Below, piece by piece: positions 1 to 64,000 of a DNA stretch of 64,000 nucleotides. Numbering within the stretch: the stretch's first letter is position 1; the number at the start of each line of letters is the position of its first letter. The stretch covers positions 304,795-368,794 of the forward strand of contig NZ_QGHA01000005.1 in assembly GCF_003148845.1 (NCBI RefSeq), given 5' to 3'. The translations under genes and the position numbers were made by a program. The stretch is from Mucilaginibacter oryzae (GTDB taxonomy: Bacteria; Bacteroidota; Bacteroidia; Sphingobacteriales; Sphingobacteriaceae). The notes beneath the pieces are model-generated. The model was not told the DNA's origin and searched no databases. It saw only the letters and a program-made list of their open reading frames with translations.

Positions 1-1
1 A

Positions 2-454
2 TCGGTCGATCTGGTACACCGCTCGGTAGAGATCAAAAACGAAATTGTGCTGGAAGACCCGCACGAAAAAGGTATACGCAAGGCATTAAATTTTGGCCAC
101 ACCATCGGCCATGCTGTTGAAACTTATTCGTTACTGCATGATGAAGATAGCCTTTCGCATGGCGAGGCCATTGCCATCGGTATGATCTGCGAATCGTACA
201 TCGCCCATAAAAAAGCGGGACTGACATTGGCTGAACTTCATGAAATTGTTGCGGTACTCAGCAATCTGTACCCCAAATATACCATTAATGAAGACAGCTT
301 CGACGAACTGCTGCTCAACATGCAAAAGGATAAAAAAAACGTAGGAAACGAAATTAATTGCACCTTACTGACACACATCGGCCGTTACAGTATTGACAAT
401 GTATGCACAGCCAGCGAACTTTGTGATAGTTTAAGATATTACATTAACCTGTAA
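2..454 (+). CDS. aroB: 3-dehydroquinate synthase, C-terminal part (5' end outside window)
   Basis: AroB converts DAHP to 3-dehydroquinate, the second step of the shikimate pathway, using NAD and a divalent metal. The reading frame is open from base 2, so the gene enters the window from the left and only about the last 150 residues are seen. Two family motifs are visible: NFGHTIGHAVE and, about 30 residues later, SHGEAIAIGM, which supply metal-binding histidines in the family. The gene stops at 452-454, one base before the next ATG. It lies upstream of pheA, DAHP synthase, aroA and aroC in the same orientation, consistent with an aromatic gene cluster. Confidence 0.96.
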   Translation, partial: SVDLVHRSVEIKNEIVLEDPHEKGIRKALNFGHTIGHAVETYSLLHDEDSLSHGEAIAIGMICESYIAHKKAGLTLAELHEIVAVLSNLYPKYTINEDSFDELLLNMQKDKKNVGNEINCTLLTHIGRYSIDNVCTASELCDSLRYYINL

Positions 455-455
455 C

Positions 456-1382
456 ATGCTGCAACATTTAGATTCGCGAAATCAGGCCGCTTTGACACTG
501 ATGGGTTTGCTGATTGTTTTAACCCTGATTGAAATGGGCCTGAGTTATTGGCAAGATCGTAAATATTACGAAACCCGCGATACGCTTACCAACATTTACC
601 TTACCTCGCTTGCAGTGGTTACCAATCTGTGCGTTAAGGTATTTACCTTTTTTATTCTTGATTATACTTACCAGCATTACAGGCTGTTTCAAATTCAAAA
701 CGTGTTCTGGTATTGGTTTGTGCTGGTTATCGTTCAGGATTTTTTGTATTGGGTGTTGCATTACACAGGCCATTACTGTCGTATGTTTTGGGCCATGCAT
801 GTAACCCACCACTCGTCCGAGCATTTTAACTTTACCACAGGTTTCCGGTCTACCGTTTTCGAACCACTGTATCGTGTTTTCTTTTATTTGCCATTGGCGT
901 TGATGGGCTTTACCGCTCTCGATATTTTGTATGCCTATTTGATTACCCAGCTTTATGGAAACCTGGTGCATACGCAGTATAAAATTCCTTTACCCAAATG
1001 GTATGGATGGATTTTTGTAACGCCGGCGCATCACCGCGTTCATCATGCTTCAAACATTCCTTATCTCGATAAAAACATGGGTATGGTGTTGATCATATGG
1101 GATAGGCTATTCGGCACCTTTCGCGATGAAGACTTGCCCGAACCTGTAAAATATGGACTTACCAAACAGCCCGAAGATATGGGACCGGTAAACGTACTAT
1201 TCCATGAATGGAAAGCTTTACTGCACGACGTTAAAAACGCACCCGATCTTAAATCGAAATTTGGCTACTTTATCCACCCTCCGGGTTGGAGCCATGATGG
1301 CAGCACACAAACCGCGCGTGTATTGCAGCGGGAATATAAGAAAATGGAACAGGCGCAAAAAAAACACGAAACCGCTGCGTAA
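456..1382 (+). CDS. Sterol desaturase / fatty acid hydroxylase family membrane protein
   Basis: A 308-residue membrane di-iron hydroxylase-type protein. Four hydrophobic stretches and the expected histidine clusters are seen: HYTGH (HxxxH), HVTHHSSEH (HxxHH) and, after another membrane segment, HHRVHH. In this superfamily these ligands bind two irons that hydroxylate or desaturate lipids. The substrate cannot be told from sequence; hopanoid, carotenoid, sphingolipid and ether-lipid enzymes all occur in the family. The ATG lies one base after the aroB stop, so the two are probably translated from one transcript, although no functional link with aromatic synthesis is apparent. Confidence 0.9.
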   Translation: MLQHLDSRNQAALTLMGLLIVLTLIEMGLSYWQDRKYYETRDTLTNIYLTSLAVVTNLCVKVFTFFILDYTYQHYRLFQIQNVFWYWFVLVIVQDFLYWVLHYTGHYCRMFWAMHVTHHSSEHFNFTTGFRSTVFEPLYRVFFYLPLALMGFTALDILYAYLITQLYGNLVHTQYKIPLPKWYGWIFVTPAHHRVHHASNIPYLDKNMGMVLIIWDRLFGTFRDEDLPEPVKYGLTKQPEDMGPVNVLFHEWKALLHDVKNAPDLKSKFGYFIHPPGWSHDGSTQTARVLQREYKKMEQAQKKHETAA

Positions 1383-1427
1383 CATTTCAAACCGGCAAGG
1401 GTCATATTACATAAATTACCTGAACCG

Positions 1428-2297
1428 ATGCTTCAACTAACATCCAAAATACAACATAACACCTACGAAAAAGGTGAGTTTTCTGACGAACAACCACGCG
1501 ATCTGGATGAAACCATCCGTTTGATAAAAGATTTTCCATAGGATGCTGAGCGTGCATTAACTGATATTCAGTTAACCGGGCCATCAGTAACTATCCAGGA
1601 TGCTGATCTTAATTATCTGAAAGTAGGGCTTTTCTTTAACGGTAAGTTCTGCGTTTATTATCTGGATAACCATAATCATTTGTATGAATATCACGTGCCT
1701 ACTGTTGAGGATGCCTGCAACCTCGTAGCAGACTTTTTTAACCAGGCTCTCAACTTAAAATTGTTTAAAAACCATTTTTTTAACGTTGGTAATAAATCGC
1801 ATTTTATAACTAATGATTTTATGTATAAAGCCGAGATAGTGATGAAGCCCCAAATAATAGGAGCTGTTCTTGGCTTGTTATTTTGCTTAACATTTATATT
1901 CCTTCATGCGTTCAGCGTGTTTGTGATAACTGCTGCTGCCTTAATTGTTTTTATCGTGGCATCGGTAGTTATGGTTGTGTTTTTAGCTTCTTACCTTGCA
2001 GAGGCCAATAGTGGTAAATTTATACAGATATCAAGGGGTAATGATCTTTTTACTTATTCGAGCGATGGTACACGCATTTTTACTCTTAGTAAATTGGATA
2101 TAACGCAGATCAACCATCGAATTAAAAGCAAGAGAGAAGCGGAAAGCATTACCCTTGTATTTAATAACGGTGCCACTATCGATCCGGGGGCTGTTATCTC
2201 GCCCAGGATACTGTTAGGTAAGTTTCCCGAAAAACTTAATATCCCCATCTATAACATCCGTTCCACTATATTGGGCCAATATATTAGTAAAACATAA
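1428..2297 (+). pseudogene. Conserved membrane protein gene interrupted by an in-frame amber codon
   Basis: From the ATG at 1428 a single frame runs to the stop at 2295-2297 with one interruption, TAG at 1539-1541 (codon 38). Both sides read as coherent protein: before the stop ...DETIRLIKDFP, after it DAERALTDIQLTGPSVTI and later two adjacent transmembrane helices (about 1850-2000). From memory, related Sphingobacteriaceae proteins have FPW-[DE] at this place, so the likely change is TGG to TAG. The function of the family is unknown to me. A shortened product could start at the TTG at 1680 (205 residues) but would lose the N-terminal domain. A sequencing error or suppression of the stop is possible. 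Confidence 0.7.
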
Positions 2298-2446
2298 CAG
2301 ACTGCACTTTTAGCGAGGTTTTGTTTAAAATGTTTAGATGTTATGATCGATACAGCCATAAAGTATACATACAAGAAAAAAAATCAAGCCCTGTTCCAAA
2401 TTTAATTTGGCTGACATACAATTTTCAACAAAAAATAAAATTATCT

Positions 2447-2477
2447 ATTGACAAACTCTTTTTTTACCGTACATTTA
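2447..2477 (+). promoter_or_regulatory. Predicted promoter of the pheA leader
   Basis: ATTG (2447-2450), a 19-base spacer, then TACATTTA (2470-2477). This fits the Bacteroidetes vegetative promoter TTTG-N19-21-TAnnTTTG with mismatches at one base of each box. Transcription would begin near 2484, about 16 bases before the leader-peptide ATG. Confidence 0.6.
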
Positions 2478-2499
2478 CGCCGTAATAAAAAACAAACAA

Positions 2500-2565
2500 A
2501 TGAAATTAGCAGGTGCATACTTCTTTGGTTACTACTTTTACTTTACCAGTAAGAGCCGGGACTGA
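2500..2565 (+). CDS. Phe/Tyr-rich leader peptide of the pheA attenuator
   Basis: A 21-codon open frame, ATG at 2500 and TGA at 2563-2565. Residues 7-15 read YFFGYYFYF: eight of nine codons specify Phe or Tyr. The peptide ends with SKSRD, whose codons overlap the first arm of the attenuator hairpins. The frame sits between a predicted promoter and a strong intrinsic terminator directly upstream of pheA, the arrangement of amino-acid attenuators such as pheL in enterobacteria. Its length, start, residue bias and position all support a regulatory rather than structural role. Confidence 0.88.
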   Translation: MKLAGAYFFGYYFYFTSKSRD

Positions 2566-2626
2566 TATGTACTAAACAAAACATATAAAAACACCAAAAG
2601 TCCCGGCCTAAAAGCCGGGACTTTTT
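2554..2626 (+). promoter_or_regulatory. Three-segment transcription attenuator upstream of pheA
   Basis: Three short segments can pair alternatively: segment 1 GCCGGGACT (2555-2563), segment 2 AGTCCCGGC (2599-2607), segment 3 GCCGGGACT (2614-2622) followed by T's. Pairing 2:3 makes an intrinsic terminator; pairing 1:2 prevents it. Segment 1 overlaps the last codons and stop of the leader peptide. A ribosome that reaches the stop would mask segment 1 and allow termination, while one stalled at the Phe/Tyr codons would leave segment 1 free and allow readthrough into pheA. The segments and their complementarity are seen directly; the mechanism is inferred. Confidence 0.85.
2596..2626 (+). terminator. 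Attenuator terminator before pheA
   Basis: A perfect 12-bp stem (2596-2607 with 2614-2625), a 6-base CTAAAA loop and a run of five T's (2622-2626). It ends 15 bases before the pheA ATG, so it must be overcome for pheA to be expressed from the upstream promoter. Confidence 0.9.
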
Positions 2627-2641
2627 GCTTTAACAGGGTTT

Positions 2642-3550
2642 ATGAAAATAGAACGACCAAAAGTTGCAATACAGGGAATCAGGGCATCGTTTCATGAGGA
2701 AGCCGCGATCAGGTACTTTGGCGACAATGTGGAAACCATCGAGTGTAACTCCTTTAAACAAACATTCGAGAGCCTGAAAAAACGCGAGGCCGATTATGTA
2801 GTGATGGCTATCGAAAACAGCATTGCAGGCAGCATTTTGCCTAATTACACTTTGCTGCTTGATTACGGGTTCCCGGTAGTGGGCGAAATTTATCTTCCCA
2901 TCCAGCTGCACCTGATGGCCCTGCCCGGCGTTAAGTTTGAGGATGTAAAGTATGTAACCTCCCACCCTATCGCTTTGCGCCAGTGTGTTGACTTTTTTGA
3001 CGAGTACCCGCACCTTAAAATTGTTGAAAGCAGCGATACCGCCGCCTGCGCCAAACGCATCAGGGATGAGCAGCTTACCGATACGGTGGCTGTTGCCAAT
3101 GCCCTGGCCGCGCAGCTGTATGGCCTTGATGTTTTGGAACGCCGAATCGAATCAAATAAAAGGAATTTCACCCGTTTCCTAATCATTACGCAGCATGATA
3201 ACGTGGAGAAAAAAACGGCCAATAAAGCTTCGCTGTGTTTCCAGGTAAGCAATAAAGTAGGCTCATTGGCTAAAGTACTTAATATTTTTGCCGAAGAAGG
3301 CGTAAACATGAGCAAAATCCAGTCGATGCCTATTTTAGGCAAGCGTAATGAGTATAACTTTTACGTTGATATTGAATGGGAAGAACAAAAACAATATGAT
3401 TCGTCAATAAGGCAAATATTGAAGTATACGCACAATTTCAATATCCTTGGCGAGTATGAGCGCCATGACGACGAACCTTCAACCGCACCCAAACAGCACC
3501 GGGCGGAAAGAAGTATTCGTAAATACATTAACATCAGGCGTAATAACTAA
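2642..3550 (+). CDS. pheA: Prephenate dehydratase with ACT domain
   Basis: A 302-residue monofunctional prephenate dehydratase that makes phenylpyruvate, the committed step to phenylalanine. The catalytic domain covers roughly residues 5-185 and contains the family signature around N175-F176-TRF(177-179). The C-terminal ACT domain (about 196-272) contains KVGSLAKVLNIFAEEGVN and SMPI where the classical ESRP loop lies; in the family this domain senses phenylalanine. The ATG at 2642 lies 15 bases after the attenuator terminator. A basic tail after residue 275 extends beyond the ACT domain. Together with the leader this suggests control at both transcription and enzyme level. Confidence 0.96.
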   Translation: MKIERPKVAIQGIRASFHEEAAIRYFGDNVETIECNSFKQTFESLKKREADYVVMAIENSIAGSILPNYTLLLDYGFPVVGEIYLPIQLHLMALPGVKFEDVKYVTSHPIALRQCVDFFDEYPHLKIVESSDTAACAKRIRDEQLTDTVAVANALAAQLYGLDVLERRIESNKRNFTRFLIITQHDNVEKKTANKASLCFQVSNKVGSLAKVLNIFAEEGVNMSKIQSMPILGKRNEYNFYVDIEWEEQKQYDSSIRQILKYTHNFNILGEYERHDDEPSTAPKQHRAERSIRKYINIRRNN

Positions 3551-3629
3551 GCAAGCGAAAAAAAATCAATACAAATAAAATTTAAAAAACTCCCGGCATT
3601 AAAACCAGCCGTTTAATACAAAAAACACG

Positions 3630-4757
3630 ATGAAACTAAATTTAAATATCCAGCCGCTTAGCAGTTGGATCAAAACCAGCAGCGAACCATTGGTAATTTC
3701 CGGCCCTTGCAGCGCCGAAACAGAAGAGCAGTTAGTAGCAACCGCTCATTTATTAGCCCAAACAGGTAAAATTTCGGCATTGCGGGCCGGGATCTGGAAA
3801 CCACGCACCCGTCCGGGCGAGTTTGAAGGTATTGGCAGCATTGGTTTAGAGTGGTTAAAACGCGCCAAAGCAGAAACCGGTTTACCTACCGCTGTGGAAG
3901 TTGCAACCGCTAAACACGTTGAAGAGGCCCTGGCCGCCGGTGTAGATATCCTTTGGGTAGGTGCCCGTTCAACCGCTAACCCTTTCACCGTACAGGAAAT
4001 TGCTGATGCCCTTAAAGGTGTTGATGTACCGGTAATGGTTAAAAACCCGGTAAACCCTGATCTTTCATTATGGGTTGGCGCTTTAGAGCGTATCAACAAC
4101 ACGGGCATCACTAAACTGGCTGCTATTCACCGTGGTTTCTCATCGTACGAAAAATCGGCTTTCCGTAACGAACCGATGTGGGATGTTGCGATCAGCCTGA
4201 AAACGCTGGCCCCTGAACTGCCTATCATCAATGATCCAAGCCACATCACCGGCAACCGCGACCTGATTGGCTACGTTTCGCAAAAAGCGTTAGACCTGGA
4301 TATGCAGGGCTTAATGATAGAATCACATATCGACCCGAGCGTAGCGTGGACTGATGCCAAACAACAGGTTACCCCTGCCGCTTTAGCCGATATCATTGAC
4401 CATTTAGCGTTACGCAAACCGGAAGTTAAAAACTCGGAAGTAAATGACAAACTGGCTGAACTGCGTAACCAGATCGACAAAATTGATGATTTGGTGATCC
4501 AGAAAATTGCCGAGCGTATGCAAATTGCCGAGAAAATCGGTCAGTACAAAAAAGATAACAACATTACCATTTTACAGGTTGGCCGTTGGGACGAGATCCT
4601 GCAAAAACGTACCACTTATGGTAAAGCCTTGAAATTAAGCGGCGAGTTTACCGAAAAGCTGCTCGAATTGGTTCACAGCGAATCTATCCGCAGGCAAACA
4701 GAGGTTATGAACGCCGAAGCCAGCCAGGGGCAAGCAGAAAAACTTACACACGCTTAA
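3630..4757 (+). CDS. Bifunctional DAHP synthase / chorismate mutase
   Basis: 375 residues. The N-terminal part (about 1-255) is a type I, KDOP-synthase-like DAHP synthase: ISGPCSAET, GIWKPRTRPGEFEG, IHRGFSSYEK and NDPSHITGNRD are visible. It condenses phosphoenolpyruvate and erythrose 4-phosphate. The C-terminal part (about 270-360) is an AroQ-type chorismate mutase, with ELRNQIDKIDDLVIQKIAER, KIGQYKK and the helix ending HSESIRRQ. Fusions in this order are common in Bacteroidetes. In such fusions the mutase domain can serve as the feedback sensor for prephenate or chorismate. The gene starts 79 bases after pheA without an obvious terminator, so it may share the attenuated transcript. Confidence 0.94.
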   Translation: MKLNLNIQPLSSWIKTSSEPLVISGPCSAETEEQLVATAHLLAQTGKISALRAGIWKPRTRPGEFEGIGSIGLEWLKRAKAETGLPTAVEVATAKHVEEALAAGVDILWVGARSTANPFTVQEIADALKGVDVPVMVKNPVNPDLSLWVGALERINNTGITKLAAIHRGFSSYEKSAFRNEPMWDVAISLKTLAPELPIINDPSHITGNRDLIGYVSQKALDLDMQGLMIESHIDPSVAWTDAKQQVTPAALADIIDHLALRKPEVKNSEVNDKLAELRNQIDKIDDLVIQKIAERMQIAEKIGQYKKDNNITILQVGRWDEILQKRTTYGKALKLSGEFTEKLLELVHSESIRRQTEVMNAEASQGQAEKLTHA

Positions 4758-4764
4758 TTTGATA

Positions 4765-6072
4765 ATGATGCAAAACATCATTCTTAAAAGAAACAATAAA
4801 ATCATTAACGGTACGGTTAACCTCACCGGTTCAAAAAGTGAGTGTAACCGTGCCCTCATCATCGAAGCGCTAAGCAATGGCAAAGTATTAGTTGAGAATA
4901 TTTCTGATGCTGCCGATGCTGTTTTATTAGCCGGCATTTTAAGAGGGAATCAGGAATCAAGAGTCAGGAATCAAGAGATTTTGCCTGGCGATACTAATTC
5001 CGAAATCGAAAATTGCAAATCCGAAATTGTGGATATCGGCCCGGCCGGTACTGCCATGCGCTTTTTAACGGCCTATTATGCCATCCAGCAGGATGAAGTG
5101 ATATTAACCGGAAGTAAACGCATGAAGGAACGCCCTATAGGTGTTTTAGTAGATGCCTTACGTGCATTGGGCGCCAATATTGATTATGAAGAGAACGATG
5201 GCTACCCTCCCATCAAACTTAAAGGTGGTTTTAAACAGCAAACCAACAAAATCAGCATTAAAGGCAACATCAGCAGTCAATACATCACCGCATTGTTGTT
5301 AATTGCATCAAGTTTGCCTGAAGGACTGGAACTGCATATTGAAGGTGATTTAACCTCCCGCCCTTATGTTGAAATGACCCTGGCCATGTTAAACACTGCC
5401 GGGATTAAACATCATTGGGAAGGCAATGTAATTTCGATAGCTAAACAGGATTTTGCCGCTACAACGCTAAGTGTTGAGCCCGACTGGAGCGCTGCTTCAT
5501 ACTGGTACGCTATAGCCGCTTTGGCCGATGAGGCTGAACTGTTTTTAACAGGCCTAACGCCATACAGCTTACAGGGCGATAGCGTAATCACCGAGATCAT
5601 GGCTAACTTTGGTATCACCTCGCAATTTAAAGATGGCGGCGTTCACCTAAAAAAAGAGAACAAACCCATCTCGCGCCGCGAATTTGATTTGAAGGAATGC
5701 CCGGATCTGGCCCAAACCGTAATTGTTGTTTGCGCGGCCTTAAACCACGAAGCATCATTTACCGGCCTGGAGACACTGAAGATCAAGGAAACCGACCGCA
5801 TTTTAGCTTTACAAACTGAACTTGCCAAAATGGGCGTTAAACTGATTGAAAAAGATGAAGTTTATACCCTGGATTGCAGCGGAAAGTTTATACCGGATAA
5901 TATCTTTATCAATACTTACCACGATCACCGCATGGCTATGGCATTCGCGCCATTGGCACTCATCCTGCCGCAAATGGAATTTGAAAACGGCCCGGTAGTT
6001 GAAAAATCATACCCCGCTTTCTGGACAGACCTGGAAAAGCAAGGGTTTGAAGTGGAAGAGAAAGAAGCTTAA
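4765..6072 (+). CDS. aroA: 3-phosphoshikimate 1-carboxyvinyltransferase (EPSP synthase)
   Basis: EPSP synthase joins shikimate 3-phosphate and phosphoenolpyruvate. Visible family motifs: TGSKSECNRALI near the N-terminus, GPAGTAMRFLTAYYA, NISSQYITALLL, and the C-terminal KETDRILAL and YHDHRMAMAFAPLAL. The ATG at 4765 (or 4768) is preferred to the upstream TTG at 4759, which lies only two bases after the preceding stop. Odd point: about 28 residues with almost no family character are inserted between LRG and VDIGPAGT; their DNA (4945-5028) is made of short word-like repeats. The frame stays open and downstream motifs are intact, so the enzyme is probably active with an enlarged surface loop. 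Confidence 0.94.
   Translation: MMQNIILKRNNKIINGTVNLTGSKSECNRALIIEALSNGKVLVENISDAADAVLLAGILRGNQESRVRNQEILPGDTNSEIENCKSEIVDIGPAGTAMRFLTAYYAIQQDEVILTGSKRMKERPIGVLVDALRALGANIDYEENDGYPPIKLKGGFKQQTNKISIKGNISSQYITALLLIASSLPEGLELHIEGDLTSRPYVEMTLAMLNTAGIKHHWEGNVISIAKQDFAATTLSVEPDWSAASYWYAIAALADEAELFLTGLTPYSLQGDSVITEIMANFGITSQFKDGGVHLKKENKPISRREFDLKECPDLAQTVIVVCAALNHEASFTGLETLKIKETDRILALQTELAKMGVKLIEKDEVYTLDCSGKFIPDNIFINTYHDHRMAMAFAPLALILPQMEFENGPVVEKSYPAFWTDLEKQGFEVEEKEA
4945..5028 (+). repeat. Word-like repeat inserted in frame within aroA
   Basis: Two near-copies of GTCAGGAATCAAGAG (first one with AATC at its start) are followed after a short spacer by three GAAAT(C/T)-type words (around 5000-5025). 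Similar low-complexity word repeats lie between genes elsewhere in this window. The 84 bases equal 28 codons without a stop, so the aroA frame is kept. Confidence 0.65.
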
Positions 6073-6112
6073 AGCAAAAGGCTTAAGGCATAAAGCTAAT
6101 AACTAAGCCTTA
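6073..6112. repeat. Word-like repeat after aroA
   Basis: Repeated variants of AGGCTTAAGGC, AAAGCTAATAA and AAGCCTTAG directly follow the aroA stop. They use the same vocabulary as the larger array after aroC. Confidence 0.5.
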
Positions 6113-6120
6113 GTTCAACA

Positions 6121-6202
6121 CGTCATTGCGAGGCACGAAGCAATCGCACCCGAGCAGGTCCACCCTGTAAAGTTCGAGATTGCTTCGTACCTTATAATGA
6201 CG
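6121..6202. repeat. 82-bp imperfect inverted repeat, REP/MITE-like
   Basis: The left arm begins CGTCATTGCGAGGCACGAAG (arm 6121-6147) and the right arm (6176-6202) ends ATAATGACG. They are reverse complements with a few mismatches, separated by about 28 bases. Palindromes with this CGTCATTGCGAGG start are widespread intergenic repeats in bacteria. There is no coding capacity. Confidence 0.7.
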
Positions 6203-6223
6203 TAATATTAATACAAAACCAAT

Positions 6224-6276
6224 TAAAGATATCAGATGCGATTTTCTCAAATCTCATATCTAACATCTCATATCAA
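6224..6276. repeat. Word-like repeat before aroC
   Basis: Repeats of ATCTCATATCTAACATCTCA-type words end six bases before the aroC ATG, so they form its immediate 5' untranslated region. No Bacteroidetes promoter was recognised here. Confidence 0.45.
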
Positions 6277-6281
6277 AAAAT

Positions 6282-7376
6282 ATGGCAGGTAACTCATTCG
6301 GGCAATTATTCAGGATAACTACTTTTGGCGAATCGCATGGTGAGGCCATAGGCGTAATTATAGATGGATGCCCGGCCGGTTTACCGGTTGACCTTGAGTA
6401 CATTCAGGGCGAACTGGATAAACGCAAACCCGGTCAATCAAAAATAACAACACAGCGTAAAGAGAGCGATACGGTAAAAATCCTGTCGGGAACCTTTGAA
6501 GGTAAAACCACAGGAACACCTATAGCCATGCTGATCCCCAATGAAGATCAGCGCTCAAAAGATTACAGCCATAACGTGGATGTTTTCCGCCCCTCACACG
6601 CCGATTATACCTATCAAACCAAGTACGGTATCCGCGATCACCGTGGTGGCGGCCGATCATCAGCCCGCGAAACCGCTGCCCGTGTAGCGGCCGGAGCTTT
6701 GGCCAAGCTGTTGCTTAAAACCCAGGGCATTGAAATTGTTGCGCACGTAAGCAGCGTAGGTAAAATCAAGGCGCCTAACGTATCGATCAATGATGCACAG
6801 GAGTTTATCGAAGAACGAGAAAAAAACATTGTACGCTGCGCCGATCCGGCTACTGCCGAAGAAATGATCGAATTTATTGACAGCGTACGCAAGGATGGCG
6901 ATACTGTAGGCGGCAAAATCAGCTGCTATGTAAAAAACTGCCCGGTTGGCCTTGGAGAGCCCGTGTTTGATAAACTCCACGCAGACTTAGGTAAAGCGAT
7001 GCTGAGCATCAACGCGGTGCATGGTTTTGAATTCGGATCGGGATTTGAGGGCAGCGAAATGCGGGGCTCGGAACATAACGACATTTTTGTGAAATCGCAC
7101 CTGGGCGATGTGCATACCATTACCAATTTTTCGGGCGGGATCCAGGGCGGGATCAGCAACGGGATGCCTATCGAGTTTAGGGTAGCTTTTAAACCTGTTG
7201 CCACCATCATGAAAAACCAGGCAACAATTGACAGTCAGGGAAACATCGCCGAAATTTCAGGCAAGGGCCGTCACGACCCATGCGTGGTTCCGCGCGCTGT
7301 ACCTATTGTGGAGGCCATGGCAGCCCTTGTTCTCGCTGATCATTGGCTGAGAAACAGAAACTCTAAGTTAAGCTAA
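6282..7376 (+). CDS. aroC: Chorismate synthase
   Basis: 364 residues, close to the usual length. It converts EPSP to chorismate with reduced FMN, ending the shikimate pathway. The three family signatures are present: [18 protein letters not shown] near the start, the Arg/Gly-rich [19 protein letters not shown], and [20 protein letters not shown] near the end. The ATG at 6282 starts the conserved [20 protein letters not shown]. It follows aroA by 209 bases filled with repeats, so it may have its own transcript. Confidence 0.97.
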
Positions 7377-7577
7377 AAGCTTAAGGCAAAAAGCAAAATT
7401 GAGCTAAAAGCCGAAGGCTTAAAGCTAAAAGCAAAATTGGGCTGAAGGCTGAAAGCAAAAAGCTAAAAAGGCCGAAAACTTAACGCATTAAATAGGATGC
7501 TTTAAGCTTTCGGCCTTTTGCTTTAAGCTCAAATAAAAAGCTTTATGCTTTCAGCCTTCAGCTTTCAGCTCAATCCC
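7373..7577. repeat. Dense array of AGCTAAAAGC-type words with inverted halves
   Basis: The interval after aroC is almost entirely variants of AAAGCTTAAGGCAAAAAGC. The first half (to about 7485) carries the words in one orientation; from about 7497 their complements appear (GCTTTAAGCTTTCGGCC, GCTTTCAGCCTTCAGC). The whole therefore forms a long imperfect hairpin that could stop transcription from either side. It ends just before the MFS gene. Confidence 0.7.
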
Positions 7578-7593
7578 CTATCTTTACAAGGCT

Positions 7594-8826
7594 ATGTTTA
7601 CCAATCTTATCCAATTATACCAACAAGCCTATAGCGGACTTTCAAAAAACAGCTGGTACCTGAGCATCGTCATGTTTATTAACCGAAGCGGCACCATGGT
7701 GGTGCCGTTCATGACTATTTATACCATTCGTCAGCTGCATTTTACTATTGAGCAGTCGGGTTATATTATGGCCATTTTCGGTGTCGGCGCGGTATCAGGC
7801 GGGTTTATCGGTGGTAAACTGATCAATAAAATAGGTTTTTATGATTTGCAGGTTGGCGCCCAACTTACCGGTGGATTGCTGTTTTTGATACTTGGATATC
7901 AGCATAGCTTTACCAGCGTGGCTGTTTTTACGCTGATATTGAGCATTTGCAATGAATCATTCAGACCAGCAAACTCAACGGCTATAGCCCATTACAGCAC
8001 CGAAGATAATAAAACGCGCTCCTACTCACTTAACCGCCTGGCCACCAATTTAGGATGGGCTTTTGGCGGCGGTTTGGGCGGATTGCTGGCTTCTATAAAT
8101 TATCATTTACTTTTTTGGGTAGATGGTTGTACCAACATTGCCGCGGGCTTATTGCTGTTGATATTGATGCCCCGGTCAAAAGTAGCAAAAACCATTAAAC
8201 AAGCCGCCGCCGGTTTTGATGAGGTGTTTTCGTCGGCCTACCGTGATGGTATTTATCTTGTTTTTATTTTACTCGCCACGTTGTTTGCCACCTGCTTTTT
8301 CCAGTTTTTTATTATGCAGCCGGTGTTTTACAAAGTGCAGTGGCATTTTAACGAACGCCTGATCGGTATCTTGCTGGCCTGGAACGGTATACTGATCGTA
8401 TTGGTTGAAATGGTTTTGATTAACTGGCTTGAAGGCAAAAAGCACCCGTTAACGTACATTATATCCGGCATACTGGTTACCGGCTGTAGTTTTGTTTTGC
8501 TGAATGTTATGCCGCATGTAACCTGGGTAGCCGTACTCATTGTAAGCATGGTTACCCTTGGCGAAATGCTAAGCATGCCATTTATGAACACATTCTGGAT
8601 AAGCCGCTCAAATGTGCGTAACCGGGGCGAATATGCCGCGTTGTACAGCATGTCGTGGTCAGGGGCGCAAATCATAGCGCCTTTTTTTGGCAGCCAGGTA
8701 ATTGCTTACGGCGGTTTTGAAATGCTTTGGTGGGTGCTGGGTGGTGTATGTTTGCTTGTGGCTTTCGGCTACGCGGTAATGCAACGGTCGGTCCCGGCAG
8801 ATCAAAAAGTACCGGTTTTGCCTTAA
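7594..8826 (+). CDS. MFS transporter
   Basis: A 410-residue, 12-helix major facilitator protein. The loop after helix 2 reads GGKLINKIGF, a weak form of the MFS loop motif, and a polar central loop (about 195-210) separates the two halves. The closest general resemblance is to drug or sugar exporters of the DHA1 type; the substrate cannot be assigned. It stands alone on the + strand after the aroC repeat array, with a TATCTTTA box (7579-7586) eight bases before the ATG as a possible -7 element. Confidence 0.85.
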   Translation: MFTNLIQLYQQAYSGLSKNSWYLSIVMFINRSGTMVVPFMTIYTIRQLHFTIEQSGYIMAIFGVGAVSGGFIGGKLINKIGFYDLQVGAQLTGGLLFLILGYQHSFTSVAVFTLILSICNESFRPANSTAIAHYSTEDNKTRSYSLNRLATNLGWAFGGGLGGLLASINYHLLFWVDGCTNIAAGLLLLILMPRSKVAKTIKQAAAGFDEVFSSAYRDGIYLVFILLATLFATCFFQFFIMQPVFYKVQWHFNERLIGILLAWNGILIVLVEMVLINWLEGKKHPLTYIISGILVTGCSFVLLNVMPHVTWVAVLIVSMVTLGEMLSMPFMNTFWISRSNVRNRGEYAALYSMSWSGAQIIAPFFGSQVIAYGGFEMLWWVLGGVCLLVAFGYAVMQRSVPADQKVPVLP

Positions 8827-8897
8827 TTGTAAGCTTCGGGAAACAACTTACCTCTTTTTAACATCGAAAAATAAGACCCGAAAGCATTTAGCAGCGC

Positions 8898-10583
8898 CTA
8901 AACCAGATACTTATTCATCATCCGCTCACTAACTATATTAGCCTCCTCAATAACAGACTCCGGATAGCCCATTGATTTTAAGATAGCTATGCCATTAGTA
9001 CTTTTTAACAGCCCTTGTTTAAGCATGTAATCAAACACCAGCGTCCGTCCGTCTTTCGAATCGGAGAAAGAATAAACCATAAAATCTTCATCCAGCAGCT
9101 CGGCCAGCTCCAGGTCGTGGGTTGAAACAAAAACAAAGTTTTGATTTGCGGTAATGTATGATAGTACCGATTTTGCCGCCGCGATGCGTTCGATGGTATT
9201 GGTGCCCCTGAAAATTTCATCAATGATCACCAGGCTTTTAATAGTTTCTTTTTCGGCGCTATGATCAATAATATCTAAAATAGCTGATGCCTGGGCCTGG
9301 AAATAGCTTTTCTGCTCATCAATATTATCGGCGGTTTTAATACTGGTTTGTATTTTAAGCACCGGCGCTTTATAGCTTTTGGCGCAGCTTGTAAATATAG
9401 TTTGAGCAAGTAAGGTGTTCAACCCCAAAGCTTTTATAAATGTAGTTTTACCAGACATGTTTGAGCCGGTAATCAGTGCCCCCCTATCGGCATCGGTAGT
9501 GTACAATGAATTTGGTACGCAATTAACAACCAGGGGATGAAAAAGCTCCGCGATTTCAATTTTCCCATCAGTGACTGTAAATTCGGGCTTGCTATAAAAC
9601 GGTAAGCCCGCTCTTACCGATTGTATAGCGATCAGCGCATCGGCACGTCCAATAAATTCGTAAACCACCCTAAGATCCTCACGGAACTTCTCAATTTGTT
9701 TAAGCGATGACGTATAAACGTAAGGCTCAACCACAAACAATATTTTAAATAACTGGAAAACGGCATGGCCTATATCGGTATTGGCGCTTACAACAGCGGT
9801 TTCCGCATTAACAAGCCTAAGGGCGCGCTTTAAGCCCAGTAGGCGGGTAAGGCTTTGCTTTACGGCATCGGTATGACTGAACTTACCGCTTTTAACCAGT
9901 GTTACTGCAACGCTGTGCATAATTAATGCCTGTGGCAACGAACTGGTATAGTCCGATATTTTTTTGCGGCTTGTAAAATAGATCACTACATTATAAACAA
10001 ACAACAAAACAAGAAATATAAAGCTGAATATATTGGGAATAATGGCAAGCGAAACAAAGCCTGCCAGGATAAGAAAAGGCGATACCCTGATATACGTATT
10101 TAAAACCGATTGAAAAACCGGCTGGTGAGCGCGTAAAAATAAATTAACAATATGATAAGCGTTGTTGCTGTTTAACCTGGACAATTCGACCTCCAGCCTA
10201 TCGCGGGCGGGCACATCTATATTAAGGTCCTCAATTTCTGCATCAAGCTCATGAAGGATATCGGTATCGGTTATGGGATGATGAAGTAATTTGTATAAAT
10301 ATTGCTTGCCCGGCTTGCTGTTTGTACGGTCAATATAATTGAATACGCTGTTCAGATCAAGATCATTGGCTGTTTGCGCGGAAATTTTATTAGGAGCCTC
10401 GTCCGAATCGAGGTACAACCTGATCAGATCAAAGTTGCGGCGCGCGTTAACGGGCTTGCCCCATTTGCCCTTTATTTTCGCCAGTCGTTTTTTAGCCCAG
10501 CTTAACTTATTGTAATATAACCTTATATAAAATATCAGCGTAATAGCAACTAAAACCAACGCAACGGCAACGAAGTAATACAT
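8898..10583 (-). CDS. Membrane-anchored MutS-family ATPase
   Basis: 561 residues. The C-terminal third is the MutS ATPase domain: Walker A GSNMSGKTTFIKALG, Walker B SLVIIDEIFRGTN and the switch STHDLELAELL. Unlike MutS and MutS2 there is no mismatch-recognition domain or Smr domain; instead there is one transmembrane helix at residues 3-24 and a second hydrophobic block near 165-205. The middle helical part resembles the lever/core region. This short membrane-linked subfamily is common in Bacteroidetes and its role is not established. The gene is a single unit convergent with the MFS gene. Confidence 0.88.
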   Translation of the reverse strand: MYYFVAVALVLVAITLIFYIRLYYNKLSWAKKRLAKIKGKWGKPVNARRNFDLIRLYLDSDEAPNKISAQTANDLDLNSVFNYIDRTNSKPGKQYLYKLLHHPITDTDILHELDAEIEDLNIDVPARDRLEVELSRLNSNNAYHIVNLFLRAHQPVFQSVLNTYIRVSPFLILAGFVSLAIIPNIFSFIFLVLLFVYNVVIYFTSRKKISDYTSSLPQALIMHSVAVTLVKSGKFSHTDAVKQSLTRLLGLKRALRLVNAETAVVSANTDIGHAVFQLFKILFVVEPYVYTSSLKQIEKFREDLRVVYEFIGRADALIAIQSVRAGLPFYSKPEFTVTDGKIEIAELFHPLVVNCVPNSLYTTDADRGALITGSNMSGKTTFIKALGLNTLLAQTIFTSCAKSYKAPVLKIQTSIKTADNIDEQKSYFQAQASAILDIIDHSAEKETIKSLVIIDEIFRGTNTIERIAAAKSVLSYITANQNFVFVSTHDLELAELLDEDFMVYSFSDSKDGRTLVFDYMLKQGLLKSTNGIAILKSMGYPESVIEEANIVSERMMNKYLV

Positions 10584-10893
10584 ATATAAAAATATAAAAA
10601 TTTGGTCAATCAGATATTTTATCGACCATAAAAATGAGGTAAAGGTCAGGATTAGTAACTAAGTTCAAGGTTGTAATACTGGTTGGATTTCGGAAAGTAA
10701 CTACCGGTGACGATTTCATCAGCATAGTTGGTAAATTGGCAAAGTATACACATTGCCCCACGTCAGACGTGTATATAAAACCTTATTGCTTATCCTGCCA
10801 GGCGGCATCAACAGCCATTTCAACAATCACATTATCCGGGCTTTCAAGTTCGGCATCATGTGTTCAAGCGCTTCGCTGCGGATTGGATTTCCT
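10584..10893 (-). other. Gap with possible decayed coding sequence
   Basis: No intact gene. On the minus strand three short protein-like stretches follow each other in different frames: SEALEHMMP (about 10855-10880), ELESPDNVIVEMAVDAAW (ends with a stop near 10799), and a 33-codon frame from an ATG near 10754 containing NYADEIVTGSYFPKSNQYY. Frame changes between them suggest a broken small gene, but I do not recognise a family. No promoter fitting the Bacteroidetes consensus was found for the MutS-like gene. Confidence 0.3.
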
Positions 10894-11661
10894 CTATTTT
10901 TTCAAAAATTGACGCAAAGCCTGCTGCGTGAAAGCCGAAAGCACCAAATTACCGCTTATGGCGGCTTTTTGTAAAAGGAGTTCGTCCCAGTTTTCTGTAC
11001 CCTCCCAAAGCGATTGCTTTAAGCGTACAAGCGCTTCCGGGTTATAAGATGCCAATTGTTGCGTAAACGTTAGCAGCGCTTCATCAAGCGATGCTCTATC
11101 ATCATAAACATCATGGTAAAGGCCTTTTTCTTTTGCCCACGAGGCCGTTTGAAAATCGGTGGCTTTAAGGGTAAGGTGAGTAAAAGCCGATACGCCTATT
11201 TTACGTACAACCGCCGGCGCTATTACAAACGGCCCGATCCCGATGGTAAGTTCGCTGAGCTTTATGGATGACACATTGGTGGCCAGGCAATAATCGGCCG
11301 CGGCGGCTAAGCCAACGCCGCCGCCAACCGCTTTTCCCTGTACCCTTGCTACAATTATTTTAGGCGATTTACGGCAAGCGTTGATTACGTTGGCGAAGCC
11401 CTCAAAAAAACGCGCCCCCGATTCCTTATCCGTAATAGCAATTAATTCATCAAAGCTGGCTCCGGCACAAAATGTACGGTCGCCTTCGCTTTTCAATACA
11501 ATAACTTTGGTTTGGGGCATGCTCCCGGCATCCACAATAGCTTCGGCGAGTTGTTTTAAAAGCTGCGCCGACATAGAATTTTGCGCAGGATGGTAAAAAC
11601 TTACCGTAGCCACGCCATATGAAGATAATGAAACAGAAACATTTCCGCTTGCCGCCGCCAT
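10894..11661 (-). CDS. Enoyl-CoA hydratase/isomerase family protein
   Basis: 255 residues with the crotonase fold signatures: the oxyanion-hole segment FCAGASFDEL and ARVQGKAVGGGVGLAAAADY, followed by KLSELTIGIGPFVIAP. The E in SELTIG corresponds to one catalytic glutamate of hydratases; the second acidic position (after GGGVGLA) appears to be AA, so hydratase activity is uncertain. Similar Bacteroidetes proteins are often annotated as methylglutaconyl-CoA hydratase. It stands alone, downstream of the kinase of the Kai cluster with a 76-base gap, and may be read from the same strand. Confidence 0.85.
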   Translation of the reverse strand: MAAASGNVSVSLSSYGVATVSFYHPAQNSMSAQLLKQLAEAIVDAGSMPQTKVIVLKSEGDRTFCAGASFDELIAITDKESGARFFEGFANVINACRKSPKIIVARVQGKAVGGGVGLAAAADYCLATNVSSIKLSELTIGIGPFVIAPAVVRKIGVSAFTHLTLKATDFQTASWAKEKGLYHDVYDDRASLDEALLTFTQQLASYNPEALVRLKQSLWEGTENWDELLLQKAAISGNLVLSAFTQQALRQFLKK

Positions 11662-11737
11662 ATATTAAATTTTAAGGATAGAAACCGTTAATATCAGAAG
11701 TATTTAAGACAGGCGCAATTTAAATTACGCGTTAAAT

Positions 11738-13405
11738 TCACCTTTTAACTAAAGGGATATCAAAATAAAACATAGCGCCTTTTCCGGGCTCGCTCTCCAC
11801 CCCTATTTTACCCTGGTGGTTGGCAATAATCTCGGCCGAGATATACAGCCCCATTCCGAGGCCGCCAGCCGTAAATTTCTTATCCTCAGCTCGGTAAAAG
11901 CGTTCAAAAATCCTGTCTATCTGCCCGGGCGATAAGCCGATGCCAAAATCGGTAACAGATACCCGGACAAGATCACCAATAACACCGGCATGAACAATGA
12001 TCCTTTTGTCATCGGCAGTATATTTTACCGAGTTGTTGATCAGGTTCATCATTACCTGCTCCAGCCGTCCTGCGTTTCCGTAAATATAGGCTTCTTCGGT
12101 AGTTGTGTTTATAATTTCAAAGTCGGGATAAATGTGTGCAGCGTTTTCAACAGACGAAGCTACGAGGTTGCCAAGATTAACTTCTGTCATCATATACTCA
12201 AGCCGCCCGGCGTGAATTTTACTCACATCCAGCAGGTCATTAACCAAACGCTGTAATTTGTTAAGAGATCCGGCGGCCTTTTCAACATACTGTTTCACCA
12301 CCGCCGGAAGCTCTTCTTTTTTATAGGCCGATATTAGTTGCAGATAACCTTTCAGGCTGGTTAACGGTGTTTTTAACTCGTGGCTTGCAACTCCTATAAA
12401 CTCGTCTTTAAGATCAAGCTGCTTTTTCTGCTCTTCAATATCGGTAGCCGTGCCTACCCAAAAAATAATTTCGCCGCTATCATCGCGTAAGGGTACAGCG
12501 CGGTTAAGATGCCAGCGGTACGTATTGTCCCATCGGCGAAACCTGTTTTCCAGCTCGTAAACATCGCCGCTTTTTAATGACGCATGGTAGGTATCCATGG
12601 TTTTCTGTAAATCATCCGGGTGTACAATCTGCTGCCAGCCCCCGGCTGCCGCTTTGCCGTAAAGGTGGCCCGTATAATCAAACCAGCGCCGGTTGCAAAA
12701 GTCAAACTCACCATTGGGGAGGTTAGTCCAGGTTATTTGCGGAATATTATTGGCAAGCAGTTTGAAGTGCTCGCGGCTAACCAACAGGTCGGCGGTACGT
12801 TCTCGAACCGTATCTTCCAGTTGGTTGTTCAATCGTTCGGCAGCATCCTGCGCCTCCTCAAGCTGGTCATTTTTAACTTTCAGTTCCCACTCTGCCTGTT
12901 TCTGAATGGTTAAATCAGTAAGGATTAAACTAAGGGCAGTACCTTCATCCAGGTCAAGCGTTGTACACGAGATCAGGCAGGGCGTTACATTAAAATCGCG
13001 GCTTGAAAGCAGTAATTCGCCTTTGCAATCATTTTCCCAGCCATCTTTAATCACCTCATTAAACTTATCGCATGATACCTCCGGAACAAAAATATCAAAC
13101 TTTAAACCAATCACTTTTTCAAGCGGCTCGTTAACCATGGCGGCAAAACGCGTGTTGCAATACAAAATGATGCCCTCGCGATTCAATGTGACAGCGCCTT
13201 CGTTCATCTTCTCAATAAAAACGCGATAGGTTTGGTCGGCAGTTTTTAAAGTGTATAGCTGGTGCCCGCCGTCATTTTTCACAACAATAGCATCAACCTC
13301 TCCGTTACGGATAGCGTCGATGGTATCACCGGCTTCCTCCAACTTTATCCTGAGCCGCTCGTTTTCGGCCAGTAGTTGATCATATGTAAGTTTATCAGCT
13401 TCCAT
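11738..13405 (-). CDS. PAS-domain sensor histidine kinase, last gene of the kai operon
   Basis: 555 residues, no transmembrane helix, so cytoplasmic. An N-terminal helix ends in IRNGEVDAIVV, as in many PAS kinases. Two PAS domains follow (about 60-170 and 212-325), joined by a coiled coil (172-205). The dimerisation domain carries SHELKTP with the phospho-accepting H342. The ATPase domain has NLINNSVKYT, DFGIGLS and GGLGMGLYIS. No receiver or DNA-binding output is attached. The start lies two bases after the stop of the second kaiB gene, so it is cotranscribed with kaiC and both kaiB genes. By analogy to SasA it could read KaiC state, but it lacks SasA's KaiB-like N-terminal domain. Confidence 0.93.
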   Translation of the reverse strand: MEADKLTYDQLLAENERLRIKLEEAGDTIDAIRNGEVDAIVVKNDGGHQLYTLKTADQTYRVFIEKMNEGAVTLNREGIILYCNTRFAAMVNEPLEKVIGLKFDIFVPEVSCDKFNEVIKDGWENDCKGELLLSSRDFNVTPCLISCTTLDLDEGTALSLILTDLTIQKQAEWELKVKNDQLEEAQDAAERLNNQLEDTVRERTADLLVSREHFKLLANNIPQITWTNLPNGEFDFCNRRWFDYTGHLYGKAAAGGWQQIVHPDDLQKTMDTYHASLKSGDVYELENRFRRWDNTYRWHLNRAVPLRDDSGEIIFWVGTATDIEEQKKQLDLKDEFIGVASHELKTPLTSLKGYLQLISAYKKEELPAVVKQYVEKAAGSLNKLQRLVNDLLDVSKIHAGRLEYMMTEVNLGNLVASSVENAAHIYPDFEIINTTTEEAYIYGNAGRLEQVMMNLINNSVKYTADDKRIIVHAGVIGDLVRVSVTDFGIGLSPGQIDRIFERFYRAEDKKFTAGGLGMGLYISAEIIANHQGKIGVESEPGKGAMFYFDIPLVKR

Positions 13406-13407
13406 TG

Positions 13408-13728
13408 TTAAATCCCGGTATTAATGCCAAGCCCCTTTAATACTTTTTCAGTGTCAGACATATCGCCTATTAACCTGCGCTCAGTACCCGGCGCTTTTTT
13501 AATGAGCATGGGCAAGGCTATGATTTGTTCTGACCGCGCTATGGCCGGCTGCTGGTGTACGTCAATAATTTCGAGCGTGTAATTACCCTTCAGATACTTT
13601 TCGCAAATCTCATTTAAATTAGATATGGCACGGGTTGAATTTGGAGAAGCGCCGGTAATAAACAGGCGTAACCTGTAATGGCTATCATCGTCGGTATCGG
13701 CCAAAGGAAATCGGTTTTGCTCGGTCAT
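13408..13728 (-). CDS. kaiB: KaiB family protein (second copy)
   Basis: 106 residues, thioredoxin-like KaiB fold. Conserved features: YRLRLFITGASPNSTRAISN at the start, EIIDVHQQP, the LPML segment at the cis-proline position, and IGDMSDTEKVLKGLG. In cyanobacteria KaiB switches fold and binds the KaiC CI ring. At the place of D91 in Thermosynechococcus KaiB (GLD) this copy has Gly (GLG). It is more divergent than the other copy and begins six bases after it. The two may bind different rings or partners; that is inference. Confidence 0.93.
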   Translation of the reverse strand: MTEQNRFPLADTDDDSHYRLRLFITGASPNSTRAISNLNEICEKYLKGNYTLEIIDVHQQPAIARSEQIIALPMLIKKAPGTERRLIGDMSDTEKVLKGLGINTGI

Positions 13729-13734
13729 CTATTT

Positions 13735-14025
13735 TTATTTAACGGGCCTTATGTTGAGGCCTACCAAAACTTTTTCTTCGTTAGACAGATCGCCTATTAT
13801 TTTACGGATAGGTTCAGGCACTTTTCTTACCAGTGTTGGTACGGCAAATATCTGGTCGCCCTCTGCAAGCTGCGGCTGCAGCAACAGGTCAACCACTTCA
13901 ATAACGTATTGCCCTTTTAAATGTTCTTCGCAATATTTTTTAAGATTGGTTAGCGCCGTTACTGATTTTGCTGTTTTTCCGGCGATATACAACCTTAATT
14001 CATAGGTTACAGCTTCGGTTTCCAT
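13735..14025 (-). CDS. kaiB: KaiB family protein (first copy)
   Basis: 96 residues, very close in pattern to cyanobacterial Kai[39 protein letters not shown] and [19 protein letters not shown]. The residue at the D91 position is Asn (GLN). The start overlaps the kaiC stop by one base in TAATG, implying translational coupling to kaiC and roughly matched amounts of protein. Confidence 0.95.
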
Positions 14026-15773
14026 TACTTTTCCTTTTTGGTGTTATCTTTAGGGGTAGCGGCGTTTCCGTGGCGGATATTGGTAATTTCCTGCCTGTTT
14101 TTTTCAATAATGTTCTGCTTCAGCTCCTCCTCAAGATAAATTTTGTTCAATTCCTCTTCTGCCGATTCAAATTCGGCCTGCAGGGTTGAAATCTTCGCTT
14201 CAAGCATCATTCGTTTGCGCATCACCTCCCTATCTTTGCGGGTAACGGCAAAATCGCGCAGGGCAACCCCGGTTTTTTCATTTAGTTTCTGGGCTTCACG
14301 TGCCGATCCTGTCAGCACACCTTCTGGTCCCAGGTAAACGTCAATCAGATCAAGTCCGTTGTCGGTGATAACAAATTCACGCACCTGGTTGGAATGTTTC
14401 ATACCGCGCGATTTCATGATATAAAGCCCGCGGTTACGTTCGCCGTTGCTTTCAATATCCCGCACCAGCACCCAGGTGTCTACCAGAGAGGAAAGCCCTT
14501 CGTCTGTCTGATCGTTGATGATCGTATTAAGCGTTAAGGCGGTGAACATCGTGGTAATCTGTTCTTCCTGCAAAAAATCAATCAGCCTGATCAGCATAGT
14601 TTTCACCTCGCTTACCGAACCTGCCGTAATCAGGTTAGTGATCGGATCAAGCACCACCGCCGCCGGTTTAAACTTTTTAATAAGTTTATAAATTACTGCC
14701 AGGTGCATTTCCAAGCCGTAAAGCGTAGGGCGCGATGCATGGAACATCAGCAAGCCTGAATCTATATGTTTTTGAAGATCAACGCTGATGGATTTCATAT
14801 TACGGACAATTTGCCGCGGCGATTCTTCAAAGGCAAAGTAAAGGCACCTTTTATTATTTTGGCAGGTTTCGTGTGCGAAATACGCTGCTAAACTGGTTTT
14901 GCCGGTACCTGCCGTGCCCGATACCAAAATACTGCTGCCTTTAAAAAAGCCCTTGCCTCCCAGCATCTGGTCGAGGGCCGGAATCCCTGATGAAACCCTT
15001 TCAGTTGACACATCCTTCTCTAACTTTAAGGAAGTAACAGGCAAAACCGAAATACCTTCTTCATCAATTAAAAAAGGATACTCGTTGGTACCATGCTGCG
15101 AACCGCGATATTTTACAATACGCAACCTTCGGGTAGAAATCTGGTTAATAACACGGTGATCCAATAATATCACGCAATCAGATACATATTCTTCAAGTCC
15201 CTGGCGGGTTAATGCAGCCCCCTCACCCCTTTCGCCGGTAATGACAGCGGTAACACCTTTTTGCTTTAAAAAGCCAAAAAGCCTCCGCAGTTCCGCACGC
15301 AATATAGTTTGGTTTGACAGGCCCGAAAAGAGGTTTTCTAAGGTATCGAGCACCACACGTTTGGCGCCTATACTATCAATAGCGTAGCCTAAACGGATAA
15401 ACAGCCCTTCCAGGTCGTATTCTCCCGTTTCTTCAATTTCGCTCCGGTCGATGTGTACATGGTCAAGCCTGATCTTTTTATCGGCTTGCAGCTTATCCAG
15501 GTCAAAGCCCAGCGAAGCAACATTTGTGGTTAATTCTTCAGCCTTTTCCTCAAAAGCGATAAAAACACCAGGTTCATTAAATTCAGTAACTCCCTTTATA
15601 ATAAATTCAAGCGAAAGTAAAGTTTTACCGCAACCGGCTTCGCCGCACACCAGGGTCGGCCTGCCTTTAGGTAAACCGCCTCCAGTTATTTCATCCAAAC
15701 CGTTGATGCCTGTAGGTGTTTTTGGCAACGATGGATGATGGACAAGGCTTTGTTTTTTATTGACATTAGTCAT
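14025..15773 (-). CDS. kaiC: KaiC-like double-domain ATPase/autokinase
   Basis: 582 residues with two RecA-like KaiC domains. CI has Walker A GEAGCGKT (44-51) and catalytic glutamates E75-E76; CII has [10 protein letters not shown] (285-294) and E316-E317. In cyanobacterial KaiC the CII phosphosites are T426, S431 and T432; the aligned segment here is [12 protein letters not shown], giving T423, S428 and S429, so all three positions keep a hydroxyl. The C-terminus extends about 80 residues past CII as a charged coiled coil (to 582 versus about 519), where cyanobacterial KaiC carries its short KaiA-binding tail. No kaiA is in the window. It heads the operon kaiC-kaiB-kaiB-kinase. Confidence 0.95.
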
Positions 15774-16132
15774 TTAAACTGTTTTTAATATAGGTTAGAT
15801 ATCATTCAATCATAGCGACATATCTCCTCTTTTTAATGGGATAATAATGTCAATATTTATCAAATTGTTTTAGTAAGCTTGATTTTACAGGTAAGAAACT
15901 CCTCACTAAAACTGAATTAAAAGGAAAATAAACCACAACCATTTAAACTATTTTCATAAACCAAGCGCACTAATACCAACAACATAATTAAAAGAAAAAC
16001 AATACTTTGCGGCAGTCATATTATTAACAATATACTCCCGGCTAAGCACCAGATGCAGTAATAATCCAACCAGTTCCCGTTTTCTGCGTTTAAAGAATTA
16101 AATGGACTATCTTTATACGATTTACCTGTGAA
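15774..16132. other. Divergent control region between kaiC and the six-PAS kinase gene
   Basis: 359 AT-rich bases between divergent genes, without a coding sequence. TATCTTTA at 16108-16115, 18 bases before the kinase ATG, is a possible -7 box without a good -33 partner. On the kaiC side no box fitting TAnnTTTG was found. Nothing else is recognised. Confidence 0.5.
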
Positions 16133-19100
16133 ATGAATTATCCGTTTAACAATCAGTTTCAGCTTAACGAAAACGTTTTTCGCATCCTGATAGAAGAGTC
16201 GCCGCTGCCTGTAGCCTTGTACGTAGGGGAAGAAATGACGATCATGATCGCTAATAAAACAATCATCGATATTTGGGGGAAAGGCCCGGATGTTATCGGC
16301 AACACCTACTTTGCCCTTCTTCCGGAATTAGAAACGCAGGGATATCATGATGTACTGCGCAACGTTTTTTATAAAGGCGAATCGTACGAGGGAAAGGAAC
16401 ACCGGGTTGAGCTGGTGATGAACGGCAAACCGGAGACCTTTTATTTTAATTTCACCTTTAAACCTTTAAGAGATGAAAAAGGCGAAGTTTGGGGTGTGCT
16501 CAATACCGCGGCCGATGTTACCGAACTGGTGCTTACCCGCGAGCAACTCACCGAAAAAGACGAGCGCATGAAGTTTGCCCTGCAGGCTGCCGAACTTGGT
16601 ACGTGGGACTTGTACCCCAACCAGCAAATTGTGATCTGGGACGACCGTTGTAAGGAACTATGCGGGTTTAACCAGGAGGATGAAATAAATTACGCCAATA
16701 TTTTAACCTATGTACATCCGGACGATGCCCACAGGCTGCAAACTGCTGTAACCAAAGCTTACGACCCGAAACAGGGCGGGGCGTATGATTTAATTGTACG
16801 CACCATTAACCCCGATGGTTCGCTTAAATACTGGATTCACCTTAAAGGTAAGGCCTATTTTAATGAAGCTGGTGAACCTGTTCGTTTTGCCGGCACCGTA
16901 CAGGATATTACCCGCGAAATATTTGACAGGCAGGAGCAGGAAAAGCTTATAGCGCTTATTAATAACACCGCCGATGTTGTTGCCCTTGGTAATATGAACG
17001 GCGAGGTAACTTACCTTAATAAAACGGGCTATGCCATGCTGGGCATCAACACCGCCAATGAAGCATTAAGGCCCGGTATTGAGTACTTTGCAGATCAGGA
17101 TCAACAAAAGGTTACCCATGAAATAGAGCCATCGGCAAAGGAAACCGGTAGGTGGAACGGCGAGATGCGCTACCGTAATTTTGTTACCGGCGAAACCATA
17201 CCTGTTTATTTAAGCTGCTTCAGAATAGATGACCCGCTAACCGGGCAACCTATTGGCATGGCTTCGGTAGCCCGCGATTTGAGACCGGAAAAAGAGGCCC
17301 GCAATGAGCAATACAAACTACTATCGCTTATTGACCATAGTTCGGACTTTGTAAGCCTCTCCGACATAGATGGCAACGTAAGTTACGTAAATACGGCGGG
17401 CCGCAACATGCTGGGAATAAAAAACAAGGAAGATGTAAGGCGGCATAACAGCGAATATATTATGCCCGGAGAGCTGGAAAAACTTAAAAACAACATCAAC
17501 AAATCATTAATGACCAACGGGAAATGGAGCGGTGAAGTTTTTTACCGGCATTTCGAAACCGGCGAGGCTATCCCCGTTTATGGCACTACCATGCTGGTTT
17601 ACGACGCGGCCACTGGTAAACCGCAGGGAAGGGCCAGCCTGGCACGCGATTTACGCCGCGAAATAGCCGACAGAAAGGCGCTGATGGATAGTGAACGCCT
17701 GTTGCAAAGCATCACCAACGCCTCGCCCGCGGCTTTGTGGATGGCCGATAAAAATGGCGATATCATTTACATTAACCAAACCTGGATTGACTGGACCGGC
17801 ATCCCCTATCAGCAGCAAATGGGCAAAAGCTGGGCTAACTCAATTATCTCAGAAGATAAAGAGCGCGCAATTAGAAAATTTAATGACGATTTGCAGGCCC
17901 GGAGGTTTTATGAGGTTGATTTCAGGATAAAACGCCGGGATGGCGAAATCCGCTTCTGTATTGCGTCGGGCAACCCGCAATATAATGCCGACGGCGATTT
18001 TACGGGTTATATAGGCGCTTGTGTTGACGTTACCGATAAAATGTTTGCCGAGCAGCAATTAAAGCTTAAAAACCAGGAACTTAATGAACAGATCAAGCAA
18101 TTTGAATTTGTTACCAACTTTATGCCGGTACAATTGTGGACTGCACGTACCGACGGGCAAATTGATTATGTGAACCAACGGGCAGTTGATTACTTCGGCT
18201 TACCATCGAGCCAGATAGCAGGGCCGGATTGGCTGGACGGTATTTACCCCGAAGATCAGCCGGGATGCATCGAAGCATGGAATACGGCTTTGGCAAGCGG
18301 CAGTTTTTACCAATACGAATTCAGGCTAAAAGACAGGTACGGCAATTATAAATGGCACCTTACAAGGGCTTTACCTTTTATAATTGACGGAAAGATTATA
18401 AAATGGTTTGGTACCAATACGGATATTGACGAGCAGAAACAGCTGCAACGCCAAAAGGACGACTTTTTGGGCATCGCCAGCCACGAGCTGAAAACACCTG
18501 TTACCAGTATCAAAGCCTATGCGCAGGTACTTGGGGCAATGCTTGAAAAAGAAGGCCAAAACAAAAAAGCTGAATTGGTATTGCGAATGGATAGCCAGGT
18601 AAACAGGCTTACCAACCTGATCGGCGATTTACTGGATGTGACCAAAATAAACTCCGGCAGGCTGCAATTCAATAAAACCTGGTTTGATTTTAATGAAGCC
18701 GTGAAAGAAACCGTTGTAGATTTACAGCATACCACACAAAAACACAAGTTGATCACCTATTTTGGTGATGTGGTTAAAATACACTCGGATAAAGACCGTA
18801 TTGGCCAGGTGATTACCAACTTAATTACCAACGCTATAAAATATTCGCCCCATACCGATGAGATTATTATCAGCACACGCGTAGAAAATAACGAAGCTAT
18901 TGTTTGTGTACAGGATTTCGGCATTGGGATTGCGGAAGACAAACTGGACAAAGTATTTGAACAGTTTTACCGGGTAAGCGGAAATAAGCAGCATACTTTC
19001 CCCGGTTTGGGCTTAGGGCTATATATTTCTGCAGAGATAATTAAGCGCGAAGGCGGCAGAATGTGGGTAAACAGTGTGGAAGGCAAAGGGTCAACCTTTT

Positions 19101-19138
19101 GCTTTTCGTTACCCTTAAACACCGACATTAATAATTAA
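16133..19138 (+). CDS. Six-PAS sensor histidine kinase
   Basis: A 1001-residue cytoplasmic kinase. Six PAS domains are seen at about 15-135, 145-262, 272-385, 396-508, 522-637 and 655-768; several end in the PAC-type [VL][AG]RDLR or DVTDK pattern. The third and fourth are close relatives of each other (KWSGEVFYRHFETGEAIPVY versus RWNGEMRYRNFVTGETIPVY), indicating an internal duplication. The HisKA domain has SHELKTPVTS with H784 and the ATPase domain has NLITNAIKYS, DFGIGIAEDK and GLGLGLYIS. It is divergent from kaiC and followed by a lone receiver, its likely partner. No membrane segment or signal peptide is present. Confidence 0.94.
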   Translation: MNYPFNNQFQLNENVFRILIEESPLPVALYVGEEMTIMIANKTIIDIWGKGPDVIGNTYFALLPELETQGYHDVLRNVFYKGESYEGKEHRVELVMNGKPETFYFNFTFKPLRDEKGEVWGVLNTAADVTELVLTREQLTEKDERMKFALQAAELGTWDLYPNQQIVIWDDRCKELCGFNQEDEINYANILTYVHPDDAHRLQTAVTKAYDPKQGGAYDLIVRTINPDGSLKYWIHLKGKAYFNEAGEPVRFAGTVQDITREIFDRQEQEKLIALINNTADVVALGNMNGEVTYLNKTGYAMLGINTANEALRPGIEYFADQDQQKVTHEIEPSAKETGRWNGEMRYRNFVTGETIPVYLSCFRIDDPLTGQPIGMASVARDLRPEKEARNEQYKLLSLIDHSSDFVSLSDIDGNVSYVNTAGRNMLGIKNKEDVRRHNSEYIMPGELEKLKNNINKSLMTNGKWSGEVFYRHFETGEAIPVYGTTMLVYDAATGKPQGRASLARDLRREIADRKALMDSERLLQSITNASPAALWMADKNGDIIYINQTWIDWTGIPYQQQMGKSWANSIISEDKERAIRKFNDDLQARRFYEVDFRIKRRDGEIRFCIASGNPQYNADGDFTGYIGACVDVTDKMFAEQQLKLKNQELNEQIKQFEFVTNFMPVQLWTARTDGQIDYVNQRAVDYFGLPSSQIAGPDWLDGIYPEDQPGCIEAWNTALASGSFYQYEFRLKDRYGNYKWHLTRALPFIIDGKIIKWFGTNTDIDEQKQLQRQKDDFLGIASHELKTPVTSIKAYAQVLGAMLEKEGQNKKAELVLRMDSQVNRLTNLIGDLLDVTKINSGRLQFNKTWFDFNEAVKETVVDLQHTTQKHKLITYFGDVVKIHSDKDRIGQVITNLITNAIKYSPHTDEIIISTRVENNEAIVCVQDFGIGIAEDKLDKVFEQFYRVSGNKQHTFPGLGLGLYISAEIIKREGGRMWVNSVEGKGSTFCFSLPLNTDINN

Positions 19139-19180
19139 TATCGACCCGCGATTTATTAAAAATTTTTATTATAATTATCA

Positions 19181-19202
19181 TAAAGGTTTAACCAAACCTT
19201 TA
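19181..19202. promoter_or_regulatory. Palindrome directly upstream of the response regulator gene
   Basis: TAAAGGTTT-AACC-AAACCTTTA: a perfect 9-bp inverted repeat with a 4-base centre, ending nine bases before the ATG at 19212. It could be an RNA hairpin between the kinase and regulator genes or a protein-binding operator. It has no T-run and is not a typical terminator. Confidence 0.5.
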
Positions 19203-19211
19203 CACCTGAAA

Positions 19212-19607
19212 ATGAGTAAGAAAAATAAGAAGATCATGATTGCGGACGATGATCCGGGTATAGTTGATGCGGTAGAAATGCTGCTGGAGTTTGAAGGTTA
19301 CGATGTGGTGTCTACGCTCGACGGTTCTGCAGCCCTCTCTGATCTGAAAGAGCAGCACCCCGATTTACTGTTACTGGATATCTGGATGAGCGGTGAAGAC
19401 GGGAGAGATATCTGTAAAAAGATAAAACTTGATGATGCTGTTAAAGATATCCCTGTTATTATGGTCTCGGCCAGCCGGGATATCAGCAAATCGGCCATGG
19501 AAGCCGGCGCCGACGACTTTTTGGCCAAGCCGTTTGAAATGGACGAATTGTTGAACAAGATTGCCCGTTATATAGAAAAACAGGATGTACCTGATTTGGA
19601 AATTTGA
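19212..19607 (+). CDS. Receiver-only response regulator
   Basis: 131 residues, a CheY-like receiver without an output domain. Acidic pocket residues lie in IADDDPG (D12, D13), the phospho-acceptor is D56 in LLLLDIWMS, the conserved Ser is in IMVSASRD, and the lysine is in LAKPFE. It starts 73 bases after the six-PAS kinase. A receiver with no output domain usually acts through protein contact or as a phosphorelay intermediate; both kinases in this island lack their own receivers, so it may serve one or both. Confidence 0.93.
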   Translation: MSKKNKKIMIADDDPGIVDAVEMLLEFEGYDVVSTLDGSAALSDLKEQHPDLLLLDIWMSGEDGRDICKKIKLDDAVKDIPVIMVSASRDISKSAMEAGADDFLAKPFEMDELLNKIARYIEKQDVPDLEI

Positions 19608-19757
19608 TACGTCAACCGGTTAAAAAATCCGTTGCCGACAAAACCCTAAAGCCTCCTGCTTAGCCTGGGAACCTAACCCGAACCAGGTAAATCAACTGAA
19701 ATAAAAAAACATTAACCCATAAGCTATGTTATTTATTATAACAAAACAACAACAGCT

Positions 19758-20228
19758 ATGGGAGTTTTACAACATGTACAACATCAGATATCGGCGCTAA
19801 ACGACCTGATAAAAATAAATAACGACAGGATAGCCGGTTACCAGAAAGCAATTGAAGCTACGGATGAAACTGGTTTAACTTTGCTTTTCAATGAGTATAT
19901 TGAACAAAGCAAAACTTATGTTAACCAATTACGCGATTATATTCATGTTTTAGGCGGTAACCCGGCAGAAGGCACAACGCTTTCCGGCAAATTTTATCAT
20001 GCATGGATGGACGTAAAATCAGTTTTTATAAGTAAAGACAAGCAAAGCACCTTATCAAACTGCGAATACGGCGAAGATGTGGCCAAAAAAGCCTACCGCG
20101 AAGCGCTCGACGATAAGGAGCTGATCTGGGAAGATGACCAGGTGGTAAGCCTGCTTACAGAACACCTGGAAGGTTTAAAAAAAGCGCATGATACCGTAAA
20201 ATCGTTAAGAGATACGGTAAGCGCCTGA
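19758..20228 (+). CDS. PA2169-type four-helix-bundle protein (DUF2383)
   Basis: 156 residues, fully helical and ferritin-like. The pattern ALNDLIKINNDRIAGYQKAIE near the start and the later EYIEQSKTY and ALDDKELIW match the DUF2383 family. Such proteins are often stress-induced in Bacteroidetes and proteobacteria; a biochemical role is not established. It follows the response regulator on the same strand by 150 bases and may belong to the same stress-signalling neighbourhood. Confidence 0.8.
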   Translation: MGVLQHVQHQISALNDLIKINNDRIAGYQKAIEATDETGLTLLFNEYIEQSKTYVNQLRDYIHVLGGNPAEGTTLSGKFYHAWMDVKSVFISKDKQSTLSNCEYGEDVAKKAYREALDDKELIWEDDQVVSLLTEHLEGLKKAHDTVKSLRDTVSA

Positions 20229-20249
20229 TGAATTACTTTAGCTTAAAAA

Positions 20250-20537
20250 ATGAACAGCACAAACAGATTGGTTTTTGAGGCACCTAAAAGTATGCAGGTA
20301 CACGGCTGCTTTTTAAAAAGCGCCTGCACCCAGGATAAGGTAATTTATACGCTTTCGCAGTTAAGGCAGGGCACGTTAGAGGATATTACCAAAAAGCTGA
20401 AGGAATTTGAGCCGAAGGTAAATGCCTTTACACATCAAAAAAATGCAGCGGAGGTGCTTGATTATCTTTTCGAAAAGGGCCTGGTTAAACTAACCCGGCA
20501 AAACGGAAAATTAATTTATAACCTGGTTAATGCTTAA
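20250..20537 (+). CDS. Small protein, possible winged-helix fold
   Basis: 95 residues, family not recognised. The region 28-92 has a helix-turn-helix-like layout: TQDKVIYTLSQLRQGTLEDI, a second helix, then a helix with DYLFEKGLVKL and a short hairpin TRQNGKLIYNLV, which resembles a winged helix with its wing. Basic residues are spread through it. It starts 21 bases after the DUF2383 gene, so it is probably cotranscribed. A DNA-binding role is a guess from the predicted layout only. Confidence 0.7.
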   Translation: MNSTNRLVFEAPKSMQVHGCFLKSACTQDKVIYTLSQLRQGTLEDITKKLKEFEPKVNAFTHQKNAAEVLDYLFEKGLVKLTRQNGKLIYNLVNA

Positions 20538-20594
20538 TCAGGTTATAACATGTAGTCTGCCCCTTTTCGATATTAAATATCTTTTATCAACCTG

Positions 20595-21386
20595 TTAATC
20601 AGCAGTTCCTTTATATGGGGCAAGTTTTATTTTTTTGTAAGATTGCATTAAAAATGCTACCAGATCAGTTATATTCATTGGCGGCTCATTGGTAGTAATG
20701 GTTAACTTATCCATGCCCCCTGAAAAATCAATATCGAAATAATAATTGGGTACATCCACTAACTGGTTGCCCTGCTTCCAGTTGTACATTTTTTTCAGTT
20801 CACTCCGCTTTAGTAAATAGTTAAGGCTGTCCAGTTGTACAGGGCTAAGCTTACCTGCAAAATCGCCCTTATAAGGTTCGGCATGCTCGCCGCCCTTTAA
20901 ACGATAAGTGCCATCGGCCCATATATTAATGGCAAGCTGGGGGCAACCACCATAACAGGTTGAAGATAAAAAACGTAGTTTTGAGAATTTGACACTGTTA
21001 TCAAAACTTACCTTATAATTTTTAAACTCCAACGGTGGGCGGCCCGCCAGTTTCACAGCGTTTTCGTTAACAGCTTTTATCACCAGCTTTTTTCCGTCAA
21101 AATAATTTATCAAAAACGTTGATATTTCAACATGTTTCTGCCTGAAGTTGTCGGCGCTGGTGGTGTAGGTATCCATTATTTTAAGCGTATCGCGCTTAAT
21201 TTCGTAGCCGTTTTTATACTTGTCAAAACCATCAAAATTGAAATATACCTTCCCCCCAGCAAAATAAAGGTGACCAAGATCGTCGTTAATCCACTTTTCC
21301 GATTCGACTGTTGAATGCTGGGCAAGAACAGGGCTAATAAACCAACCAAAGGCAAGCAAAAAAATCAGAGCGTGTTTCATGTACAT
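20595..21386 (-). CDS. Secreted DUF6438-like protein
   Basis: 263 residues. A signal peptide ends near VLAQ (residues 1-22), so the protein is exported. The middle reads LSSTCYGGCPQLAINIWADG followed by Y-rich strands and SPVQLDSLNYLL, the pattern of the DUF6438 domain with its CxGxCP motif. No enzyme function is known for it. It starts five bases after the HAD hydrolase gene ends, forming a two-gene operon. Two in-frame ATGs (21386 and 21380) are possible; the second is equally good. Confidence 0.75.
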   Translation of the reverse strand: MYMKHALIFLLAFGWFISPVLAQHSTVESEKWINDDLGHLYFAGGKVYFNFDGFDKYKNGYEIKRDTLKIMDTYTTSADNFRQKHVEISTFLINYFDGKKLVIKAVNENAVKLAGRPPLEFKNYKVSFDNSVKFSKLRFLSSTCYGGCPQLAINIWADGTYRLKGGEHAEPYKGDFAGKLSPVQLDSLNYLLKRSELKKMYNWKQGNQLVDVPNYYFDIDFSGGMDKLTITTNEPPMNITDLVAFLMQSYKKIKLAPYKGTAD

Positions 21387-21391
21387 AAAAC

Positions 21392-22024
21392 TTACAAACT
21401 CATATAATATTGGCTAAGCGATTCAAAATCGTCAAATTTTTGGTCGTAGTCGTCTGTATTGCCAAAGCCGTAGCTAACAAATATAAATGGTAAACCGGCA
21501 ATGCGTGTCTGCTCGGCATCGCCATTGGTATCGCCAATGTAAACCGGGCTTTTCAAGCCGTGCTTATCCATCAATAAATGCATGTTATAATTTTTGGGCA
21601 TCTGGTTGGTACCATACGCCATCACGTCGGTAACATAATCAGCTATGGCCGCCCAGTTTAAAAACAGCGGGATAATGCCGACAGCGCAATTACTTAATAC
21701 AAAAACTTTGTACCGTGTTGATAATTGTTTGATGCCTTCTGTAACGCCTTTATACACCATGCCCCCGCTGGTTGGCAAAATTTCACGCCTAACCTGGTTT
21801 ACTTCATAATAAATTTCCATCCCTCGTTTTTCGTCAAATTCGGGCAGCAATACCTGGGTAAGCCGTTTTCCGTCAAGACCAATAACGTGTAAAAGATCAT
21901 CGCGCTTAATATTTCGTTTCATATCGTGCTTTTGAAAAATCAAATTCCATGATTCGGCATAGGTGTCAACGGCATCCCACAGGGTTCCGTCCATATCAAA
22001 AATCAAACTATCGGGTTTTACCAT
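21392..22024 (-). CDS. HAD-superfamily hydrolase
   Basis: 210 residues. HAD motifs are complete: motif I FDMDGTLWD (nucleophile and acid Asp), motif II VLSNCA, and motif IV YIGDTNGDAEQTRIAG. The cap inserted after motif I is helical, as in phosphoglycolate phosphatase/beta-phosphoglucomutase-like enzymes. The substrate cannot be told. It is the first gene of a pair with the DUF6438-like protein. Confidence 0.88.
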   Translation of the reverse strand: MVKPDSLIFDMDGTLWDAVDTYAESWNLIFQKHDMKRNIKRDDLLHVIGLDGKRLTQVLLPEFDEKRGMEIYYEVNQVRREILPTSGGMVYKGVTEGIKQLSTRYKVFVLSNCAVGIIPLFLNWAAIADYVTDVMAYGTNQMPKNYNMHLLMDKHGLKSPVYIGDTNGDAEQTRIAGLPFIFVSYGFGNTDDYDQKFDDFESLSQYYMSL

Positions 22025-22109
22025 AGGGGGAGATTGTGTTTTCGCTAAGATGAAGATTTAACCTGAATTAATGTTCATATTTTCTTCATTATTAATCCTC
22101 ACTTTAGCA

Positions 22110-22193
22110 GTGTGATAAGGTTAACGCGGATAGGCTTAGCAGGAGGCCGACCCCGCAAAGAACCCCCGCCGCCCGGTGGGGGTTTCTTTTTTT
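22110..22193 (+). ncRNA. Candidate small RNA ending in a strong terminator
   Basis: On the + strand, between two minus-strand genes, a GC-rich stretch can fold into a stem GCGG (22126-22129) with CCGC (22053-22056 plus 100, i.e. 22153-22156), with an inner GGCTT/AGGCC hairpin. A strong intrinsic terminator follows, with stem 22159-22170/22174-22186 and seven T's (22187-22193). The T-run points right, so it cannot serve either neighbouring gene. The GC content contrasts with the AT-rich flanks. There is no open frame. The promoter is unclear. It does not show the conserved SRP RNA loop, and I could not match it to a known RNA. Confidence 0.5.
22157..22193 (+). terminator. Intrinsic terminator on the + strand between minus-strand genes
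   Basis: A CCCCC/GGGGG-containing stem with GCCC loop followed by seven T's. Its orientation implies a + strand transcript that is not one of the flanking protein genes. Confidence 0.85.
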
Positions 22194-22273
22194 GTAAGTA
22201 TTTAGATCGAAAATCTTTAGCTAATCGTACCATCCGGCTTTTAACCTTACAACTAAAGACTTAAAACTTCCAA

Positions 22274-22933
22274 CTAAACACTAATACCATCCCCTACCTT
22301 ATAAACTTCATGAAACTTAATGCCTTGTTTATCAAAATGCTTTACATAAGCGGCATAGCGCTGCGCAATAAAAAAATCTTTGGCATAACCATCATGCACC
22401 GGGAAAATCTGCTTCGGCTTCAGTTCATCTGCAAAGGCGGCTATGACAGGCTCGCTGGTGAAGGGAGCCATGGTAACCATAATCAATAATTCGATACCCT
22501 TAAAATTCAACAGCTTTTTCTCCATCGAATCAACAGGGTGCAGCACCTTATTATTGATCAGGAAGCCGGTCATCTGCGGCAGGGGGTTATCCATAATCAG
22601 CTCGTGTTGAACGGGAAAGGCCTGGAGTTTAAAGGGGCCGGCCCGATGCGTGCCTTCTTCCAGGATGATATATTTAATATCTTTTCCGTCAAGCTCTTTA
22701 GCCACCTGGGTGTTGGTAATTACCGTTGCCCCGCTTAAATCAACAATACTTTTTAAAATATCCACATCGAAATGATCGGGGTGAACATGGGTGATCACGA
22801 TGCTTTGTACATCCTTAAACATCTGCGCTTTTACCAGGCCCTCGGCAAATGAAAATTTACCGGGATCGAATAATAACTGATAATTATCCAACTCGAACAG
22901 CAGGCATGAATGAAGATATTTGGAAATTTTCAT
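22274..22933 (-). CDS. MBL-fold metallo-hydrolase
   Basis: 219 residues, close to the UlaG-like/RomA-like beta-lactamase-fold hydrolases. The metal-binding motif THVHPDHFD is present (HxHxDH), followed by an aspartate or histidine in VLHPVDS and a C-terminal PVHDGY. The N-terminus MKISKYLHSCLLFELDNY is typical for small cytosolic members acting on unknown substrates. It is a single gene; the interval after its stop (22230-22272) is a low-complexity word repeat. Confidence 0.87.
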   Translation of the reverse strand: MKISKYLHSCLLFELDNYQLLFDPGKFSFAEGLVKAQMFKDVQSIVITHVHPDHFDVDILKSIVDLSGATVITNTQVAKELDGKDIKYIILEEGTHRAGPFKLQAFPVQHELIMDNPLPQMTGFLINNKVLHPVDSMEKKLLNFKGIELLIMVTMAPFTSEPVIAAFADELKPKQIFPVHDGYAKDFFIAQRYAAYVKHFDKQGIKFHEVYKVGDGISV

Positions 22934-23072
22934 AGGATTGGTGTGCTTTAGTTTTTAAATATACACATGTAAAGGCAAGGTAGCTTAAAAAATATGCTAC
23001 TCATAAATGAAGTATAAATAACTTACATTGCGATTTCAAAACCTGCTGCTTTGCGGCGCAAATTGGATGGTT

Positions 23073-23519
23073 ATGATAAAAGAAACACTGAAAGAACTCA
23101 TTATTCGTGATTTAACAAAACTAAGTGAGGAGATAAAGGCTTACCATAACGAGGAGAAGCTTTGGTATACCGAGAAGAGCATCGCCAATTCGGCGGGCAA
23201 CCTTTGCTTACACCTCATTGGCAACCTCAATACCTACATCGGTGCCGAATTTGGCAAAACCGGCTATATCAGAAACCGCCCCGGCGAATTTGCACTTAAA
23301 AATATACCGCGCCAGGAGTTGCTAAACAAAATAGACGAAACGATTAATATGATCGAAAAAACATTCGATATGATATCGGAAGATGTGCTTGCCGAAAAAT
23401 ATCCGGCTGAAATCCATTTAAAAGACGCCTCAACCGGATATTTCTTTATTCACCTGGCCATGCACCTTGGTTATCACCTGGGGCAGATCAATTATCACAG
23501 GCGGTTGCTGGATAATTAA
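23073..23519 (+). CDS. DinB-like / DUF1572 family protein
   Basis: About 148 residues in a four-helix DinB-type bundle. Histidines at family metal positions are seen in NLCLHLIGNL and HLAMHLGYHLGQINYH. Members are putative metal-dependent thiol transferases or nucleases, but most are uncharacterised. A longer frame begins at TTG 23028; the ATG at 23073 (MIKETLKELI) or at 23067 gives the usual N-terminus. Confidence 0.82.
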   Translation: MIKETLKELIIRDLTKLSEEIKAYHNEEKLWYTEKSIANSAGNLCLHLIGNLNTYIGAEFGKTGYIRNRPGEFALKNIPRQELLNKIDETINMIEKTFDMISEDVLAEKYPAEIHLKDASTGYFFIHLAMHLGYHLGQINYHRRLLDN

Positions 23520-23579
23520 CGGGCTTGTCGATAACGCGATAGCCTAACATAAATCTAATTTTCGCCTAACCCTGTACAA

Positions 23580-24977
23580 ATGCTGATTTTCCAATTTAGG
23601 CTGCTTCAATATGTTAACCAGGAGCGGCCAAACAGGATGATACAATCTACGATAGTCAGGAGTACAACCGGTAAAGAATTTAAACATACAACACGCACCA
23701 AAAAAATAACGGCGCATCCCGCCTGGGTTTTGCTGGCCGCTTTCGGGACTTATTTCTGCATGTATGGTTTCCGGAAGCCTTACACCGCATCCACTTATGC
23801 CGAAGCTTCATTTTTTGGCATCGATTATAAAATTCTGCTCATTATAGCGCAAACGCTTGGCTATGTAACTTCTAAATGGCTGGGGATTAAACTGGTATCG
23901 CAAATTAAACCTCAGCAAAGGATTGGCGGCATTTTAGCTTTGATTGGCTTTGCCGAATTGATGCTGCTGCTTTTTGGCATTATACCGCGCCCCTGGAATA
24001 TTTGCTGTTTGTTTTTGAACGGCCTGCCATTGGGTATAGTTTTTGGCCTTGTACTTGGCTTTGTAGAAGGCCGGAGTAATACCGAATTTTTAATTGCCGG
24101 GCTTTGCGCCAGTTTCATTGTATCAGATGGGATTTCAAAAACGGTTGGATCGCTGTTACTTAACGCGGGGATTTCTGAAAATTGGATGCCCGCCGTTGCC
24201 GGTGGCGTTTTTTTAGTGCCCACCCTTATTTTCACGGCTATGCTTGCGGTTATTCCCCCACCAACCGAAGCCGATATTACCAGGCGGTCGGCGCGTAACA
24301 CTATGGATGCGAATGACAGGTGGCAGTTTTTTGTAAAATACGCGCCTGGCATCATCGCTGTTACGCTGGTATACCTATTTGTTACCTTATTGCGCAGCAT
24401 ACGGGCCGACTTTGCTGTTGAATTATGGAATGGGTTGGGCTATCGTAAAACCCCGCAGTTATTTACCCAGTCAGAATTGATTGTTTCATTCGGTATTATC
24501 CTGATTATTGGGCTGGCAGTACTGATCAGGAATAACTACAGGGCTTTCCATTTTTCCTTATCCATCAGCCTCTTCGGCTTTTTAATACTGCTGCTTACGG
24601 TGCTTGGTTTAAACATGGGGCTTGACAAATTTTATTTTATGGTATTGGCGGGACTTGGGGTTTATATCCCTTACGTTGCTGTACATGCCATTGTATTTGA
24701 GCGCCTGCTGGCCATCACACGCGAACGCGCCAACGTGGGTTTCCTGATGTATATCGTTGATTCGGTTGGCTACACCGGCTACATTATCTTAATGATATTC
24801 AGGTACCTCGTGCCTGCAAGTAATTCGGTATTATCCATATTTGTGTACCTGTGCGTTTGCCTGGGGCTTGCCGGGGTATTAGCCATTGTATTTTCCTTTA
24901 TGTATTTTTTCAAAAAATTGAAAGCGCCCAAACCCCGGCTTACCGGTCGTCCTGCCGCACGAGGCGCAGGCGCTTAA
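23580..24977 (+). CDS. DUF5690 family MFS-like transporter
   Basis: 465 residues with about 12 membrane helices. The segment WVLLAAFGTYFCMYGFRKP (near residue 50) and RANVGFLMYIVDSVGYTGY match the DUF5690 family as I know it, a Bacteroidetes group distantly related to the major facilitators. The substrate is not known. The neighbouring hexapeptide acyltransferase, 36 bases downstream, belongs to a type often found with phosphonate genes, so a link to phosphorus compounds is possible but not shown. ATG at 23580 or 23637 could be the start. Confidence 0.78.
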   Translation: MLIFQFRLLQYVNQERPNRMIQSTIVRSTTGKEFKHTTRTKKITAHPAWVLLAAFGTYFCMYGFRKPYTASTYAEASFFGIDYKILLIIAQTLGYVTSKWLGIKLVSQIKPQQRIGGILALIGFAELMLLLFGIIPRPWNICCLFLNGLPLGIVFGLVLGFVEGRSNTEFLIAGLCASFIVSDGISKTVGSLLLNAGISENWMPAVAGGVFLVPTLIFTAMLAVIPPPTEADITRRSARNTMDANDRWQFFVKYAPGIIAVTLVYLFVTLLRSIRADFAVELWNGLGYRKTPQLFTQSELIVSFGIILIIGLAVLIRNNYRAFHFSLSISLFGFLILLLTVLGLNMGLDKFYFMVLAGLGVYIPYVAVHAIVFERLLAITRERANVGFLMYIVDSVGYTGYIILMIFRYLVPASNSVLSIFVYLCVCLGLAGVLAIVFSFMYFFKKLKAPKPRLTGRPAARGAGA

Positions 24978-25013
24978 AACACTATTTAATTATCGACACC
25001 TTAAAAATATATC

Positions 25014-25682
25014 ATGATAGAAGTTGATCACGGCGAATTCGCCGACCCCTGGAGAGGACCTGTACCCATGACAGAAGCTCCCTGGATCCATGAAACAGCC
25101 ATCGTAAAAAACAGCCGCATGGGAGCCTGGACAACAGTTGGACAACGTTGTGAAGTTATAGCCAGCGATTTGATGGACTATGCTTATATGATACGCGATG
25201 CAGATGTGTTTAATGCCGAGGTAGGTAAATTTGCCAATATAGCCTCACATGTGCGCATCAACCCGGTTAACCACCCCATGTGGCGGGCCACATTACACCA
25301 TTTTACCTATCGTGCCAAATCGCACTTTATGGATAATGAAGATGACGACCACGATGAAGTTTCAAATTGGCGCAACAGTGCCCGTGTTATCATTGGTCCG
25401 GATGTATGGATTGGACATGCCGCCATTGTTATGCCGGGTGTTTCGGTGGGTACCGGCGCTATTATCGGCTCGGGATCGGTAGTTACCAAAGATGTAGCCG
25501 ATTACACTATTGTGGCGGGCAACCCGGCCCGCGTGATCCGCCGAAGGGTAACCGAAGATGTTGAAGCTGCTTTAAAACGTATTAAATGGTGGGATTGGAC
25601 CCGCGAAGAACTCATTGCCGGCATCAGCGATTTCAGGAAGCTGGATGCTGAGGCCTTCGCCAGGAAATATGATGTGATATAG
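25014..25682 (+). CDS. Left-handed beta-helix (hexapeptide) acyltransferase
   Basis: 222 residues. Repeated hexapeptides are clear: VIIGPDVWIGHAAIVMPG and VSVGTGAIIGSGSVVTKDV followed by YTIVAGNPARVIRRR, as in CatB-type acetyltransferases. The catalytic-type histidines lie in NHPMWRATLHHFTYRAKSHF. The overall pattern also matches the phosphonate-associated hexapeptide family that accompanies phosphonate degradation genes, but no such gene lies in this window. It trails the DUF5690 gene closely and is probably its operon partner. Confidence 0.85.
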   Translation: MIEVDHGEFADPWRGPVPMTEAPWIHETAIVKNSRMGAWTTVGQRCEVIASDLMDYAYMIRDADVFNAEVGKFANIASHVRINPVNHPMWRATLHHFTYRAKSHFMDNEDDDHDEVSNWRNSARVIIGPDVWIGHAAIVMPGVSVGTGAIIGSGSVVTKDVADYTIVAGNPARVIRRRVTEDVEAALKRIKWWDWTREELIAGISDFRKLDAEAFARKYDVI

Positions 25683-25761
25683 AAGCGGGTAGTAATTATA
25701 ACTCGTCATCCCGTATCCGGGCCGCGATCAGGCATGCCAGCGAATGCATCGCCATAATAAG

Positions 25762-25800
25762 CACAAAAGGGCTCTAATTTCCATCAGGGCTCTTTTTGTG
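25762..25800. terminator. Bidirectional terminator between convergent genes
   Basis: CACAAAA/TTTTTGTG outer arms and self-complementary AGGGCTCT arms (with two G-T pairs) enclose a 10-base loop. A-run and T-run flank it on both strands. It lies between the acyltransferase (+) and GH130 (-) genes. Confidence 0.65.
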
Positions 25801-25856
25801 ATTTTCTATGTTATTTCGCCTGTAAAGAATTCGTTTGAAACCAATTTAGGTGTTTT

Positions 25857-27014
25857 TTACTCATCAAGTTGGTCTGGCGGCGCCGGTTTAGCAGTATCAT
25901 AAACGGCAACTGCCACACGCGAATCCGCGCAGCCATAATATAAAAACCATTTGTTTTTAAAGTAAGCCATTCCTTCAATAAAAACCGTCCCGTTTACATA
26001 TTGGCCGCTTTTTTCAAAAGGGGCCATCGGGCGCAGAAATGGCAGATCAAGCCGGGTTACAAACTTTTGCGGATCCCGGGAGCTAAACAAGGCCTGGCCG
26101 GCACAGTAGGCGTTGGCGTTGAAGCGGGAGTCGCGGCCTTCAGAAGGTTTATTTTTGCCGTTATAAAATAGTATAACGCCGTTTTTAGTCATGATAGCCG
26201 GTGGGCCGCATTCGGTAAGATCGCTGTCAAAATAACCATCCCGCGGCGACATGAGTTCTTTTAATTCTCCTTTATCATCAACTACCGGTGCCCAATCAAC
26301 CAGGTTGGTTGATGTTGCGGCATATACATGATGTTCGCCCCAGTATAAAAAATACTTTCCGCCTGTTTTAATAATCACCTGCTTACCATGAACCACTTTG
26401 GTTAAGATAGAGGCCGATTTGCTGGCAATATTGAAAAACTTACCGTTGTAAGCTTTTTTAAATATCGGGCCATTTTTTTTCCAGTGGATGAGATCAGTAG
26501 AGGTAGCAACGCCCAAACGGGGCAGTTCCCGGTTCCACTCGGTATAAAATACTACGTAAGTGCCCTGAGGAGTTACGGCAACCCGCGGGTCCTCACAGCC
26601 GCCCGGCCATTCATACTTTTTGGCTACATCGTTGTCCGGATAAAGTACCGGAGTTTTCTTCCTAATAAAATGCAACCCATCGCTGCTTTCGGCATAACCA
26701 ACGCGGGATGTACGAAAGCCTATGTTGATGCCATAAAGATCTTCCGCACGATATAATACCACTATTTTGTTATTCTTTATGGTTGCGGCCGGGTTAAAAG
26801 TATCGTTGGCTTCCCATTGAACCTGCTTTTGGCTTATCGGGTCCGCAAATCTCGAGGTAGAGTCCGGTGAGATGATCGGGTTTAAATTTGCCGGGCGGAT
26901 AAAACCTCCAAACGCCCATTTAGGTAACACGTTTTTACCTGGCTGGGCAAAACAAACGCCGCTGCATAAAAGTAACAGCAGCATTGCTTTTAACTTCAAA
27001 TTTCTCAACATCAT
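25857..27014 (-). CDS. Secreted GH130-family glycosidase/phosphorylase
   Basis: 385 residues, five-bladed beta-propeller. A signal peptide ends near CFAQ (residue 24). Motifs of GH130: NDTFNPAA, LYRAED, GGCEDPRVAV with the presumed general acid D142, and TECGPPAI. GH130 enzymes cleave or phosphorolyse beta-mannosides. Export without a carbohydrate-binding SusC/D neighbour leaves the substrate open. The gene stands alone. Hydrolase versus phosphorylase cannot be decided, though periplasmic location and lack of free phosphate binding context favour a hydrolase. Confidence 0.83.
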   Translation of the reverse strand: MMLRNLKLKAMLLLLLCSGVCFAQPGKNVLPKWAFGGFIRPANLNPIISPDSTSRFADPISQKQVQWEANDTFNPAATIKNNKIVVLYRAEDLYGINIGFRTSRVGYAESSDGLHFIRKKTPVLYPDNDVAKKYEWPGGCEDPRVAVTPQGTYVVFYTEWNRELPRLGVATSTDLIHWKKNGPIFKKAYNGKFFNIASKSASILTKVVHGKQVIIKTGGKYFLYWGEHHVYAATSTNLVDWAPVVDDKGELKELMSPRDGYFDSDLTECGPPAIMTKNGVILFYNGKNKPSEGRDSRFNANAYCAGQALFSSRDPQKFVTRLDLPFLRPMAPFEKSGQYVNGTVFIEGMAYFKNKWFLYYGCADSRVAVAVYDTAKPAPPDQLDE

Positions 27015-27282
27015 AGCACCTTGAATAATTGGTTTGCAATTGGTAGTTTATCACTACTATCGGTGCGATAATATCGTTAAAAACATTGAAGATAAATGCG
27101 GTGCTACCTGTTATTTTAAAAAATAGATTTATAATTCATATAAACACACATTTATACTGATTATTAGCGATTTACAACCCACTATCGTTATGGATAACAA
27201 TTTGTTAACAAAATCATAAAAAAAGGAAAACTTTTGCTATTAAGTTATTCTATATTATTGTATAATACAACTCATACGCATT

Positions 27283-27498
27283 ATGACTAACTCAATATTA
27301 GAAATAACCGAAAACGAATACCTGATCAAATTAAACAGGAATAATTTCAACCTGTCGTTCATCAGGAGCTTGCTGAAACTTGTTGAAGTAGCCAATCCGT
27401 CGGAAGATACTTATTCTTTCCATACAGACAACTATGTTCAGCCATATCAAAACCACTCGGCTACTCCGGATTACTTCAGCGCTATTGAAGAAAAATAA
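27283..27498 (+). CDS. Small hypothetical protein
   Basis: 71 residues, not recognised. The first half LEITENEYLIKLNRNNFNLSFIRSLLKLVE looks like a beta hairpin followed by a helix, a pattern seen in small Bacteroidetes proteins accompanying toxin-antitoxin or regulatory loci, but no partner gene lies beside it. The ATG at 27283 follows an AT-rich leader, and a clear terminator starts at its stop codon, so it is a monocistronic real gene. Confidence 0.7.
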   Translation: MTNSILEITENEYLIKLNRNNFNLSFIRSLLKLVEVANPSEDTYSFHTDNYVQPYQNHSATPDYFSAIEEK

Positions 27499-27533
27499 AA
27501 GGGGCGCGGTTTTCGCGTCCCTTTTATTTTTTT
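27497..27533 (+). terminator. Intrinsic terminator of the small protein gene
   Basis: AAAAGGG-G-CGCG / CGCG-T-CCCTTTT stem with a GTTTT loop followed by ATTTTTTT. The stem starts within the stop codon. Confidence 0.85.
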
Positions 27534-27549
27534 ACTTCTTTCAGTTTTG

Positions 27550-28101
27550 TTAAAACTGGCGGTATCCACCCCTAACTACCTGTTGTTTATCCATTTGTGC
27601 CATCTGGCCTTTCATCATCTTTATTTGCTCGGTAAGCAATTTGTTCTTATCATCTTTTGATGCTTCTGATAATAACCGTGTTGCTTCACGTTTATCGCGC
27701 TTAGCCATCGCTATACCGGCAAGGCTCAATTTAGCCAGGGCTGTATTGTGCGACATTTTCATTCCCAATGATAAAGCTTTCTTGAAGTACTTCTCCGCTT
27801 TCATCGGCGCTTTACGCGATTCGATCAAACCGATTAACAGGTTATAATAACCATGCTGACTTTTATACAATTGTTTTTCATAATCGGTTATCTTCAATAA
27901 CCAGGCTTCGGCTTTAGCCGAATCTTCCTTCCTTAAAAAGTACTGGGCAATAATCATGTTCTCGTTAAAAAAGAAGCTTAACAGAATGATCCCGCCTAAA
28001 AACAAAACTAAAATGCCCCAGCCCCAAAAACCAAATGCACAAAGTGCAATAGCAGCTCCCATCACCACACAGGCAATAACTAACCGAACAATGTTTGACA
28101 T
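27550..28101 (-). CDS. Membrane-anchored TPR-like protein
   Basis: 183 residues. Two transmembrane helices at about 5-26 and 28-46 are followed by a helical domain with TPR-like pairs: YYNLLIGLIESRKAPMKAEK, YFKKALSLGM and LAKLSLAGIAMAKRDKREAT. Its topology suggests a membrane-bound scaffold with a cytoplasmic TPR part. The family is not otherwise recognised. It lies alone between the small protein gene and ung. Confidence 0.7.
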   Translation of the reverse strand: MSNIVRLVIACVVMGAAIALCAFGFWGWGILVLFLGGIILLSFFFNENMIIAQYFLRKEDSAKAEAWLLKITDYEKQLYKSQHGYYNLLIGLIESRKAPMKAEKYFKKALSLGMKMSHNTALAKLSLAGIAMAKRDKREATRLLSEASKDDKNKLLTEQIKMMKGQMAQMDKQQVVRGGYRQF

Positions 28102-28173
28102 AATTTGTGATACTATATATTAGCGCAAATATCTGTTTATTTGTACGCTAAACCAACATCTATATCAATATTT

Positions 28174-28848
28174 ATGGCGATTGCATTACCACCATCATGG
28201 CTCGAGGTTTTGGAGCAGGAATTTGACAAGCCCTACATGGTAAAACTAAGAGAATTTTTAAAAACCGAGCGCGACTCGGGACAGGTTGTATACCCCAAAA
28301 ACAGCGATATTTTTAACGCTTTCAATACCACCCATTTTGAGGATGTTAAAGTGGTGATATTAGGGCAGGACCCCTACCATGGCGCACATCAGGCGCACGG
28401 TTTATCCTTTTCCGTACAAAAAGGGATCGCCATTCCGCGTTCGCTCATGAATATCTATAAGGAATTGCAAAGCGATATCCCCGGCTTTACCCCTCCTGCT
28501 CACGGCAACCTCGAAGAATGGGCCAAACAGGGCGTACTATTATTAAATGCTACCTTAACGGTAAGGGCCGGCGCCCCGGGCTCGCACCAAAAACGCGGCT
28601 GGGAAGAATTTACCGATCACGTAATCAAAACCATATCCGATAAAAAGGAAGGTGTCGTATTCATACTATGGGGAGCCTTCGCCCAATCAAAAGCGGGATT
28701 GATTGATGAAAAGAAACATTTTATCATCCGCTCGGCGCACCCGTCGCCGTTCTCTGCTGACCGGGGCTTTTTCGGCAGCAAGCCTTTTTCAAAAACCAAT
28801 GAAATATTGAAAAAAGAGGGCAAGCAACCTATTGATTGGCAGATATAG
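28174..28848 (+). CDS. ung: Uracil-DNA glycosylase
   Basis: 224 residues from the ATG at 28174 (a TTG at 28141 would add 11 untypical residues). It removes uracil from DNA. Family 1 motifs are complete: the water-activating GQDPYHG, LLLNATLTVRAG and the DNA-intercalating HPSPFSADRGFFG. It is a single gene, ending before a nested palindrome and terminator. Confidence 0.97.
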   Translation: MAIALPPSWLEVLEQEFDKPYMVKLREFLKTERDSGQVVYPKNSDIFNAFNTTHFEDVKVVILGQDPYHGAHQAHGLSFSVQKGIAIPRSLMNIYKELQSDIPGFTPPAHGNLEEWAKQGVLLLNATLTVRAGAPGSHQKRGWEEFTDHVIKTISDKKEGVVFILWGAFAQSKAGLIDEKKHFIIRSAHPSPFSADRGFFGSKPFSKTNEILKKEGKQPIDWQI

Positions 28849-28963
28849 CCCCCCGGCCCCCTAAAGGGGGTGCTTAGCGCAAAAAAAGCCCGAATAAAAA
28901 AATTCGGGCTTTTTTTGACATCTTACCTATAAGCTCCCCCTTCAGGGGGCCGGGGGGCTGGGA
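28848..28963. repeat. Nested C-rich/G-rich palindromes around a terminator
   Basis: AGCCCCCCGGCCCCCTAAAG just after ung and its counterpart CTTCAGGGGGCCGGGGGGCT (about 28937-28957) form an outer inverted repeat. Each arm also contains a smaller CCCCCTAAAGGGGG-type palindrome. The terminator at 28881-28917 lies inside. This CCCCCTnAAGGGGG repeat is a familiar intergenic element in Bacteroidetes. Confidence 0.6.
28881..28917. terminator. Bidirectional terminator between ung and the Lrp gene
   Basis: Seven A's, GCCCGAAT, an A-rich loop, ATTCGGGC and seven T's: symmetric, so it can stop transcripts of ung (+) and of the Lrp-type gene (-). Confidence 0.9.
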
Positions 28964-28965
28964 GG

Positions 28966-29436
28966 CTAATATTCCAGCGGCACTATCGGTTCCTTTTTAC
29001 TGGTCGACATGATCATCATCGTTTGGAAAGTTTTAACTACGGTAATGCGGCTTATTTTTTCCATAATCAGTTGCTCGTAAGATTTAATGTCGCGAACATA
29101 CACTTTCAGCAAAAAATCGCACTGCCCGGTTACGTGGTGGCATTCTGTAACTTCTTTGATATTTTTTATCTCATCCAAAAAAGTCTGGATGGTGTTCTTT
29201 TGATGAAAATCGAGCGAAATCTGGATAAAGGTTTTGATCCCTAACCCTAATTTTTCCTCATCCACCAGTGCGTGGTAGCTTTTTATATATTCGGCATTCT
29301 CAAGTTTGCGCACGCGTTCAAGCGTTGGTGCAGGCGAAAGCCCTATCTCGTTAGATAGCTGGAGGTTGGTTATCCTTCCGTTTTCCTGTAAAATCTTGAG
29401 TATCTGTAGGTCTATTTTATCTAATTCAGCAGCCAT
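28966..29436 (-). CDS. Lrp/AsnC-family transcriptional regulator
   Basis: 156 residues from the ATG at 29436. The N-terminal winged helix reads LDKIDLQILKILQENGRITN and IGLSPAPTLERVRKLENA; the C-terminal RAM/AsnC domain ends with HHVTGQCDFLLKVYVRD. Such proteins form octamers that respond to amino acids. Divergence from mntR does not by itself imply that it controls the metal genes. A few TTG/ATG alternatives lie upstream; the conserved start is MAAELDK. Confidence 0.93.
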   Translation of the reverse strand: MAAELDKIDLQILKILQENGRITNLQLSNEIGLSPAPTLERVRKLENAEYIKSYHALVDEEKLGLGIKTFIQISLDFHQKNTIQTFLDEIKNIKEVTECHHVTGQCDFLLKVYVRDIKSYEQLIMEKISRITVVKTFQTMMIMSTSKKEPIVPLEY

Positions 29437-29528
29437 AGTTATTAGCAAATATAATCTTTTCCCCGATTTGCGAAATTTAATTTTTTGTGAAACTAATTAA
29501 GCAAAAACATATTTCTTAACGTTGAAAT

Positions 29529-29561
29529 TTTTAGATTAGTCTAAATTATTTATTAGATTTG
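29529..29561 (+). promoter_or_regulatory. Promoter and palindromic operator of mntR
   Basis: TAGATTTG at 29554-29561 is a perfect -7 box. The -33 region falls in TTTAGATTAGTCTAAA (29529-29545), which is a near-perfect palindrome of the kind bound by DtxR/MntR proteins. The operator overlaps the promoter, so the regulator encoded directly downstream probably represses its own transcription when metal is bound. The -7 box ends six bases before the ATG, so the mRNA may be nearly leaderless. Confidence 0.6.
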
Positions 29562-29566
29562 TTTAA

Positions 29567-30220
29567 ATGAATACATTAGCCGAGGAAAACTACCTGAAAG
29601 CCATCTACCATCTTACGGTAAATGATGGCAACGCTGGCACAAACAGTATCGCGTCTTCGCTAAACACCAAGGCTTCCTCGGTTACCGACATGCTCAAAAA
29701 GCTTGCTGATAAGGCTTTAATCAATTATATACCTTACCAGGGGGTAAGCCTGACGGCATCAGGGCAGAAAGTGGCGTTGGGCATTATCCGCAGGCACCGG
29801 TTGTGGGAATATTTTTTGGTAGAGAAACTCAACTTTAAATGGGATGAAGTGCATGACCTTGCCGAAGAGATGGAACATATCTCGTCGCAGCAGCTCATTG
29901 ACCGTTTGGACCAATTTATGGGCTACCCCAAACATGATCCGCATGGTGAACCGATACCCGATTGTGATGGCTATTTTAACCATGATGAGTTGAAGCTGGT
30001 TTCGGCGGCAGCCATCAATCAAACCGGGGTGATCTCGGGGGTTTGCGATCATAGCCCTTCATTTTTACAGTATCTCGATAAACAAGAGCTTAAAATTGGC
30101 AGCAGGATCACGGTAACGGATATTATAGATTACGACCATTCCGTAACCCTGCAGCTGAATAACAAAAAGATACATATTAGCTGCGAGGTGGCTAACAACA
30201 TACTGATAGCAAATGAATAA
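29567..30220 (+). CDS. mntR: DtxR/MntR-family metal-dependent repressor
   Basis: 217 residues. Winged helix LAEENYLKAIYHLTVNDG and SSVTDMLKKLADKALI; metal-binding dimerisation helix with RRHRLWEYFLVEKL, EEMEHISSQQLIDRLDQFMG and a HDPHGEPIP motif; a C-terminal FeoA/SH3-like domain (about 150-217). It senses Mn or Fe. The stop overlaps the next start by eight bases (30213-30220), so regulator and Nramp transporter form one operon. Confidence 0.94.
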   Translation: MNTLAEENYLKAIYHLTVNDGNAGTNSIASSLNTKASSVTDMLKKLADKALINYIPYQGVSLTASGQKVALGIIRRHRLWEYFLVEKLNFKWDEVHDLAEEMEHISSQQLIDRLDQFMGYPKHDPHGEPIPDCDGYFNHDELKLVSAAAINQTGVISGVCDHSPSFLQYLDKQELKIGSRITVTDIIDYDHSVTLQLNNKKIHISCEVANNILIANE

Positions 30221-32114
30221 CACCAATAACGAATCGTTAGGAAATGTACACGGTTCTGTAACTACCGAAAACAAAACCGGCTGGCGCAAATTAATGGCTT
30301 TTTTAGGCCCGGCCTACCTGGTTAGCGTTGGTTATATGGACCCGGGCAACTGGGCCACCGATATAGCCGGGGGCAGCGCCTTTGGTTATAAACTGATCTG
30401 GGTGCTGTTCGTATCCAACATGATAGCACTTTTACTGCAATCGCTGGCCGCCCGGTTAGGTATAGTGCGCGGACTCGATTTGGCACAAGCTTCAAAAAAC
30501 GCCTATCCGCGCTTCGTTAATTTCTGGCTGTACATATTAGCCCAGGTTGCCATTGTAGCCTGCGACCTGGCTGAAATTATCGGTATGGCTATCGGCTTAA
30601 AACTTTTGTTTAAATTACCCCTTATCTGGGGCGTAGCGCTCACTATTACCGATACCGTGCTGATGCTTTATTTAATGAATAAAGGCATGCGCAAACTGGA
30701 AAGCTTTATTATTTCTATGATATCTATAGTGGGGCTCTCATTTTTAGTGGAAATGTTCATTGTACATCCTGATGTGGTGGAAGTTGCCAAAGGTTTTATC
30801 CCCGGTAACCTGTTTAAGGGAGATAAAATGAGCCAGCAGATGCTTTATATAGCTATAGGCATAATAGGCGCTACGGTGATGCCTCACAACCTGTACCTGC
30901 ACTCTTCATTAGTACAAACCCGTAAAATAACCCGCACGGAAGAGGGTTTCCGTTCTGCCATAAAATTCAACCTGTTTGACACCGTCATAGCGCTTAACCT
31001 GGCATTTTTTGTAAACGCCGCTATACTAATTTTAGCTGCAAGCGCCTTTTTCAGAAATGGCTATTTCGAAGTTGCCGAAATACAGGATGCGTACAAATTA
31101 TTGGAGCACATTTTTGGCGCCATAGCCCCCACCCTTTTTGCCATAGCCCTGATAGCCTCAGGACAAAGTTCAACCATTACCGGTACACTTGCCGGGCAAA
31201 TCATTATGGAAGGGCATATCAATCTTCGTATCGAACCATGGCTGCGCCGCCTGCTTACACGCTTACTGGCTATAGTACCGGCCGTATTCACCATTGTTTA
31301 TTATGGCGAGGATGGACTGGGCAAGTTATTGATATTAAGCCAGGTAGTTCTGAGCCTGCAATTAGGTTTCGCGGTGATACCACTCATACACTTCACATCC
31401 GACAGGCGAAGAATGGGTAAATTCGCCATCAATAGTTTAACACGGATCTTATCATGGGCAAGCGCCCTGTTAATTGTAGCCCTGAATGCCAAATTGGTGT
31501 ACGAGCAAATTAGCGATTGGATAGGAGAAACATCTTCGCCGCTGCTCATCTATGCTATTGTTGTACCCATAGTAACCGGAATAGGCATCCTGCTTTTATA
31601 TGTATTTTTAAGACCATTACTATTTAAACATTACGACCGGCCTGCTTATGTGCCGCACGGCATTGCTAACGCCATTACCGAGCTTGATGCCATTACCTAT
31701 AATCATATCGGTATTACCATCGATTTTTCGAGCAATGATACCGAATGCCTGCGCCACGCCATTATGCAGGGCGGCAAAAGGGCTGCATATACCTTAATTC
31801 ACGTTGTGGAAACCGCCGGCGCACGATACTACGGAGGCCAGGTAATGGACAACGAAACACAGGTTGATTTTGATAACCTGGATAAATATGTATGCGCCCT
31901 TAAAAACCTTGGCTACACAGCCGATGGCCGGATAGGTTACGGAAACCCGGCAAACGCAATAGCCGAAATTGTAAAGAGTGAAAAGGTGGACTTTATTGTA
32001 ATGGGATCGCATGGGCATAAAGCTTTAAAAGATCTGATATTCGGCACAACGGTAAATTCGGTAAGGCATATGGTGAAGGTGCCGGTACTGGTGGTAAAGC
32101 CAACTTCAAACTAA
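30213..32114 (+). CDS. mntH: Nramp metal transporter fused to a universal stress protein domain
   Basis: 633 residues. Residues about 20-445 are an Nramp divalent-metal transporter: the metal-binding DPGN motif in SVGYMDPGNWATD and the MPHN motif in VMPHNLYLHSSL are intact, with 11 helices. Residues about 488-632 form a UspA domain: AITYNHIGITIDFSS, HAIMQGGKRA and VDFIVMGSHGHKALKDLIFG, the last being the nucleotide-binding loop. The fusion would place a nucleotide-sensing domain on the cytoplasmic side of a metal importer. It is translationally coupled to mntR. A Mn preference is inferred from the MntR partner; Fe transport is possible. Confidence 0.95.
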   Translation: MNNTNNESLGNVHGSVTTENKTGWRKLMAFLGPAYLVSVGYMDPGNWATDIAGGSAFGYKLIWVLFVSNMIALLLQSLAARLGIVRGLDLAQASKNAYPRFVNFWLYILAQVAIVACDLAEIIGMAIGLKLLFKLPLIWGVALTITDTVLMLYLMNKGMRKLESFIISMISIVGLSFLVEMFIVHPDVVEVAKGFIPGNLFKGDKMSQQMLYIAIGIIGATVMPHNLYLHSSLVQTRKITRTEEGFRSAIKFNLFDTVIALNLAFFVNAAILILAASAFFRNGYFEVAEIQDAYKLLEHIFGAIAPTLFAIALIASGQSSTITGTLAGQIIMEGHINLRIEPWLRRLLTRLLAIVPAVFTIVYYGEDGLGKLLILSQVVLSLQLGFAVIPLIHFTSDRRRMGKFAINSLTRILSWASALLIVALNAKLVYEQISDWIGETSSPLLIYAIVVPIVTGIGILLLYVFLRPLLFKHYDRPAYVPHGIANAITELDAITYNHIGITIDFSSNDTECLRHAIMQGGKRAAYTLIHVVETAGARYYGGQVMDNETQVDFDNLDKYVCALKNLGYTADGRIGYGNPANAIAEIVKSEKVDFIVMGSHGHKALKDLIFGTTVNSVRHMVKVPVLVVKPTSN

Positions 32115-32119
32115 TTTTG

Positions 32120-32127
32120 TAAGTTTG
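32120..32127 (+). promoter_or_regulatory. Possible -7 element of smpB
   Basis: TAAGTTTG fits TAnnTTTG exactly and lies 14 bases before the smpB ATG. No clear -33 TTTG is seen at 19-21 bases upstream, where the mntH gene ends. Confidence 0.4.
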
Positions 32128-32141
32128 CGGTTCAATTAATT

Positions 32142-32594
32142 ATGAGCCAGGATAACATCTACATAAAAAATAAAAAAGCTTACTTCGAGTACCATATCCT
32201 TGATAAGTACACAGCGGGCATACAGTTGCTGGGTACCGAGATCAAATCGATACGGCAGGGGAAAGCCAATATTAACGACGCCTTTTGCACTTTCATTAAT
32301 AACCAGCTATACGTACGTAACCTGCACATTTCCGAATATTCGTTCGGTTCATTCTACAACCACGAGGCCAAACGCGACAGGATACTTTTACTGAACAAAA
32401 AAGAACTTAAAAAGCTGCAAACAAGGGGCGAAGAAAAAGGGCTTACCATTGTACCGCTCGCGCTATTTATCAGCGAGCGCGGTTTCGCAAAACTGGAAAT
32501 AGGATTGGCACAGGGTAAAAAAACCTACGACAAGCGTGAAACCATGAAGGAGCGTGATACTAAAATTGAGCTGGATAGGGTAATGAAGAGGTAG
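32142..32594 (+). CDS. smpB: SsrA-binding protein
   Basis: 150 residues, the usual length. SmpB carries tmRNA to stalled ribosomes. Characteristic segments: IKNKKAYFEYHILDKYTAGI, GTEIKSIRQGKANINDAFC and LALFISERGFAKLEIGLAQG, with the basic C-terminal tail KKTYDKRETMKERD. The ssrA gene is not in the window. The gene converges with priA. Confidence 0.97.
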   Translation: MSQDNIYIKNKKAYFEYHILDKYTAGIQLLGTEIKSIRQGKANINDAFCTFINNQLYVRNLHISEYSFGSFYNHEAKRDRILLLNKKELKKLQTRGEEKGLTIVPLALFISERGFAKLEIGLAQGKKTYDKRETMKERDTKIELDRVMKR

Positions 32595-32636
32595 CCCCAT
32601 TTAATAAACTGTAATAGCCACTCTGGTCTGAAACCA

Positions 32637-35126
32637 TCAATACGGGTCAACATCAGGCTGGATAATACTACCCGTACTTAGCTTTGTGGTTTGAAACTGC
32701 GTGATCACATCCCGCAAAACCGATTTGGCTTTAACTATAGAGATCCCGTCCTTTTCAAACTTGAGCATAATACTTTGAATATAGTAATTGCGGATCCGGC
32801 TTACCAAGGGCGGCTCCGGGCCAATTACCCGTTCACCAAAATGTTCGCGCAAACGCGCGGCAATGTAGGTGGCCTGGTTACTCAGCACATCCGGGTTTTT
32901 GTGTTTAATATCAAGGTTAATGATACGGTAAAATGGCGGATACGCAAAATTTCTGCGCTCTTCCATCTCCGTCAGGTACAAATCAAGGTAATTGTTTTCA
33001 ATTACCTGCTTTAGTACCCGGTGGTAAATATCATAGGTCTGGATAACCACCTTGCCCTGCTTGCCTCTGCGGCCTGCACGGCCGCTAACCTGCGCCAGTA
33101 ATTGATACCCGCGTTCGTTTGCCCGGTAATCCGGAAATTTGAGCAGGCTGTCTGCATTAATGATGCCTATTAAAGTAACGTCTGAAAAATCCAGTCCCTT
33201 GGCTACCATTTGCGTACCAACCAGGATATCGATCTTTTTTTCTTCCAGGTTATTCAGGATACTTTGCAATGAATTTCGTGAACGTGTAGTATCCAGGTCC
33301 ATACGTGCGATGCGGGCCTCGGGGAGTAGTACACTCAGCTCATCTTCAATTTTTTCGGTACCAAAACCTTTATACTCAAGGTGGGTTGAGCCGCAGGCCG
33401 GGCAAATATTGGGAGTATCTTCCCTGTACCCGCAATAGTGGCAGTGCAGTTTGCCGCTGCTTTTATGATAGGTAAGGCTTACATCACAATTGATACATTT
33501 TGGCGTGTAGGCACAAATCTTACACATCAATATAGGCGCATATCCCCTGCGGTTTTGAAACAGAATCACCTGCTCCTTATTTTCAAGCGCCTGTTTTATA
33601 CCATCCATCAACACACCCGTAAAATGCGACTGGATGGTTTTCTGCTTTGTTTCAGCAGCTATGCTCACCACTTCAACTACGGGCAGCTCAACCCCGCCAA
33701 ACCTTTCTGCCAATTCAACAAAGCCATATTTATGTGTACGGGCGTTATAATAACTTTCAAAAGATGGCGTGGCCGAACCCAACAACACTTTACCGGCATG
33801 CCGGTTGGCCAAAAAAACAGCGGCATCGCGGGCGTTGTAGCGGGGAGCGGGATCGTATTGCTTGTAGGATGTTTCGTGCTCCTCATCAACAATGATAAGC
33901 CCAAGATCATTAAAGGGTAAAAAAACCGACGACCGGGCGCCAAGCACTATCTTATATTCGCCGCTTAAAACTTTTTGCCAAACCTCTACCCTTTCATTAT
34001 CATTAAAGCGCGAATGGTAAACACCAATATCGGCGCCGAAATACATCCTCAGCCTTTCAATAATGTGAGTGGTGAGGGCAATTTCGGGCAGCAGGTAAAG
34101 CACCTGCCTGCCGTTAAGCACCATCTCCTCAATTAACCGGATATAGATCTGTGTTTTGCCAGATGAGGTTACGCCATGAAGCAAGGTAACATCCTTTTCT
34201 TTAAACTGCGTACGTATACTTTGCAAAACTTCTGCCTGCGGTACGCTTAAATCAAACGTGTTGCCGGGTTCTCCATCTTCCTCATGATGCAAACGGCTCA
34301 CATTCCGCTCTTCTGCAAACAGAATATCTTTTTCTATAAGCGATTTTATGCTTGATTCGCCCGCGCCGCTTTCTTCAATCAACTCGTTTTTGGTGATATT
34401 TTTTTGATGGCGGGCTAACTTGATGTAAGCCAGCAGCGCATCTGCCTGTTTAGGCGCCCGCTTCTCTAATATAGGAAACAGTTCGCGTAGATTTTCGGAA
34501 TTATTGTAAACCGGGTTGAGGGTTATAAAAGTTTTTTTACGCGGTTTATAGCGCTCGCTTACCTCTTCAGAAATATTGATGATGTTTTTTTCAAACATCT
34601 GTTTCAGAATCGGCATTACGGTTTTTTGCCCCAGCAACTTGGCGATATCACTAACCGTAAGCTCCGGTTGAATTTCAAGAGCCTCTACAATTAAAAACTC
34701 TTTATCATGTAAAGTGTCTTTATCAACCTGTTCGGGGTTTAGTACAATTTTAGTTTCGCTGGCCAGTTTTAACGCGGCAGGCAGGGCGGCGTTCATCACC
34801 TCGCCAATGTTGCACATGTAATAATCGGCCAGCCATTCCCAAAATTCAAGCTGTTTGGCGGTAACCACCGGCTTATCGTCCAATACCTCTATAATATACT
34901 TAGCCTCATACTTTTCGGGAGCCAATTCGCCCAGGGCTTTTACAACAGCAGTGTAAAGTTTGCTTTTACCAAATTGCACCACTACCCTCTTACCAATGGC
35001 CACGGCATCATTTTGCTCATAGGGAACGCGGTAGGTATAGTTTTTTGAAATAGCCAATGGCAAAATCACTTCGGCAAAAAGTGTTTTACGATCGGTATGT
35101 TCAATATCGGCGGCAAACTCCAGCAT
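32637..35126 (-). CDS. priA: Primosomal protein N' (replication restart helicase)
   Basis: 829 residues. Helicase motifs: Walker A GVTSSGKTQIY, DEEH in VDEEHETSYKQ, LGSATPSFES, and C-terminal RRGKQGKV. Between the helicase lobes are zinc-binding cysteine pairs CKICAYTPKCINCD and CHYCGYREDTPNICPACG. The N-terminal part is the PriA DNA-binding domain (EVILPLAISKNYTYRVP). It restarts stalled forks. It starts six bases after the DUF423 gene and shares its transcript. Confidence 0.97.
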   Translation of the reverse strand: MLEFAADIEHTDRKTLFAEVILPLAISKNYTYRVPYEQNDAVAIGKRVVVQFGKSKLYTAVVKALGELAPEKYEAKYIIEVLDDKPVVTAKQLEFWEWLADYYMCNIGEVMNAALPAALKLASETKIVLNPEQVDKDTLHDKEFLIVEALEIQPELTVSDIAKLLGQKTVMPILKQMFEKNIINISEEVSERYKPRKKTFITLNPVYNNSENLRELFPILEKRAPKQADALLAYIKLARHQKNITKNELIEESGAGESSIKSLIEKDILFAEERNVSRLHHEEDGEPGNTFDLSVPQAEVLQSIRTQFKEKDVTLLHGVTSSGKTQIYIRLIEEMVLNGRQVLYLLPEIALTTHIIERLRMYFGADIGVYHSRFNDNERVEVWQKVLSGEYKIVLGARSSVFLPFNDLGLIIVDEEHETSYKQYDPAPRYNARDAAVFLANRHAGKVLLGSATPSFESYYNARTHKYGFVELAERFGGVELPVVEVVSIAAETKQKTIQSHFTGVLMDGIKQALENKEQVILFQNRRGYAPILMCKICAYTPKCINCDVSLTYHKSSGKLHCHYCGYREDTPNICPACGSTHLEYKGFGTEKIEDELSVLLPEARIARMDLDTTRSRNSLQSILNNLEEKKIDILVGTQMVAKGLDFSDVTLIGIINADSLLKFPDYRANERGYQLLAQVSGRAGRRGKQGKVVIQTYDIYHRVLKQVIENNYLDLYLTEMEERRNFAYPPFYRIINLDIKHKNPDVLSNQATYIAARLREHFGERVIGPEPPLVSRIRNYYIQSIMLKFEKDGISIVKAKSVLRDVITQFQTTKLSTGSIIQPDVDPY

Positions 35127-35132
35127 GTAAAA

Positions 35133-35522
35133 TTATTTAGTACGGATAGCGGCCAGGGCCAGCATCAGCCAGCCTAAAATAAACAACAAGCCACCTACCG
35201 GGGTAATTGGCCCCATGATGTGCAGCCAGCTCCAGCCAAGTAAATCGCGGCAGGAAAGCAGGTACAGCGAACCCGAAAACAGGATAATACCAAATGTAAA
35301 AAGGTAATGCGCTGCCGATATCAGGCCGCCATCATTTTTACCGGCAAACGCGGACAGGAACAACAGCGCGAATACATGGTAAAAATTGTATTGTACGGCA
35401 GTATGCCAAACTTCAAGCTGCGCCGCCGTTAAAGTACTTTTTAACCCGTGTGCCCCGAAAGCACCTGTAATAACGGCCAGCATGCCAAAAAACGAAGCGG
35501 TAATAACTATTTGTTTGTTCAT
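35133..35522 (-). CDS. DUF423 family membrane protein
   Basis: 129 residues from ATG 35522 (the upstream alternative start would add nine residues). Four membrane helices and the motifs GAFGAHGLKS and TPVGGLLFILGW are typical of the small DUF423 family, whose function is unknown. It precedes priA by six bases. Confidence 0.88.
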   Translation of the reverse strand: MNKQIVITASFFGMLAVITGAFGAHGLKSTLTAAQLEVWHTAVQYNFYHVFALLFLSAFAGKNDGGLISAAHYLFTFGIILFSGSLYLLSCRDLLGWSWLHIMGPITPVGGLLFILGWLMLALAAIRTK

Positions 35523-35562
35523 GCAGATATAAAAAGCTAAGTTAACCAATTGAAAGTATTAC

Positions 35563-35593
35563 TTTACCTGCGCGGGGTAAAATTCTATCTTTG
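35563..35593 (+). promoter_or_regulatory. Promoter of the 527-residue membrane-anchored protein gene
   Basis: TTTA (35563-35566), 19-base spacer, TATCTTTG (35586-35593), an exact -7 match. The ATG lies 16 bases downstream. Confidence 0.65.
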
Positions 35594-35608
35594 CTTAGCA
35601 ACGCACCT

Positions 35609-37192
35609 ATGAAACGACTGATTGCAACCACTATATTTTTGGTTATAGCTACTGTACTGGTTACGGTGTTATATTTCAAAAATCTGAGCCCGCCCGGGGT
35701 ACGCACCGGCGAAGTTATGCACAGTATCCCGGCCAACGCGGTTGCGGTATTTCAGTTTAACAACGAAAAGGGTTTTTACGATATTTTTAACGGAAGCCAG
35801 CTGTTAAAAACTTTTATAGGAGGCCAACATGTAAGCGATCTCGACACCTTACGCAAACTACTCATCGCATCGCCGCAACTCAGCCAGTTTTTCAGTGGTC
35901 AAAACCTGTTTATATCCCTCCATCCGGCCAATAACAACGATATTAACCTGCTAATAACCACAAGGGCATCCAAAACTTTTGATCCTTCCCTGTTTACCAA
36001 TTTAACAGGCGCGGCCAAAAACCAGCTACAGATAAAAGCTATACCAATTGCAGCGCACGAAGGTTTCGATGTGTTGATCAAACCACTTGACCGGCATTTT
36101 TATATTTTAAAAAAGGGGAACAACATATTTTCGGGGAGCTTTTCGAAAGATCTGATAGAACATAGCGCCATCGACGAAAAAAATAAGAACAACCTCTCAC
36201 CACTTCCCGAACAGCAAAACGCCAATTCGCTGGCCGAACTGTATGTTAATTATACTCAGCTCGATCCTTTGTTTAACCAGCTTTTTGAAAACAAAAACAC
36301 CGACATTTTTAAAAGCTTCAGGCTATTGCCTGGTTTGGGTGCCTTAACACTCAATTACAAAAGCGATGCCCTGATGTTTAACGGATTTACAAAAAAGCAG
36401 GGCAGTTCAACAAGTTATTTAAACCTGTTTTCGGAGCAGCAACCTATCGTCAATCACCTGAAAGATATTTTTCCGGCTACAACTGCGTATAGTATGAGCT
36501 TTGCGGTATCCAACGCCGCTAAATTTACCGCCGATCTTGCATCGTGGCAAAACAAAGCCGGCGTAGGACCAGAACGTGATCAGTTGCTGGCCGATGTAAA
36601 AGCGAACGCGGGCCTGTTTTTAAAACCGGCTTTCGACAAGCTGCTGGGTAACGAGTTCGCCGTGGTTACCACCCGGTATTTTGAAAAGTTTGCTATTGTT
36701 TCGGTTAAAGACGGGGCTAAATTACAACCCCTGATGATGAATATCAGCAACATGGTTACCGATAAGGTGGGCCAGTTTAACTACAACAAACTACCCTTCT
36801 TTTTATTGGGCGATGCTTTCAGCGTGTTCAGAAAACCCTATTTTATTATCCTTGATAATTACCTGGTGCTGGCAGGCTCTGTTTCTGAACTGGAGAGTTA
36901 TTACGACACCTATATTAACCGCAAGTTTATCGGAAAAACAGAGCAATTTACCCGCTTTGATAATCTGCTGGCCGAACGCAGCAACGTAGCCTTTTTCATG
37001 AACTTTAAAAATACGCAGCCTGTATTGAAAAGGGATTTGAAGCAATCATTTTACAGCGATTTTGAAAACGCCCATATTGGCTGGAAAAACTATTATGGTG
37101 CCGCTTACCAACTCGCCGCGTCCGACAAAAACTTTTACACCAACTTTTGCATGCAACTGAGCGTTCCGGACACCAGTGCAATAAAAAACTAA
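35609..37192 (+). CDS. Membrane-anchored hypothetical protein, DUF3352-like
   Basis: 527 residues from the ATG at 35609 (a TTG start at 35591 lies inside the promoter). One N-terminal transmembrane helix (residues 3-24) is followed by a large extracytoplasmic part rich in beta strands: SIPANAVAVFQFNNEKGFYD at the beginning and repeated 'LLG..FAVVTTRYFEKFAIVSV' type strands. The pattern resembles DUF3352-type exported proteins, whose role is unknown. The gene is a single unit. Confidence 0.72.
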   Translation: MKRLIATTIFLVIATVLVTVLYFKNLSPPGVRTGEVMHSIPANAVAVFQFNNEKGFYDIFNGSQLLKTFIGGQHVSDLDTLRKLLIASPQLSQFFSGQNLFISLHPANNNDINLLITTRASKTFDPSLFTNLTGAAKNQLQIKAIPIAAHEGFDVLIKPLDRHFYILKKGNNIFSGSFSKDLIEHSAIDEKNKNNLSPLPEQQNANSLAELYVNYTQLDPLFNQLFENKNTDIFKSFRLLPGLGALTLNYKSDALMFNGFTKKQGSSTSYLNLFSEQQPIVNHLKDIFPATTAYSMSFAVSNAAKFTADLASWQNKAGVGPERDQLLADVKANAGLFLKPAFDKLLGNEFAVVTTRYFEKFAIVSVKDGAKLQPLMMNISNMVTDKVGQFNYNKLPFFLLGDAFSVFRKPYFIILDNYLVLAGSVSELESYYDTYINRKFIGKTEQFTRFDNLLAERSNVAFFMNFKNTQPVLKRDLKQSFYSDFENAHIGWKNYYGAAYQLAASDKNFYTNFCMQLSVPDTSAIKN

Positions 37193-37329
37193 ATTTCTTT
37201 CGTATTCACTAACCAATACAGCTCAACATCCGTAGAACTATTCAAAATAGAAATTTTAATAATTCTACCGATAATCATCCTTTGATTTTGATAATAAAAT
37301 TAAAGTGATTATGGTATTTGAGCTATAAT

Positions 37330-38778
37330 ATGAATAGGATCTTTGTTTGTCTGTTTTTTGTTCTTTCGTTTCTATCGGCTTCGGCACAGCAATTTTCTCA
37401 ATACAATACGGGTTCATTGTATGATTCGTTCGAAAATCCGTCGCAAAGGGCTTTTATACCTGATTCAAGCAGGGCGGTTGCTTTCAATTTCCTGATCCCG
37501 AATTTCGACGCGAACTTCTACGTAACCGGCAGGGCCCAGAGCGCGTTGAAAAACCGGGCCTTTTTAGGCAATTATGATGTTTCGGCATTAACCCCACCCG
37601 GAAAAGGCGGACTAAACCATTTTAATGCAGGCGGCAACAACTATTGGGTGATGCTGAAGTTTTACACTAACCTTAGCGGCGATGTTGAAATGGGTTTTTC
37701 GGCCCAGACCAAAGTTGAATCAAAAGGGTTAATTACAGACGAAACCATTCGTTTACTTTCAGGCTCTTCAACTTTTCCCGACGATCACTACGAAAATATA
37801 TTCAACAACCATTACCAACTGCAAATCTACGATCAGTTAAGTTACACCTACAGGAAACGCTTTAGCAAGGAAATAGCCTTTGGCTTTAAGCTAAGCTATC
37901 TTTCGGGTGTTAAGTACGATAAAATTGATGTGGAAAATTCGGCTATACAATTTAACCGCATCCCGGATATAAATGGTAACGAAAGCGCCGTAATATCCAT
38001 GCAGGGGCGTTATTATCACAGCTACGTACCGGGACGTTTAGACGGCCGCGATTTTCTTCCAAATTTCCGTAACCCCGGCGCATCAATAACCATAGGGGCC
38101 AGCTATTTAACCGAAGATGGCATTACCATACAAGGCAACATCAAAGATCTGGGCTTTATTCATTGGAGTAAGCGTTCGTTCATTAACGATTTTAACAATA
38201 GCGCCAACATTAACGGCATTAACTCCCCAAATAGGGAAGATAACATTTATAACGCCAGTTATAAACTATTTAGCGGCAACGCTGCTGTTACCGGTTTTAA
38301 CACCAAAACCAATGCAAAGGCCGATTTTAGCGTGACAAAAAACTACTGGTTTGACGATGAAAAAACGATCAGGTATTTCCCTACCCTTATTGCCCAAAAA
38401 GAGTTGTTTTATCCGGGATTTACCGGCGCATGGGTAAACTCTGTTCAAAAAAACAACCTGATAGGTACCCTAACAGCTACTTATGATGATTATAAACTTT
38501 TTAACCTCGGGTTGCAAGTGATGGTTAAATCGCCCAATGCCGAATTTTTTATAGGCACCGAACGGCTGATCAATACGGGTCGGCTGACTTTTGCCGCGCT
38601 GAAAAACAAAACGCAGATTAATCATGTGGGCAGCTATACCGGCGCAAACATTTTCATGGGCTTTTCATTAAAGTTTGGCCGCGTAATTGAACACCCCATG
38701 AATTCGAGCTACATCGCCATGGGTGAAAAGGGATTTTTTGGCCGTTTATTCGGGCGGATTTTTAAAACGTACAATTAA
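37330..38778 (+). CDS. DUF5723 family outer-membrane protein
   Basis: 482 residues from the ATG at 37330. A signal peptide (MNRIFVCLFFVLSFLSASAQ) is followed by alternating amphipathic strands such as VEMGFSAQTKVESKG and ASITIGASYLTEDGITIQGN, with aromatic ends, typical of an outer-membrane beta barrel. The start QFSQYNTGSLYDSFENPSQR resembles the PorP/SprF-like proteins of Bacteroidetes that serve gliding or type IX secretion, but no other component of that system is near. Its stop overlaps the tsaB stop by four bases on the other strand. Confidence 0.75.
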   Translation: MNRIFVCLFFVLSFLSASAQQFSQYNTGSLYDSFENPSQRAFIPDSSRAVAFNFLIPNFDANFYVTGRAQSALKNRAFLGNYDVSALTPPGKGGLNHFNAGGNNYWVMLKFYTNLSGDVEMGFSAQTKVESKGLITDETIRLLSGSSTFPDDHYENIFNNHYQLQIYDQLSYTYRKRFSKEIAFGFKLSYLSGVKYDKIDVENSAIQFNRIPDINGNESAVISMQGRYYHSYVPGRLDGRDFLPNFRNPGASITIGASYLTEDGITIQGNIKDLGFIHWSKRSFINDFNNSANINGINSPNREDNIYNASYKLFSGNAAVTGFNTKTNAKADFSVTKNYWFDDEKTIRYFPTLIAQKELFYPGFTGAWVNSVQKNNLIGTLTATYDDYKLFNLGLQVMVKSPNAEFFIGTERLINTGRLTFAALKNKTQINHVGSYTGANIFMGFSLKFGRVIEHPMNSSYIAMGEKGFFGRLFGRIFKTYN

Positions 38779-39467
38779 GAAGCTTTCTTTCCGGCAATAA
38801 AATCCTTAAGGTAAAAAGGTTCGAAATAAGCAACATCTTCAAACCGGTCTTCCCTAAACTTTTCGTGAGCTTTGGTTGTAAGGTAAGTTGCGGAGTTAGC
38901 AAAGCCATCTAAAAATAAGGCGTTAGGATTTGAACCTAACACAGCCTTGCATTTTTCGGCTCCATCGCCAAAAAACAATATTTTGTTACCGGACAGGTAC
39001 GATGAAAAGCTCTGTTCATCTATAATATCGGCAGATGTAGCCGTTATCCTGTTTCCGGTGGTATCAAATAAAGCGGTGTACACTTCCATCCTTCGGGCAT
39101 CAATCATGGGGCACAATAACAGCTTACTGTCCTGCTCAAAACCATCCGAAGTAATTACGCCATAAGCCATTGCTTCAAGAGTTTCAACAGCGATCAGCGG
39201 TTTATCAAGCGCGAAACATAACCCTTTGGCGGTTGAAACCCCTATACGCAAACCTGTGTAAGAACCCGGTCCGCTGCTTACGGCTATGGCATCAATGTCA
39301 TTATAGCTTACCCCCTGCTTATTCAGCAACTCATCAATGTATAGGGTAATTACTTCCGCGTGGATGTTACGGGCAATGATCTGTTTAAAATCAAGCAAGT
39401 TGCCATCGCGCGAAAGCGCTACAGAACAGGATGTTGTGGCAGTTTCAATTTGTAGGATAGTGCTCAT
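38775..39467 (-). CDS. tsaB: tRNA threonylcarbamoyladenosine biosynthesis protein
   Basis: 230 residues from the ATG at 39467 (an upstream start inside yidD is unlikely). TsaB partners TsaD and TsaE in making t6A37. Motifs: ILQIETATTSCSVALS, HAEVITLYIDELL and VSSGPGSYTGLRIGVSTAKG. The ATG lies five bases after the yidD stop, so it is the last gene of rpmH-rnpA-yidD-tsaB. Confidence 0.95.
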   Translation of the reverse strand: MSTILQIETATTSCSVALSRDGNLLDFKQIIARNIHAEVITLYIDELLNKQGVSYNDIDAIAVSSGPGSYTGLRIGVSTAKGLCFALDKPLIAVETLEAMAYGVITSDGFEQDSKLLLCPMIDARRMEVYTALFDTTGNRITATSADIIDEQSFSSYLSGNKILFFGDGAEKCKAVLGSNPNALFLDGFANSATYLTTKAHEKFREDRFEDVAYFEPFYLKDFIAGKKAS

Positions 39468-39472
39468 GTTAT

Positions 39473-39715
39473 TCAAGGTACAGGATCGTGGCCATGCCCG
39501 CCCCAGGGATTGCAACTGGCAATGCGCTTAATAGTTAACCACCCGCCTTTAAAAGCCCCGTACTTGCGGATAGCTTCCACCCCGTATTGCGAACAGGTTG
39601 GTGTGTAACGGCAAACAGCAGGCGAAAGCGGTGAAATGAAATATTGGTAAAGCCTGATCAGCAAAACAAAAAAACCGCCTGCTATCGCTTTTAAAACCTT
39701 TACTATCATTTCCAT
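39473..39715 (-). CDS. yidD: Membrane protein insertion efficiency factor
   Basis: 80 residues. The conserved core [20 protein letters not shown], the helix [13 protein letters not shown] and the end [13 protein letters not shown] define the family. A membrane-binding helix occupies residues 4-24. It assists insertion of inner-membrane proteins. It lies between rnpA and tsaB. Confidence 0.96.
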
Positions 39716-39725
39716 ATGCCTGTTA

Positions 39726-40136
39726 TTAACTGGCCGCTAAGTTTGAGGCGGCAAGTTCGTTACTCAACTGGTTAAGTAACTTCAACATCTTTTTTTCAAG
39801 GAAAAGATAAGGCTCAATCTCTTTGCCCACATACCCTACCGAAATCAGCACCTTTTTATCGGCAAGCTGCAACGCCTGGTAAAGCTGCTGTTGTTTATTG
39901 AGGCGGTAGGTTTCGCGCATCAATCTTTTAATCGTATTGCGATCAACAGCGTGTTTATAGCGCTTTTTCGAAACCGAAAACAAAATTTGCGCCGGATAAA
40001 GCTGTGGCTCCGTGTTTAAAAGCCAGGATACCCTGAAGGGATAACACAAAAAAGAAGAACCATTATGAAAAAGCTTGTCGATAAGCCTTTTGTTACATAA
40101 CCGTTCTTCTTTTTTAAAAGTATACATAGTTGCCAT
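39726..40136 (-). CDS. rnpA: Ribonuclease P protein component
   Basis: 136 residues. It binds the RNA of RNase P in maturing tRNA 5' ends. The signature basic helix is [20 protein letters not shown] followed by MRETYRLNK. The start [15 protein letters not shown] is typical. It follows rpmH by 68 bases, the usual order in bacteria. Confidence 0.95.
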
Positions 40137-40204
40137 TATTGAACCGGGAGGTAAGCATATAGAAACGGTTCCGAACCCTTTTAGAAAGGGCGAGGCAACC
40201 TTAA

Positions 40205-40363
40205 TTATGCTTTGTGCCTGCCTTCGTCAGATACAGTTAATCTTTTGCGGCCTTTTGCTCTTCTGGCGGCTAATACTCTCCTGCCGTTAGCTGTCGACAT
40301 GCGTTCACGGAAACCGTGTTTATTTCTTCTTTTTCTTTGAGAAGGCTGAAACGTTCTTTTCAT
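40205..40363 (-). CDS. rpmH: 50S ribosomal protein L34
   Basis: A 52-residue basic protein: [18 protein letters not shown] at the start, [20 protein letters not shown] in the middle and a short SDEGRHKA tail. It is the first gene of the operon, 42 bases downstream of the -7 box of a strong promoter. Confidence 0.97.
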
Positions 40364-40404
40364 GGCTATTTTATTCTATTCGTCGTCTTTTTTAAACAAG
40401 AGCG

Positions 40405-40435
40405 CAAATGTAGTTATTTTATTTATTAATTCAAA
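40405..40435 (-). promoter_or_regulatory. Perfect-consensus promoter of rpmH-rnpA-yidD-tsaB
   Basis: On the minus strand TTTG (40435-40432), a 19-base spacer and TACATTTG (40412-40405) match TTTG-N19-TAnnTTTG exactly. Transcription should start near 40399, about 36 bases before the rpmH ATG. Confidence 0.88.
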
Positions 40436-40839
40436 TACTATTTTTCTTATCAAATAACACGCTTTATCTAAGGCATTTAGCAGCGTACAACACACCCCAA
40501 CCTGTATCGAATCAAATAGACCTTAAAGACGTGATCTATTGCCGCCTTACACCATGCAATTCACACAATAAAATAAGCGCCCGTTTTTAGGCAAGAAATA
40601 GTTTTTAAGTAGCCTCACTAAAATCTATCCAAAGTACTTTAAGAACAAGGTGCTCCCTTTCCTTTGGAGATGGTTGGGGTGAGGCTTTTTCTTGTTTCAC
40701 ATTTTTAAATAAAAAGTTACATTTACCATTAGTTGCTACCTTACAGCACTATTCAGTATCGCGATCAAAAAGCAGTGTTAAAATACTAAAACTAATTAAC
40801 GCTGAATATTTGCATGTGCTTAAAATCCTACTAATTTCT
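40436..40839. other. Intergenic region with a decayed Bacteroidetes-type palindromic repeat
   Basis: No gene. AGCCTCAC (40611-40618) and GTGAGGCT (40679-40686) pair around CTCCCTTTCCTTTGGAGATG, a weathered version of the CCCTCTCCTTTGGAGAGGG palindrome; five T's follow. TACATTTA at 40718-40725 with TTTC 19 bases upstream is a possible promoter for chaN, with a leader of about 110 bases. Confidence 0.5.
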
Positions 40840-41718
40840 ATGAAAAGTTTGTCATTTCTGTTCTTAACATTGTTCCCTATACTGGTTTTTAGCCAGGAGT
40901 TACCGGCCACGCATTATAAAATTTATAGTACAAGGGCACAGAAGCTGGTATCGCCCGATGATATCATTGCCGACATGACCGCGGCCGATGTCTTGTTTTT
41001 CGGCGAAGAGCATAACGACTCGACTGCCCATTATTTAGAATACACCCTGTTTAAAAAGCTTGCGGAAACATACCCCCAAAAAACAGCGCTCTCGATGGAA
41101 ATGTTCCAAACCGATTGCCAGCTGGTTTTAAATGAGTACTTAGCCGGCTTTATACGCGAAAAAAATCTGATTACCGAGGGCCGCGCATGGCCTAATTATA
41201 AAGATTATAAGCCTATGGTTGATTTAGCTCAAGCCAATCATATCCCCGTTATTGCCGCTAACGCCCCTACACGCTACACCAATATGGTTACACGTTTAGG
41301 GCTCGATGCTTTGACACAGCTTGATAAGCAGGCAAAAAGCTACCTTGCGCCCCTGCCTATAGATACCGCTACTGGAGCCTACTATGATAAATTTGCGCAG
41401 ATTATGGGTGGGCATGGCTCGATGCCCGGCATGCAGATTTACCAGGCACAAAACCTGTGGGATGCTACAATGGCCTGGTCGATAGCCCGGTTTTATAAAA
41501 ATAATAAGGACTTTAAAATCCTGCAGTTAAATGGCGGTTTCCATAGCGAAGAAAAGCTGGGAACCGTGGCCCAGCTTAAAAAATACAATCCTAAAATAAG
41601 GGTTCTCAATATAGCTTCACTTTCCGACGATAGCTTTGATCGCCCCGATTGGAGCAGGTTTACAAAGCTCGCCGATTATATCATCCTTACCGATCCGAAA
41701 TTACCCAAAACTAAATAG
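40840..41718 (+). CDS. ChaN family iron-regulated lipoprotein-like protein
   Basis: 292 residues from the ATG at 40840. A signal peptide ends near VFSQ (no clear lipobox). The core DVLFFGEEHNDSTAHYLEY, ALSMEMFQTDCQ and PVIAANAPTRY match the ChaN/DUF399 family of heme- or iron-linked periplasmic proteins. The C-terminal ILQLNGGFHSEEKLG is also typical. No iron gene lies next to it. Confidence 0.85.
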   Translation: MKSLSFLFLTLFPILVFSQELPATHYKIYSTRAQKLVSPDDIIADMTAADVLFFGEEHNDSTAHYLEYTLFKKLAETYPQKTALSMEMFQTDCQLVLNEYLAGFIREKNLITEGRAWPNYKDYKPMVDLAQANHIPVIAANAPTRYTNMVTRLGLDALTQLDKQAKSYLAPLPIDTATGAYYDKFAQIMGGHGSMPGMQIYQAQNLWDATMAWSIARFYKNNKDFKILQLNGGFHSEEKLGTVAQLKKYNPKIRVLNIASLSDDSFDRPDWSRFTKLADYIILTDPKLPKTK

Positions 41719-41725
41719 TCAGCGA

Positions 41726-41845
41726 GTTGATGGTTCATAGATCATGGATCATAGTTAATAGTTGATGGTTGTTTGCATGATGGTACTTTAGACCGGCAGC
41801 TATGAACTATCTACTATGATCCATGAACAACTATAAACCATCAAC
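41726..41845. repeat. Word-like inverted repeat between chaN and mscL
   Basis: Variants of GATGGTTCATAGATCATGGA and GTTAATAGTTGATGGTT on the left (41726-41770) face complements such as ATGATCCATGAACAACTATA on the right (41799-41845). The long imperfect hairpin lies between two convergent genes and could terminate both. Confidence 0.7.
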
Positions 41846-41847
41846 AA

Positions 41848-42273
41848 TTATGCTTTTTTCGCTAACAGGTCGCGGATCTCGGTAAGTAAAACTTCTTCTT
41901 TGGTTGGCGCAGGCGGTGCGGCCGGTGTTTCTTCTTCCTTCTTTTTAAGCGAGTTTATACCTTTAACCAGTAAAAACACGATAAAAGCCAGGATAACAAA
42001 ATTAAGTACCACGGTGACAAAATTACCCCAGGCAAATACCGGCCCGAGTTTCTTTGCATCGGCAAGTGCCAGCCCTTTGGTTACTTTATCAGACAGGGGA
42101 ATATACAGATTACTAAAATCAGCCTTAAAAGCGATGCCAACAACCGGCATGATCAGATCGTTCACAACAGAATCAACAATTGATTTGAATGCCGCACCGA
42201 TGATCACACCCACAGCCAGATCGACCACGTTACCGCGCATTGCAAATTCTCTAAATTCTTTTACTATAGCCAT
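41848..42273 (-). CDS. mscL: Large-conductance mechanosensitive channel
   Basis: 141 residues. It opens under membrane tension to release solutes. Helix 1 carries [20 protein letters not shown] and helix 2 [20 protein letters not shown]; a charged C-terminal helix with KKKEEE and [13 protein letters not shown] follows. Length and order are typical. The ATG lies opposite the rpoN upstream region. Confidence 0.96.
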
Positions 42274-42331
42274 AAATTATAAGTTTGGTTGAATAAAGTT
42301 AATAATTAATACCATTGTGCTAAGGGTTTGC

Positions 42332-42368
42332 AGCCGTTTTTTGTTTTGATCGAAAACAAAAAACGGCT
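42332..42368. other. Perfect 16-bp inverted repeat between divergent mscL and rpoN
   Basis: AGCCGTTTTTTGTTTT (42332-42347), five-base centre GATCG, AAAACAAAAAACGGCT (42353-42368). It looks like a terminator stem but has no T-run, and no gene ends here because mscL and rpoN diverge. Possibilities are a binding site, a relic terminator, or the end of an unseen small transcript. Confidence 0.6.
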
Positions 42369-42408
42369 TTAAGCATTTAACAACTTTAGCGCAGATGCAT
42401 CAAGTAAT

Positions 42409-42439
42409 TTTTACTTAATACTAATTTGATGTATTTTTG
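42409..42439 (+). promoter_or_regulatory. Promoter of rpoN
   Basis: TTTT at 42409-42412, a 19-base spacer and TATTTTTG (42432-42439), an exact -7 match. The ATG lies 15 bases downstream of the box. Confidence 0.6.
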
Positions 42440-42453
42440 GCTACATCTTAATT

Positions 42454-43929
42454 ATGCTTAAACAGAACCTTCAACAAAAACTTTTACAAAAACTTTCGCC
42501 GCAGCAAATTCAATTTATAAAGTTGCTGCAGGTGCCTACTGTTTCGCTTGATACCAGGATAAAAGAAGAACTGGAAGAAAATCCCGCGCTTGAAGATTTG
42601 AGTTTAACTAATTTAAACGAACCTGAAGAACAATATCCCGATCGCGATCCCGACGATGATTATAACAACAACGACGAGGAAAAAGGCGAGATGGATGAAT
42701 TTAATATCGACGATTACCTGCAGGAAGATAACGTAAACGATTACGGCTCGCGCTATGATCAAAACGGCGACGATGAGGACGAACGCAAAGAGATACCAAT
42801 TGCCGTACAAAGCTCATTTTTTGAAAGCCTGCAACTACAGCTCGACCTTTTAGTACTAAGCGATAAGGACTTTATGATAGGCAAACAGATCATCGGCAGC
42901 CTTGACGATGATGGCTACCTGCGCCGCCCAATCATGTCGCTTACCGACGACCTTGCATTTTCGCAAAATGTATTTGCCGAAGACGAGGAGGTTGAAGATA
43001 TGCTGAAAGTTATACAGGGCTTTGACCCGCCGGGTGTTGGGGCACGAAGTTTACAGGAGTGTTTGTTGATTCAACTGCGCAAAAAGGATCCTAATGATCC
43101 CATTATAAAAAAAGCAATACTGGTTGTTGAAAACTACCTTGACGAGTTTACGCGCAAACACTATGATAAGCTCGAAAAATCGCTGAACTTAAATTCAGTT
43201 GAGCTTCGCGGGGTGATTAACGAGATCCTTAAGCTAAACCCGAAACCGGGCGATTCGAACGAGATCAATACCAAACAAATGCAGGTGATCCCTGATTTTC
43301 ACATCACCAATAACGATGGTACGCTGGTGCTCACGCTCAATTCAAAAAATGCGCCCGAATTGAAGGTAAGCCGGTCATACCAGGAAATGTTTCAGCATTA
43401 TGATAAGGCTTCGCAAAAGGATAAAAAGCTGAAAGAGGCCGTACAGTTTGTAAAGCAAAAGCTCGATTCGGCCAAGTGGTTTATTGATGCTATTAAACAG
43501 CGCCAGCAAACGCTGCTTAAAACCATGAATGCCATTATGCAATACCAGTACGAGTTTTTCCTTACCGGTGATGATAAAAACCTGAAGCCGATGATATTGA
43601 AGGATATCGCCGACAGGATTGGTATGGATATCTCCACCGTATCGCGCGTGGCCAACTCTAAATATGTACAAACCGAATTTGGTACTTTCCTGCTAAAATC
43701 ATTCTTCTCAGAAGCCATCCAAACCGAGAGCGGCGAAGAAGTATCTAACAAAGAGGTTAAAAAGATATTGGAAGAGCACATCGGCAAAGAAGATAAACGC
43801 CATCCGCTTGCTGATGAAAAGCTGACCGAGATATTGAAAGATGCGGGTTACAATATTGCCCGCCGTACCGTTGCCAAGTATCGTGAACAGATGAATATCC
43901 CGGTGGCAAGGTTAAGAAAGGAATTATAA
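42454..43929 (+). CDS. rpoN: RNA polymerase sigma-54 factor
   Basis: 491 residues. Region I is MLKQNLQQKLLQKLSPQQIQ plus the Gln/Leu-rich stretch; region II (about 50-110) is very acidic (DPDDDYNNNDEEKGEMDEF). The core-binding part and a helix-turn-helix near 400 (DIADRIGMDISTVSRVANSK) follow, and the RpoN box is ARRTVAKYRE near the C-terminus. It recognises -24/-12 promoters with enhancer-binding activators; none is encoded in this window. Confidence 0.97.
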   Translation: MLKQNLQQKLLQKLSPQQIQFIKLLQVPTVSLDTRIKEELEENPALEDLSLTNLNEPEEQYPDRDPDDDYNNNDEEKGEMDEFNIDDYLQEDNVNDYGSRYDQNGDDEDERKEIPIAVQSSFFESLQLQLDLLVLSDKDFMIGKQIIGSLDDDGYLRRPIMSLTDDLAFSQNVFAEDEEVEDMLKVIQGFDPPGVGARSLQECLLIQLRKKDPNDPIIKKAILVVENYLDEFTRKHYDKLEKSLNLNSVELRGVINEILKLNPKPGDSNEINTKQMQVIPDFHITNNDGTLVLTLNSKNAPELKVSRSYQEMFQHYDKASQKDKKLKEAVQFVKQKLDSAKWFIDAIKQRQQTLLKTMNAIMQYQYEFFLTGDDKNLKPMILKDIADRIGMDISTVSRVANSKYVQTEFGTFLLKSFFSEAIQTESGEEVSNKEVKKILEEHIGKEDKRHPLADEKLTEILKDAGYNIARRTVAKYREQMNIPVARLRKEL

Positions 43930-43999
43930 TTTATTAAAAGCGCATCCCTTAGATGCGTAGCAGCGATGTGCGACAGGACTCTGTACGCTATCCAGCAAA

Positions 44000-44854
44000 T
44001 CACAGGTTATCAAGATACAAAGCGGCAGCGCCAATAATGGCGCTGTTTTGCATTTCAGAAATTTCAATTCTTATCCGATTAAGTGTTTTAGGATAGGCAA
44101 AGGTTTTAACCGACAGCCACATGGCCTCTTTAAAATAATCAAAGGCATGGCTCACCGAGCCGCCTAAAACAATCAATTCAGGATCGTAAGCGTACATCGC
44201 CATTTTTATGGCGTTGCCTATATGCGTACCTAATTCGGCGTATAATTCCAGCGCGAGGCTATCTCCGGCGCGGGCATCATTAAAAACTTCCACCCCATCC
44301 AATCCGTATACATTATTAAAGAACGAACCGCTGCAGTAATACTCCAGAACGTTATCCATGTAAGGGAACAAACCTATTTCGCCTGCACCGCAATTATAAC
44401 CGGTATACAGCTTACCATTGGTAATAATGCCTGTGCCCAGCCCGGTACCGAGGGTCAGGCCAACCATATTGTCAACGCCTTTTCCTTTTCCGAAGTACAG
44501 CTCGCCAACGGCAAAGCAGTTGGCATCGTTATTTACATACACCGGGATATTGTAACGCTCCTGCATCAGCGTTTTAAGGTGAACTTCCTTCCACGAAGGA
44601 ATGTATTGCACATCGTAAACAATCCCTGCTGCCACGTCAACCACACTGGGTACGCCTATGCCGATAGCGGCGCAGGGTTGATGATTTTGCAACAGGGTAT
44701 CTGCAACGGTATAAACATCATTGAGCACATCCTCAATACTCCCGTCGCTTTTTATCCGTCGTGATACGATATTGCCAATTTCGTTGTTATCAACTACAGC
44801 TCCGCGGATATTGGTAGCGCCAAGGTCAATCCCTATTACTTTTATCTTACTCAT
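44000..44854 (-). CDS. ROK-family sugar kinase without the usual zinc motif
   Basis: 284 residues. The phosphate loop IGIDLGATNIRGAVVD, the DNDANCFAVGE-like NNDANCFAVGE and LGTGLGTGIITNGKLYTG match ROK kinases (glucokinase, N-acetylmannosamine kinase). ROK proteins normally follow GEIGH with CxCGxxGCxE; here the segment is GEIGLFPYMDNVLEYYCSG, so the zinc-binding cysteines and the GH histidine are missing. The substrate is probably glucose or an amino sugar, and structural zinc seems to have been lost. It converges with rpoN. Confidence 0.9.
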   Translation of the reverse strand: MSKIKVIGIDLGATNIRGAVVDNNEIGNIVSRRIKSDGSIEDVLNDVYTVADTLLQNHQPCAAIGIGVPSVVDVAAGIVYDVQYIPSWKEVHLKTLMQERYNIPVYVNNDANCFAVGELYFGKGKGVDNMVGLTLGTGLGTGIITNGKLYTGYNCGAGEIGLFPYMDNVLEYYCSGSFFNNVYGLDGVEVFNDARAGDSLALELYAELGTHIGNAIKMAMYAYDPELIVLGGSVSHAFDYFKEAMWLSVKTFAYPKTLNRIRIEISEMQNSAIIGAAALYLDNL

Positions 44855-45113
44855 TAGTGCTTATTGCGTTGTTCCTGTTATTATAAAATGGTTTATTGGT
44901 AACCGCCGGTTTGACGCGTAAACAATATCGTGAAAAAACGGTGAGTGTCAACTTTACACAATATTATTTAAATTGCTGCGCCTTGTTCAGCGATTTAAAA
45001 TAAAGATGACAATCATTGTTTTTTAGGTCACTGATCATCGCTTAAAACATATTGAACATCATTTTAACCAAAGTTTCCCTAAAACAAAACATTTAACAAA
45101 TACAGATGTGTTA

Positions 45114-46172
45114 ATGGGAAACACCTGCTCTATGACCCCAAAACAAGAAAAAGAACTTACCTATATTGAAAAAGTATGGCATACCGTTGCCATTGTTGCC
45201 TTGTTGGTTGTTGTGATATTGATAGCCCGTGTTGCTTTCAATGTTTTGCTGATGATACTTTCGGGGGCGTTGATAGCAACCTATTTTCATGGCCTTGGCG
45301 ATTTGATTGAGCGCAATACCAAAATGCGCCGCAGATACGCCATGATCATATCAGTGGGCGGTTCATTTTTAATTATTGCCGGATTATTTTATCTGATGGG
45401 TACAACCATACAGCACCAGATTGCGCTGTTAAAGGAAACCCTCCCGCATACGGTTAACAACGTAAAACTTAAACTGGCCTCAAACCCAACAGGGCAGCAA
45501 ATTCTTGGTTATTTTTCGGGAGATAACGATCCGGATAAGGTAGTGGTTACCGTACAGCATTTTTTCAGCACGGGCTTTGGCGTTTTAGGCGATATCTACA
45601 TCATTTTATTCCTGAGCATATTTTTTACCGCCAACCCCGATGTATATAAAAACGGCATCCTCATATTAATGCCCGAAAGGAAAAAGCAATTGGGCAAGGA
45701 CATTATGGAAAGGATCAGCCTATCGTTAAAAGGGTGGTTAAAGGGCATGCTGCTTTCAATGGTGCTGCTTGCAATACTGCTCACCACAGGCTTAAGCATT
45801 ATGAGCATCCCTGCAGCTTTGATCCTGGCTTTATTTGCCGGAATGTTAAAGATCATACCCAACCTGGGCTCGGTGATAGCCATGGTGCCCGGCGTATTAC
45901 TGGCACTTACTATCGGGCCCAATTCGGCTATTATTGTGGCGCTGATTTATGTAGTATCACAAACCATCGTCAGCAATATCGTGGTACCGATAGTACAAAA
46001 CCGGATGATCAATTTGCCACCAGCCCTAACCATTATCAGCCAGGTGGTTATGGGCACACTTTCGGGGGTATTGGGCATCATTTTGGCCGTACCTATTGTA
46101 GCCATCATAGTTATTTTGGTTGATGAATTATATGTAAAAAAACTGGGCGATGCCGAGGTAATAGCGCATTAA
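45114..46172 (+). CDS. AI-2E family transporter
   Basis: 352 residues from ATG 45114 (GTG 45108 and ATG 45132 are alternatives). About eight membrane helices with the family's characteristic ILALFAGMLKIIPNLGSVIA and a large cytoplasmic loop near 100-150. The family includes TqsA-like exporters and Na+/H+ antiporters; the substrate is not known. It precedes the CDF gene with a one-base gap. Confidence 0.85.
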   Translation: MGNTCSMTPKQEKELTYIEKVWHTVAIVALLVVVILIARVAFNVLLMILSGALIATYFHGLGDLIERNTKMRRRYAMIISVGGSFLIIAGLFYLMGTTIQHQIALLKETLPHTVNNVKLKLASNPTGQQILGYFSGDNDPDKVVVTVQHFFSTGFGVLGDIYIILFLSIFFTANPDVYKNGILILMPERKKQLGKDIMERISLSLKGWLKGMLLSMVLLAILLTTGLSIMSIPAALILALFAGMLKIIPNLGSVIAMVPGVLLALTIGPNSAIIVALIYVVSQTIVSNIVVPIVQNRMINLPPALTIISQVVMGTLSGVLGIILAVPIVAIIVILVDELYVKKLGDAEVIAH

Positions 46173-46173
46173 G

Positions 46174-47106
46174 ATGGCATCATCAAAAAAATCGATATAT
46201 AGCGCCCTGATCGCTAACCTGCTTATAGCCGTTACCAAATTTATAGCCGGCGTTTTTGGCCGGAGCGGATCAATGATCTCGGAAGGGATTCATTCGCTTG
46301 TTGATACGGCGAATGAATTATTGCTGCTGCTTGGCTTGTACCGGAGCCGCAAAGCTCCTGATAAAACGCATCCTTTTGGTTATGGCAAAGAATTGTATTT
46401 CTGGTCGTTTATTGTTTCTATCATGATATTTGGTTTAGGCGGGGGCTTATCCATTTACCAGGGCATCCTCCATATCCGGCAGCCCGAACCTCTTGGCAAT
46501 CCTACCTTAAGTTATATCGTGTTAGGTTTATCCATCATATTTGAGGGCTCATCGCTTATTATTGCCCTAAAAGAATTTAATAGTGTAAGAGGGGAACAAA
46601 CCTGGTGGGAAGCCGTGGTTAAAAGTAAGGATCCATCAACTTTTTTGGTGATGTTTGAAGATTGCGCCGCAGTTGCAGGTTTATTTATTGTAGCAATCTG
46701 CCTGTTCCTAAATCACCGATACACTATTCCTGTGCTTGATGGTGTGGCTTCGTTACTGGTTGGTTTGGTACTGGTAGGCGTTTCGGCAATACTGGCCCGC
46801 GAAAGCCGGAGTTTACTGATGGGAGAAGGCATCTCACCCGAATCAAGAGAAAAAATAACCCGCCTGGTGGAAAGAGACGGCTCCGTATTAAAAGTGATGC
46901 ACATGCTCTCCACCTATCAATCGCCCGATGAGATTATTTTGATGCTGATAGTAGCTTTTAAAGAAGATCTCGATACACAGCAAATCAATAAGGCCATTGA
47001 TCGCATCCGCGATTGTATCAAGCATGAATTTACCTTGGTGAGGTTTGTGTTGGTACAGCCCGAAACATTTTCGGCAGAAATTATACAAACAGGCAATGTG
47101 CTTTAA
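46174..47106 (+). CDS. Cation diffusion facilitator family transporter
   Basis: 310 residues. Six helices; the metal-site motif HSLVDTANE (HxxxD) is in helix 2 and DCAAVAGLF in helix 5, and a C-terminal ferredoxin-like domain follows (from about 215). It exports Zn, Co, Fe or Mn in antiport with protons. It starts one base after the AI-2E-family gene, so the two are one operon. Confidence 0.88.
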   Translation: MASSKKSIYSALIANLLIAVTKFIAGVFGRSGSMISEGIHSLVDTANELLLLLGLYRSRKAPDKTHPFGYGKELYFWSFIVSIMIFGLGGGLSIYQGILHIRQPEPLGNPTLSYIVLGLSIIFEGSSLIIALKEFNSVRGEQTWWEAVVKSKDPSTFLVMFEDCAAVAGLFIVAICLFLNHRYTIPVLDGVASLLVGLVLVGVSAILARESRSLLMGEGISPESREKITRLVERDGSVLKVMHMLSTYQSPDEIILMLIVAFKEDLDTQQINKAIDRIRDCIKHEFTLVRFVLVQPETFSAEIIQTGNVL

Positions 47107-47141
47107 TTGTATATTAGCTATTACTAAAACACCCTACCCTC

Positions 47142-47468
47142 ATGCAAGAACAAAAATTCCATTACGCTACAGTAACCGAGGCTATAGCCAAATTAAAAGA
47201 ACAAGGGTATACCCATGAGTTTAGCCTTGAAGGCGATTATTTTAAAGACGGAGAAGAAACGTTCAAGGCATCGGATTTTGAAATAGCCGATCTATACCGC
47301 TATGAAGGCCCCTCCGACCCTGCCGACGAAGCCATTGTTTACGCGCTTGTATCACCTGCCGGTGAAAAAGGCACTTTGGTAACAGGTTACGGCGTTTCTA
47401 CAGATGAAGCTACTATAGAAACATTGAAGAATTTACATTATAAGTACCAGCAGGGAAGGCAGGATTAA
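47142..47468 (+). CDS. Conserved small protein of unknown function
   Basis: 108 residues: a helix TVTEAIAKLKEQGYTHEFSL, an acidic strand region with FKASDFEIADLYRYEG, then EAIVYALVSPAGEKGTLVTG. Related Bacteroidetes proteins are sometimes labelled phosphoribosylpyrophosphate synthetase, but the sequence is far too short and has no PRPP-binding motif, so that label is wrong. It follows the CDF gene by 35 bases and is probably read with it. Confidence 0.8.
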   Translation: MQEQKFHYATVTEAIAKLKEQGYTHEFSLEGDYFKDGEETFKASDFEIADLYRYEGPSDPADEAIVYALVSPAGEKGTLVTGYGVSTDEATIETLKNLHYKYQQGRQD

Positions 47469-47511
47469 CACCTCCTGCTCCGCCCGGCCGTTCAATAAAT
47501 AAAGCTCATTT

Positions 47512-47559
47512 AAAACACAACAGGCCCTTACCGGTTGGTAAAAGCGCCTGTTGTGTTTT
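47512..47559. terminator. Bidirectional terminator with an inner hairpin
   Basis: AAAACACAACAGGC (47512-47525) pairs with GCCTGTTGTGTTTT (47546-47559), 14 bp. The 20-base loop itself contains TTACC-GGTT-GGTAA. It serves the small protein gene (+) and the M20 gene (-). Confidence 0.85.
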
Positions 47560-47618
47560 GTTCCTATCCATCAAACACATCAAATAAAAATTGAGATGTA
47601 TTTTGTTTTCATGATACA

Positions 47619-48683
47619 CTAATTGATCTGCTCCAGCATTTTAATGTACAACTCAATACCTTCCCTGATTTCGTCAACATACACAAATTCATCAGCGGTA
47701 TGCGAACGGGCCGAATCGCCGGGGCCAACTTTAATTGAAGGAATATCCAATAACGATTGATCCGAAGTGGTTGGTGAGCCGTAAGTGATGCGGCCAAGCG
47801 CTATACCGGCCTGCACTATGGGATGTTCTTTGGGTATTGACGATGGTTTCAACCTGATAGAGCGTGGTTTTACATCGCTGGCAACGTGCTCACGGATAAT
47901 CTCCAATACCTCCTCGTTACGGTAAGCATCGGTAACCCGCACATCAACCGTGTAAACACAGCTTGCCGGTACTACATTATGCTGCGAACCTGCGTTGATA
48001 ATAGTCACCGACATTTTTATCGGCCCGAATACTTCAGATTCTTTAGGGAATTTGAACGAGCGGAACCACTCGATATCTGTCAGCGCCTTGTAGATAGCGT
48101 TCTCCCCTTCTTCGCGGGCGGCATGGCCGGCACGGCCATGAGCAGTACAATCTAATACCATCAGGCCGCGCTCGGCAATAGCCAGCTGCATCTGCGTTGG
48201 TTCGCCTACTATTCCGAATGATAGTTCGCCAAGATCGGGAATAATAAGCTCAAGACCGTTTACGCCCGAAATTTCTTCTTCGGCTGTGGTGGCCAGGCAG
48301 AAGTTGTATTTCAGGTTTTCCTGATCATGAAAATAAAGAAACACCGCGATAAGCGATACCAAACATCCGCCTGCATCATTACTGCCTAAACCAAACAATT
48401 TACCATCTTCAATTTTTGCGTCGTATGGGTCGCGGGTATAGCCGGAATTGGGTTTTACGGTATCGTGGTGCGAATTGAGCAGAATTGTTTCTTTGGCCGG
48501 ATCGAAATGCTTGTTCCAGGCCCAGATATTATTGAGTTTGCGGTGCGTAGTTACCCCATGCGTTTGCAGAAACTCGTTGATCAGATCGGCAGTACGGTTT
48601 TCCTCTTTGCTGAACGACGGGATCGAGATCAGCTGTTGCAGCAAAGTTACCGCCTGTTGAAATAAATTGTTGGTATCAGTCAT
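47619..48683 (-). CDS. M20-family deacetylase (ArgE/DapE-like)
   Basis: 354 residues. Zinc-binding motifs: NSHHDTV (H, D), KLFGLGSNDAGG and AEEEISG with the catalytic Glu; the dimerisation domain lies in the middle, and a C-terminal SARSHTADEFVY supplies the last His. In Bacteroidetes this subfamily deacylates N-acetyl- or N-succinylornithine in arginine synthesis. No other arg gene is here, so the substrate is inferred. Confidence 0.88.
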   Translation of the reverse strand: MTDTNNLFQQAVTLLQQLISIPSFSKEENRTADLINEFLQTHGVTTHRKLNNIWAWNKHFDPAKETILLNSHHDTVKPNSGYTRDPYDAKIEDGKLFGLGSNDAGGCLVSLIAVFLYFHDQENLKYNFCLATTAEEEISGVNGLELIIPDLGELSFGIVGEPTQMQLAIAERGLMVLDCTAHGRAGHAAREEGENAIYKALTDIEWFRSFKFPKESEVFGPIKMSVTIINAGSQHNVVPASCVYTVDVRVTDAYRNEEVLEIIREHVASDVKPRSIRLKPSSIPKEHPIVQAGIALGRITYGSPTTSDQSLLDIPSIKVGPGDSARSHTADEFVYVDEIREGIELYIKMLEQIN

Positions 48684-48715
48684 AAATTACGGGAACAACC
48701 CTGGTGATTAACGGG

Positions 48716-48746
48716 CAAAATTAACACTTTGATCAGACTTTACAGA
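48716..48746 (-). promoter_or_regulatory. Promoter of the M20 deacetylase gene
   Basis: On the minus strand TCTG (48746-48743), a 19-base spacer and TAATTTTG (48723-48716). The -7 box is exact; the -33 box has one mismatch. The ATG follows 32 bases after the box. Confidence 0.6.
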
Positions 48747-48877
48747 ATTTTAAGAATAAGTAGAATAACGTAGCTGCCGCCGAAAACCGATCTGTATTCC
48801 AATTAACAATAAGCTAACTTAATGTTAACATGCCGCGTATTTTATTCTGCCCGTTCTAAAATTCTGAAAATTCCGGT

Positions 48878-50185
48878 TCAGGGGTCTTCAATTTTTGAGT
48901 GCTTATGGGTGTCGTTCATGGTGATATAAAGTATCAGCGAAAGGGCTATACATATCGTTACATACCAGTAAAACCATTCGGCATGATGATCATTTTTGAA
49001 CCTGAACGCGATGTATTCGGCGGTACCGCCAAACAGGGAAACGGCTATGGCGTAGGGAAAGCCAACGCCAAGCGCACGTATATGAGCAGGAAAAAGTTCG
49101 GCTTTTACAACGGCGTTTATGGAGGTGTAGCCGCTTATAATAATTAACGCGCAAAGAATAAGCGCAAATGCCGTCCAAACATCTTTAGTATGGCTCAATA
49201 AAGTCATGATAGGGACAGTACTTAAAGTGCCCGCTATGCCGAAGCCGATGAGTAATGGTTTACGACCGATCTTATCCGACAGCAAGCCGAACGCTGGCTG
49301 TATCAGCATAAATACAGCCAGCGTTAAGGTAGAAATCAAGGTTGCATCGCTTTTGGTGAAGCCCGAAGTATTTACCAGGAACTTTTGCATATAGGTAGTA
49401 AATGTATAAAAGGCCAGCGTACCGCCAACAGTTAATCCAATTACAGTAAATACCGCTTTGGGGTACCGGGTTAATGCCTTGATAGTGCCACGCAGGGCAT
49501 CCTTTTTATCCCCATGCTGATCAAACGAAGCTGATTCCTGCAAACTTCTTCTTAAATACATGGTAGTTACAGCCAATATAGCGCCTATACCGAAAGGGAT
49601 GCGCCATCCCCAGTCGTGAAGTTGTTTTTCAGAAAGAAAGGCGCGTTGCAACAGCACCAATACGCCAAGCGCCAGTAATTGCCCCATAATAAGCGTTACG
49701 TATTGAAAACTGGAGTAAAAGCCCCGCCGCTTTTTAGTAGCCATTTCGCTAAGGTAGGTGGCGCTGGTGCCATATTCTCCGCCAACGCTTAAGCCCTGGA
49801 TAATCCGGGCCAATACCAGCAATACCGGCGCGGCCACGCCTATTGATTTATAGCCGGGTGTAACAGCAATGATGAGCGAACCGATACTCATGAGCAACAC
49901 CGAGGCGGTTAAAGCAGCTTTTCGTCCGCGTTTGTCGGCAAACGTACCCATCACCCAGCCCCCTATGGGCCGCATTAAAAAACCTATCGCAAATATGCCG
50001 GCTGTATTTAAAAGCTGTACGGTTTGATTATCCGAGGGAAAAAACGCATCTGAAAAGTAAAGAGAAAAAGCGGTGTACGCGTACCAGTCATACCATTCAA
50101 CAAGGTTACCCAGCGAACCGCCTATGATGGATTTGATACGCCCGCCCGTAGTTTGAGGCGATAGTGATTTTATTTCGTTCATCAA
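48878..50185 (-). CDS. MHS-family MFS transporter
   Basis: 435 residues, 12 helices. Diagnostic segments of the metabolite:H+ symporter group: GGSLGNLVEWYDWYAYTAFS, RPIGGWVMGTFADKRGRKA and RIIQGLSVGGEYGTSATYL. Members carry 2-oxoglutarate, citrate, proline or shikimate; the substrate here is unknown. It is a single gene between the M20 and DUF2851 genes. Confidence 0.9.
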   Translation of the reverse strand: MMNEIKSLSPQTTGGRIKSIIGGSLGNLVEWYDWYAYTAFSLYFSDAFFPSDNQTVQLLNTAGIFAIGFLMRPIGGWVMGTFADKRGRKAALTASVLLMSIGSLIIAVTPGYKSIGVAAPVLLVLARIIQGLSVGGEYGTSATYLSEMATKKRRGFYSSFQYVTLIMGQLLALGVLVLLQRAFLSEKQLHDWGWRIPFGIGAILAVTTMYLRRSLQESASFDQHGDKKDALRGTIKALTRYPKAVFTVIGLTVGGTLAFYTFTTYMQKFLVNTSGFTKSDATLISTLTLAVFMLIQPAFGLLSDKIGRKPLLIGFGIAGTLSTVPIMTLLSHTKDVWTAFALILCALIIISGYTSINAVVKAELFPAHIRALGVGFPYAIAVSLFGGTAEYIAFRFKNDHHAEWFYWYVTICIALSLILYITMNDTHKHSKIEDP

Positions 50186-50324
50186 ATTTGGCGGATATTA
50201 TTGGTTTTCGTAATATTAAGAATTTTAAAACGGAGCTGCAATAGCCGGATCACAACCGGTACATTTGCAACAACGAGAGCAATACAAATAATCAATACAA
50301 TCCAACCTTATCTACCATTTGCCA

Positions 50325-51611
50325 ATGTTAATTACCGAAGATTTTCTGCATTATATCTGGAAGTTCCGGCTGTTTGAACGTGAAAGCCTGCAAACGGCAG
50401 ATGGTGAAACATTAGAGATCTTTTCGGCAGGCCTGCATAATTCTGATTCGGGGCCTGATTTTCATAATGCCCGCATCCGCATTGGCGAAACAGTTTGGGC
50501 GGGCAATGTTGAAGTTCACCTTTCGGCGTCTGATTGGGAAAAACATGGTCATACAACCGATGGCGCTTATGATAACGTGATCCTGCATGTAGTTTACCGT
50601 AATGATGTACCGCTGTTTTTAGCGAACGGGCGTAAAGTGCCTACACTCGAATTACACAACCGGATCAGCGAAGCATTATATCAAAAATACCACAAACTCG
50701 TTTTCGGCAATCAAACTTTCATCCCCTGCGAAAACAGTATCGCAACCGTAGACGGCCTGACCATGCAAAACTGGCTCACCCGTGTATTGGTGGAACGGAT
50801 GGAAAAACGATCGGCCAATGTAGCGGCTGCCCTGGCCCTTAATAAAGGAGATTGGGAGGAAACGTTTTACCAGTTTTTAGCGGCTAACTTCGGCTTTAAA
50901 ATAAACGCCCTGCCGTTCGAACTGATGGCTAAATCGTTGCCACAGCTCACCCTTGCCAAAAATAAAAACAACCCCATGCAGATTGAAGCGCTGGTATTTG
51001 GGCAAGCCGGTTTTTTAGATGGGGTGTTTAAAGATGAATATCCGCTTAAACTTCAAAAAGAATATGCCTATTTGCGAAAAAAGTATCATCTCAACCCAAT
51101 AGAAAACCATTTGTGGAAGTTTATGCGCCTCAGGCCTCAAAACTTCCCTACCATCAGGCTGGCACAGTTTGCCGCGCTTATTGTGCAATCAAATCACCTG
51201 CTATCTAAAATACTGGAAATTAAAGAGGTTAAAGCGCTGCGAGGTTTGTTTACCGAGCTAAAGGTTAACAGCTATTGGGACGATCATTACCGCTTTGACG
51301 TAGCATCTAAACCTTCATCAAAAAACATGGGCGATGGATCAGTAGATATCTTATTACTCAATACGGTGGCTTTATTCCTGTTTAGTTACGGCAAACTGCA
51401 CCAGCAGCAACACTACATCAGCCGGAGCCTTAAATTATTAGAAAATTTACCTGCCGAAAAGAACAATATTATCGCCGGTTTTGTTAACTTAGATGTGAAA
51501 ATTGAAACCGCATTCGAATCGCAGGCTTTGCTGGAATTAAAAAATAATTACTGCAATTATAAGAAATGCCTGCAATGCGGCGTTGGCAATAAAATACTAA
51601 AACTGGCCTGA
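50325..51611 (+). CDS. DUF2851 family protein
   Basis: 428 residues from ATG 50325. The N-terminal MLITEDFLHYIWKFRLFERE and SDSGPDFHNARIRIGETVWA, then NVEVHLSASDWEKHGHTTDG, are characteristic of this Bacteroidetes family. The C-terminus has four cysteines including CLQCG. The function is not established; some relatives resemble nucleases. The stop is one base before the PspC-like gene. Confidence 0.88.
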   Translation: MLITEDFLHYIWKFRLFERESLQTADGETLEIFSAGLHNSDSGPDFHNARIRIGETVWAGNVEVHLSASDWEKHGHTTDGAYDNVILHVVYRNDVPLFLANGRKVPTLELHNRISEALYQKYHKLVFGNQTFIPCENSIATVDGLTMQNWLTRVLVERMEKRSANVAAALALNKGDWEETFYQFLAANFGFKINALPFELMAKSLPQLTLAKNKNNPMQIEALVFGQAGFLDGVFKDEYPLKLQKEYAYLRKKYHLNPIENHLWKFMRLRPQNFPTIRLAQFAALIVQSNHLLSKILEIKEVKALRGLFTELKVNSYWDDHYRFDVASKPSSKNMGDGSVDILLLNTVALFLFSYGKLHQQQHYISRSLKLLENLPAEKNNIIAGFVNLDVKIETAFESQALLELKNNYCNYKKCLQCGVGNKILKLA

Positions 51612-51612
51612 C

Positions 51613-51834
51613 ATGCTACAGCGAATACTCACATTTTTTGAACGGTACTCCTTTGGTGTATGCACCTATCTTGGCGAGCGTTTTAATATCTCTATCTCCA
51701 AAATCAGACTTTTTTTTATTTATTCCTCATTCCTGGCAGTGGGCTTCCCCCTGATATTTTATTTCTTTGCCGGGATTGTGCTTGATATCAGGAACTTTAT
51801 CAAACGTAAGCACACCGGGGTAACAGACCTTTAA
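51613..51834 (+). CDS. PspC-like small membrane protein
   Basis: 73 residues. An amphipathic start GVCTYLGERFNISISKIRLF leads into a membrane helix FFIYSSFLAVGFPLIFYFF, the layout of the PspC domain. It follows the DUF2851 gene by one base; the pairing of the two families recurs in Bacteroidetes as far as I recall. Confidence 0.78.
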   Translation: MLQRILTFFERYSFGVCTYLGERFNISISKIRLFFIYSSFLAVGFPLIFYFFAGIVLDIRNFIKRKHTGVTDL

Positions 51835-51925
51835 TCCTTGATGGATTTTTGATGAGGCCGATGTTACTGATTCATTTCTTTTGATCGGAGATTGTACAAA
51901 ATACGCTTCAGCTTCCATTAGCGCA

Positions 51926-52285
51926 TTAAACAAGTTTCCCGGTTTTTACCGCGTCCTGCAGGTTGCGTACCTTAAACTTGGGGGTATAGCAGTACCGGGC
52001 AAGCTGCTTTGCCCAGGTTGTTTTATAGCCAAAAATCAGCTTGATCATTTTTACACGTGTTGAGCCCCTGGGGTAGCCGTATTTATACCAGGTAAATTTA
52101 GAAGCATCAATATTAAACTGTTCGGTAAAATCGGCGAGGAAAAGATCGATTTCTATATCAAATATATCCAGGTCGAGATCGATACTGGTATCAAGGTTAA
52201 GGCTATGAGGATCAATATTTTGGATTTTATACCTGTTGCAGTAGTCAACAATAAATTCTTTTAAGGGTGGCAGGATCTCTTCCAT
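51926..52285 (-). CDS. DUF1493 family protein
   Basis: 119 residues. LNLDTSIDLDLDIFDIEIDL followed by FLADFTEQFNIDASKFTW matches DUF1493, an acyl-carrier-like fold of unknown role in bacteria. The C-terminal basic helix may bind nucleic acid. It stands alone; the 197 bases before the next gene hold nothing recognised. Confidence 0.8.
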   Translation of the reverse strand: MEEILPPLKEFIVDYCNRYKIQNIDPHSLNLDTSIDLDLDIFDIEIDLFLADFTEQFNIDASKFTWYKYGYPRGSTRVKMIKLIFGYKTTWAKQLARYCYTPKFKVRNLQDAVKTGKLV

Positions 52286-52481
52286 CTAAACGAATATTAT
52301 ATCACCATTCAGGCTATGAGACGTAACTTTTGGAACAAGGTTGCATACAAATTTATTTAATGTTAAAGCAGCCTCATAAATAGCGGTGTTAATGTAGGTT
52401 ACCAATTTAACACGATCACAACACCTTTTTGCCCGTAAATGAACGCATTGTATTATAATTGCATAGATAATTACTGCCAAC

Positions 52482-53183
52482 ATGAACCTTAAAGTAATAG
52501 CATTTGATGCCGACGATACCCTTTGGGTAAACGAGCCTTATTTCCAGGCCACGGAAGAGAAATTTTGCAGCCTGCTTGAAAACTTTTTGCCCGTGCACAC
52601 TATTTCTAAAGAGCTTTTTAAGGTTGAGGTTGATAACCTGCCGCTTTACGGTTATGGCATCAAGGGCTATATTTTATCTATGATTGAAGCGGCTTTAAGC
52701 ATATCTGAAAAGAACATCAGCGTTGAAGTTGTTGAAACTATTTTGCAATACGGCAAGGAGATGCTTAATCAGCCCATAGAGTTGCTGAACGATGTGGAGC
52801 ACGTGCTATCGTCACTAAAAAATCAATACCGGCTTGTGGTAGCCACCAAAGGCGACCTGCTTGACCAGGAACGCAAGCTTAAAAAATCGGGCCTGGCGCA
52901 TTATTTTCACCACATTGAGATTATGAGCGACAAAAAAGAGGCTGATTACACCAAGCTGATCAAACACCTTGATATTGAACCGTCTGAATTTATGATGATA
53001 GGCAACTCATTACGATCTGATGTGATGCCGGTAATTGCCATAGGCGGTTACGCCGTGCATGTACCTTACCATACCACCTGGGCGCATGAACACGTTGAAA
53101 CCGTTTTAACACATCCAAATTTTAAACAGGTAGATAGGATAACCGAAGTGCTTGAGATTGTTATGAAGTTTGGGAGTTGGTAA
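52482..53183 (+). CDS. HAD-superfamily hydrolase
   Basis: 233 residues. Motif I is AFDADDTLW with DADD instead of DMDG, motif II is VVATKGDLLDQ, and motif IV MMIGNSLRSDV; the K in the third motif is in MSDKKEADY. The C-terminal HVPYHTTWAHEHV is typical of a HAD subgroup of unknown substrate. Confidence 0.85.
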   Translation: MNLKVIAFDADDTLWVNEPYFQATEEKFCSLLENFLPVHTISKELFKVEVDNLPLYGYGIKGYILSMIEAALSISEKNISVEVVETILQYGKEMLNQPIELLNDVEHVLSSLKNQYRLVVATKGDLLDQERKLKKSGLAHYFHHIEIMSDKKEADYTKLIKHLDIEPSEFMMIGNSLRSDVMPVIAIGGYAVHVPYHTTWAHEHVETVLTHPNFKQVDRITEVLEIVMKFGSW

Positions 53184-53209
53184 AATAATATGTATGCCCA
53201 AAGTTTTTA

Positions 53210-53252
53210 GCCTTTTAACTTACGGACTTTCGGACTAACAAACGTTCGGACT
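53210..53252. repeat. Word-like repeat of GGACTTTCGGACT type
   Basis: Short variants (TTACGGACTTTCGGACT, ACGTTCGGACTC) fill the interval between the HAD (+) and GNAT (-) genes, a small member of the intergenic word-repeat class. Confidence 0.4.
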
Positions 53253-53764
53253 CAAACACCCTTCTCCATTACAATCAGTTCGATAGGCTGTTTGGCATCG
53301 CCAAAACGGCCGTGCGCGTGAAAAGGCTGAACCTCGCCGGTTGGTTTGTAACCCCGGCGTTCGTACCAGGCAATCAGTTCTGAACGGGTACTGATCACCG
53401 TCATGATTAGCGTATTACAACCATATTTGCGAGCATAAACCTCGGCTTCTTCTATCAATTTGCGCCCCACGCCTTGATTTTGCAGCAAGGGCAATACGCT
53501 GAACATGCCTAAATATAGTTTCGGATGCCTTATTTCAAGATATACGCAACCTGTTATACAACCGTTATCATCGGTATGCTTCAGGATGATAACTTTTTCA
53601 TCATGCATATAGGTTGTAAGCATATCTTCATCAATACGGTCGCCTCCTATCAAATCAGCCTCCGTTGTCCAGCCCTGTTTGGAGCTTTCGCCGCGATAGG
53701 CGCTATTTACTAATACGTTTAGCTCGCGAACATCGGCAAGGGTTGCTTGTGTAATAACAGACAT
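53252..53764 (-). CDS. GNAT-family N-acetyltransferase
   Basis: 170 residues. Motif A for acetyl-CoA binding is LGMFSVLPLLQNQGVGRKLI (QxxGxG), followed by VYARKYGCNTLIMTV and IAWYERRGYKPTGEV. The substrate is unknown. A TATTTTTG box occurs about 30 bases upstream on the minus strand with a TTTG 14 bases before it, closer than usual. Confidence 0.88.
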   Translation of the reverse strand: MSVITQATLADVRELNVLVNSAYRGESSKQGWTTEADLIGGDRIDEDMLTTYMHDEKVIILKHTDDNGCITGCVYLEIRHPKLYLGMFSVLPLLQNQGVGRKLIEEAEVYARKYGCNTLIMTVISTRSELIAWYERRGYKPTGEVQPFHAHGRFGDAKQPIELIVMEKGV

Positions 53765-53985
53765 GCTATAAAATAATTAAGGTTGACAAAAATAACGTTT
53801 ACCTACTTCAAATTTCATCGTTTCGGTAGCTTTTAAAAACTTTACGCCATTTTCGGTTCAGAAGAGGTTCAAGCTTTCATGTATTATGAATTTGGATGAT
53901 ATCAAATGACATTAAAAAAGCAGTAGGTTTAAAACCAAGCTGTATATTTATAGTTAATAACGCATCTGCTAATACTAACGCTACC

Positions 53986-54915
53986 ATGGCTTTTATAGAT
54001 TACTACAAAGTACTGGAAATTGATAAAAACGCGTCGGAAAAGGACATCAAAAATGCTTACCGGAAACTGGCACGCAAATATCACCCCGATTTAAATCCTA
54101 ATGATGAAGAGGCTAATAAAAAGTTTCAGCAGCTTAACGAGGCAAACGAGGTACTAAGCGACCCCGAAAAGCGCAAAAAATATGATAAATACGGCGAAAA
54201 CTGGCAGCACGGCGAAGCTTATGAACAACAGGCCCGCCAACAAGCTAACCAACAAGCTGGCGGATTTGGCGGTTATGCCGGATTTGGCGACGCGCAAGGC
54301 TACGGTGAGGACGAGGGTTTTGGCAGCGAAGATTTTTCCGACTTTTTCCAATCGATGTTTGGCGGCGCAGGCTCCGGTACACGCGGCGGCAGAAGCGCGA
54401 AATTTCGCGGACAGGATTATAATGCCTCGCTAAATTTGAACCTGCGCGATGTATTGGAAACCCATAAGCAAACGCTTACCGTTAACGGTAAAAATATCCG
54501 GATCACCATCCCCGCAGGTATTGAGAACGGACAAACTATTAAAATAGCCGGGCATGGCGCACCCGGCGTAAACGGCGGCCCCGCCGGCGACTTGTTCATT
54601 AAGTTTAATATTGCTCCTGATGCCGATTTTAAACGCGACGGCAATGACTTGTATGCTACTTTAAAACTTGACCTTTACACAGCGGTTTTAGGCGGAGAAA
54701 TAACTGCCGATACATTGACGGGGAAAGTTAAGCTAAAAATAAAGCCTGAAACGCAAAACGGCACAAAAGTAAAACTGAAAGGTAAAGGGATGCCGGTTTA
54801 TAAAAAGGATAACGAATTTGGCGATCTATACTTAACCTTCGATATCCGGATCCCGACTAATCTTACCGAAAAACAAAGGCAACTATTTGAAGAACTGGCA
54901 AAATCATCAACTTGA
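53986..54915 (+). CDS. cbpA: CbpA-type DnaJ co-chaperone
   Basis: 309 residues from the ATG at 53986. The J domain (1-70) has the HPD motif in [20 protein letters not shown]; a Gly-rich linker (about 95-160) and the two beta-sandwich substrate-binding domains ([20 protein letters not shown] onward) follow. The four CxxCxGxG zinc repeats of true DnaJ are absent. It stimulates DnaK and, in E. coli, binds DNA. Eleven bases separate it from its regulator gene. Confidence 0.94.
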
Positions 54916-54925
54916 ATAAAACATC

Positions 54926-55213
54926 ATGAAAACAGCAGAATTAATAGCCGTAAACGATTTTTGTGTGTATCATAATGTTGAATACACTTTTATTACATCG
55001 CTCCATAACGCCGGACTGGTTGAGGTTACCGTAATTAACGAAACTACCTTTATCCCGCAAACTGAACTGCAAAAACTGGAAAAACTGGTTAACTTACATC
55101 AGCTGGATATTAATATTGCAGGTATCGAGGCCATATCCCATCTGCTTGCCCGCGTAGAAAAAATGCAGGAAGAGTTACGTTATTTGAATAACAGGTTAAG
55201 CTTGTATGAATAA
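54926..55213 (+). CDS. cbpM: CbpA modulator protein
   Basis: 95 residues, a MerR-like N-terminal fold (AVNDFCVYHNVEYTFITSLH, AGLVEVT, ELQKLEKLVNLH) and a C-terminal coiled coil ending RVEKMQEELRYLNNRLS. CbpM inhibits CbpA in E. coli. Position directly after cbpA supports the call. Confidence 0.88.
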   Translation: MKTAELIAVNDFCVYHNVEYTFITSLHNAGLVEVTVINETTFIPQTELQKLEKLVNLHQLDINIAGIEAISHLLARVEKMQEELRYLNNRLSLYE

Positions 55214-55348
55214 ACGCAAATAAGCATCAAACTACCCGCAAAATGCCGATTTAAATAAGTAAATTAGGACTGAATAAAAACGCTTTAACGTAACTGAATG
55301 ACTTTATAAATACCTGCTTTATTTTTTATTAATAAATTATTTATTCGG

Positions 55349-57979
55349 TTGGCTTTTATTTTTCTGATTTACAAAACTTTGCAGGCTATCACTACGCAAA
55401 GTCCCGTCCGGTTTAGCGGCGCAAAACACACTATTAAGTTTATTTTTTTTTACATTTTATGTTGTTCGTTAAATGTATCCGCGCAGCAAAACAACCCTGA
55501 TCAACAAACCCAGGTAAGCGGTCGCATCACCGAGGCTGCATCCGGCGCACCCCTCCCGTTTATCCACGTTAGTTTTACGGGCAGTTCGTACAGCACCACA
55601 TCAGATGCTCAGGGCAATTACAAGCTAAGCGCCCCCGGCCTGTTTAGCGAAGTTTCATTTTCACTTATGGGGTACCTATCCGAACGCCGTAAAATTAACC
55701 CGGGGCAGGCAAATACCCTATCTGTTAAATTAAGGTACACCCAAACACAGCTGAAAGAGGTTAAAATTACTTCATCAAAAAATAAACGCTACCGCAACAA
55801 GGGAAATCCCGCAGTTGAGCTTATACAGCAAATTATTGATCATAAAGAGCAAAACAGGATGCAAAGCTCAAATTATTTGCAGTATGATCTTTACGAGCGC
55901 ATCGGCCTTTCCTTTTTTAACCTGTCGGAGAAATTTATGAACGGACACTTTTTCAGCAAGTATAAATTTATGCTGGATAGTACGTCGAAAATAAACGGGC
56001 AAACAAAAATTTCACTGCCCGCATTTTTCAGTGAAAAACTTTCCGAAAATTACTACCGCAAAAACCCGTCAAAATCTATCCAAATCCTGAAAGCACAAAA
56101 ACAAACCAATATCCTTAAGTTTATCGATACTACAGGGCTTGATATCTACCTCAACCGGCTTTATGGGAACAACGTGGATATTTACTCGAATAACATCTTT
56201 ATCATTAACAGGCAGTTCCTTAGCCCCATTGCCGATCATTCACCCGCCTTTTATAAGTTCTTTATAACAGATACCGTTAAAAATGCCGCTGAAAAGTTAA
56301 TTGAAATCAGTTTTACGCCACGTAACAAAGGCGATATTCTATTTGAAGGAAAACTATATGTTACGATGGATGGCAGTTACGCCGTAAAATCATGCGAACT
56401 GAATGTAAACAAGGAGATTAATATCAACTTTATGCGCAGCCTCAAAATCCGGCAGGATTTTAAGCGCGATTCAGGCCGGTATTTTTTGGTTAAGAGCGAT
56501 GTACAGGCAGATTTTGGTTTATTTAAGGATAAGGGAATGGGAATATTCGGCGACCGCACAGCAGTATTTTCCAACTATAAACTAAACACGCCCCGGCTTC
56601 CTGAGTTTTATGAGGGAAAAGATCAGCAGATCGTTGATAACCCAAATCAGAACGATACAAGTTACTGGGCACATCACCGTCCGGATACATTAAGCGGACG
56701 GCAGGCCACAGTATATGCCCATATCACCAAACTTGAAAAGATGGCTGCCTTCAAGCGCGATACCTGGATTGCTTCCACCCTTACCGGTGGCTATGCGGCG
56801 GTAGGTCCGTTACAACTGGGGCCGCTTGGCTCAACATATGCATTCGACTCGCAGGAAGGATCAAGGCTACAACTCGGCGGACGAACAACCCCTGCGCTCA
56901 GCAAAACCATTTATTTTGAAGACCATGTGGCCTACGGTTTTCGGGATAAGCAAGTAAAGTATAACCTTAATACCTATTTTTCCTTAAACCAGGTATCGCC
57001 TTTCCGGTACCCGCGCAACTATTTTAAGTTGAGTTACCGTTACGATGCCGATTTACCCGGCCATAGCCTCACCGTAATTCCTGAACAGGCCGCTCTTACT
57101 TCGTTTACCACAGGTAAAACAGATTTCTGGTTATATAATAAAACCTATACCGCTGCCTATGTACGTGATTTTGAAAATCACTTTTCGTTCAATATAGCTT
57201 TCCGAAACTGGAACCAGCAGGCGGCCGGTGCCCTTCAATTCCGGTCAAACAACGGCGATAATAAGCTGATAAAAAATTTAACCACCACCGAACTTGAGCT
57301 TAATATGCGGTACGCGCCTCATGAACAAATCATACAGGGTACCGAAGAACGCCATACCATACGCAGCCCCTTCCCTATTTTTAACCTGCAAATTACCCAT
57401 GGTTTTAAAGGTGTGTTTAACAGCACATATACCTATAACAATATCGACGCTAATATTTATAAGCGGTTTTACTTTTCGCAATTAGGTTACGCCGATATCA
57501 CGCTGCTTGGTAATATCACTACCGGCAAGGTTCCGTTTCCGTTGCTGAATATTTTACGGGCCAATCAATCGATAGCGTACGATGCTAATGCCTACAATAA
57601 AATGAATTATCTCGAATTTGTAAGCGATCACTACATAGGGATTAATTATACACAGGCATTTAACGGTTTTTTTCTGAATAAGATCCCGCTGATCCGTAAA
57701 TTAAAGTGGCGTGAGTTTTTTTCGTTCAAAGTGTTATATGGGGGAATCCGCGATGAAAACAACCCGGCTGTTTCAAAAAACCTGTATTTGTTTCCGGAAG
57801 CAGCAAACGGTTCCAACGGCACTTTCGCGCTTGGCAGTACACCCTACGTTGAAGGCGGGGTTGGGATAGGAAATATTTTTAAGTTTTTGAGGATAGATGT
57901 TATCAAAAGGTTTAATTACCTCGATCATCCTGCTGTATCGCCTTATGGAATAAAACTTGGCTTCCGGCCGCATTTATAA
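55349..57979 (+). CDS. DUF5686 protein with N-terminal carboxypeptidase-like regulatory domain
   Basis: 876 residues. A signal peptide near residues 27-46 ends NVSAQQN. The carboxypeptidase-D regulatory-like domain follows (about 53-130: VSGRITEAASGAPLPFIHVS, GNYKL, VSFSLMGYLSER). The rest (about 140-876) is DUF5686, predicted to form an outer-membrane beta barrel ending FLRIDVIKRFNYLDHPAVSP. No ATG exists between the upstream in-frame stop and residue 109, so initiation must use TTG at 55349 or 55379 or another non-ATG codon. Export to the outer membrane is inferred. Confidence 0.8.
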   Translation: MAFIFLIYKTLQAITTQSPVRFSGAKHTIKFIFFYILCCSLNVSAQQNNPDQQTQVSGRITEAASGAPLPFIHVSFTGSSYSTTSDAQGNYKLSAPGLFSEVSFSLMGYLSERRKINPGQANTLSVKLRYTQTQLKEVKITSSKNKRYRNKGNPAVELIQQIIDHKEQNRMQSSNYLQYDLYERIGLSFFNLSEKFMNGHFFSKYKFMLDSTSKINGQTKISLPAFFSEKLSENYYRKNPSKSIQILKAQKQTNILKFIDTTGLDIYLNRLYGNNVDIYSNNIFIINRQFLSPIADHSPAFYKFFITDTVKNAAEKLIEISFTPRNKGDILFEGKLYVTMDGSYAVKSCELNVNKEININFMRSLKIRQDFKRDSGRYFLVKSDVQADFGLFKDKGMGIFGDRTAVFSNYKLNTPRLPEFYEGKDQQIVDNPNQNDTSYWAHHRPDTLSGRQATVYAHITKLEKMAAFKRDTWIASTLTGGYAAVGPLQLGPLGSTYAFDSQEGSRLQLGGRTTPALSKTIYFEDHVAYGFRDKQVKYNLNTYFSLNQVSPFRYPRNYFKLSYRYDADLPGHSLTVIPEQAALTSFTTGKTDFWLYNKTYTAAYVRDFENHFSFNIAFRNWNQQAAGALQFRSNNGDNKLIKNLTTTELELNMRYAPHEQIIQGTEERHTIRSPFPIFNLQITHGFKGVFNSTYTYNNIDANIYKRFYFSQLGYADITLLGNITTGKVPFPLLNILRANQSIAYDANAYNKMNYLEFVSDHYIGINYTQAFNGFFLNKIPLIRKLKWREFFSFKVLYGGIRDENNPAVSKNLYLFPEAANGSNGTFALGSTPYVEGGVGIGNIFKFLRIDVIKRFNYLDHPAVSPYGIKLGFRPHL

Positions 57980-58032
57980 AGAAAGTTATGACAGACGGAC
58001 CATAGACTATGAGCAGAATTAAATAGGCAAAC

Positions 58033-58215
58033 CTAATCCATCAACCACTTATTAGTCATACAGCCATAACATTTATAACGTTTTAACGGCAACCAAAATA
58101 AAAAGTACCGCATAAACCAGGTGCGGCGGATGCGTTCAAGATTTGCTCTTTCCGTTCGTCCGCATGGACAAAGGCGTTTTTCAAAAGTTGATCTTAAAAC
58201 AGGTTCGCTGTTCAT
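58033..58215 (-). CDS. Small zinc-ribbon-like protein
   Basis: 60 residues. LCPCGRTERANLERI, then WFMRYFLFWLPLKRYKCYGC: two cysteine clusters (CPC, CYGC) around a hydrophobic helix. This resembles the small Bacteroidetes zinc-ribbon proteins with CPxCG...CxxC around a short membrane-like segment. The first pair here is CPC instead of CxxC. Function unknown. Confidence 0.55.
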   Translation of the reverse strand: MNSEPVLRSTFEKRLCPCGRTERANLERIRRTWFMRYFLFWLPLKRYKCYGCMTNKWLMD

Positions 58216-58511
58216 TCCGGAGGGTTTAAGATGTATTTGGCCTCCCCCATCTAAGATTATAACTGATTAGCTAAATATAGCGAAAAGTTGTGTGTACTAA
58301 ACAAGAGAATTGACTTTTATTTGGTTATTTCTGTACGGATACCGATGAAGTTGGTATCCTCCGGCCGGGCTAAGTTTATAAGATGTGATCAATTCCGTTA
58401 ATATTTGGCATTGATTACATTTTTTTAAAAAAAATGTAATCGCTAAGAATTTGAACTACAGAAGCTTTGTAAATAAAGCTCAACTAACATTTGTTTAAAT
58501 TATTTTTTTGA
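58216..58511. other. AT-rich interval before tRNA-Ser
   Basis: About 300 bases without a gene or recognised repeat. Confidence 0.5.
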
Positions 58512-58542
58512 TTTGTGAATATCACATGGATTTGTACTTTTG
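58512..58542 (+). promoter_or_regulatory. Perfect-consensus promoter of tRNA-Ser
   Basis: TTTG (58512-58515), 19-base spacer, TACTTTTG (58535-58542): exact match. The mature tRNA begins at 58548, only five bases beyond the box, so the transcription start appears to coincide with, or lie within a base or two of, the tRNA 5' end. Confidence 0.85.
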
Positions 58543-58547
58543 CGCCC

Positions 58548-58637
58548 GGAGAGTTGGCAGAGTGGTCGATTGCGGCAGTCTTGAAAACTGTTGAACTGTG
58601 AAAGGTTCCTGGGGTTCGAATCCCTAACTCTCCGCCA
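58548..58637 (+). tRNA. tRNA-Ser (anticodon TGA)
   Basis: 90 bases including the encoded CCA. Acceptor stem GGAGAGT/ACTCTCC with discriminator G; anticodon stem-loop CAGT-CTTGAAA-ACTG gives TGA, which reads UCN serine codons; a long variable arm (class II) follows; the T-loop is GTTCGAA. It is monocistronic and followed by a terminator. Confidence 0.95.
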
Positions 58638-58657
58638 AGTATTATTCAATTAGGATC

Positions 58658-58697
58658 AAAAGCGCTGTAAATAAATGATTTACGGCGCTTTTTGTTT
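58658..58697 (+). terminator. Terminator of tRNA-Ser
   Basis: A 15-bp stem (58658-58672 with 58678-58692, one T-G pair) followed by TTTTTG and further T's, 21 bases after the CCA. Confidence 0.85.
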
Positions 58698-58795
58698 TTA
58701 GCCCACACCAAAATAAACTAATAAATCGCTTTGTTCCGGTGTCCTTTAGGTGACCTTTTAAGAGGTGAAACCGGTGGTCACCAGAATGCTTATAA

Positions 58796-58969
58796 GTTAC
58801 TGTTATTAAGCATGTTCGACATTTGAACATCTTGATAACAGGAAGATATTTACTACCACAAGCGATCGAACTCATGGCAAAATATGAAGATCACCCACAA
58901 TGCGCCAATGATGGTCTATTGCTTCCTGTATTGAGCAGTCAGAAAATGAATAGATCGCTTTGCGGTTGA
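58796..58969 (+). pseudogene. Tyrosine recombinase (integrase) remnant next to tRNA-Ser
   Basis: An open fragment of 57 codons contains LLPQAIELMAKYEDHPQC and LLLPVLSSQKMN, closely matching the central part of Bacteroidetes tyrosine recombinases (LLPxALEI.EKYKDHP ... LLPV.SNQKMN). After QKMN it jumps to SLCG-stop, which looks like the DLCGI of intact enzymes after loss of about seven codons. N- and C-terminal parts, including the catalytic R-H-R-Y residues, are gone. It marks an old integration beside the tRNA gene. Confidence 0.65.
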
Positions 58970-59190
58970 TCATTAATTTCTTAACAAACACATACAACAT
59001 GACTATGATAAGTCCTGTACCTCCAAATCGACCTTAACACTTTATGGATATCAAAATATATTAACTGCAATTTTATTTTGGAAATTATTTGAACCTGTTT
59101 AAATACCGATACCCCCATATTTGCAAATAATGTGTGGCTGCATCATTTCATAGCCGCCGCCCGTTTTACTTTTAAAATTGAGTTGTCGAA
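58970..59190. other. Interval before the DUF2306 gene
   Basis: Probable further decayed sequence of the integrated element; no open frame or site recognised. A CATATTTG-type box near 59130 is a weak promoter candidate. Confidence 0.3.
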
Positions 59191-59817
59191 ATGAAAAAAA
59201 AGATCTTGTGGGGCTTGTTTGCCGTATTGTCTACACTTATCGGGTTATATCCGGTTAAATATCTCATAACCCGGGGAAAGACGGGGATTTTAAAGACGAA
59301 ACCCGATTGGCTCCTGGATAGCGAGATCTGGAAATCTTTATTTTATACACATATCATTTTGGGTGGCCTGGCGCTGCTAATAGGATGGGTGCAGTTTAGT
59401 ACAATGCTCAGACGCAATAACCCCAGCGTTCATCAGCTTATTGGCAAAGTATATGTTTTATCCGTTTTATTAAGTGCTGTTTCCGGCTTTTATATAGCGC
59501 TGTTTGCGGATGGAGGGCTGTGGACTTCGCTTGGCTTCAGTTGCCTGGCCGCAATTTGGTTTTATACTACTTTAACAGCTTATTTAGCTGCCAGAAATAA
59601 GCAGTTTCTAAAGCACAGGAACAGGATGATTTATAGTTATGCCGCGTGTTTTGCAGCCGTAACGCTACGGATATGGCTACCTTTGTTAATTATCGTTACC
59701 GGCAACTTCAGCACATCGTACAAAATCGTTGCCTGGCTATCATGGATTCCCAATCTGTTGCTTGCCTATCTGATCATCAAAAGAAAGCAACCCGCGGGTA
59801 CCTTCGATTATCATTAA
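59191..59817 (+). CDS. DUF2306 family membrane protein
   Basis: 208 residues with about six transmembrane helices. HIILGGLALLIGWVQFSTML, VHQLIGKVYVLSVLLSAVSG and KHRNRMIYSYAACFAAVTLR match this family of uncharacterised membrane proteins, which keep conserved histidines suggestive of heme or metal binding. It converges with the next gene. Confidence 0.82.
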   Translation: MKKKILWGLFAVLSTLIGLYPVKYLITRGKTGILKTKPDWLLDSEIWKSLFYTHIILGGLALLIGWVQFSTMLRRNNPSVHQLIGKVYVLSVLLSAVSGFYIALFADGGLWTSLGFSCLAAIWFYTTLTAYLAARNKQFLKHRNRMIYSYAACFAAVTLRIWLPLLIIVTGNFSTSYKIVAWLSWIPNLLLAYLIIKRKQPAGTFDYH

Positions 59818-59874
59818 ACCCGCAGCGGCTGTTATTTAAAATGGCCTCCGGAAATCCGGAAGCCATTGTGTTTT

Positions 59875-61650
59875 TCAGATTTCCAGCGATCTCAGCTTTT
59901 CTTCAGACAGCAGCAAATCATTAAGCATCCGTTCCAGGTATTCGTGGGTCTGGTTGCTGATTTGAGGGATGAGCTGTTTGTAATATGAAATGCCCTGCTG
60001 CAACTGGTCTTTAAACTTTGCAAGGTACTTACCTTTCTTTTCGTTGAAGCTTGCCACATAACCCGAAATATCTTTTTTCAGGTAATCGATATACAGGTTA
60101 AGCTCGTTGATAAACATATTAGGGCGGGCAGTTCCTTCAAGCAGATTTTTACGCCCGTAAATATGCCCAACCATTTCATCGAGCGTATAGGTTTTTGAAA
60201 AGAAAGCGATATTAGGTCCCGGACAAATAGTAACGGCCTTGTTTTCGCGAGGTTTTAATATGCCGTTTTTAATGAAGGTTGATGTGCACAAGCCCTCGCA
60301 AAGGCAAATCTTTTCGGTAACGACATCTATCTGCCTTTGAATCTCATCGGCAGGTAATGCGCTACTTTGCAGCTGCTTAATTTTTAAATTCTGGTATTGG
60401 CGCGACGCGGTGCAAATTGGTTCTTCGGTAAATTCGGTGTTGGATACGAGGTATTTCTTATTGCAGGGGCTGCCTGGTCGGCCTTCGGCTATCCGGCTAA
60501 GCCTCAGCTCTTCGGCCGAGCTTTTACTGAAGTTATTGAATAAAACCCCCAGCGGCGATGACGAGCTTACATAAAAATCGCAAGCCTCCGCTCCGGCCAG
60601 TTTTTGCAGTGTATCCTCGTCTACATTAGTGGCCTCGGGCACTAACAAAAACGGGCTTCCCCAGCCGGTGGCATCCATCTGGTAATGTTCGCGCAAAAAA
60701 ACGTCTTCCTGCACGGTGCCTATCCCACCCTGAACACTAATTTTTTGTTGCGGGCATGCCTGTTTAAATCCTCTTTCGGCAACGGCCGGGTGATAAAGGG
60801 CCAGCAGTTCGGCCATCATATCCTCCCGTCGCTGTTTAAACTCTTCCAGTATCGGCCCCAGCAACAAACCATCGGTAGCAAAGGCATGGCCGCCACAGTT
60901 CAGCCCCGATTCGATCCTGAACTCTGATACCCACAAGCCTTTTTTGGCTAAAAACTTAGCCTGGATCAGCGCCGATCTGAAATCGCTCACTTTTAATATG
61001 ATCCGCTTGCGCAACACTCCCGCTTCATCGGGGTAAAAGCCCTTAAAATTTTCAATATAGCTATACAAGCGCGGGTTCATCCCGGCCGAAAGCACTACCG
61101 ACGATTCAAGATCGCTTTCGGCAAAACCTTTTAAAGCGGCGAGCGCGTCGGTGTGGGTATCGCCTGTATAGTTCCCTTCGGCATCAAAATTCATCTTATC
61201 AACCTTAGCCATAATATTAACATCAATGGCTCCTTTACTCATCCCGGCCCTCAACAGGTTTTGAAAAATTTGTTTGCTTTCTCCTTCGGTATAGTCGCTC
61301 ATCAGTTCATATCCCTGCCTTAAGGCAGTTGCTTCGGGCAGCAGGTTAAAGTATCTGTCAAGATCGGTATCCTGGTTGAAGGGCATCTGTTTAAGCTGTT
61401 CAAACTGCTTATTAACAAGCTGATTTAAAAGATTAAGATAAGCTGTGATCCGTTTTGAACGGCTTTCGGGCTCACCCTTGAAAATCGGGACAAACGGAAC
61501 ATCATTTTTAGCCGAATGATATTGCCGCATGCGCTCAATAAGTTCGTCATCAACAATTGAAACAACGGATGAGATGCCGTACCGCGCCACCTTAAGCGGC
61601 GTATCAACAGAATATCCCAAGCCTAAAACAGGTATATGAAAGCTGTGCAT
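59875..61650 (-). CDS. Unrecognised 591-residue protein with cysteine cluster and TIM-barrel-like motifs
   Basis: I do not recognise the family with certainty. The N-terminus IPVLGLGYSVDTPLKVARYG and the glycine motifs ESGLNCGGHAF (247-257) and QGGIGT (307-312) resemble FMN-dependent TIM barrels such as nitronate monooxygenase, FabK or PfaD. Cysteines lie at 252, 299, 357, 396, 413, 449, 451, 455 and 476; the group 396/413/449/451/455 (KICLCEGLCTS) could hold an iron-sulfur cluster. The C-terminal 100 residues are helical. An oxidoreductase or radical-type lyase role is a guess. A terminator between it and fixH makes it a separate transcript; it is not shown to be part of the oxidase operon. 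Confidence 0.8.
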   Translation of the reverse strand: MHSFHIPVLGLGYSVDTPLKVARYGISSVVSIVDDELIERMRQYHSAKNDVPFVPIFKGEPESRSKRITAYLNLLNQLVNKQFEQLKQMPFNQDTDLDRYFNLLPEATALRQGYELMSDYTEGESKQIFQNLLRAGMSKGAIDVNIMAKVDKMNFDAEGNYTGDTHTDALAALKGFAESDLESSVVLSAGMNPRLYSYIENFKGFYPDEAGVLRKRIILKVSDFRSALIQAKFLAKKGLWVSEFRIESGLNCGGHAFATDGLLLGPILEEFKQRREDMMAELLALYHPAVAERGFKQACPQQKISVQGGIGTVQEDVFLREHYQMDATGWGSPFLLVPEATNVDEDTLQKLAGAEACDFYVSSSSPLGVLFNNFSKSSAEELRLSRIAEGRPGSPCNKKYLVSNTEFTEEPICTASRQYQNLKIKQLQSSALPADEIQRQIDVVTEKICLCEGLCTSTFIKNGILKPRENKAVTICPGPNIAFFSKTYTLDEMVGHIYGRKNLLEGTARPNMFINELNLYIDYLKKDISGYVASFNEKKGKYLAKFKDQLQQGISYYKQLIPQISNQTHEYLERMLNDLLLSEEKLRSLEI

Positions 61651-61672
61651 ATAATAATTTGTATGTATATAT

Positions 61673-61699
61673 AAAAAAGCTGTTCATCACAGCTCTTTT
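61673..61699 (-). terminator. Terminator after fixH
   Basis: Minus strand: AGCTGT-GATGA-ACAGCT followed by six T's (complement of 61673-61678). On the + strand CTTTTT follows, so it may act weakly in both directions. Confidence 0.7.
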
Positions 61700-61821
61700 T
61701 ACTTATTTACTTAATAATGTAAAGATGGGCCTAACCAGCCGCCTGTAAGGTGATGCCCGTCAGCTAAAAAAGTGATGGTCATCATATTTTCACCTTTAAG
61801 AGTTACTGAAAAGCAATTAGG

Positions 61822-62247
61822 TTAGCGCCCGTGTGTATATACCTCCGTAGTGTACAGGTACTTTTTGCCGCTGCTTTCCCAGTTAAAAACAAGCTGCCAC
61901 CTACCCTGCTTTAACTGGTTCAGCGGAATAGCTACATTACCTGTCTGGTTACTTTGCAGGTTGATATGCCTATCCAACTTATCATTATCCGGGCGCTTTA
62001 AATCAACAGTACCTTTCGCCGGCTTAGCAAATTTCACCAACAAGGTATTAGCTTCTATATTGATCATTGGCTGGGCGTTGTCCATTAGCACTTGTTTCTC
62101 TTTATCGTAATCGGTATTAAAGGCAAGCCCTTTTTCGTAATAATGCGAGTCCACATCGTCGGGCTGTCTGAACATGGCTACCCCCATGGCTATTATGTAA
62201 CACATAAACGCCATCATTCCTATTACTATTCCTTTTCCCCAGTGCAT
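61822..62247 (-). CDS. fixH: FixH family protein
   Basis: 141 residues. One N-terminal membrane helix GIVIGMMAFMCYIIAMGVAM, then an extracytoplasmic domain with VDSHYYEKGLAFNTDYDKEK and a beta-rich end (KLDRHINLQSNQ, GRWQLVFNWE). FixH assists cbb3 oxidase maturation, probably copper supply, with FixG and FixI. Here it follows ccoP with a 287-base gap and no fixG/ccoG gene between them. Confidence 0.9.
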   Translation of the reverse strand: MHWGKGIVIGMMAFMCYIIAMGVAMFRQPDDVDSHYYEKGLAFNTDYDKEKQVLMDNAQPMINIEANTLLVKFAKPAKGTVDLKRPDNDKLDRHINLQSNQTGNVAIPLNQLKQGRWQLVFNWESSGKKYLYTTEVYTHGR

Positions 62248-62420
62248 ATACTAATTATTAATTGCTGTTATAAAATTTGCATTCACCTTTTGAAGTGTCT
62301 TAACCAGTATCTTTTAACAGATGAATCATCCCCCATTCGTAGTTATGGTTACCGTTAAAACAACCTGCTGTATGGTAAAACTTTTACCTGCTGTTCAACA
62401 ACCATCGCCATACAGAACGG

Positions 62421-62462
62421 AAAAATGGCGGCGCGAAGAGTATTTAAACCCGCGCCGCCATT
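62421..62462 (-). terminator. Terminator after ccoP
   Basis: A perfect 12-bp stem (AATGGCGGCGCG/CGCGCCGCCATT, 62424-62435 with 62451-62462), 15-base loop, T-run on the minus strand (complement of 62421-62425). Confidence 0.8.
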
Positions 62463-62533
62463 GATAAACCATCCCTGACGTACCGGCAACGCATCGCTAT
62501 AACCGCCGGTAAATCATTCCTGTTATTATGTTA

Positions 62534-63436
62534 TTATGCTTTTGTTTTACCTTTTACGGTGTCATCATCTGTTTCCTTTTCGCCCTGCGGTTCTTTAGGG
62601 TTGGCCGGGTTGCTGCCGTGCAGTGATTTGACATAGTTAGCCACATCAGAAATTTGCTTTGGCGACAGCTGTTTTTCCCAGGTTGGCATTCCCTTGGCTT
62701 GTACACCATATTTAATGGTTTTAAACACATCGCTTATTTTACCGCCGTGCAGCCAGTAATCATCTGTAAGGTTAGGGCCAACAACGCCTTGGGCGTGATC
62801 GCCATGGCAGGGTACGCAGCTTTGTTTAAAAATGGCCTGCCCTGAGGCCAGCACAGCCGGATCAGTAACCAGTTTCACGGTATTTTCGTCAACCCGGTTG
62901 GCAGCTTTGCTCAGGTATTCTTTTTTTGCAATGTCGGCCTGGGCCATTTCGGTTTTGTACTCATCATACTGCAGCTGCCCTATACCCAACACGTGATAGA
63001 TAAGGATGTAACCTACCGCGAAAATGATGGTAATGTAAAACAGGTACATAAACCAGCCCGGAATAGGATTATCCAACTCCTGGATGCCATCATAATCGTG
63101 CTCAATGATCAGGTCTTTCTCTTCAGACAATGGTTTTAACGACAGGATCTTGTTCCAAACCTCACCTTTGGCTTTTTTAGGCTTTTTGGCAGGTTTAAGT
63201 TCGGCAATAATCTGCTCCTCGGTGTAGCCCTGCGATTTTAGGGTAAGCCTTGTTAAGGCTTTGAGTGCGCGGAGCAGTACCAGCATGGATACTATAAACA
63301 ATACAAGCATCCCGATAATGGCCCCATAACCAATTTCATTCATCAACTTTGCCGGAATCAGGCCGTCATCTTCGGCTAATGCAGGCTGTACTGTTGCTAT
63401 CAATACAATTAAAATAAGCAGGCGGTAGTATTTCAT
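62534..63436 (-). CDS. ccoP: cbb3-type cytochrome c oxidase subunit III
   Basis: 300 residues. A signal/first helix MKYYRLLILIVLIATVQPAL, then two further helices (about 30-55 and 130-155) with the CcoP N-terminal segment GWFMYLFYITIIFAVGYILI, and one cytochrome c domain with CVPCHGDHAQGVVGPNL (CxxCH) and the Met ligand in GMPTWEKQL. Classical CcoP has two heme c sites; this one has one, as in other Bacteroidetes. It delivers electrons to CcoN. It overlaps ccoQ by four bases. Confidence 0.93.
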   Translation of the reverse strand: MKYYRLLILIVLIATVQPALAEDDGLIPAKLMNEIGYGAIIGMLVLFIVSMLVLLRALKALTRLTLKSQGYTEEQIIAELKPAKKPKKAKGEVWNKILSLKPLSEEKDLIIEHDYDGIQELDNPIPGWFMYLFYITIIFAVGYILIYHVLGIGQLQYDEYKTEMAQADIAKKEYLSKAANRVDENTVKLVTDPAVLASGQAIFKQSCVPCHGDHAQGVVGPNLTDDYWLHGGKISDVFKTIKYGVQAKGMPTWEKQLSPKQISDVANYVKSLHGSNPANPKEPQGEKETDDDTVKGKTKA

Positions 63437-63624
63437 AAATTGTAGGGGTTAAAGGTTTCAGCTTGGCTATCTTGCAATGGTAAATCGCGCATATGTTCAA
63501 CATGTTGCTTTCTGAGCCTGAACAGCAAAACAGCTACTACTAAAAAGAATACAAGGAAAATACCGAGCGAGAATAACAGGTACGCCTGGGCACCCGAAAC
63601 ATTTTCTGTAAATTGCTTAAACAT
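63433..63624 (-). CDS. ccoQ: cbb3-type oxidase small subunit CcoQ
   Basis: 63 residues, one membrane helix AYLLFSLGIFLVFFLVVAVL and a short polar tail. CcoQ stabilises the complex. It sits between the CcoO-type gene and ccoP, eight bases after the former. Confidence 0.88.
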   Translation of the reverse strand: MFKQFTENVSGAQAYLLFSLGIFLVFFLVVAVLLFRLRKQHVEHMRDLPLQDSQAETFNPYNL

Positions 63625-63632
63625 TACTTTAA

Positions 63633-64000
63633 TTATTTGGCGGCGGTTTTACTGGCTTTAATATCAGTACCTAACCGTTGCAGGTAAGCGATAAGGGCTA
63701 CTATCTCTTTGTTGTTTTTAACCTTTATATGATCATTGTAAAGGTTAGCGGCTATTTCCTTTTCCTGCTTAACAAGATCAGCATTGGCTGTTTTTTCGTA
63801 ACCTTCAGGATAAGGTACGCCTAAGGTGCGCATTGCCTTTATTTTGGCGGCGGTGGTAGCCGTATCTAAATTTTGTTTTACCAACCAGTCATAATTAGGC
63901 ATGATACTTCCCGGCGACATCAGGCGAGGATCCATCAGGTGATTATAGTGCCAGGCGTTACCATACTTGCCACCTTCGCGGGCCAGATCAGGACCGGTAC
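63633..64000 (-). CDS. cbb3-type oxidase subunit II or fused I/II (3' part, 5' end outside window)
   Basis: The frame is open to the right edge. The visible part begins GPDLAREGGKYGNAWHYNHL and continues DPRLMSPGSIMPNYDWLV, matching the region after the heme c motif of CcoO; the C-terminal helix contains NNKEIVALIAYLQRLGTD. In Bacteroidetes CcoN and CcoO are commonly fused into one protein, but only the CcoO end can be seen here. Confidence 0.92.
   Translation of the reverse strand, partial: TGPDLAREGGKYGNAWHYNHLMDPRLMSPGSIMPNYDWLVKQNLDTATTAAKIKAMRTLGVPYPEGYEKTANADLVKQEKEIAANLYNDHIKVKNNKEIVALIAYLQRLGTDIKASKTAAK

Follow-up and report, generated by a model that had tools for sequence, protein, structure and literature searches.

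A probable leader-peptide attenuator with mixed Phe and Tyr codons upstream of pheA in Mucilaginibacter oryzae and other Bacteroidota

How is the expression of pheA, and of the aromatic biosynthesis genes that follow it, controlled in Mucilaginibacter oryzae? The question is raised by a short segment of the window, the stretch of 64,000 nucleotides analysed here (NCBI RefSeq assembly GCF_003148845.1, contig NZ_QGHA01000005.1, positions 304,795 to 368,794 of the forward strand). Reading of the sequence upstream of pheA reveals a promoter, a leader ORF (MKLAGAYFFGYYFYFTSKSRD), three 9-base segments and a T run, in this order and all on the + strand. The promoter has the pattern TTG-N19-TAnnTTT (2448-2476; TTG at 2448-2450 and TACATTT at 2470-2476), which we take to be the Bacteroidota type, and a generic promoter scan places it at 2448-2475. 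The leader ORF comprises 21 codons from ATG to TGA (2500-2565). Its putative sensing codons (2518-2544) are translated as YFFGYYFYF (4 Tyr, 4 Phe, and 1 Gly). The first segment, GCCGGGACT (2555-2563), overlaps the final leader codons and extends one base into the stop codon; it is called region 2 here and would form the 5' arm of an antiterminator. The second segment, AGTCCCGGC (region 3, 2599-2607; terminator arm 2596-2607), is common to the antiterminator and the terminator, and the third, GCCGGGACT again (region 4, 2614-2622; arm 2614-2625), would be the 3' arm of the terminator. The T run, or U-tract, occupies 2622-2626, and its first bases also belong to the stem. Regions 3 and 4 constitute a predicted intrinsic terminator about 16 bases 5' of the ATG of pheA (2642), and the exact terminator motif is unique in the whole genome (5.94 Mb). 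When the 300 bases upstream of pheA were subjected to dinucleotide shuffling 20,000 times, 2 shuffles produced a leader that equals or exceeds the observed 8 aromatic residues in 12, and 0 produced an exact, GC-rich triple of 9-mers in the observed layout. The promoter, the 21-codon leader and the three segments, which had been pointed out in a preliminary description of this DNA, are borne out, and shuffled sequences fail to reproduce them.

The genes downstream are all encoded on the + strand. pheA (2642-3550), encoding a prephenate dehydratase with an ACT domain (Pfam PF00800 and PF01842), is followed by a DAHP synthase-chorismate mutase fusion (3630-4757; PF00793 and PF01817), whose identity had been predicted and is confirmed by Pfam. 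Next are aroA (EPSP synthase, 4759-6072; PF00275) and aroC (chorismate synthase, 6282-7376; PF01264). Judging from its spacing, aroA is probably part of the pheA operon, and aroC possibly is. The nearest named pheA genes are from Mucilaginibacter and at most 97% identical, records from the genome itself perhaps being excluded. Some other features of the neighborhood were observed. An open frame on the same strand, 5' of the promoter (1428-2297), contains an in-frame TAG (1539-1541) and looks like an interrupted gene, the 3' part of which has no Pfam match. Short direct repeats within aroA (4944-4980) and a tract of AAGCTAAAAGC-type repeats 3' of aroC (7370-7560) can be recognized by eye.

The preliminary description proposed that a Phe/Tyr leader-peptide attenuator lies upstream of pheA, and that relatives should conserve the leader frame and show covariation of the segments. 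Searches detected pheA in 143 of 149 genomes of the genus, 143 of 161 at the family level, 128 of 148 at the phylum level, and 32 of 119 at the class level, these draws being overlapping, and 265 upstream rows were inspected. A row was counted as carrying the element if it contained an ATG-initiated leader with 5 or more aromatic residues within 12, a terminator, and a complementary region 2. All 50 Mucilaginibacter rows examined, the window included, out of 143 matches in the genus, carry the element. So do 70 of the 71 rows from other genera of the family (these 71 being 70 distinct loci from 121 matches, L122 being identical to L115) and 76 of the 77 rows from named Mucilaginibacter for which 200 nt or more of upstream sequence is available (L193, L195, and L222 have less than 200 nt); the named and the genome-derived row sets overlap. 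In the rest of the phylum the element is present in 37 of 64 rows (63 distinct, L264 being identical to L150, from 142 genomes with a match outside the family), a non-random sample of the best-scoring rows plus 20 picked by hand. Three of the passing rows (L126, L127, and L137) come from outside the class, within the same phylum.

Some of the exceptions have a recognizable cause. The sole failure among the other family rows, L080, has a leader that starts with GTG. L209, from Mucilaginibacter aurantiaciroseus, fails as well, and a complete-looking unit is situated about 450 bp farther upstream in this locus, with segment 1 at -539 from pheA. The 27 failures in the rest of the phylum include another GTG leader (L143), the tandem locus L150 (= L264), a genome of 0.5 Mb (L266), and distant forms of pheA with 30-40% identity; for L248-L251 and L254, also among these failures, no reason was found. 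By reading, two aromatic leader and terminator units are arranged in series 5' of pheA in L149, L150 (= L264), and L267, perhaps representing two successive gates. Of 232 rows, 200 have the promoter pattern within 75 nt 5' of the leader start codon, 177 with the N19 spacing, compared with 5 matches after one mononucleotide shuffle per row. L160, L162, and L164, which were taken under a loose leader criterion without region 2, and L150 and L264, for which the first of two tandem units was taken, are excluded from the promoter counts and likewise from the 2:3 scores outside the family and the spacing, codon-choice, peptide, recoding, and region-2 counts below.

Covariation was analyzed in 67 genome-derived sequences, hand-picked for diversity from the 121 family rows, and it supports both alternative helices. 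In the antiterminator (2:3), 90.8% of cells are paired and double changes occur in 6 of 9 pairs; the covariation score is 0.157 as compared with 0.128 in shuffled alignments, and none of 500 shuffles reaches it. In the terminator (3:4), 95.8% of cells are paired and double changes occur in 9 of 12 pairs, with 34 double-change cells as compared with 5.6 after shuffling (0/500). Both helices use region 3, and by pairing and covariation they are predicted to be mutually exclusive. Outside the family (37 rows), the 2:3 score is 18.4 for the native partner, 13.2 for swapped partners, and 11.6 for shuffled ones (Wilcoxon 2e-10 and 7e-12 against swapped and shuffled, respectively, although the sequences are related and these and the other p-values given here overstate independence); individually, 14 of the 37 rows beat 95% of the partner swaps. 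Region 2 and the peptide that it encodes change jointly, giving SQD in L089 and L092, SWD in L118, and SRV in L085, which argues that the RNA, and not the peptide tail, is conserved. The comparison proposed in the preliminary description was thus positive in the family, and the conserved leader frame together with the covarying pairing supports an attenuator of this type. A further candidate hairpin, located between regions 2 and 3 (ATATGT at 2565-2570 with ACATAT at 2581-2586), was also considered and rejected: 58.7% of its cells are paired, and its covariation is not above that of shuffles.

The element had been described as a minimal three-segment design, in contrast to which the leader RNA is predicted to pair with itself. 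Folding yields an inner arm (2535-2542/2548-2555), a middle arm (2525-2530/2560-2565), and an outer arm (2512-2519/2566-2573), the latter two including region 2; the whole (2512-2573, + strand) is a candidate 1:2 hairpin, serving as anti-antiterminator and pause hairpin, as suggested by folding, covariation, and recoding. In the 67 family sequences, 97.0% of the inner-arm cells are paired, and 19 double-change cells are found as compared with 4.9 after shuffling (0/500); in 15 sequences C-G is replaced by U-A. The outer arm is conserved, but its covariation is not above shuffles. Codon choice within the leader is biased: the Lys of SKS, GKS, or NKS is encoded by AAG in 79 of 85 leaders, as against 32% in the coding background, and the Glu of SES by GAG in 17 of 18, as against 36%. 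Synonymous recoding of the leader weakens its fold, with a mean z of -2.12 for 152 distinct family sequences (101 with p<0.05) and -1.99 for 37 sequences outside the family (16 with p<0.05), compared with -0.34 for control recoding inside pheA (150 sequences, 8 with p<0.05). When recoding is limited to the codons that precede the inner arm, z is -1.18 in the family (24/152 with p<0.05) and -1.40 in the others (10/37). At least three bases of region 2 are paired to the leader in 152/152 family sequences and 37/37 others, a count that is uninformative because recoded controls reach 95% and 89%, respectively. The share of region 2 that pairs with the leader exceeds recoded controls slightly, at 0.72 as compared with 0.66 in the family and 0.76 as compared with 0.64 in the others. 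These comparisons leave the hairpin of the sensing codons well supported and its outer part, which would cover region 2, moderately so, and the leader hairpin would likely hold region 2 as a classical 1:2 hairpin does. The sensing codons form a further hairpin, the inner arm of which covaries and which is stabilized by codon choice; the three-segment model as first written is rejected on the basis of covariation and synonymous recoding.

With the aromatic codons folding into an additional hairpin next to segment 1, the element is most likely a classical four-region ribosome-mediated transcription attenuator controlling the pheA operon. During transcription of the leader, the aromatic codons (region 1) would pair with the leader-end stretch (region 2). 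By the precedent of the trp and his leaders, this 1:2 hairpin would probably pause the polymerase, to be released when a ribosome opens the hairpin. When charged tRNA-Phe or tRNA-Tyr is scarce (or tRNA-Trp, in leaders that code for Trp), the ribosome would stall in the aromatic run with its leading edge just short of region 2, the 2:3 antiterminator would form, and transcription would continue into pheA. If the charged tRNAs are ample, the ribosome would come to lie on region 2 and block 2:3 pairing, 3:4 would form, and transcription would stop at the U-tract.

The position of the sensing codons is compatible with such a switch. In the rows outside the family, the distance from the start of the last aromatic codon to region 2 is 7-19 nt (sd 2.7). 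The stop codon is placed more loosely, anywhere between 31 nt 3' and 8 nt 5' of the start of region 2 (sd 10.2; null sd 14.1). Since about 12-15 nt ahead of the A site are covered by a ribosome, stalling in the run would leave region 2 mostly free. When the leader region of the window was folded in different ribosome states, with an assumed footprint of about 15 nt on each side, the outcome also agreed with release of region 2 by a stalled ribosome: the antiterminator forms with a free leader and with the ribosome on the first Tyr or the last Phe codon, but not with the ribosome on the stop codon. In each of the four ribosome states, exposure of region 4 makes the terminator the thermodynamically favored fold, and the switch must therefore be kinetic. 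The overlap of segment 1 with the leader stop, a feature of the preliminary description, holds for most of the family, where region 2 overlaps the stop in 163 of 196 rows, but for few rows outside it, where 6 of 37 show the overlap and 28 of 37 have region 2 entirely within the reading frame. The placement of the stop codon has been considered in an analysis of low basal readthrough, presumably by Elf and Ehrenberg. Two strategies for low basal readthrough were derived there, one of which is a far-downstream stop codon (PMC1183508).

What happens when the leader is not translated is less straightforward. Before region 4 is exposed, the fold energies favor antitermination for an untranslated leader, whereas the classical model predicts termination. 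This bears on the idea of a phylum-wide multivalent sensor that combines codons for Phe, Tyr, and often Trp on behalf of their common pathway and reads through by default without leader translation, the default arising because the sensing-codon hairpin would stack beside the antiterminator without excluding it. The organisms concerned make little use of Shine-Dalgarno sites. We regard this combination as rather unlikely. Also unlikely is a design close to the three-segment one, in which the leader hairpin would only pause the polymerase and never hold segment 1, readthrough again being the default for an untranslated leader. Such a design would fit the free leader with region 3 exposed, where the antiterminator is the minimum free energy structure (-24.1 to -24.7 kcal/mol) and retains 7-8 of the 8 inner-arm pairs, so that the best supported arm is compatible with the antiterminator, and it would fit the outer arm without covariation; it accords poorly with a leader hairpin conserved by covariation and recoding, in which codons preceding the inner arm favor pairing too. 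In Corynebacterium glutamicum, a start-codon mutation in the ilvBNC leader is reported to lower expression by 80% (PMC11857589). For the classical four-region attenuator, ribosome stalling, polymerase pausing, the share of region 2 held by the hairpin, and the response to each amino acid with its size are what we infer for the pheA leader.

Which amino acids would be sensed can be judged from the leader peptides. Phe and Tyr are both present in 110 of 110 distinct peptides of the family and in 36 of 36 others, and Trp is found in 33 of 110 and 14 of 36, respectively; the leader of the window has no Trp codon. Among the leaders of relatives, Phe, Tyr, and Trp replace one another. As Phe and Tyr occur in every peptide and the three residues interchange, mixed aromatic sensing is likely, with Trp sensing likely confined to some species; a response to each amino acid would be expected. 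The preliminary description attributed the Tyr codons to the DAHP synthase-chorismate mutase gene. This gene is indeed present, and the explanation shares its place with another that fits at least equally well, namely the tyrA gene in the Bacteroides operon: Table 7 of PMC1173090 gives the order pheA > hisHb > aroA-aroQ > tyrA for B. thetaiotaomicron. In the genome of the window, tyrA candidates are located on contig 9 (PF02153) and, below the cut-off, on contig 3, both outside the pheA operon.

The same peptides make it very improbable that the leader is an arrest peptide sensing a free aromatic compound, for which TnaC is the model. The strong conservation of the peptide within the genus would be expected of such a sensor. 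On the other hand, Phe, Tyr, and Trp substitute for one another, the residues past the aromatic run vary with the RNA pairing, some leaders end in FYYYQ without a tail, and what persists outside the family is the aromatic run and its spacing. Translational control, in which the 3:4 hairpin would hide the start of pheA instead of ending transcription, is the least probable alternative, as the hairpin of the window, although ending about 16 bases 5' of the ATG, has a stem followed by a U-tract, and the unit lies far from pheA in some loci (third segment at -107 in L014; segment 1 at -539 in L209).

The proposed attenuator resembles the trp and his attenuators of E. coli and Salmonella in having product codons in the leader, a I:II hairpin, a II:III antiterminator, and a III:IV terminator (PMC1183508). 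Unlike those leaders, the pheA leader mixes Phe with Tyr and often Trp, and formation of 2:3 is here compatible with the best supported portion of 1:2. The stretch around the leader has no Rfam match at gathering strength. RF01859 (Phe_leader), which is of like kind by name and which we take to be the proteobacterial pheA leader, scores 17.5 bits against a gathering threshold of 55, and RF01692 (Bacteroid-trp), the Bacteroidetes tryptophan peptide leader and thus directed to another amino acid, scores 22.9 against 49. RF00506 (Thr_leader) also remains below gathering (28.2 bits against 55, E 0.0028), and the best permissive match, RsaJ (E 4.4e-6; 32.9 against 100 bits), was taken as a chance match to hairpins. 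Elsewhere in the genome, a leader-like ORF with three Trp codons (MIKNTHKNSWWHQLNWQPARAF) and a terminator-like hairpin were seen 5' of trpE on contig 14, a stretch without an Rfam match at gathering strength, Bacteroid-trp included. Another leader-like ORF (MNGIALHHLHLHHHHVVIS) is found 5' of hisG on contig 3, where an intrinsic terminator was not seen in the upstream stretch.

Computational precedents exist in the phylum. A putative attenuator upstream of the B. thetaiotaomicron pheA operon is listed in a 2005 table drawn from Merino's database (PMC1173090, Table 7); this entry, known there from the table listing, is presumably the same element. In Flavobacterium psychrophilum and other Flavobacteriaceae, a structured, expressed 5' element upstream of pheA was reported in 2021, and the passages concerned speak of "strong clues" for leader-peptide attenuation at amino-acid operons without spelling out the pheA leader (PMC9723704). 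Short ORFs reminiscent of leader peptides are mentioned for B. thetaiotaomicron, pheA being absent from the accessible passages (PMC7366714). The words "bacteroid", "phenylalanine", and "prephenate" do not occur in the accessible portion of PMC2965389, and PMC1262725, as far as its accessible portion goes, deals with Actinobacteria. In the mainly open-access literature covered, outside of which comparative studies may already name Bacteroidetes attenuators, we recognized no experimental study of a pheA attenuator, in agreement with the earlier remark that no experimental description was known in Bacteroidetes; the computational precedents qualify that remark (PMC1173090 and PMC9723704, in the portions cited). 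The novelty of a three-segment design falls, and what remains new is the anatomy of the element, its breadth, and the mixed Phe/Tyr(/Trp) codons.

With the present comparison, the table entry of 2005 and the structured 5' region of 2021 become a concrete, testable candidate attenuator whose regions are delimited and which occurs upstream of pheA in many lineages of the phylum. If the proposed mechanism is true, classical leader-peptide attenuation would extend deep into Bacteroidota, and a single leader would pool two or three amino acids for their common pathway. The double role of the sensing codons, which would read the amino acid supply and also build the hairpin, leaves a signature in codon choice that could help to find similar leaders.
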